The notes beneath the pieces are model-generated. The model worked only from the letters and a program-made list of their open reading frames with translations, was not told the origin of the DNA and did not search any database. A stretch of DNA of 27,368 bases from a virus: IMG/VR virus record IMGVR_UViG_3300025671_000410, positions 1 through 27,368 of that record. One strand, given 5' to 3'. This document shows positions 1-27,368 of the stretch, in pieces. Positions within the stretch are counted from its first letter, which is position 1. Each line of letters begins with the position of its first letter. Position numbers and translations under genes: made by a program.

Positions 1-60
1 TAGCTGAACAACAGATGATGTGAACGGCACACCGGCCTGGCGAAGATCCTGACATAAAAA

Positions 61-86
61 TCGGCTTCAGAAGCCGACGGGTTTTT
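61..86 (+). terminator. Intrinsic terminator
   Basis: TCGGCTT at 61-67 pairs with AAGCCGA at 71-77 around a tiny loop. A short CGGG spacer and five T residues (82-86) follow. It probably ends a transcript entering from the left. Confidence 0.65.
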
Positions 87-235
87 AAGGATCGTCAGGC
101 GCGACTCTCATCGTGGCGCTGGGGCATACCCCAAACAGACGCCGGATAGATTTAAGCAAGCCAACCACACCACCCGTTAATCAGTATTGCAAAAATGGGG
201 GTGACCATAGATTTTTATGCCTGCCAGAAACGCAA

Positions 236-261
236 AAGCCCCGACAAGTTCGGGGCTTTTT
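236..261 (+). terminator. Intrinsic terminator
   Basis: AGCCCCGA (237-244) pairs perfectly with TCGGGGCT (250-257) around the loop CAAGT. An A tract precedes the stem and a T run follows it, so it could work on both strands. It insulates the downstream com-like gene. Confidence 0.8.
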
Positions 262-290
262 CGTTGGTGCGAGAAAAGAGAGGGCGACTC

Positions 291-314
291 CAGGAAGTGT
301 CTGACCACTTCCTG
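291..314. repeat. Perfect 9-bp inverted repeat upstream of com
   Basis: CAGGAAGTG (291-299) and CACTTCCTG (306-314) are exact reverse complements separated by TCTGAC. No T run follows, so it is not an ordinary terminator. It lies about 97 bases before the com-like start codon. It could be a protein-binding operator or an RNA hairpin in the leader of that gene; which one is not decidable from sequence. Confidence 0.5.
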
Positions 315-410
315 TAGTCACCAGATCGCAGAACCAGCCTGCAAGCCAGCCAAGGCCCCCTTGCTCTCGAGAGCGGGACGGAGCCTAGCAGAAATCAAAA
401 GGCATTGCAG

Positions 411-569
411 ATGTTGAAAGAATTCAGATGCGGTAACTGCAAAAGACTTCTCGCCCGAACGGGTGGGTTTACAGAGCTCCAGATCAAATGTTCCCGATGT
501 GGGACGCTGAATCATGTGAAGGCCGCGAGCCTCGAGCAATCGCCCATGAGCGCCATACGCCCAATATAG
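411..569 (+). CDS. com: Com-like zinc-finger translational regulator
   Basis: This 52-residue protein has a four-cysteine zinc-binding pattern: C7-x2-C10, then C27-x2-C30. The size and spacing match the Com family typified by phage Mu Com, a small zinc protein that binds mom mRNA and exposes its ribosome binding site. The start is supported by AAAAGG at 397-402, eight bases before the ATG. The next gene starts 38 bases downstream on the same strand and is a beta-propeller-like protein, not the DNA-modification gene that Mu Com controls. Family membership is inferred from the cysteine pattern and overall look; the RNA target here is unknown. A generic zinc-ribbon protein is the main alternative. 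Confidence 0.75.
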   Translation: MLKEFRCGNCKRLLARTGGFTELQIKCSRCGTLNHVKAASLEQSPMSAIRPI

Positions 570-607
570 AGGCCTGAACTTAAATCAGCTCAGTAACGGA
601 GTTTAAA

Positions 608-1570
608 ATGGAAAACGCAAACTCAGCGTCTCAAACCTTGCAAGATCTTTGGACTCAAGTGCAACCGGTGGATAACACCGGCATGCTTAGGCGCGTAGTT
701 TTTGCTCAAGGCAAGTTCTATGCGGCTGGTGGCAACGGTCTTCCCACAACCACTCAGCTTGTCAGCGGAAACGCAACTGGTACAGCGTGGACCAAGCTTA
801 AGGGCGTCGTCACCTCTGATAGCGGAAAGGTCCTCAATGACCTGTACTGGAACGGTCTTGGGACACAGCTTCAAGCCGTTTCTCAATCCGGCAATGTGGC
901 CTACGGCAGCACAGCACGCCCTGAAAGGGATTGGACAAACATTACGGCAACTGTTCGCGCGTCCGGAGACTTGCAAGGCATTGTGTATTATCAGCCAATT
1001 TCTGGCATTGACACGACCTGGATACTGGTTGGGTCTAACGGTAAAGTCTTTTCCCGTTATGGCGATTGGTCAGGCCAGGTGGAGCGCACTACGACCTTCA
1101 CTTCTAGCGAGACTGTGTACTGCGTCAACGTCATTGGCGTTTTTGTGTTGGTTGCGGGATCGAATGGGAAGCTGCTTAGCGCTGTGAAGATGGCGACGGA
1201 GAATTCGCAATCATTCTCGACCGTAACCAGCACCTTCGGCACTAGCACCATCCTTTCCATGAAGCTTTGCAACGGGAAAATGTTTATCGTTGGTGCGGAT
1301 GGCAAGATGGCATATTCATCCGATGGGCTTACCTGGACTGCTGTTGCAGATACCAGTTTCGGTGGAACCATCATCCGCGACATTGCTTACGGTAATGGCA
1401 AGTATGTAGCTGTCGGCGACGGCGGCAAGACAGCCGTTTCCGAGGATGGGATCGGCTGGGTTCAGCAAGCCAACACTTTCGCAGGAACCGATATCCGGAG
1501 CGTCGCCTACGGTAACGGCAATTTTGTAGCTGTTGGTGCAGGCGGCAAGATTGCTTACTGGACTCCATGA
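608..1570 (+). CDS. Beta-propeller-like repeat protein (phage-associated)
   Basis: The 320-residue product has no signal peptide or membrane segment. It is built of repeats in which a hydrophobic strand is followed by G-N-G-K-(F/Y)-V-A-V-G, then G-G-K-x-A and often S-x-D-G-x-x-W. The last two repeats, about residues 250-320, are clearest. This pattern is typical of sialidase-like or YCF48-like beta-propellers. CGGAG at 597-601 sits six bases before the ATG. The gene follows the com-like gene and ends in a strong terminator, so the two probably form one unit. It may be a virion surface or receptor-binding accessory protein, or an exported lysogen factor; the sequence gives no catalytic motif to decide. 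The fold call is fairly firm, the role is not. Confidence 0.7.
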   Translation: MENANSASQTLQDLWTQVQPVDNTGMLRRVVFAQGKFYAAGGNGLPTTTQLVSGNATGTAWTKLKGVVTSDSGKVLNDLYWNGLGTQLQAVSQSGNVAYGSTARPERDWTNITATVRASGDLQGIVYYQPISGIDTTWILVGSNGKVFSRYGDWSGQVERTTTFTSSETVYCVNVIGVFVLVAGSNGKLLSAVKMATENSQSFSTVTSTFGTSTILSMKLCNGKMFIVGADGKMAYSSDGLTWTAVADTSFGGTIIRDIAYGNGKYVAVGDGGKTAVSEDGIGWVQQANTFAGTDIRSVAYGNGNFVAVGAGGKIAYWTP

Positions 1571-1593
1571 TCTTCTATCTCCTTGCGTAATAG

Positions 1594-1619
1594 AGCCCAG
1601 CCGTCGCGCTGGGCTTTTT
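1594..1619 (+). terminator. Intrinsic terminator after the propeller gene
   Basis: AGCCCAGC (1594-1601) pairs with GCTGGGCT (1608-1615), followed by five T residues. It lies about 24 bases after the stop codon and closes the com/propeller unit. Confidence 0.85.
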
Positions 1620-1838
1620 CATTTCTGATTCAGGCTCGTCACAGCCAGGGTGGCCTTTCGGGGGATGCCTGGACGCTGATAAGCCGGTAGTGCAGCGCTA
1701 CGGAAAAACACCGGCAGCCCGCGCGCTCTGTTCACACCTGACTTCCAGAGTGGCGCGATACCAGATCAGCGAGATCGATGCATTGGGGTGTCGACGCTGG
1801 GAAGGTCTTTGGCTGGCAGCGTGGGAAGACACGCAATT
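1620..1838. other. Gene-free stretch before the tRNA pair
   Basis: I see no gene here. Open frames crossing this stretch run on into the tRNA genes and lack convincing ribosome binding sites. No further T-arm-like sequence was found, so there is no evidence for a third intact tRNA. Confidence 0.5.
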
Positions 1839-1908
1839 GCGGGTAGCGCAGGTCGCTAGACAGCCTTCCAAGCTTTCGATCAGGGTTCGATTCCCTGTAT
1901 CCGCTCCA
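1839..1908 (+). tRNA. tRNA-Gly (anticodon TCC) with reduced D arm
   Basis: The acceptor stem GCGGGTA / TATCCGC pairs over seven positions with one G-T wobble and is followed by T and an encoded CCA. The T arm is a perfect CAGGG / CCCTG stem with loop TTCGATT. The anticodon loop CTTCCAA places TCC at 1867-1869, as in glycine tRNAs reading GGA, but the anticodon stem has one mismatch. The region between acceptor and anticodon stem is about five bases short, so only a three-pair D stem (GCG/CGC) with a very small loop can form. The gene is 70 bases including CCA. It may be a functional but degenerate phage tRNA or a decaying copy. Confidence 0.7.
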
Positions 1909-1912
1909 AATC

Positions 1913-1988
1913 TGGCCCGAAGCATTGACGGTTGATGCGCCCGGCTCATAACCGGGGGAAGAGGGTTCAAGCCCCTACGGGCCGACCA
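1913..1988 (+). tRNA. tRNA with CAT anticodon (Met or lysidine-type Ile)
   Basis: It folds as a full cloverleaf. The acceptor TGGCCCG / CGGGCCG has seven pairs including one wobble, followed by A and an encoded CCA. The D stem is GCAT / ATGC with a nine-base loop. The anticodon stem is CCCGG / CCGGG with loop CTCATAA, and CAT lies at 1947-1949. The variable loop is four bases. The T stem is GAGGG / CCCTA with one outer mismatch and loop TTCAAGC. It begins four bases after the CCA of the glycine tRNA, so the two are probably co-transcribed. The CAT anticodon alone does not separate elongator Met from tRNA-Ile2. Confidence 0.85.
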
Positions 1989-2086
1989 GGCACGGGGCCT
2001 CAAGCCTCTGCGGCGTAGATCTGAGAACTTTCAGGGAGCCAAAACAACTTGAGCAACTGAGGGGGAGTGCCTCGGTGCCTTTTCAG

Positions 2087-2118
2087 GGCCTCGATATTGA
2101 TCGGGGCCTTCTTGTTTT
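2087..2118 (+). terminator. Terminator-like hairpin after the tRNA pair
   Basis: GGCCTCGAT (2087-2095) pairs with ATCGGGGCC (2100-2108), with one T-G wobble and loop ATTG. A T-rich tract TTCTTGTTTT follows. Its right arm (GGGGCC, 2103-2108) could instead pair with GGCCCC at 2120-2125, giving two mutually exclusive structures. It probably ends the tRNA transcript or tunes readthrough into the holin genes. Confidence 0.5.
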
Positions 2119-2200
2119 CGGCCCCGCCACACCCATCGCTCTGAGCTGGGAGTGCCGCCGGGGCTGATCTATTTCAAACATGCCCCACGGAGTCGAGCGC

Positions 2201-2539
2201 ATGGAGTACCTACAGCGCCTGCTCGACAAGATCGACAGGTTCGAATTGCTGATTGCGGGCCTGATTGGGGCTGTTGTTGCAAGCTGGTGGCACAAGGACG
2301 ACCTGTCCGACTGGCGAGCCTGGATGGTCTTCTTGATCACCGGCATGGCCTGCTCGATCTATTTGACGAGCATGGTCAGCACCTACCTGGGCGTGACCGA
2401 ACCGAAGATCGTCGCCGGCATCGGCTTCCTGCTGGGCGCATTCGGTGGCTCGCTCCTGGCGGCCATCAATCGAGCCATCAAATCCGCTGACCTTTGGGCG
2501 CTTATCCGCCAGCGGTTCGGGGGAGGCAATCCACCATGA
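2201..2539 (+). CDS. Putative holin
   Basis: This 112-residue protein has three hydrophobic segments, about residues 16-30, 42-60 and 70-86, with charged termini. Size, topology and location ahead of the terminase genes suit a phage holin, which forms inner-membrane lesions at the end of infection. The start at 2201 is chosen because GGAG at 2189-2192 lies eight bases upstream; an in-frame ATG at 2180 would add seven residues but has no clear ribosome binding site. The stop codon overlaps the ATG of the next membrane protein (ATGA), so the two are translationally coupled. The assignment is by topology and context and no conserved holin motif was confirmed. Confidence 0.7.
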   Translation: MEYLQRLLDKIDRFELLIAGLIGAVVASWWHKDDLSDWRAWMVFLITGMACSIYLTSMVSTYLGVTEPKIVAGIGFLLGAFGGSLLAAINRAIKSADLWALIRQRFGGGNPP

Positions 2540-2904
2540 ATCTTGAACTGATCAACTCCATCGCCTGTGGCCTTATCGCCGCCTGGGCCACATGGTGCGT
2601 ACTGAGCGGGAAGGTGAGGGACGGCATCCTTGGGAAGCTGATCTACTCGACGATCGCCATCACCGGTTTTGTTGTGATGGTGCGCAGTCAGAACATCTTC
2701 TTCGGCCCGACCACTGCCGGCCTGACGCTGCATGTATCCCTGGCCCTTGCCGGCGCCCGCCACATCTTCATGGTCACGTACTGGCAGCGGGTGAAGGCCT
2801 GGCTCTGTCGCACACTGAACTGTGAGCACTGTATGCGCTGTGACAAGGCGCCCGGCAGCGGGGCAAGTAATCCGCACAACGGTTTCAAGGGCGAAGAATC
2901 GTAG
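2536..2904 (+). CDS. Second small membrane protein, putative holin/antiholin partner
   Basis: The 122-residue product has three predicted membrane segments, about residues 5-23, 36-50 and 60-80. A hydrophilic tail carries a cysteine cluster (C-x4-C-x2-C-x2-C near residues 93-102), which is unusual for a holin. The ATG overlaps the stop of the preceding holin-like gene, and a GGGGGAGG ribosome binding site ends about ten bases upstream. Paired small membrane proteins in this position are commonly a holin and its antagonist or partner. No endolysin follows, so the lysis role is inferred. The cysteine cluster might bind metal or form disulfides. Confidence 0.6.
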   Translation: MNLELINSIACGLIAAWATWCVLSGKVRDGILGKLIYSTIAITGFVVMVRSQNIFFGPTTAGLTLHVSLALAGARHIFMVTYWQRVKAWLCRTLNCEHCMRCDKAPGSGASNPHNGFKGEES

Positions 2905-2935
2905 TGCGGATGAGTGAACTCTTAACGCACGGGTA

Positions 2936-3469
2936 TTACCTATGTGACGACTGGCATACATCAAGCGAGTTATATTTTTTCTCCAAGCTCGATTGTCCTT
3001 GTGCTCGTTGGACGTCGCTGAGTCGGGGCAGAATGTAGGAGGGGCGCTGTAGCTCTTCCTCTAGCGAAGTAATTTCTTCCCGAATCGGCGCGCAAGGGTC
3101 TGAGTTCTTGAGCGATGTGGTTAGTTGCGCGACGTACCCCTCAAGTTTTTTAGATTTCTCGTCGCTCTCATCAAGCAGCTTCTTGTCATACCTGTTGTTG
3201 ATCTGCTCAGTTAGTAATTGTTGTCGTAGTTCGTCAATTTGCTGTTGAAGGTTCCCCTTCTCTGTCTTGAGCTTTTCATTCTCGGCCTTGCTCTCGACGA
3301 GTTGACCATTAGCGAACGCGAGCGCGGCTTTGTTCTCCCCATAAGCGGTGGATTTCTCGTTAGAATCGTGCCACATCGTGTACGCGATTGTGAGGAGCGC
3401 GGCGACGCCAGCTCCTCCCAGCACTACTTGAATAGTCGCCTTAAATACTCCTGATGCGGTCAGCGTCAT
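2936..3469 (-). CDS. Membrane-anchored coiled-coil protein, minus strand
   Basis: The 177-residue product has one N-terminal membrane segment (about residues 9-31) followed by a long, charged, Q/E/K-rich region, about residues 45-125, with heptad-like spacing. It ends in a polar tail with two cysteines. An AGGAA ribosome binding site lies five bases upstream of its ATG. It is read against the late operon, between the holin pair and the terminase block, and its base composition looks lower in GC than its neighbours, which is typical of independently expressed accessory genes. The architecture resembles an inner-membrane spanin (anchor plus periplasmic coiled coil), but no outer-membrane lipoprotein partner is embedded or adjacent, so the function is left open. 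Confidence 0.6.
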   Translation of the reverse strand: MTLTASGVFKATIQVVLGGAGVAALLTIAYTMWHDSNEKSTAYGENKAALAFANGQLVESKAENEKLKTEKGNLQQQIDELRQQLLTEQINNRYDKKLLDESDEKSKKLEGYVAQLTTSLKNSDPCAPIREEITSLEEELQRPSYILPRLSDVQRAQGQSSLEKKYNSLDVCQSSHR

Positions 3470-3507
3470 GCGGGTTCCTGAAAAAGGTAAAAAGGGAGCG
3501 AGTGGCC

Positions 3508-3516
3508 ATCATACCA
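3508..3516 (-). promoter_or_regulatory. Candidate extended -10 promoter for the minus-strand coiled-coil gene
   Basis: Read on the minus strand the sequence is TGGTATGAT, an extended -10 element (TGN plus TATGAT). It lies about 40 bases upstream of the minus-strand start codon at 3469. No good -35 hexamer is obvious, which is acceptable for extended -10 promoters. Confidence 0.35.
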
Positions 3517-3531
3517 AGCACAAGGCAACCC

Positions 3532-4155
3532 ATGGGCAGACCGTATCCTCCAGCGATACTCCTTGAGGTGTCCGAGCTATCCAGCTTGGGACTTCGCCTG
3601 ACTCCTGCCCCCGAGGTATGGGAGTGGCTCCAAACCGAGATCCTCGCCGACACCGGCAGTATTCACAACGAAGATCATGCCCACCTACTGGATGCAGACA
3701 TCCGGGTCATGTGGGGTTCTTCGAGCTTCGAGAAACAGGGGCGCACAGTCCTGGGCCAGGCCGAGCAGGTAGCGTTTCGCGCGGGTGGTTGGCAGAAGGC
3801 GCGTATGGAGCAGCAGATGCGTGATTGGTTCGGCGACGTGCCGGCCTTTATCATCACTCTGGCTGCCGACTACTGCGCCCAGTGCAGCGACCTTGAGTTC
3901 TGCGCGCTCTTGGAACACGAGCTGTATCACCTGGCTCACGCGACCGACAAGTACGGTCAACCTGCATTCACCCAAGACGGCGCACCGAAGATCAAGCTGC
4001 AGGGCCACGACGTGGAAGAGTTCATCGGTGTGGTCCGCCGCTACGGTGCAAGCCCTGACGTTCAAGCGTTGGTGGATGCTGCAAACAGTCCTGCCGAGGT
4101 GGGAAAATTGAATATTGCGAGGGCCTGCGGAACCTGTCTGCTCAAGTTGGCCTGA
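3532..4155 (+). CDS. Putative phage metallopeptidase
   Basis: The protein carries an H-E-L-Y-H zinc-metallopeptidase motif with H129, E130 and H133 in this numbering. A downstream histidine/glutamate stretch (H-D-V-E-E) may supply the third ligand. The G-R-P-Y-P-P start and overall layout match a family often annotated as putative phage metallopeptidase, found next to the small terminase in temperate phages; its substrate is unknown to me. The start at 3532 has AAGG six bases upstream. A GTG at 3502 with GGGAG just ahead is a serious alternative that would add ten residues. The gene lies about 30 bases before the small terminase gene and probably heads the packaging operon. Prohead or virion processing is possible but unproven. 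Confidence 0.7.
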   Translation: MGRPYPPAILLEVSELSSLGLRLTPAPEVWEWLQTEILADTGSIHNEDHAHLLDADIRVMWGSSSFEKQGRTVLGQAEQVAFRAGGWQKARMEQQMRDWFGDVPAFIITLAADYCAQCSDLEFCALLEHELYHLAHATDKYGQPAFTQDGAPKIKLQGHDVEEFIGVVRRYGASPDVQALVDAANSPAEVGKLNIARACGTCLLKLA

Positions 4156-4186
4156 TGTAAGACAGGCGTGAGACGGAATCTAACTT

Positions 4187-4648
4187 ATGGCAGCCCTGAA
4201 AAATGAGGTGAAGAGCTTCATCGTTCAGGCTTTGGCGTGTTTCGACACTCCGAGCCAGGTCTCACAAGCGGTGAAGCAAGAATTCGATGTGGACGTAACC
4301 CGGCAGCAGGTTGAGCAGCACGACCCAACAAAGCGCGCCGGCTCCCACCTGGCGCTCAAGTGGCAGACTCTGTTTCACGACACCCGCAAGCGATTCCGAG
4401 AAGAGACCGCCGAGATCCCGATCGCCAACCGCGCGTTCCGCCTGCGAGCCATGAACCGCTTTGTGGAGAAGGCCGAGACGATGAAGAACATCGGCCTGGC
4501 CATGCAGATCCTCGAGCAGGCCGCGAAAGAAACCGGCGACATCTACGTCAACCGGGCACGGAAGGAAGAGGCTGGTGACGAACCGGTGATCCCGACCCGT
4601 ATCCAGGTCGACGTGGTAGATGCGAGGAAGCCGAATGCCGAGCCTTAA
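4187..4648 (+). CDS. terS: Small terminase subunit (DUF2280 family)
   Basis: The 153-residue protein opens with a helix-turn-helix-like region (about residues 5-45) followed by D-P-T-K-R-A-G, a layout I recognise from DUF2280 proteins that serve as small terminase subunits. A helical, charged middle and a short acidic tail follow. The small subunit recognises the packaging site on phage DNA and hands it to the large subunit. The gene overlaps the start of the large terminase by 14 bases, which supports the pairing. The family call rests on the N-terminal pattern and gene order. Confidence 0.85.
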   Translation: MAALKNEVKSFIVQALACFDTPSQVSQAVKQEFDVDVTRQQVEQHDPTKRAGSHLALKWQTLFHDTRKRFREETAEIPIANRAFRLRAMNRFVEKAETMKNIGLAMQILEQAAKETGDIYVNRARKEEAGDEPVIPTRIQVDVVDARKPNAEP

Positions 4649-5936
4649 CGTTCCGCAGGCTCAGTTCCTCACGCTACCCCACAAGTTTCGTGCGTTCGTT
4701 GCTGGGTTCGGCTCAGGCAAGACCTGGGTGGGGTGCTCGGCGCTGAGCAAGCACTTCATGGAGTGGCCTGGCGTCAATGCTGGCTACTTCGCACCGACTT
4801 ACCCGCAGATCCGGGACATTTTCTATCCGACCATGGATGAGGTGGCCTACGACTGGGGACTGAAGACCAAGATCAACCAGGCGAACCACGAGGTTCACAT
4901 CTACAGCGGCCGGCAGTACCGCGGCACTGTGATTTGTCGGTCGATGGAGAAGCCGCAGACCATCGTTGGCTTCAAGATCGGCCAAGCGCTGGTGGATGAG
5001 CTGGACGTGCTGACCGCCGTCAAGGCGCAGCAGGCCTGGCGCAAGATCATTGCCCGGATGCGCTACAACCTGCCCGGGCTGAAGAACGGGGTGGACGTCA
5101 CCACGACACCGGAAGGCTTCAAGTTCGTCTTCCTGCAGTTCGTGAAGCAGTTGCGGGACAAGCCTTCGCTCAAAGAGATGTACGGCCTGGTGCAGGCCAG
5201 CACTTTCGACAACGAGCTGAACCTGCCGGATGACTACATCGCATCCCTGATGGAGTCGTATCCACCACAGCTGATCATGGCGTACCTCAAGGGGCAGTTC
5301 GTCAACCTGACCTCCGGCACGATCTACACGGCCTACGACCGCAAGCTCAACGGGTGCTTCGACACAGTGCAGCCCGGTGAGCCGCTGTTCATCGGGATGG
5401 ACTTCAACGTCGGCAAGATGGCGGCAATCACCCACGTAAAGCGCGATCAGGGCTTGCCCAGGGCAGTAGATGAGTTGATCGACGGCTACGACACGCCTGA
5501 CATGATCCGCCGCATCAAGGAACGCTACTGGCAGCACGACGGCAACGACTTCAAGAAGACGTGCGAGATCAGGATCTACCCTGATGCATCGGGCGATTCG
5601 CGCAAGTCCGTGAACGCCAGCATCACCGACCTGGCCATGCTCAAGCAGGCCGGGTTCGCGGTCATCGCTCCAGCGGCAAACCCGCCGGTGAAGGACCGAA
5701 TCAACGCAATGAACGCCGTCTTCTGCAATGCACAGGGCGAGCGCCGCTATCTGGTCAACCCGTTCACCTGCCCAACCTATGCCGATGGCCTGGAGCAGCA
5801 GGTGTGGGGCGCGAACGGGGAGCCAGACAAAACTGCCGGGATCGATCACGCGAACGACGCCGGCGGTTACTTCATCCACCGCGAGTACCCGATCATCAAA
5901 CCGGTCACCGCTATCAAAATGGGATACGCCCGATGA
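4635..5936 (+). CDS. terL: Large terminase subunit (ATPase and nuclease)
   Basis: This 433-residue packaging motor has a Walker A motif G-F-G-S-G-K-T at residues 24-30 and a Walker B-like segment ending in D121-E122. The C-terminal nuclease domain shows its acidic residues in context: D256 (in M-D-F-N-V-G), D317 (in P-D-A-S-G) and D408 (in H-A-N-D-A-G). It cuts concatemeric DNA and pumps it through the portal. The start at 4635 has GAGGAAG just upstream; an in-frame ATG at 4620 is less well placed. The stop overlaps the portal ATG (ATGA), so translation is coupled. All key residues are intact. Confidence 0.95.
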   Translation: MPSLNVPQAQFLTLPHKFRAFVAGFGSGKTWVGCSALSKHFMEWPGVNAGYFAPTYPQIRDIFYPTMDEVAYDWGLKTKINQANHEVHIYSGRQYRGTVICRSMEKPQTIVGFKIGQALVDELDVLTAVKAQQAWRKIIARMRYNLPGLKNGVDVTTTPEGFKFVFLQFVKQLRDKPSLKEMYGLVQASTFDNELNLPDDYIASLMESYPPQLIMAYLKGQFVNLTSGTIYTAYDRKLNGCFDTVQPGEPLFIGMDFNVGKMAAITHVKRDQGLPRAVDELIDGYDTPDMIRRIKERYWQHDGNDFKKTCEIRIYPDASGDSRKSVNASITDLAMLKQAGFAVIAPAANPPVKDRINAMNAVFCNAQGERRYLVNPFTCPTYADGLEQQVWGANGEPDKTAGIDHANDAGGYFIHREYPIIKPVTAIKMGYAR

Positions 5937-7351
5937 GCAACGACGTCTCCTTCAAGCGGGCGGATTACATCGAAGCGCTGGACCGCTGGGCGACCGTTCG
6001 CGACGTCTGCGCCGGGCAGCACCGGGTTGTCGATCGGCTCCCATACATCAACGCGCACGACAAGTCGCCAGAGAACGAAGACCGGAACCGGGCTTACCGC
6101 GAGCGGGCGGTGTTCAAGAACGCCACCGGGCACACCCGTAACGGGTTGCTTGGCCTGGCCTTCCATAAAGACCCGACACTCACGGTGTCGAAGAAGCTTG
6201 AGTACCTGCAGGACAATGCCAACGGTTCCGGCGTCAGCGTCTACCAGCATTCCCAGGGCACGCTTGAAAAGGTGCTTGAGGCCGGTCGGCATGGGCTGTA
6301 CGTCGACTATCACCAGGACGACAGCATTGGTGGGCACTCGGTGATCCTGTCCTACTGCGCTGAGGACATCATCAACTGGCGCACCGGGATGGTGAACGGG
6401 CACAGCGTGCTGACGCTGGTGGTGTTGCGTGAGTCGCCTGAGATTCCCGACGGCTTCGGTTTCAAGACGGTCGAGCAGTACCGGGAACTGGCGCTGGAGG
6501 ACGATGGTTTCGTTTGCCGGGTCTGGCGCAGGTCCGGGCCGAAAGGTGGCGGGCCGCTGGCGGTCACCGAAGAATTCAGGCCTGAAGGTGTCACTGGGCG
6601 TTTCAAAGAGATCCCGTTCACCTTTGTCGGCGCGCAGAACAATGACCCCAGCATCGACGAATCACCCCTGTACGACATCGCCATGATCAACCTGGGCCAT
6701 TACCGGAACAGCGCCGACTATGAGGACAGCGTTTTCTGGTGTGGACAGGCCCAGCCGTGGATCAGTGGCTTGGATGAGCAGTGGCGCGACTGGATGGAGA
6801 AGAACGGCGTCTATGTCGGCTCCAGGGCGCCAATGATGCTGCCGGTCGGTGGCCAGTTCGGCTACGCGCAGCCATTGCCCAACACACTAGTCAAAGAGGC
6901 CATGGCCGACAAGAACCAGATGATGATCGAGCTGGGCGCGCGGATGGTGGTGGCGTCAATTGCCACCAAGACCGCTACGGAGTCTCGTGGTGATCAGTCG
7001 GCCTCCACTTCGGTGCTGGCCGGCTGCGTGGCAAACGTAAGCGAGGCTTACACCCGGGCAATCATGTGGTGTTGTGCCTACATGGGCATCGCTGACAAGA
7101 AGGTTGCCTACCAGGTGAATCAGGAGTTCGTCGAGCTGACGGCTGATCCGCAGATGATCACCGCCTTGGTCGGCTTGTGGCAGAACGGCGGATTCGCGAA
7201 GGCTGACCTTCGGGCCTACCTGCGTAAGTTGGGCCTGATCGCGCCAGAGCGCACTGACCTGCAGATCGACGGCGAATTGCAGGAGCAGGGCGACGGCCTG
7301 GGTCTGGACAACGAGGACACACCAAATGGCGGCAAACCAAGCAATCCATGA
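5933..7351 (+). CDS. Portal protein (DUF4055 family)
   Basis: The 472-residue product matches the length and order expected of a DUF4055 portal, the ring at the head vertex through which DNA passes. Supporting features are its place directly after the large terminase with an ATGA overlap, the aromatic-rich central segment, and the helical C-terminal third ending in an acidic, glycine-rich tail. The family call is by overall resemblance, as there is no single catalytic motif. Its last 26 bases overlap the minor head protein gene. Confidence 0.88.
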   Translation: MSNDVSFKRADYIEALDRWATVRDVCAGQHRVVDRLPYINAHDKSPENEDRNRAYRERAVFKNATGHTRNGLLGLAFHKDPTLTVSKKLEYLQDNANGSGVSVYQHSQGTLEKVLEAGRHGLYVDYHQDDSIGGHSVILSYCAEDIINWRTGMVNGHSVLTLVVLRESPEIPDGFGFKTVEQYRELALEDDGFVCRVWRRSGPKGGGPLAVTEEFRPEGVTGRFKEIPFTFVGAQNNDPSIDESPLYDIAMINLGHYRNSADYEDSVFWCGQAQPWISGLDEQWRDWMEKNGVYVGSRAPMMLPVGGQFGYAQPLPNTLVKEAMADKNQMMIELGARMVVASIATKTATESRGDQSASTSVLAGCVANVSEAYTRAIMWCCAYMGIADKKVAYQVNQEFVELTADPQMITALVGLWQNGGFAKADLRAYLRKLGLIAPERTDLQIDGELQEQGDGLGLDNEDTPNGGKPSNP

Positions 7352-8414
7352 CGCCACCATCCGGCACGCCGTTTTCCTCGAAAAGCTGAAGGCGGGGGAG
7401 GTGGGCAAGTTTGCCCCCTTCCTCAAGGAGATCGATCGCTCGATCCGCGACCGGCTGACCCAGTCGGACCTGACCGAGTACAACGTCAAGCGCCTGGAAG
7501 CGCTGCTGAAGGAGGTCGACAGCCTGTTGCTGGGCATCTTCGACCGCTACAGCGCGCAACTGAACCTCGACTTGGTGGATATCGCCAACTATGAGGCCGA
7601 GTTCGAGGCGACCAGTCTTGTCAGGTCAGCACCGGTCGGCGTATCGCTCGACGTGGTTGCGCCGACAGCCGCAGCAATCCGCACCGCAGTGCTGACAAAC
7701 CCGCTCAGCGTGCGCGGCACCGGCGGCGGTAAGCTGTTGAAGGCCTTCATCAAGGGTTGGACCGGCGCCGAGCGAGAGCGTGTCACCGGCACTATTCGGC
7801 AGGGCTACTTCGAAGGGCAGACGAACTTCCAGATCATCCGCAACATTCGCGGTACCAAGGCTGCCGGGTACAAAGACGGCATCCTGGCGACCACCAACCG
7901 CAATGCCGCCACGGTCGTACATACCGCGATTCAGCATGTGTCGTCTCAGGCGCGCATGGAGGTGGCCAAGGCCAACACTGACATCGTGGAAGAAATCCAG
8001 ATGGTGGCCACGCTGGACAGCAAAACCAGTCAGCTTTGCCGCTCTATGGACAAGCGCAAGTTTCCGGTGGATTCCGGCCCAAGGCCGCCATTCCACCCGA
8101 ACTGCCGCACTACCTTCATTCTCCTGACCAAGCTCAGCGCGATGTTTGCCAAAGGTGCTACCCGGGCTTCGGTGGGTGCCAATGGCGGACAGCAGGTCAG
8201 TGCCGACCTCGACTATTACCACTGGCTTCAGCAGCAGCCAGCATCGTTTCAGGACGTGGCCATCGGCCCGGTCCGGGCCAAGCTGTTCCGTGAGGGCGGG
8301 CTGACAGTCGAGCGCTTCGCCGAGCTGCAGCTTGATCGCAACTTCGCACCGCTGACGTTGGTTCAGATGAAGAACTTAGAACCACTGGCTTTTGAGAGAG
8401 CAGGCATTTTATAG
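7326..8414 (+). CDS. Minor head protein (SPP1 gp7 / Mu gpF-like)
   Basis: The 362-residue protein carries the typical C-terminal head-morphogenesis signature: a D-x-K-T-S-x-x-C segment (C238) followed about 20 residues later by P-x-H-P-N-C-R (C260). In SPP1 and Mu relatives these proteins bind the portal and enter the procapsid in a few copies. The start overlaps the end of the portal gene, so translation is coupled. The N-terminal 150 residues are helical and less conserved. A further 90 residues after the signature are not assigned. Confidence 0.88.
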   Translation: MAANQAIHDATIRHAVFLEKLKAGEVGKFAPFLKEIDRSIRDRLTQSDLTEYNVKRLEALLKEVDSLLLGIFDRYSAQLNLDLVDIANYEAEFEATSLVRSAPVGVSLDVVAPTAAAIRTAVLTNPLSVRGTGGGKLLKAFIKGWTGAERERVTGTIRQGYFEGQTNFQIIRNIRGTKAAGYKDGILATTNRNAATVVHTAIQHVSSQARMEVAKANTDIVEEIQMVATLDSKTSQLCRSMDKRKFPVDSGPRPPFHPNCRTTFILLTKLSAMFAKGATRASVGANGGQQVSADLDYYHWLQQQPASFQDVAIGPVRAKLFREGGLTVERFAELQLDRNFAPLTLVQMKNLEPLAFERAGIL

Positions 8415-8428
8415 CCTGTTGGCGTGGC

Positions 8429-9004
8429 TCACGGAGCTCTCAAGCTAACCACTGTAAATGGATTGCCGGATGGGTCCTTTCCTTGGGAAACGATCTCATG
8501 TTGCTTTATGGACTTGATTTTGTACTCGTCCGAACTGCCAGGAACATATTGCTTGTTCATGTCAGGGAGTGAAATTCCGCTTAGTTTCTCCAGAAGTGGA
8601 ATCGGCATTTCTACATCGCCACTTTTAAAGGTCGATGGTTCGGTATGAAAGCCTGTCAGCGTAAACGTTAAGAATTCGTCGTCAGCCGTCCAAACACCTG
8701 AGCCTTTTGCGAGAACTACTGCAGAAAACGGCTTGTCGGCAGCGCTGCCTGAGAACGTGAGGGTTCCGTTCACGTTGTATCGTCCGTTACGGAAATATTC
8801 AGTGATGCCGTTGAAGGCGATAGTCCCACCCGGAACTGGGTGTTGGTAGTTGCTTTCCCAGCGCCCGAGAAAGGCTGCGTTGTGCTTTGGACCGGATTCA
8901 TAAAACGGGCCGTATATCGTCACAAGGCCCGCGAGAAGAGCAATGACTCCCGCTGCAATGACATAGCCTTTACGAGTGAAGTGTTTGATCGTTTCTAGGT
9001 TCAT
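8429..9004 (-). CDS. Membrane-anchored accessory protein, minus strand
   Basis: The 191-residue product has a single N-terminal hydrophobic segment (about residues 14-31) and then a soluble domain rich in short beta-strand-like stretches, suggesting a small exported barrel or sandwich anchored in the inner membrane. I do not recognise the family. It is read against the head operon, between the minor head protein and the scaffold gene. The ribosome binding site is weak. A perfect inverted repeat (9013-9028) sits just ahead of its start codon and may control it. Location and orientation suggest an accessory gene expressed in the lysogen. Confidence 0.5.
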   Translation of the reverse strand: MNLETIKHFTRKGYVIAAGVIALLAGLVTIYGPFYESGPKHNAAFLGRWESNYQHPVPGGTIAFNGITEYFRNGRYNVNGTLTFSGSAADKPFSAVVLAKGSGVWTADDEFLTFTLTGFHTEPSTFKSGDVEMPIPLLEKLSGISLPDMNKQYVPGSSDEYKIKSIKQHEIVSQGKDPSGNPFTVVSLRAP

Positions 9005-9012
9005 TTTGTGAG

Positions 9013-9028
9013 AACTAATCCATTAGTT
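9013..9028. promoter_or_regulatory. Palindrome upstream of the minus-strand accessory gene
   Basis: AACTAAT (9013-9019) and ATTAGTT (9022-9028) are perfect inverted repeats separated by two bases. They lie 9 to 24 bases upstream of the start codon at 9004, a position suited to a dimeric repressor operator or an RNA hairpin acting on initiation. Confidence 0.35.
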
Positions 9029-9098
9029 GTTTGGGCATATTGACATCAGTCTACCCAATTCAGTGACCGCAGCGGTAGCAAACCATCTTTCTTCCGAA

Positions 9099-9122
9099 CC
9101 TCGCATTTGCGGGGCTTTTTTT
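9099..9122 (+). terminator. Terminator directly upstream of the scaffold gene
   Basis: CCTCGC (9099-9104) pairs with GCGGGG (9109-9114) with one T-G wobble around loop ATTT. A C and seven T residues follow. The scaffold start codon is 42 bases downstream, so late transcription must pass through this hairpin or start after it. Confidence 0.7.
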
Positions 9123-9163
9123 GCCTGCAAAGCGGGCAACTCATACCCAAGGGGTGCATCAAC

Positions 9164-9892
9164 GTGGCAGAAGAAAACGAAATCGACCTGGAAAACCCGG
9201 CAATCAAGGCCGCTATCGCGACTGCCGTTGAAGCATCCGTTTCGGGTTTGAAAACCAAGAACTCGGAACTGCTGGGCAAGCTGAAGGAAACCTCCGGCAA
9301 GTTGACCCAGTTCGAAACCCAATTTGAAGGCATCGACATCGACGCCGTCAAAGGACTGCTCAGTCGAGCGGGCCAGGACGAAGAAACCAAGTTGCTAACT
9401 GAGGGCAAGGTTGACGAAGTGTTCAACAAGCGCACCGAGCGCCTGCGTGGCGAGCACGACAAGCAACTGAAGGCGCTCGCCGGCCGCGCCGAGAAGGCTG
9501 AAGCCTTCGCCGCCAAGTTCCAGGGCAAAGTCTTGGGCGACTCGGTGCGCGGCGCTGCACTGAAAGCCGGCGCACTGCCGGAAGCAACCGACGACATCAT
9601 CCTGCGCGCCAAAGGCGTGTTCTCTCTAAACGAAGAGGGCGAAGCGGTCGCTGTCGATGAGCATGGCCAGACCATCCTCGGCAAAGACGGCAAGACCCCT
9701 CTGACTCCGCTCGAATGGGCCGAGTCTCTGCGCGAAAGCGCGCCCCACCTGTGGCCAAGGGCCTCAGGGACACAAGCCCCGGGCGGGGGCGGCGGCCAGG
9801 CTGCATTCAAGCGCTCCGAAATGACCTCCGAGCAAAAGCGCGAATACCAGCGCAAGCACGGCCAAACCGCATATCTGCAATTGCCCAAGTAA
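9164..9892 (+). CDS. Capsid scaffolding protein
   Basis: The 242-residue protein is highly charged and helical, with alternating acidic and lysine-rich stretches over residues 30-160 and a glycine-rich hinge before a basic tail. This is typical of phage scaffolds that line the procapsid and leave before DNA entry. It lies directly ahead of the major capsid gene, as scaffolds do. A GTG start at 9164 is chosen because AAGGGG lies about nine bases upstream; an open frame extends back to 9107 but would cross the terminator. No protease motif is visible. Confidence 0.82.
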   Translation: MAEENEIDLENPAIKAAIATAVEASVSGLKTKNSELLGKLKETSGKLTQFETQFEGIDIDAVKGLLSRAGQDEETKLLTEGKVDEVFNKRTERLRGEHDKQLKALAGRAEKAEAFAAKFQGKVLGDSVRGAALKAGALPEATDDIILRAKGVFSLNEEGEAVAVDEHGQTILGKDGKTPLTPLEWAESLRESAPHLWPRASGTQAPGGGGGQAAFKRSEMTSEQKREYQRKHGQTAYLQLPK

Positions 9893-9904
9893 GGGGAAAT
9901 ACTC

Positions 9905-10867
9905 ATGGCGACAACCGTCAATAGCGACCTGATCATCTACAACGATGAGGCGCAAACTGCATACCTGGAGCGCGTTCAGGACAACCTGGACGTGTTCAAC
10001 GCGTCTTCCAATGGCGCGATCGTCCTCGATAACGAGCTGATCGAAGGCGACTTCCGCAAGCGCGCTTTCTACAAGATTGGCGGCTCGCTGGAACACCGCG
10101 ACGTCAACTCCACCGGGAAGGTGACCGCCAAAAAGATCGGCGCCGGTGAGGCCGTCGGTGTCAAGGCGCCGTGGAAATACGGCCCGTACCAGACCACCGA
10201 AGAGGCGTTCAAGCGTCGCGGCCGCCCGGTTGATGAGTTCTCCCAGATCATCGGTGCCGACGTTGCCGACGCGACCTTGGAAGGCTTCATCCAGTACGCC
10301 ACCGCCGCGTTGCGCGCCGCCATCGGCTCCAACGCCGGCATGGTTGTCTCGGCGAACATCGAAACCGACGGCAAGAAGACGCTGACCCGCGGCATGCGCA
10401 AATTCGGCGACAAGTTCGGTCGCATTGCGTTGTGGGTTATGCACTCCAGTGCCTACTTCGACATCGTCGACGAGGCCATCACCAACAAAATCTACGAAGA
10501 AGCCGGTGTCGTTATCTATGGTGGCCTGCCTGGCACCCTGGGCAAGCCCGTGCTGGTGACTGATACCGCGCCATCTGACGTGATCTTCGGCCTGCTGCCG
10601 AACGCCGTGGTGATCACCGAGTCCCAAGCCCCCGGCTTCCGTTCGTACAATGTGGACGACGAGGAAAACCTCGGCATCGGCTACCGCGCCGAGGGCACCG
10701 TCAACATTGACGTCCTGGGTTATAGCTGGAAGGAAACTGCCGGCGGCGCGAACCCAACCCTGGCGGCTGTCGGTTCGGCGGCCAACTGGGTCAAGCATGC
10801 CGACAGCAACAAGGTCACCGCCGGCGTGATGATCACCCTCACCACTACGCCACCAGCCGGCGGCTGA
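9905..10867 (+). CDS. Major capsid protein
   Basis: The 320-residue product lies immediately after the scaffold, with a GGGG ribosome binding site before the ATG. Its composition (many Ala, Gly, Val and Asp with few Cys) and its layout resemble the phage capsid family annotated as gp13-like, expected to adopt the HK97 fold. The family name is given from memory of general resemblance. It should be the most abundant late product and builds the icosahedral shell. Confidence 0.85.
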   Translation: MATTVNSDLIIYNDEAQTAYLERVQDNLDVFNASSNGAIVLDNELIEGDFRKRAFYKIGGSLEHRDVNSTGKVTAKKIGAGEAVGVKAPWKYGPYQTTEEAFKRRGRPVDEFSQIIGADVADATLEGFIQYATAALRAAIGSNAGMVVSANIETDGKKTLTRGMRKFGDKFGRIALWVMHSSAYFDIVDEAITNKIYEEAGVVIYGGLPGTLGKPVLVTDTAPSDVIFGLLPNAVVITESQAPGFRSYNVDDEENLGIGYRAEGTVNIDVLGYSWKETAGGANPTLAAVGSAANWVKHADSNKVTAGVMITLTTTPPAGG

Positions 10868-10913
10868 TATTCACCCCAGGAAACGGTCGGCAACGGCCGC
10901 TACGGAGATTCCC

Positions 10914-11504
10914 ATGGAACTGATTTACACGAACCAGCTTGAGGGCTTTGATCCGGAGAAGCACTACCGGACTGCGAGTCTATTTCGCGGCATTGAACGC
11001 GACGCGACGGCGGTGGTGGTCGTTGGCGAACATCCAGATATCGTCGCTGCCTATGAGGCTGCAGGCGTTGACGTGTCGGTCGTCGAGACTCCAGCACCTT
11101 CCGCAGTCAGCGTGCCAGCGGGACTACCCGATGCGCTGGCTGAGGAAATTGCCAGGTTGCGGACTGAAAATGGCGCGCTCATTCTGCTGGTTGATGGCCT
11201 GGAAGCTGGCGAAATTCAGCGACCCGAAGTTGGTGAAATCGCGTTGCGATTGTTTGGCGTGCTGGGCACCATCCACACCTCGGTTGGAGAGCTGACTACT
11301 GAGCGTGACGGCCTGCTCGTGACCGTCGACACACTGCGCGGCGAGGTTGAAGCGCTGAAGAAGGCCGCCATCACGCCGCCGGCTGATGAGGCTGGAGAAA
11401 TCGCGGCGCTGAAAGCAAAGCTCGATGACGCGAAGGTGCCGTACCGGGCCAACGCCTCGAAGGAATCCTTGGAAAAGCTCGTAGCTGATCTGCCCAATGC
11501 CTGA
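10914..11504 (+). CDS. Head-region protein with C-terminal HeH/SAP-like motif
   Basis: This 196-residue protein has a compact N-terminal segment (about residues 1-55), a Pro/Ala-rich linker, and a helical, acidic middle. It ends in a roughly 35-residue motif resembling HeH or SAP folds (L-K-A-K-L-D-x-A-x-V-P-Y, then N-A-S-K-E-x-L-E-K-L). Such motifs often occur in small phage proteins between capsid and connector genes and can bind nucleic acid. CGGAGA lies upstream of the ATG. The exact role is unknown; head decoration or head completion is possible. Confidence 0.65.
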   Translation: MELIYTNQLEGFDPEKHYRTASLFRGIERDATAVVVVGEHPDIVAAYEAAGVDVSVVETPAPSAVSVPAGLPDALAEEIARLRTENGALILLVDGLEAGEIQRPEVGEIALRLFGVLGTIHTSVGELTTERDGLLVTVDTLRGEVEALKKAAITPPADEAGEIAALKAKLDDAKVPYRANASKESLEKLVADLPNA

Positions 11505-11562
11505 TAATGCTGGCTGCCAGTGACGCGGCCGCCAATCTCAAACCATTCCAGCGAGTTGACGC

Positions 11563-12066
11563 ATGACACTCATCATCGAGGACGGCACCGGCAAGCCTGA
11601 CGCCGAAAGCTACGCGAGCGCTGAGGACTTGGCCCTGTATGCCGTGAAATTCGGCACAGTCATCCCCGCAGGCGTTCCCGAGCAGGAAGCATTGCTGCGC
11701 CGGGCCGCCTTGGCGATGGATGGCAAGACCTGGAAAGGCCGCAAGATGAGCAGCGAGCAGGCCTTGTCCTAGCCGCGCCGGGAAGTGCTGCTGGATCAGG
11801 AGATCAAGCCGAACAACTACCTGCCGGCGCGCATCCAGTACGGCCAGATGGCCCTGGCCGCCGAGATTCATCAGGACGATATCGACCCGGTGGAGAAGCG
11901 CAAGGGCGCGGTAACTCTGGAGCGTGTCGAGGGCGCGGTAACTCGCGAGTACGCGACTATTCCGAACACTAGCGGCCGACTGTTGCCGGCGGCGCCTGAT
12001 CGACCGAGCGCTACGCAGTTTGCCGATTACCTACAAAAGCGCGGGCTGTTCGCAGTGCGCGCGTAA
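11563..12066 (+). pseudogene. Head-tail connector (DnaT-like) interrupted by an in-frame TAG
   Basis: One continuous frame encodes a protein of about 167 residues resembling the small DnaT-like head-tail connector annotated in many phages of this type. It is broken by TAG at 11770-11772, codon 70. Homologous-looking sequence continues in the same frame to 12066 with no frameshift. In relatives as I recall them, the motif reads A-L-x-W-P-R at this point, so a TGG-to-TAG transition is the simplest origin. A GTG at 11785 with GGGAA just ahead could restart translation, giving two fragments. Unless suppressed, read through or complemented, loss of this protein should block head-tail joining. Confidence 0.8.
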
Positions 12067-12069
12067 TGG

Positions 12070-12082
12070 TAGCTTTGTGCCT
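12070..12082 (+). promoter_or_regulatory. Copy A of the recurrent TAGCTTTGTGCCT element
   Basis: The 13 bases match exactly a minus-strand copy near 21460, and closely two further copies at 12768 and 22171. This copy ends 19 bases before the ATG at 12102. It may be a promoter core or a regulator-binding site shared by the accessory genes. Confidence 0.45.
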
Positions 12083-12101
12083 TCATTAAGTGGAGGTAAT
12101 T

Positions 12102-12308
12102 ATGACGACGATGCTTTTTGGCAATGACACGGGTACTTGGGATGAGTTTGCAGCTTCTGCACTCAATGCTCTGATCGTTAAGGGGGACTATTCATTGGCG
12201 CAAGCCGCAGCGAAGGCCGCCGAGGCGGCTGACCAGTTGCTGCTTGAGCGTAAAGCACGAACTGATGCCGCCAATGAGTACCAGTTCGGTAAGTCTGCGT
12301 CACGCTAG
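12102..12308 (+). CDS. Small hypothetical protein
   Basis: This 68-residue, mostly helical, alanine-rich protein has no signal or membrane segment, and I do not recognise it. The start at 12102 follows a good GGAGG ribosome binding site; an in-frame ATG at 12090 would include that site. It lies between the broken connector and the head-closure gene, and copy A of the recurrent 13-base element sits 19 bases upstream. That suggests an inserted accessory gene, though a small structural role cannot be excluded. Confidence 0.6.
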   Translation: MTTMLFGNDTGTWDEFAASALNALIVKGDYSLAQAAAKAAEAADQLLLERKARTDAANEYQFGKSASR

Positions 12309-12331
12309 CCATTATTAAAATTGGAGCCACC

Positions 12332-12700
12332 ATGGCCTTTTACGATGAAATGGCCGTGATGGCTCTGGAGATGATCACAGAGTTCGGCCAGCCCGTGACC
12401 ATCCGCAAGACGGTGCCGGGCGAGTACGACCCTGAGACGGGCGGCGAAGCGCCGGGCGCAACCGTCGAGCAAACAGCCCAAGGCATCCTGCTCGACTTCA
12501 CCGGCCAAGAATTCCAGAACAACAGCCTGATCAAACAGGGCGACAAGAAGCTCAAGATCGCCGCGCAGGGTTTGGCCTGGGTCCCCGGCCTACTAGACAA
12601 AGTTGTGGCCCAGGGCCGCACCTGGTCAATCGTTCCTCCACTGAAAGAGGTCAATCCTGCCGGCACTCCGATCCTGTATGAACTGCAGGTGCGGGCATGA
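12332..12700 (+). CDS. Head-closure / head-tail joining protein
   Basis: The 122-residue product is beta-rich in its C-terminal half and lies between the connector and neck genes. The placement and the phrase G-x-x-W-x-I-V-P-P-L-K-E suit small head-closure proteins of the SPP1 gp16 type, which plug the portal after packaging. GGAG precedes the ATG. The call is from order, size and general resemblance. Confidence 0.65.
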   Translation: MAFYDEMAVMALEMITEFGQPVTIRKTVPGEYDPETGGEAPGATVEQTAQGILLDFTGQEFQNNSLIKQGDKKLKIAAQGLAWVPGLLDKVVAQGRTWSIVPPLKEVNPAGTPILYELQVRA

Positions 12701-12767
12701 GCCGCGCGTCAGGCTAGCTTCATGATTGTGGGGGGATGGATGGATGGACAAACTATTGAGCTCGTAA

Positions 12768-12780
12768 TAGCGTTGTGCCT
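12768..12780 (+). promoter_or_regulatory. Copy B of the recurrent element (TAGCGTTGTGCCT)
   Basis: It matches copies A and C at 12 of 13 bases and lies 26 bases before the start at 12807. TGGACA at 12745-12750 lies exactly 17 bases upstream of the TAGCGT hexamer, a sigma70-like spacing, although the -10 match is poor. Confidence 0.45.
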
Positions 12781-12806
12781 TAACCCTTTCGCAGTGAGCA
12801 AAGTAT

Positions 12807-13118
12807 ATGGATATGCGCGGCATTATTACTCTGGTTAGCATGGCTGCTTTCTTCTCAACTACAGCCTTTGCGGACACTGATGTAAAGAAAGAGATCATTG
12901 ATCGATGCAAGGTTCAGATGGGGAGTTACGGATCAGCAATGGTGAAGGCTTGCGTTGATCAGGATCTAAGCGCGGTAGCTGAAATCAAGCAAATTCCAGA
13001 CGAGTACAAGAAAACTGTGGCGCGTTGCATGAAGCAAATGCGCCAATACGGATTTGCCATGGTCAAAGCCTGTGCTGATCAGGATATCGAGGCCGACAAG
13101 GCACTTAAGGAGTACTGA
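12807..13118 (+). CDS. Small exported protein with a duplicated Cys-pair motif
   Basis: The 103-residue product has a cleavable signal peptide (cleavage likely after A-F-A near residue 22). Two copies of one motif follow, 40 residues apart: R-C-x2-Q-M-x2-Y-G-x-A-M-V-K-A-C-x-D-Q-D at residues 33-53 and 73-93, identical at 15 of 21 positions. Each copy holds two cysteines 15 apart, suited to periplasmic disulfides. Similar small exported proteins occur in Pseudomonas as far as I recall. It splits the head-closure and neck genes, has copy B of the shared element upstream and a terminator downstream, and so forms a complete inserted unit. A role for the lysogen is likely, but its nature is unknown. 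Confidence 0.75.
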   Translation: MDMRGIITLVSMAAFFSTTAFADTDVKKEIIDRCKVQMGSYGSAMVKACVDQDLSAVAEIKQIPDEYKKTVARCMKQMRQYGFAMVKACADQDIEADKALKEY

Positions 13119-13181
13119 ACTGTAGTCGCATGACTGCCTGATTGGCGTTCGTAGGCGTCAACCAATTATTCGTCGTTACTA

Positions 13182-13205
13182 AACCCACCATTGAGTGGGT
13201 TTTTT
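13182..13205 (+). terminator. Terminator between the exported protein and the neck gene
   Basis: AACCCAC (13182-13188) pairs with GTGGGTT (13195-13201), and the run of six T residues starts at 13200. It closes the accessory unit and lies 26 bases ahead of the neck start codon. Confidence 0.8.
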
Positions 13206-13231
13206 CATGCTTGGTTTACGAGGAGTTGATT

Positions 13232-13888
13232 GTGTCTACAAAATACGCGAATCAATCCGGCAGCTTCGCCCTGAGCCTGGCCGAGTTCGCCGCCCAAACC
13301 AGCGAAGCCATCGACGCCAGCGTGCGCGAGATCATCATCGAGGTCGGCAGCAGCCTGATTCGAATGTCTCCCGTGGGTAACCCGGAGATCTGGGCCGCAA
13401 ACGTTGCTCATCGTGAGGCGAACACCCGGGCGGCCGACGACTATGACTTCAAGGTCGCGGTCCGCAATACGATCATCAACCTCAACGAGTCGAACTTCAC
13501 CAAAGCCGGCAAATTGCGAAAGGGTGTGAAGTACGCCAAGCCCCTGACAAAGACCGAGCGCGACCAGAACTTCAACGTGAACGGCCTGGTGGCAGGAAAG
13601 GACTACGTCGGCGGCCGGTTCCGGGCGAACTGGCACATATCGCTTGGCGTGGTAGAGAGCGTCACCTTTGATGAGGTTGACCCGAGCGGCGCCGAAACCA
13701 CCGCTGCAATGGTTGCCGCGATGAGTGATTTCACCGCTGGCCAAATGGCCTACATCATCAACAACTTGCCCTACGCGATCCCGCTGGAGTTCGGCCACTC
13801 AACCCAGGCCCCCGGCGGAATGGTTAGGGTAACTGTGGCTCGCTTTCAGCAGATCGTGCTGGAGGCCATCAGGAACAACCAGGTATGA
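13232..13888 (+). CDS. Neck / tail-completion protein (HK97 gp10-like)
   Basis: This 218-residue protein lies just before the tail terminator, with which its stop overlaps (ATGA). The C-terminal region, with Y-x-I-P-L-E-F-G-H-S and then A-P-x-G-M-V-R-V-T, is a pattern I associate with HK97 gp10-like neck proteins. The GTG start at 13232 is chosen because AGGAG lies six bases upstream; the open frame reaching back to 13142 would cross the terminator. It should help connect the filled head to the tail. Confidence 0.75.
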   Translation: MSTKYANQSGSFALSLAEFAAQTSEAIDASVREIIIEVGSSLIRMSPVGNPEIWAANVAHREANTRAADDYDFKVAVRNTIINLNESNFTKAGKLRKGVKYAKPLTKTERDQNFNVNGLVAGKDYVGGRFRANWHISLGVVESVTFDEVDPSGAETTAAMVAAMSDFTAGQMAYIINNLPYAIPLEFGHSTQAPGGMVRVTVARFQQIVLEAIRNNQV

Positions 13889-14313
13889 GTCACGCACGCG
13901 CCCGTCAGGCCATCGAAACGAAGCTGGCCGCATGGGCGGCTGTGCGCCCGATAAGGGTGGCCTACCCAAATCAACCGTTCACTCCGGGTTCTTCTGAAAC
14001 CTACCTCCGAGCCTTTCAACTTCCAGCCAGCACCACCTGCCGCTATCTCGGCGGGGAGGCCTACGAGTACGCCGGTGTTTATCAGGTCAGCATCGTTTGT
14101 CCGTCCGGCCAGGCTTTGGCCACCGCCGAGACGCTTATTGACGAATTGACCCGGCTGTTCAGCGTCGACACACCTCTGACCCGTAACGGTTTCGAAGGCC
14201 TGATCACTGAGCCAGTAGATCAGGGACCAACTATCACAGAGTCGGCGACCTACACGGTCCCGGCCAGCTTCACCTATCAGGGTGTCGCAGACCAACCGCC
14301 CGCTGGGGCATAA
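13885..14313 (+). CDS. Tail terminator / tail completion protein (DUF4128-like)
   Basis: The 142-residue product sits between the neck and tail tube genes, where lambda gpU-type tail terminators lie. The early helix, the Y-L-R-A-F segment and the central strand ending in V-S-I-V-C-P-S-G resemble the DUF4128 family. It caps the tube when it reaches full length and offers the surface for head joining. The ATGA overlap couples it to the neck gene. Confidence 0.75.
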   Translation: MSHARARQAIETKLAAWAAVRPIRVAYPNQPFTPGSSETYLRAFQLPASTTCRYLGGEAYEYAGVYQVSIVCPSGQALATAETLIDELTRLFSVDTPLTRNGFEGLITEPVDQGPTITESATYTVPASFTYQGVADQPPAGA

Positions 14314-14352
14314 CCTACCGCCGCCAGGCGGGCACTCAAGAGGAAATACACC

Positions 14353-15012
14353 ATGGCCGCACGCTTCCCGCTGCCGAACGGCGCTGTGCTGGAGATCGCC
14401 AGCGTTATGGGCTCCGCAGTCGCTTTCACCGCATTGACCAATGCGAAATCGCCAGTCGCTGCGTCAGTAGGGCACAGCATTGAAAACGGCGACGTTTTGC
14501 TGATCAACTCCGGTTGGGCGCTGATCAACGACCGCGCCGTAAAAGCTTCCGGCATTACTGCTGATGCATTCGCTCTGGCCGGTCTCAACACCACCAATAC
14601 CGACAAATACACCGTGGGTGCAGGCGCTGGATCTGTGATCCCGGTGTCCGGCTGGACGCAGATCTCGAAGGTCACGTCTTTCACATCTTCTGGCGGCGAG
14701 CAGCAGTATCAAACTGTCGGCTACCTGGAAGATGATGACGACAAGCAGTTTCCAACCAACCGCAATCCCACCACGATCACCATCGTGGTAGAGGACCAGC
14801 CAACGGCTCAGTACGTCGAAACCGTCGAAGGGTACGACGACACTAAGGAGCTGGCGGTGGTCCGCATGAAGTTGCGTAACGGTGACCAGATTCTCTACCC
14901 GGGCTATGTGAGCATCACTCCTGACCCAACCATGGAGCGCAACAACGTCATGACGCGCACTATCAGCATTGGGCTTTCCGCTCGTTCGCTCCGTTATTTG
15001 GCTGGCGCATAA
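14353..15012 (+). CDS. Major tail tube protein
   Basis: The 219-residue protein has the beta-rich composition and the T-x-I-S-K-V-T-S-F-T-x-S-G-G-E motif typical of lambda-like tail tube subunits, with the conserved acidic stretch E-D-D-D-D-K following. It stacks as rings around the tape measure. Its place between the tail terminator and assembly chaperones is canonical. AGAGGA lies upstream of the ATG. Confidence 0.9.
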   Translation: MAARFPLPNGAVLEIASVMGSAVAFTALTNAKSPVAASVGHSIENGDVLLINSGWALINDRAVKASGITADAFALAGLNTTNTDKYTVGAGAGSVIPVSGWTQISKVTSFTSSGGEQQYQTVGYLEDDDDKQFPTNRNPTTITIVVEDQPTAQYVETVEGYDDTKELAVVRMKLRNGDQILYPGYVSITPDPTMERNNVMTRTISIGLSARSLRYLAGA

Positions 15013-15021
15013 GGATTTCCC

Positions 15022-15402
15022 ATGGCAAAGATCAGGATCGCCCAGAACCCTACATTCAAGGCATTCGTGCTGATCCCAATTGTTGGAGAGGAACCCGAGA
15101 AAATCGAGTTCACCTTCAAGTATCGGGATCGCCCGGGGCTTGCCGCCCTATTCGATGATTGGAGCGCAAAAGGGAAGGAGATGCGCGCCAGTTTCGGTGA
15201 CGACACCACATTGTCTGATGTCGTTTCTGCCGAGACCGAGCTTCAGGTGCAGCAAATCAAGGATCTCGTCGTTGGGTGGGGGTTCGATGACAAGTTTGAC
15301 GACAAGAGCATCCAGGCCCTTGTTAAGTCCTGTTACGGCACCGCCGAAGCGGTCGTGAGCGCCTATCAGAGCGCATTCAGCCAGGCTCGCCTGGGAAACT
15401 GA
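15022..15402 (+). CDS. Tail assembly chaperone (gpG-like)
   Basis: The 126-residue product lies between tail tube and tape measure, the invariant place of gpG-like chaperones that coat the tape measure during assembly. Its last codons are CTG GGA AAC TGA, so the end of the gene contains the slippery heptamer GGGAAAC (15393-15399) in the correct phase for -1 slippage. Slipping there fuses it to the downstream DUF1799 frame with no intervening stop, giving a product of about 234 residues, as in lambda G/GT. Confidence 0.85.
   Translation: MAKIRIAQNPTFKAFVLIPIVGEEPEKIEFTFKYRDRPGLAALFDDWSAKGKEMRASFGDDTTLSDVVSAETELQVQQIKDLVVGWGFDDKFDDKSIQALVKSCYGTAEAVVSAYQSAFSQARLGN
15393..15399 (+). promoter_or_regulatory. 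Programmed -1 ribosomal frameshift site GGGAAAC
   Basis: The heptamer fits X-XXY-YYZ with zero-frame codons GGA AAC directly before the TGA. In the -1 frame, reading continues CTG ATA GCG and onward without a stop into the DUF1799 frame. Lambda uses the closely related GGGAAAG at the same place. Confidence 0.85.
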
Positions 15403-15725
15403 TAGCGGCAGCCAAAGCAATGTACGAAAGCGGCCAATCTGCTGAGCAATTGGCTGCTCTCGGGCTGACGGCTGCCGACCTCGATGAGGACGATGTCGAG
15501 GTCTGGCCCTGCAACTGGCCGGCCTTCCTCCTGTTCAACAGGATGTCCACTCAGTGGCGGGCAGGTACCGGCGGCGCGATCGGTCTCGACTACAGCAGCA
15601 TCCGCGACGTGGCCGGCTTCCTCGGCATCAAGAAAAAGAAACTCGCTGAAATCTTCCCTGACCTTCAGGTGTTGGAAGGCGAAGCCCTGCGCGTCATGGC
15701 TGAGGAAAGGGAAAGCAGCCCGTAA
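15399..15725 (+). CDS. T part of the GT tail chaperone (DUF1799-like), reached by -1 frameshift
   Basis: This -1 frame continues the gpG-like gene after the slippery site and encodes about 108 further residues resembling DUF1799, with the W-P-x-N-W-P-A-F-x-L-F motif and a basic K-K-K-K segment. The first ATG is at 15420, but there is no strong ribosome binding site before it and the frame is open back to the slip site, so frameshift expression is favoured. In lambda the T domain of the GT protein recruits tail tube subunits. Independent initiation at 15420 cannot be excluded. Confidence 0.82.
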   Translation: MIAAAKAMYESGQSAEQLAALGLTAADLDEDDVEVWPCNWPAFLLFNRMSTQWRAGTGGAIGLDYSSIRDVAGFLGIKKKKLAEIFPDLQVLEGEALRVMAEERESSP

Positions 15726-15752
15726 TCACGGGCATTTATTCAAGGTGAGTCG

Positions 15753-18700
15753 ATGAACATTGCAGAACTCGGCGTCAAGATCGACTCGGCCGATGCGATC
15801 CAGGCCAAAACAAGCCTGGATGAGATGGCCAAGGCCGGCGGCCGGGCCGAGCAGTCCGCCGTCTCGCTGATGAACGAAATGGAGGCGCTGGAAAAGTCGC
15901 TTTCGACCAGCGCCAAAACCACCCAGGACCTGGCAAAGCAGCGTGATGCTCTCGCCAAGCTGACCAAGACCGGCGCCTATGGCGAGGCAGAGGCGGCGAA
16001 GATCTCCGCGCAGCTCGACAAGCGGCAGGTGGCCCTGGCCAAGTCCGCTCTGGATGAGCAAAAAGCTCTCAACAGCTTGTTGGGAGCAATTGACCCGGCC
16101 CGCGCGGCGCTGGCGAAACTCGACACTCAAGTCGAGCAACTGGGCAAGCACTTAGACGCGGGGCGTCTGAGTCAGGACGACTACAACAAAGCCCTGGGCA
16201 ATATCGACAAGGACTACGCCAAGCTCGAAAAAACCACCACCGGCTTCGACAAGCTGCGCCTCGGCACCCGCCAGGCGCAGGAAAACGTTACGCAGCTTGG
16301 CAACGCGCTGTCTTCTGGTGACTGGGGGAGCGGTGTTCGTGCTGTTCTTCAGCTTGGCGCAGGTGCTGGCGCATCGGCCGCCGGCCTATTGGCCATGCTG
16401 GCGCCTATTGCGCTTGCGACAGGCGCTGTCGCCGCTCTTGGGGTCGCCTACTACAAAGGCAGTGAAGAGCAGGACAAGTACAACAAATCACTAATCCTCA
16501 CCGGCAACTACGCTGGAGTTAGCGCAGGGCAACTGGGCGACATGGCGCGGCAGGTCAGCGCAACCGTGGGCACCACCGGCCAGGCTGCTGCGGTTCTCGC
16601 GCTGCTGGCCGACAACGGCAAGATCGCTGGCGAGAGCTTCACTGGCATCACCCAGGCCGCTGTGTCGATGCAGGAAGCCACGGGCAAGGCGGTGAGTGAG
16701 ACAGTCGCCGAGTTTTCCAAACTGGCCGACGACCCGGTCAAGGCGTCCGCCGCGCTGAACGAGCAGTACCACTACCTGACAGCTTCGGTTTACTCGCAGA
16801 TCACGGCGCTGGAAGAGCAGGGCGACCACGCTGGTGCGGTAAAGCTGGCGACCGAGTCTTACGCTGACGCGATCAACGAGCGCACCCCGAAGATTCTGGA
16901 AAACCTGAGTTTCTGGGAAAAAGGCTACAACGCCGTAGCGCGCGCCGCCGATAACCTCAAGAATCTCGGTCGGCCAGACATCGGCGCCGATATCGAACAG
17001 GCGCGCCGTGACCTGGCCGAAGCCCAGAAGGGCAACGTTGGTGTCTTCCAAAACAAACAGGTGATGGTCGATTACTACACCAACCAGTTGAACATGCTGG
17101 AGGATCAAAAGGCCGCGCAAGCCGATATCGCCAAGTGGGAGAGCGAGCAAGCGAAAGCGCAGGGCGATGCAGTGTCGTCCATGGCGAAAATCGACGCACT
17201 GACCAAATCGTCATGGACGAATGAGCAGAAGCGCACCGAGGCAGTCAAGGAGTACAAGCAGCAGCTCGAAGACATCCGCAAGGTCGACCCGAAGGATTCT
17301 CGCCTCGATCAGGCGGCGATCGACAAGAACATCTCCAACATCAACGACAAGTTCAAAGACCCGAAGGCCTCGGGTTCTCAGGTCGACCTGACCGGCTTCA
17401 ACGACGCCAAGAACAGCCTGGCAGCCATCGCCGCGGACTACAAAAACTACCAGAAGGAACTGGACGCGGCGCAGAAGGCCGGCCTGGTATCCGAGGCTGA
17501 CTATCTGCTGCGCCGCCAGGCCCTGATCGGCAACGAGCGCGATCAGGTGACGGCAGCCTACGAGGCAGAAATCACTGCGCTGGAGGCCGCCAAGGGTAAG
17601 AAGACCACGTCGGCCGCGCAAAGCATCCAGCTGGACCAGAAGATCGCCGACGCGCGCGCAGGGATGGTCAAAGCGCAGAAGGATGCCGATAGCCAGCTTG
17701 AAGTGTTGGCCACCAATGAGGCCGGGCGCCTTGCCAAGCAGGAGCGCGCGATCAGCACCTACATCCAGGCGCTGGGGCAGCAACAGCGGGCACTTGAATT
17801 GGCTGGCCAGCGCGCAGTACTCGGCGTGGGCCAGGGTGATCGCCAAAACGCGCTCAGCGGCGAGCTGAACAGCCAGCAAGATCGGTTTGCTCAGCAGTCC
17901 CTGGAGTTGGCCAACCAGAAGTCCGACCCGTCGCGGAACATGTCGGAGGAGGAGTTCAAGCGTAAATCCCAGGCGCTCGTCGATGCGAATAAGGCGGCGA
18001 CCGACCAAATCCGGCAGAACTACGCGGATGTGGAAGCCGCCCAGGGCGATTGGACGAAGGGCGCGACGGCAGCTTGGGACAATTACCTGGACTCGGCGCG
18101 AAACATCGCTGGCCAGACGAAAAGCCTGTTCGGCAACGCCTTCAGCTCCATGGAGGATTCGCTGGTCAACTTCGCCGTTACAGGCAAAGCGTCGTTCGCG
18201 GACTTCACCAAGTCGATCTTGGCGGACATGGCGCGCATTGCGACACGTCAGGCCAGTTCCGCTTTGCTGGGCAGCCTGGTGGGGGCGGCGGCGAGTTATT
18301 TCGGCGGCAGTGCCGCCGGCGGCAACGGGCTGGCGGCCGGATCTGCTGGCGCTGCATCTTCCAACCTTGGCGCTTCAGCGGGGGGCTACTCGGGCAGCTA
18401 CTTCCCGCAAGCCATGGGCGGCGCCTGGTCGGGCGGCGTGCAGATGTTCGCCGACGGCGGTGCCTTCACCAACTCCATCGTCAGCAAGCCAACCTCGTTT
18501 GGCATGGCGAACGGCAACATGGGTATCGCTGGTGAGGCCGGTCCGGAGGCGATCATGCCGCTGACCCGAACGTCCAGCGGCAAGCTCGGCGTTATGGCCA
18601 TGGGCGGTGGCGGGGCCGGCGCAACACAGATCAATGTCGAGGTGCATATCGACGGAGACGGCAACGCATCGTCCTCCGCCGACGCGCCTGGTTATGACCT

Positions 18701-18806
18701 GTTCGGCAAGGAGCTGGCGACGTTCGTTGAGCAGAAATATCAGGAACTGCGCAGCAGGGATATGCGCCAGGGCGGCGTCATCAACAACGCAATTAAGGGG
18801 CGATGA
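15753..18806 (+). CDS. Tail tape measure protein
   Basis: At 1017 residues this is the longest complete gene in the window. It is largely helical and rich in Ala, Gln and Lys, with a hydrophobic segment (about residues 205-235) and a C-terminal lambda-type tape-measure domain near residues 780-860. That domain is recognisable by S-M-E-D-S-L-V-N-F-A, T-G-K-A-S-F and D-F-T-K-S-I-L-A-D. A Gly/Ala/Ser-rich stretch follows, then G-E-A-G-P-E-A-I-M-P. The protein sets tail length and probably helps DNA enter the host. AAGGTGAG lies before the ATG. The stop overlaps the next gene (TGATG). Confidence 0.93.
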   Translation: MNIAELGVKIDSADAIQAKTSLDEMAKAGGRAEQSAVSLMNEMEALEKSLSTSAKTTQDLAKQRDALAKLTKTGAYGEAEAAKISAQLDKRQVALAKSALDEQKALNSLLGAIDPARAALAKLDTQVEQLGKHLDAGRLSQDDYNKALGNIDKDYAKLEKTTTGFDKLRLGTRQAQENVTQLGNALSSGDWGSGVRAVLQLGAGAGASAAGLLAMLAPIALATGAVAALGVAYYKGSEEQDKYNKSLILTGNYAGVSAGQLGDMARQVSATVGTTGQAAAVLALLADNGKIAGESFTGITQAAVSMQEATGKAVSETVAEFSKLADDPVKASAALNEQYHYLTASVYSQITALEEQGDHAGAVKLATESYADAINERTPKILENLSFWEKGYNAVARAADNLKNLGRPDIGADIEQARRDLAEAQKGNVGVFQNKQVMVDYYTNQLNMLEDQKAAQADIAKWESEQAKAQGDAVSSMAKIDALTKSSWTNEQKRTEAVKEYKQQLEDIRKVDPKDSRLDQAAIDKNISNINDKFKDPKASGSQVDLTGFNDAKNSLAAIAADYKNYQKELDAAQKAGLVSEADYLLRRQALIGNERDQVTAAYEAEITALEAAKGKKTTSAAQSIQLDQKIADARAGMVKAQKDADSQLEVLATNEAGRLAKQERAISTYIQALGQQQRALELAGQRAVLGVGQGDRQNALSGELNSQQDRFAQQSLELANQKSDPSRNMSEEEFKRKSQALVDANKAATDQIRQNYADVEAAQGDWTKGATAAWDNYLDSARNIAGQTKSLFGNAFSSMEDSLVNFAVTGKASFADFTKSILADMARIATRQASSALLGSLVGAAASYFGGSAAGGNGLAAGSAGAASSNLGASAGGYSGSYFPQAMGGAWSGGVQMFADGGAFTNSIVSKPTSFGMANGNMGIAGEAGPEAIMPLTRTSSGKLGVMAMGGGGAGATQINVEVHIDGDGNASSSADAPGYDLFGKELATFVEQKYQELRSRDMRQGGVINNAIKGR

Positions 18807-19144
18807 TGGCTATCGAACGATTCACCTGGGCAACGGAAAAGGGCGCGGAGGGTGATGTGACCCAGCGCGTCCGGACCAAGCAGTTCGGCGATGGGTACGA
18901 GCAGTCGGTCGAAGATGGCCTCAATAACCAGTCCCAATCCTGGCCGCTCACATTCACCGGCGCCAAGGCTCGTGTTATGGAAATCAAGGCGTTCCTCGAT
19001 CGGCACAAGGGCGCCAAGGGATTTCTATGGGAGCCGCCCCTGGGCGAGCTTGGCCTCTACAAGTGCAACGGCTACAAGCCGGTTCACCGCGGTGGCCAGG
19101 TCTACGCCATCACCGCCACCTTCAAGCAAACCTTTCATCCCTGA
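18806..19144 (+). CDS. Minor tail protein (gpM-like)
   Basis: The 112-residue product matches the short lambda gpM class in size, in place after the tape measure, and in motifs. These include V-R-T-K-Q-F-G-D-G-Y-E-Q near the start and the F-L-W-E-P-P segment near residue 73. It joins the tail tip complex. ATGs at 18803 and 18806 are both possible; the second has better spacing from AAGGGG. Confidence 0.88.
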   Translation: MAIERFTWATEKGAEGDVTQRVRTKQFGDGYEQSVEDGLNNQSQSWPLTFTGAKARVMEIKAFLDRHKGAKGFLWEPPLGELGLYKCNGYKPVHRGGQVYAITATFKQTFHP

Positions 19145-19153
19145 GGCCCATCC

Positions 19154-19906
19154 ATGGCACTGATCACGGACATCCAGAAACTGGAGCCCGGCGGCGAGAT
19201 ACGCCTGTTTGAAATTGACGGGGCTGAGTACGGCGCAGATTACCTGCGCTTCCACGGGCACGCCATTCCGCACACACCTGAAGAGCTGCTGGCCTACGAG
19301 CATTCGGAAGAGGATCTGCCAGCGAAGTCGATCTGGTGGCAGGGCGAGGAGTACGCGGCCTGGCCGGTGCAAATTGAGGGCATTTCCTCAAGTAGCGACG
19401 GCACAGCCTCACGGCCGACATTCGCCGCCGGCAACGTCAACGGCAGAGTCACGGCGCTGTGCCTGGCCTTCGAGGACATGCTCAAGTTCAAGCTTACGGT
19501 TCGCGAGACCCTGGCCCAGTACCTGGACGCGGCCAACTTTCCCGACGGCAACCCGACTGCGGACCCGACCCAGGAAGCGCTGGAGATCTGGTACATCGAC
19601 CAGAAAACCAGCGAGGACGGCGAGGCGGTGGTCTGGGAGCTGTCTTCCCCGGGTGAGATCGACAACCACGGGCTGCCCGGCCGGCAGATGACCACGTTCT
19701 GCCACTGGGCCATGACCAATGGATACCGGGGAGCGGACTGTGGCTACACCGGCGCGGCCATGTTCGATGACGAGGACAACCCCACGGATGACCCCGCCAA
19801 GGATCAGTGCAAAGGCTGCCTGTCGTCCTGCAAGTTGCGCTTTGGCGAGAACAACGAGCTCAGTTTCGGTGGATTCCCCGCTGTGAGCTTGGTCTCAAGG
19901 AGCTGA
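19154..19906 (+). CDS. Minor tail protein (gpL-like), likely Fe-S binding
   Basis: The 250-residue protein corresponds to lambda gpL by order and length. The C-terminal part holds C183, C196, C219, C222 and C226 in an H-W / C-G-Y-T-G / C-K-G-C-x3-C context. Lambda gpL is known to bind a 4Fe-4S cluster through four cysteines; the same is likely here, with C183 or C226 and the others as candidate ligands. It connects the tail tip to the hub. The gene starts nine bases after the gpM-like stop. Confidence 0.88.
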   Translation: MALITDIQKLEPGGEIRLFEIDGAEYGADYLRFHGHAIPHTPEELLAYEHSEEDLPAKSIWWQGEEYAAWPVQIEGISSSSDGTASRPTFAAGNVNGRVTALCLAFEDMLKFKLTVRETLAQYLDAANFPDGNPTADPTQEALEIWYIDQKTSEDGEAVVWELSSPGEIDNHGLPGRQMTTFCHWAMTNGYRGADCGYTGAAMFDDEDNPTDDPAKDQCKGCLSSCKLRFGENNELSFGGFPAVSLVSRS

Positions 19907-19908
19907 TC

Positions 19909-20721
19909 ATGCGAAAACACATCATCACCGCGATCCAGGCGCACGCGGCAGCGGAGTATCCCCGCGAGTGCTGCGGCCTGTTGCTGTCCGTCGGGCGCGC
20001 GCAGAAGTACTTCCCATGCCGGAACATCGCCACGGAGCCGAACGAAGAGTTTCGGCTCGATCCCGAGGATTACGCCGCGGCGGAAGATTTGGGCGAGGTG
20101 ATCGGGATCGTTCACTCGCATCCTGATGCCACCAGCAGACCATCACCGCATGACCTGGCCATGTGCGAGGCCACGGAGCTGCCCTGGCATATTCTGAGTT
20201 GGCCCGAGGGCGATCTGCGCACCATCACGCCAACCGGCCGCACGCCGCTGCTCCAGCGTCCTTTCGTACACGGCGTCTGGGATTGCTGGCAGGTCTGCGC
20301 AGATTGGTACAAGCGCGAATGGGGTCTGGAATTCGAAGCCTTCCAGCGCGCCGATGGTTGGTGGGAGAGTGCGGATAACGTAAGCCTGTACGAGCAGAAT
20401 TATGAGGCTGCCGGGTTTACTCGCGTTGACCGGCCGCAGCGTGGCGACATGATCGTCATGCACGTCGGGCGGACAGTCCACCCGAACCATGCCGGGATCT
20501 ACCTAGGCACTGATCCAGCTCTACCAGGTGAAGAGTCAGGCACTTTTGGCCCCGGGCCTTTCCTGCTGCATCACCTGTACGGCAGGCCGTCCGAGATCAT
20601 CGTCTTCGGCGGCCCCTGGCATGACCGGACACGCCTGATCCTCAGGCACAAAGACGCAAAACAACCAACATGGCGCGGCAGGACCGCAGGAGAAATATAT
20701 GAAGAAAGCAATCTGCAGTGA
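19909..20721 (+). CDS. Tail tip peptidase-like protein (gpK-like, JAMM plus NlpC/P60)
   Basis: The 270-residue protein fuses two domains. The N-terminal JAMM/MPN domain shows H69-S-H71 followed by S79 and D82, the expected H-x-H-x7-S-x2-D zinc pattern. The C-terminal NlpC/P60 domain shows the catalytic cysteine C126 (in W-D-C-W) and histidine H194 (in N-H-A-G). In lambda, gpK has this layout and acts in tail tip assembly; the NlpC domain may cut peptidoglycan during DNA entry. The start at 19909 has AAGGAG six bases upstream. All expected catalytic residues are present. Confidence 0.9.
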   Translation: MRKHIITAIQAHAAAEYPRECCGLLLSVGRAQKYFPCRNIATEPNEEFRLDPEDYAAAEDLGEVIGIVHSHPDATSRPSPHDLAMCEATELPWHILSWPEGDLRTITPTGRTPLLQRPFVHGVWDCWQVCADWYKREWGLEFEAFQRADGWWESADNVSLYEQNYEAAGFTRVDRPQRGDMIVMHVGRTVHPNHAGIYLGTDPALPGEESGTFGPGPFLLHHLYGRPSEIIVFGGPWHDRTRLILRHKDAKQPTWRGRTAGEIYEESNLQ

Positions 20722-20854
20722 TGCGAAAGATTCAAGCGGCAAGCCGATGTGGTTGATCATGCCGGATGGCAGCTTTTTCATCAGCCAAAAGGCTGTTGAT
20801 CAGGCCAGCATCCAGCACTTGAAACTTAAAAGTTATTTTCCTTCAACGGCTTAA
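20699..20854 (+). CDS. Small hypothetical protein
   Basis: A 51-residue frame starts inside the last codons of the gpK-like gene and has GGAG seven bases before its ATG. The product contains a W-L-I-M-P-D-G-S-F-F-I-S segment, suggesting a short beta hairpin, and no signal or membrane segment. I do not recognise it. The ribosome binding site and tight overlap favour a real gene. It opens the accessory block separating the K-like and I-like genes. Confidence 0.5.
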   Translation: MKKAICSDAKDSSGKPMWLIMPDGSFFISQKAVDQASIQHLKLKSYFPSTA

Positions 20855-20864
20855 GGCAACTGTT

Positions 20865-21086
20865 TCAGTCAACAACTGTTGGAAGGTTTTGGCCTGGGAA
20901 AACCTTTTTAAAAACCTCTAGCGGGTAGTAATCACCTACGCCTTGCTGCCGGGACGCGTAAACAGCCGCTCCAATTCGTTGCATTGCGTGCTCGGGATTG
21001 GCGGCGGCCTGAGTGTGTGCGAGCGCGAGCACCAAATTGGTGAGTTGAGCAATTGCGTGCTCAGCGCTTATTTCTTGCTGTGACAT
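20865..21086 (-). CDS. Small hypothetical protein, minus strand
   Basis: The 73-residue product is mostly helical, with an Ala/His-rich N-terminal half. It has no signal or membrane segment and was not recognised. A strong GGAGG ribosome binding site lies about six bases upstream of its ATG, which supports a real gene. It lies downstream of the 86-residue zinc-binding-like gene on the same strand and may share its transcript. Confidence 0.55.
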   Translation of the reverse strand: MSQQEISAEHAIAQLTNLVLALAHTQAAANPEHAMQRIGAAVYASRQQGVGDYYPLEVFKKVFPGQNLPTVVD

Positions 21087-21167
21087 TTTGACCTCCAGGT
21101 CATAAACGCGCCGATATTGGCGCTATCCCAGTCCTTGGGTTTGCAGGCGTAGGACTGGGGAAATCCT

Positions 21168-21428
21168 TTACGCTTTTGTTTGGGTTTTGACGATTAGCCG
21201 CCATTTCACGTCAGGACCGAATACGGTCGGGTGCTGGTGGTGGTTTTGGGGTGGGAACTTGTCACCTTTGTTTGAGGTGATTTCATCGCCACAGCCTTCG
21301 CACCGGTAGATGCCCGAGGCTGGAACTATGCTCCCGATCTGGTGTAGGTCGTTCCAGTCGCCGCCGCCGAGAATAGTTGGCGTCTCATGGAAAACGTACT
21401 TTGCCGTTTCTTTCGTTACGATCGCCAT
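21168..21428 (-). CDS. Small zinc-binding-like phage protein, minus strand
   Basis: The 86-residue protein has C43-x2-C46 and then H63, H64 and H66, forming a plausible zinc site in the context Y-R-C-E-G-C-G-D-E-I and N-H-H-Q-H. I recall similar small proteins in Pseudomonas phages under non-informative names; the function is unknown. AGGACGGAA precedes the ATG. Copy C of the recurrent 13-base element lies 26 bases upstream of its start on the same strand. Confidence 0.65.
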   Translation of the reverse strand: MAIVTKETAKYVFHETPTILGGGDWNDLHQIGSIVPASGIYRCEGCGDEITSNKGDKFPPQNHHQHPTVFGPDVKWRLIVKTQTKA

Positions 21429-21454
21429 TTTCCGTCCTGCCCTGGTTAGAAATG

Positions 21455-21467
21455 AGGCACAAAGCTA
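21455..21467 (-). promoter_or_regulatory. Copy C of the recurrent element (TAGCTTTGTGCCT), minus strand
   Basis: It is identical over 13 bases to copy A but on the opposite strand, and faces the 86-residue minus-strand gene. The longer form CGTAGTAGC plus TTTGTGCCT aligns with copies B and D. It lies in the spacer between divergent accessory genes, where a promoter is expected. Confidence 0.45.
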
Positions 21468-21582
21468 CTACGCCGAACCTCAGCCCAGTTACTGGCATTC
21501 TATCCACGCTGGATGCTTGGCCAGTTGGATTGCTGGCAGCCAGTAGGCGATGATGGCATTCGGCCAAAACAGGAGTATGTAC

Positions 21583-22089
21583 GTGGTTATGGATAGAAAT
21601 GAAAAAGATCGTATTGGGGTAGTACTTCATTTAGAAAAAGATGAATATCAATCCTCTATAATGAGGTGGGGTTTTGAGCTGCCTACAGATTATGAGACTT
21701 CGCTTGAGGCACTAGTTTGGTGTCGATACGTTGCCTTTGTAGTCAACGGAGTTATGAAGTCGGTTGGCGAGATCAATCGGTGGAGTTTTGATACTGGCGA
21801 TACCGGAATAAGATCAGCAACCATTGTTCTTCGTTCCGATGACGTCGATGAACTAGCCGACAAGCTAAGGAAGGATCTCAAAACGACAAAATGGCTTACC
21901 CATTATCAGGGTGAGCTCGTTGCGCAGGTGATGGATGAGGTTAGGGTCAAGCAGAAACCATCCGACGGATTGCCAATCCTAGATCTGCAAGAGGCGGCAT
22001 CGTCAGTTGCGCGCCGATTTAACGTCAAACCCGAGCATGTAGAGATTAATGTACGATTGACGGCTTATCGGACAGTAGGCAGCGCTTGA
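21583..22089 (+). CDS. Hypothetical accessory protein
   Basis: The protein has about 168 residues with mixed alpha/beta character, no signal or membrane segment and no motif I recognise. The GTG at 21583 is chosen because AGGAG lies seven bases upstream; ATGs at 21550, 21577 and 21589 are alternatives. The gene is clearly richer in A and T than the tail genes around it, suggesting a separate origin. It diverges from the minus-strand pair and ends at a strong terminator. Confidence 0.6.
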   Translation: MVMDRNEKDRIGVVLHLEKDEYQSSIMRWGFELPTDYETSLEALVWCRYVAFVVNGVMKSVGEINRWSFDTGDTGIRSATIVLRSDDVDELADKLRKDLKTTKWLTHYQGELVAQVMDEVRVKQKPSDGLPILDLQEAASSVARRFNVKPEHVEINVRLTAYRTVGSA

Positions 22090-22093
22090 AAAT

Positions 22094-22122
22094 AAAAAGC
22101 CCAGCCCCGTGCTGGGCTTTTT
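22094..22122 (+). terminator. Bidirectional-looking intrinsic terminator
   Basis: AGCCCAGC (22098-22105) pairs perfectly with GCTGGGCT (22111-22118) around CCCGT. An A run precedes and a T run follows. It closes the hypothetical gene ending at 22089. Confidence 0.88.
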
Positions 22123-22170
22123 GCATCTGGCGGTAAATATCGGTACTACTGAAAACCCAATCTAACGTGA

Positions 22171-22183
22171 TATCGTTTTGCCT
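22171..22183 (+). promoter_or_regulatory. Copy D of the recurrent element (TATCGTTTTGCCT)
   Basis: It matches copy B at 11 of 13 bases and shares the CGTRR lead-in with copies B and C. It ends 19 bases before the ATG at 22203, the same distance as copy A from its gene, and lies between a terminator and that gene, where a promoter is needed. Confidence 0.45.
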
Positions 22184-22202
22184 CTAACAGCGGAGGTAGT
22201 AT

Positions 22203-22631
22203 ATGAAGGTCAAAAATTGGACGGGCTGGGAGCCGGAGTGGCTCAAACTGACCGAGCACTATCTGGATGCCCCGGCCGTACCGGGTGCGTATCTAATCTG
22301 CGCCGATAGAGCTATCCACCGCGCCGTAGGCGTCGATGATAATGGCGTCCTGACTATTGGCGAGTCGGATAATTTGAGGCGCCGCCTCGCTGCGTTTGTT
22401 CGATGCGCCAAAAATCCTGGAGCCGCTGGGCATATGGCCGGCTGGCGCTTCAATTACGCGGCTTTCGAGAAGGTTTTTCCATTGGAAACTCTCTGGGTTA
22501 GCTGGCATCCGACTGTTGATAAAGCCACAGCTTACGCAAAGGAAGGAGAGATGCTTGCTCTCTACTTGGCCGAGCACTATGAGCTGCCTCCCCTGAACTA
22601 CAAGTTCAACTGGCCCAAGCTTGAAGGCTAA
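22203..22631 (+). CDS. Divergent GIY-YIG-like protein
   Basis: The 142-residue protein shows the elements of a GIY-YIG nuclease fold in order: G28-A-Y30 for GIY, then L50-T-I-G53 for YIG. Arginines at 59-61, glutamate E114 or E116 and N132 follow. The first tyrosine is kept, but the YIG tyrosine is not, so activity is uncertain. GGAGG lies upstream of the ATG, and copy D of the shared element lies ahead. Between the terminator at 22094 and the next gene it looks like an independent accessory unit. A DNA-related host-takeover or phage-exclusion role is possible; the family call is by pattern only. Confidence 0.5.
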   Translation: MKVKNWTGWEPEWLKLTEHYLDAPAVPGAYLICADRAIHRAVGVDDNGVLTIGESDNLRRRLAAFVRCAKNPGAAGHMAGWRFNYAAFEKVFPLETLWVSWHPTVDKATAYAKEGEMLALYLAEHYELPPLNYKFNWPKLEG

Positions 22632-22692
22632 CAGCACTGGTTGCCCGGGTGGCGCAGCGCTACAGTCGCTCCTTTCAGGACAAGGAAGAATC

Positions 22693-23115
22693 ATGCGGAT
22701 TTTGATAGCGGCGGTAGCGGTGGCGATGCTGGCGGGGTGTGCCTCATCTGCGATTTCAGTGAGGGATGCGAAGCCGGTGCCGTCGGATGAGGTTTATGCC
22801 TTCCAGACAAAGCCGGCCGGTGAAAGCGGGAAGGTCACGGTTGTGCGCGACTCCGGTGCTGTTGGTTCAGGCTGCGATATCGTCGTCTATGTAGACGGGC
22901 GCAAGGCTGCGAAAATTGGCACCGGTCAGCGGGCTACCTTTTACCTTCCGCCAGGCTCACCAAGCCTCGGCGCCGGCCTTGCCGGATCAGGTCTGTGCGC
23001 AGGCGCTGCAATTCGCACCATCGCAGCCACGGTGCAGCCCGGCAAAGAAAGCCTATACCGCATCAGCGGCGACATGGCCGGCTTCTACATTGGCCCCTAC
23101 GTCGACTACAACTGA
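22693..23115 (+). CDS. Small lipoprotein
   Basis: The 140-residue product starts with a lipoprotein signal peptide ending in L-A-G-C, with the lipidated cysteine at residue 16 and A-S after it. The mature part has a V-Y-V-D-G-R-K segment and a Y-L-P-P-G-S turn, resembling DUF2846-type periplasmic domains. AAGGAAG lies a few bases before the ATG. Lambdoid phages often keep exclusion lipoproteins near the tail tip genes, so a superinfection-exclusion role is an inference from location. A terminator follows. Confidence 0.7.
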   Translation: MRILIAAVAVAMLAGCASSAISVRDAKPVPSDEVYAFQTKPAGESGKVTVVRDSGAVGSGCDIVVYVDGRKAAKIGTGQRATFYLPPGSPSLGAGLAGSGLCAGAAIRTIAATVQPGKESLYRISGDMAGFYIGPYVDYN

Positions 23116-23130
23116 AAAACGAAAATCATA

Positions 23131-23153
23131 AAGCCGCCTCCGGGCGGCTTTTT
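23131..23153 (+). terminator. Terminator just upstream of the gpI-like gene
   Basis: AAGCCGCC (23131-23138) pairs with GGCGGCTT (23143-23150) around a four-base loop and runs into five T residues. It closes the lipoprotein gene and lies 18 bases ahead of the gpI-like start codon. Confidence 0.85.
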
Positions 23154-23170
23154 CATGCCAGGAGAAAATG

Positions 23171-23764
23171 ATGCAGGCTTCAGCGATCAACTACCAACCG
23201 ATGACAACGATTCGCCTGTATGGGCAACTCCGCCAGTTCGGGAAAACTTTCAGGCTTGCGGTGAATTCACCGGCTGAGGCCATCAAGGCGCTCTGCGTCC
23301 AGATCCCGGGCTTCGAGCGCTTCCTTTCGAACGCTAAGTCACGAGGGCTTGAATTCGCAGTTTTTCGCGATAAGCGCAACATCGGCGAGAAGGAACTGAC
23401 CTACAACGGTGCCGGTGATATTCGCATTGCGCCAGTGGTGGTGGGCAGCAAGCGGGGGGGAGTCCTTCAAACGATCGTCGGCGCGATCCTGATAGTCGTC
23501 GGTGTCATTTTTTCAGCAACGCCGTTCGGCACTCCGCTCATTGGCGCCGGTATTGGCCTTGTCGCCGGCGGCGTCATCCAGATGCTCAGCCCCCAAGCTG
23601 GCGGCCTCAAAACCAGTGCCGCGCCAGAGAACACGCCTGGCTATGCCTTCGGTAGCGCCAAGAACACCACTGCATCCGGCAACCCTGTGCCGCTTTGCTA
23701 CGGAAAGCGCCGGGTTGGTGGTGCGATCATCAGTGCTGCGATCTACGCCGAAGATCAGATGTAG
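23171..23764 (+). CDS. Tail assembly protein (gpI-like)
   Basis: The product of about 197 residues has an N-terminal ubiquitin-like region (T-I-R-L-Y-G, then F-R-L-A-V near residue 30), two adjacent hydrophobic helices rich in Gly, Val and Ile (about residues 97-138), and a C-terminal V-P-L-C-Y-G-K-R-R-V-G-G. This matches lambda gpI in layout and in its place before J. It acts in tail tip assembly. Two ATGs (23168 and 23171) follow AGGAG; the second is better spaced. Confidence 0.88.
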   Translation: MQASAINYQPMTTIRLYGQLRQFGKTFRLAVNSPAEAIKALCVQIPGFERFLSNAKSRGLEFAVFRDKRNIGEKELTYNGAGDIRIAPVVVGSKRGGVLQTIVGAILIVVGVIFSATPFGTPLIGAGIGLVAGGVIQMLSPQAGGLKTSAAPENTPGYAFGSAKNTTASGNPVPLCYGKRRVGGAIISAAIYAEDQM

Positions 23765-23785
23765 CGAACACCTGAAGCACCGCAG

Positions 23786-23806
23786 CCGCCCATGAGGCGG
23801 TTTTTT
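23786..23806 (+). terminator. Terminator just upstream of the gpJ-like gene
   Basis: CCGCC (23786-23790) pairs with GGCGG (23796-23800) around CATGA, followed by six T residues. The J-like ATG is 18 bases further on, with GGAGG in between. Confidence 0.75.
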
Positions 23807-23823
23807 ATTGCCTGGAGGAAAGC

Positions 23824-26800
23824 ATGGGCGCAGCACGCAAAATCGACATCCACGGTGCCAAGGGCGGCGAAGAGAAACCAAAAACGCCAACGGAAGCCCC
23901 CGACAGCCTGCGCTCGGTCGCTATCGCCAAGATGCTGATTGCCATCGGGGAGGGTGAGTTCGAAGGCACGCCCACCGCGCGCGACATCTACCTCGACAAC
24001 ACCCCCCTGCAAGACCCCCAGGGCAATATGAACTTCCCGAACGTGAAGTGGGAGTGGCGCACCGGGGCGGTGGATCAGACCTATATCCAGGGCATCCCCT
24101 CGATCGAGAACGAAACCACCATCAGTACCGAACTGCGCAGCGGCACACCGTGGGTTCGAGCGATCACTAATATCCAGCTTTCGGCCGTGCGCGTGCGTTT
24201 TGCCTGGCCGGCGCTCCAGTCTGTGGATGCCAGCGGCAATATCAACGGTTACCGGATCGAGTACAAGGTTGAGCTGGCCACCGACGGCGGCGCCTACCAG
24301 CAGGTGCTTAGCGAAGCGGTCGACGGCAAGACCACCAGCCTTTACGAGCGCACCCGCCGTATCGATTTGCCCAGGGCTACCACCGGCTGGCTGATGCGTA
24401 TCACCCGTCTGACCATCAACCAGAACAACAACAAAATCTCCGACACGATGCAGATCGCGGGCTTCACTGAGGTGATCGACGCCAAGATCCGCTATCCGAA
24501 CACCGCACTGCTCTACATCGAGTTTTCGGCCGAACAGTTCCGCAGCATCCCGGCGGTGACGGTCGAGACCAAGCTGAAGAAGATGCAGGTGCCGAGCAAC
24601 TACGACCCCGTGGCACGTTCTTACACCGGGATCTGGGACGGCACCTTCAAACAGGCCTGGACTGACAACGCTGTTTGGATGACCTACGACATCACCACGG
24701 CCGACCGCTTCGGCCTGGGCCGGCGCATCAAACCGTGGATGGTGGACAAGTGGGAGCTCTACCGCATCTCGCAGTACTGCGACCAACTGGTGCCGGACGG
24801 GAAGGGCGGCCAGGAGCCGCGCTTCATCTGCAACCTGAACCTGCAGAGCAAGGCTGACGCCTGGTCGCTGCTGCGCGACATATCGGCGATCTACCGGGGC
24901 ATGACCTACTGGGCCCAGGGCCAGGTCTTCACCCTGTCGGATATGCCGCGCGCCACTGACTTCGACTTCGCCTACACCCGGGCGAATGTGATCGACGGCA
25001 AGTTCACCTACTCGAGTGCGTCGGAGCGCACCCGGTACAGCCGCGCGCTGATCAGCTACGACAACCCGGCGAACAACTACGACACCGACGTCACTGCCGT
25101 TACGGATGCCAAGTTGCAGCGCCGCTACGGCGACAACCCGCTGGAGATCAGTGCCATCGGCTGCACCCGCGAGTCGGAGGCGCAGCGCCGCGGCAAGTGG
25201 GCGCTGCTCACCAACTCCAAGGACCGGGCCGTTTCCTTCAAGGTCGGCCTTGACGGGCGTATCCCGCTGCCTGGCTACGTGGTCCCGATCGCCGACGAAC
25301 TCCTGGCCGGTCGACCGGTGGGCGGGCGTATCTCGGCGGTGAACGGCAAGGTCATCACACTGGACCGTGATACCCAGGCCAAGCCCGGTGACCGATTGAT
25401 CCTCAACCTGCCCGACGGCAAGTGCGAGGGGCGCACCGTGCAACTGGTCAGCGGCCGGCAGGTCACCGTTACCGTGACCTACTCCGTTGCGCCTGAACCC
25501 GAGCTGGTATGGGCGCTCGATGCCGACGACCTTGCAATCCCGCTGTACCGAGTGGTGAGCGTCGCCCGGCCGGAACCTGGCGTGTTCGAGATCTCGGCCG
25601 TGCAGTACGACCCAAGCAAATTCGCGCACATCGACACCGGCGCGCGTCTGGAAGAACGCCCAATCAGCGTTGTACCGATCACCGTCGTTCCGGCGCCGGC
25701 GAGCGTCACGCTGACGTCGAGCTATGCCGTGAACCAGGGCATTGCCATCAGCACCATGAACATCTCGTGGCCTGCAGTGAACGGCGCCGTCGCCTATGAC
25801 GTGGAGTGGCGCAAGGACAGCGGCAACTGGATCAAGGTGCAGCGGACTGGTTCGACCAGTGTCGACGTCACTGGCATTTACTCGGGCGCCTACGTGGCCC
25901 GGGTTCGGTCGGTGAGCGCCTTTGAGATCTCCTCGATCTGGAAGACCTCCAATCTGACCAACCTGGAAGGGAAGGTTGGCCTGCCGCCGGCGGTGGCGTT
26001 TCTGACCACCACCAGCGAACTGTTCGGCATCGGCATCAACTGGGGATTCCCTGCGGGCGCCGAGGACACCCAGCGCACCGAGCTATGGTACGGCCCGGCC
26101 AATGACCTGTCGGTGGCCACCAAGCTGGCCGACCTGGCATATCCGCAGGCCGACTACCGCATGCAGCAACTGCTGGCGGGCGCCACGTTGTTTTTCTGGG
26201 CGCGCCTGGTGGACCGTACCGGCAACATCGGGCCGTTCTACCCGGTTGTGAATGGCGTGATTGGGCAGGCCAGCTCGCAGGCTGGTCCGATCCTTGATCT
26301 GATCGCCGGCCAGATTGGCGATACCGAACTTGCGAAGGAGATCATGGACCAGATCGACCTGATCTCTGGCTCCGGCCCTGGCTCGGTCAATGACAGGTTG
26401 GAGCAGGCGAAGCAGGAACTGGAAGACCTGATTGACCAGGTAACGGACGCCCTGGCCTACGATCCGGCCAAGCCATACACCGTCGGGCAAATCGTTCGGC
26501 AGGGCCAGTACCTGTACCAGGCGCTCAAAGCGGTTCCGGCGGATACCCCGCCGCCCGCCGCCGAGTTCTGGTTCAACATGGGCACCATTGCCGAAACAAC
26601 CCAGGCGATGGCGCTCCAGATCCAGCAGAACAAGGCTTCAATCGAAACCGTGGACGGCAAGGTCACGGCTCAGGCATCAGCCTTGCAATCGCTCCAGGCA
26701 AGCTGGCGCGAGGATGATGGAGAGGGCGACCTTTCGGATGCTCTGCATAACTGGGATGCTGCCGCGAAATTCGCCCAGCAGGTCAAGGTGCAAGCCTCCG

Positions 26801-27368
26801 ACAACATGGCTATGGTTGAGCGCGCCACGTCGCTGGATGCGGCAGTCGGCCAGAACAAGGCAGCACTGACCACGCTCGAGCAGGTTGTGGCCACCGACAA
26901 GCTGGTAACGGCTGAGCGCATTGACCAACTGAAAGGCGAAGTCGATGACAACTCGGCGGCAGTGCAAACCGTCAGCCAGTCACTGGTCGACACGAACAAG
27001 GCGATCGCCTCGCAGTCCACCACGCTCGAAGCCATAGCCGGCGGCGGGCGCGATGGTACGGACGAGGGCGACCTTGCCAGCGCGATCAGCGAATGGAAGA
27101 ACAAGGCTTCGATCCAGATCACGGCCAAGGCCCAGGCGGATACCGACGGCAAGCTGTCCACTATGTGGGCGGTGAAGATGCAGGTGAACCAGAACGGCCA
27201 GTATGTAGCGGCCGGTATCGGGCTTGGTATCGAGCAGAACGCCGAAGGCCTTCTGCAAAGCCAGTTCCTGGTGAGCGCTGATCGGTTCGCTGTTGTTAAC
27301 ACGTTGGCTGGCGGGACCATTACTACGCCGTTTGTGGTGAGTGGCGGGCAGGTGTTTATGAACTCTGC
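23824..27368 (+). CDS. Host-specificity / central tail fibre protein (gpJ-like), cut by the window edge
   Basis: An uninterrupted frame of 1181 codons runs from the ATG to the right edge without a stop. GGAGG precedes the start. The N-terminal half matches the tail hub region of lambda gpJ, including the I-G-E-G-E-F-E-G segment near residue 43 and a conserved region about residues 330-520. A fibronectin type III-like domain lies near residues 648-700, and a carbohydrate-binding-like segment (Y-T-V-G-Q-I-V, then Y-L-Y-Q-A) near 879-910. The rest, from about residue 920, is a helical, repeat-containing stem of DUF1983 type, with the motif D-x-E-G-D-L-x-x-A repeated near 963 and 1077. The protein forms the central fibre and determines receptor choice; the receptor-binding tip is outside the window. 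Confidence 0.93.
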   Translation, partial: MGAARKIDIHGAKGGEEKPKTPTEAPDSLRSVAIAKMLIAIGEGEFEGTPTARDIYLDNTPLQDPQGNMNFPNVKWEWRTGAVDQTYIQGIPSIENETTISTELRSGTPWVRAITNIQLSAVRVRFAWPALQSVDASGNINGYRIEYKVELATDGGAYQQVLSEAVDGKTTSLYERTRRIDLPRATTGWLMRITRLTINQNNNKISDTMQIAGFTEVIDAKIRYPNTALLYIEFSAEQFRSIPAVTVETKLKKMQVPSNYDPVARSYTGIWDGTFKQAWTDNAVWMTYDITTADRFGLGRRIKPWMVDKWELYRISQYCDQLVPDGKGGQEPRFICNLNLQSKADAWSLLRDISAIYRGMTYWAQGQVFTLSDMPRATDFDFAYTRANVIDGKFTYSSASERTRYSRALISYDNPANNYDTDVTAVTDAKLQRRYGDNPLEISAIGCTRESEAQRRGKWALLTNSKDRAVSFKVGLDGRIPLPGYVVPIADELLAGRPVGGRISAVNGKVITLDRDTQAKPGDRLILNLPDGKCEGRTVQLVSGRQVTVTVTYSVAPEPELVWALDADDLAIPLYRVVSVARPEPGVFEISAVQYDPSKFAHIDTGARLEERPISVVPITVVPAPASVTLTSSYAVNQGIAISTMNISWPAVNGAVAYDVEWRKDSGNWIKVQRTGSTSVDVTGIYSGAYVARVRSVSAFEISSIWKTSNLTNLEGKVGLPPAVAFLTTTSELFGIGINWGFPAGAEDTQRTELWYGPANDLSVATKLADLAYPQADYRMQQLLAGATLFFWARLVDRTGNIGPFYPVVNGVIGQASSQAGPILDLIAGQIGDTELAKEIMDQIDLISGSGPGSVNDRLEQAKQELEDLIDQVTDALAYDPAKPYTVGQIVRQGQYLYQALKAVPADTPPPAAEFWFNMGTIAETTQAMALQIQQNKASIETVDGKVTAQASALQSLQASWREDDGEGDLSDALHNWDAAAKFAQQVKVQASDNMAMVERATSLDAAVGQNKAALTTLEQVVATDKLVTAERIDQLKGEVDDNSAAVQTVSQSLVDTNKAIASQSTTLEAIAGGGRDGTDEGDLASAISEWKNKASIQITAKAQADTDGKLSTMWAVKMQVNQNGQYVAAGIGLGIEQNAEGLLQSQFLVSADRFAVVNTLAGGTITTPFVVSGGQVFMNS

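Follow-up and report, generated by a model that had tools for sequence, protein, structure and literature searches.

In phage lambda, 12 copies of gpW form an adaptor ring below the portal, which serves as the platform for assembly of the stopper ring and the tail (PMC10721106). Among damaged prophages, ST64B of Salmonella is a tested case, having been made defective by one small tail-gene lesion that leaves two fragments (PMC5322425). In addition, the Pseudomonas phage phiAH14a encodes an annotated head-tail connector protein, AH14a_p68 (KU708004.1), as an uninterrupted frame of 167 residues with TGG at codon 70, flanked by the capsid region on one side and the tail attachment gene on the other. 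Here, we describe a 27,368-nucleotide stretch of viral DNA (IMG/VR record IMGVR_UViG_3300025671_000410, positions 1 to 27,368; referred to below as the window), in which the gene for a 93% identical protein lies in the same place and is interrupted by a TAG. The window adaptor would be expected to play the same role as gpW, forming a ring under the portal; gpW has 68 residues, whereas the window family has 167, and the two are compared by role, not homology. What the case shares with ST64B is a lone, minor lesion that breaks a single virion gene into two short frames within a prophage of full length. However, the ST64B lesion is a frameshift in a tail gene and its effect on viability was tested, while the one described here is a putative nonsense change in a neck adaptor.

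Identity of the interrupted gene

The frame at positions 11563 to 12066 (plus strand) opens with ATG at 11563, closes with TAA at 12064 to 12066, and contains a single internal stop, the TAG at 11770 to 11772 (codon 70). When X is put at codon 70, the entire frame yields matches to PF20557 (E = 1.2e-35; 123.3 bits against a curated cut-off of 27; model positions 1 to 138 of 168) and to phrog_477, "head-tail adaptor Ad1" (E = 9e-41), and the two halves, each searched alone, match consecutive stretches of the same phrog_477 model (7 to 77 and 87 to 171). With scores above cut-off over most of the model and matches that span the stop, the frame belongs to this family, as proposed in a first-pass annotation that had read it as one connector gene save for the TAG. 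The Pfam name of PF20557, "DnaT-like ssDNA binding protein" (DnaT_2), is only a label. An adaptor role is instead supported by the annotation of the phiAH14a protein and by gene order: the frame lies between the intact major capsid protein gene (9905 to 10867, plus strand) upstream and the next neck gene downstream, encoding the head closure protein Hc1 (phrog_161; 12332 to 12700, plus strand; intact), followed by tail completion, and phiAH14a shows the same order. A sequence search found no relative of solved structure for the adaptor family, and a structure prediction made from close relatives was discarded as too poor (mean pLDDT, 39).

We also observe short additional frames interspersed with the head and neck genes, at 12090 to 12308, 12807 to 13118, and 8429 to 9004 (minus strand), which are not annotated there in phiAH14a. 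The extra frames of 103 and 191 residues have a hydrophobic start resembling a signal peptide or membrane anchor.

Codon 70 among relatives

Relatives of the adaptor gene were taken from phage records, IMG/VR, and GTDB genomes, and comprise many intact copies whose hosts are nearly all Pseudomonas, the remainder being contigs for which no host is named. In the first-round set, all 135 alignable copies have TGG at codon 70. In an enlarged set of 235 distinct copies, 227 carry TGG, seven carry a Phe codon (TTT or TTC), one is unalignable, and none carries a stop. The tryptophan lies within an S/A-W-P-R motif that is still recognizable in relatives at 31 to 35% identity. Thus, the earlier expectation that the family has tryptophan at this position is borne out by the alignment it had called for, with phenylalanine as the only substitute. 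A search of the 234 distinct alignable relatives revealed no adaptor gene split in two at codon 70, so the pairs of separate genes that would have counted against the first-pass reading are absent. The unalignable copy comes from a metagenome scaffold that lacks that part of the gene (MT836437.1; adaptor gene at 966 to 1334), where about 44 codons, the Trp motif among them, are missing in frame. Finally, a pattern scan of IMG/VR for a TAG-bearing form of the motif returned a single match, which was unrelated.

Age and nature of the stop

Across the 501 coding bases of the gene, the A at position 11771 is the only window base missing from all 176 distinct relatives of at least 80% identity, a comparison in which the searches may leave out records very near the window, so that there could be a sister copy, either carrying the stop or lacking it. 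The nearest record found (IMGVR_UViG_2740891816_000001) is 98.2% identical over 9102 to 12066, and among the 20 genes compared between the two, W70* is the sole stop, in line with the first-pass reading that the surrounding head and tail genes look intact; all other head and tail genes tested in the window are likewise intact. Downstream of W70*, the codons differ from this record almost solely synonymously. Judged from the one base private to the window, no change in the adaptor gene is newer than the stop, and no decay has followed it. One G-to-A change is sufficient to account for the TAG, as had been suggested, and the relatives are intact while the lesion is private to the window copy, which are the features of a pseudogene by recent nonsense mutation.

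The inner cytosine of CCWGG sites has a raised C-to-T rate in Escherichia coli and Salmonella (PMC9520237), and the codon 70 site reads CCTGG in 118 of the 135 first-round relatives and CCTAG in the window, a change expected from deamination within CCWGG. We rejected a Dcm-type hotspot as the source, since inner-cytosine changes in CCWGG are not raised between the window and its nearest relatives (for the nearest record, 0.013 against a background of 0.023), and the substitution at 11771 is therefore treated here as a plain transition.

Elsewhere in the element, the 1,623 bases at 212 to 1834 are 100% identical to the nearest record, whereas the late genes are mostly 95 to 98% identical, a contrast that suggests this block was exchanged recently.

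Broken virion genes in relatives

Over 17 structural genes, approximately 5 of the 1,413 ortholog copies judged in relatives carry an interior break, a count sorted by eye with natural C-terminal ends, too-early scaffold starts, and end effects set aside. Stops seemingly present in the relatives' tail terminator and scaffold genes were left uncounted, being located at natural ends or 5' of the likely real start. The remaining breaks affect the portal and scaffold genes of one prophage (L113, 4889 to 8527), the capsid protein gene of another (L130, 8377 to 9323), a tape measure gene (L089), and an adaptor gene (L100). The last of these, from Pseudomonas sivasensis P7, is of independent origin: an in-frame TGA (10073 to 10075) stands at codon 25 of the adaptor gene, and a small compensated indel may underlie the sequence around it. 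At this frequency, an element that is intact save for one disrupted virion gene is rare but ordinary, and part of the break rate may itself be assembly error.

Mutation, sequencing error, readthrough, or restart

The reading that we consider probable is a recent G-to-A change at 11771 that turned Trp70 into TAG, with the adaptor lost and the element probably defective for particles. Its main rival is an error of base calling or assembly, under which the true codon would be TGG and the gene intact. A single private base with no decay around it fits a very recent mutation and such an error equally well, and the error reading also gains from the window being a single virus record and from the absence of decay in the other tested structural genes. 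However, a young real mutation would look identical, G-to-A is a common real transition, and interior breaks of independent origin do occur, at a low rate, among the relatives. We infer that the base is real and regard an error as possible, yet distinctly less probable. The earlier proposal of an early, single inactivating mutation is thus supported by every test run, although a sequencing or assembly error still fits.

The same annotation had also entertained readthrough, in which a host suppressor tRNA or a leaky UAG would yield full-length adaptor and a conditional phage. The codons 3' of the stop still look constrained, and a suppressor could be encoded in the host genome. Yet this constraint predates the stop, because no other base in the gene is private to the window. 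Within the window, the two tRNA matches are a tRNA-Met (CAT; 1913 to 1988, plus strand) and a weak match with a short D arm and an aligned anticodon TCC (Gly; 1839 to 1905, plus strand); neither is a suppressor, and we find no tRNA with the CTA anticodon, as had been noted at the outset. TAG also serves as the normal terminator of the frames at 2494 to 2904 and 7326 to 8414. Programmed stop-codon readthrough was rejected, given that the stop is unconserved (TGG in 227, Phe in 7, and stop in none of the 234 alignable relatives). A reassigned-TAG phage code was likewise rejected, with one in-frame TAG among the 31 window frames checked, TAG in use as a true stop, and no CTA tRNA. Taken with these observations, readthrough of the stop is very unlikely, and we give still less credence to a TAG allele maintained in an amber-suppressor host, with particle assembly conditional on suppressor activity. 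Just 5' of the two tRNA matches, positions 1639 to 1719 (plus strand) show a strong Rfam match to Proteo-phage-1 RNA (RF03044; 86.9 bits).

Translation might otherwise restart at the GTG at 11785 to 11787 (plus strand), which is in frame 12 bases after the stop with GGGAA ahead of it, and the two fragments might assemble into a working adaptor. Both the GTG and the GGGAA are present as first described, but their use as a start does not hold up. The GGGAA belongs to the Arg and Glu codons just before the GTG, which it abuts (spacing of 0), whereas the purine stretches of most neighboring genes lie 4 to 10 bases, and those of the other neck genes 4 to 9 bases, 5' of the start, making this a poor start site. 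In addition, 126 of the 135 relatives have Val at codon 75, which argues that the GTG is coding sequence, and the two-fragment assembly once suggested finds no counterpart in a relative with two genes split at codon 70. We therefore assign restart a negligible probability.

Consequence for the phage

Under the favored reading of a real nonsense mutation, the conserved codon 70 of a Pseudomonas siphophage, probably a prophage, would have passed very recently from TGG to TAG by one G-to-A change. Ribosomes would halt after 69 of 167 residues, with an N-terminal fragment encoded by 11563 to 11769 (plus strand) as the expected product, and the adaptor ring under the portal would not be made. We infer loss of adaptor function by analogy with the ring role established in lambda: a 69-residue fragment that lacks the conserved second half would be expected to leave heads separate from tails, and, barring suppression or complementation, the element would probably be defective in making particles.

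The kind of event is ordinary prophage damage and involves no new genetic mechanism, nor does it open one. Its value is in part methodological, in that comparison with many relatives can date a lesion of this kind, the stop being the sole private base of its gene. Ultimately, the phage in this record can probably not assemble joined particles, a point that bears on its annotation and on whether it is called an intact phage.
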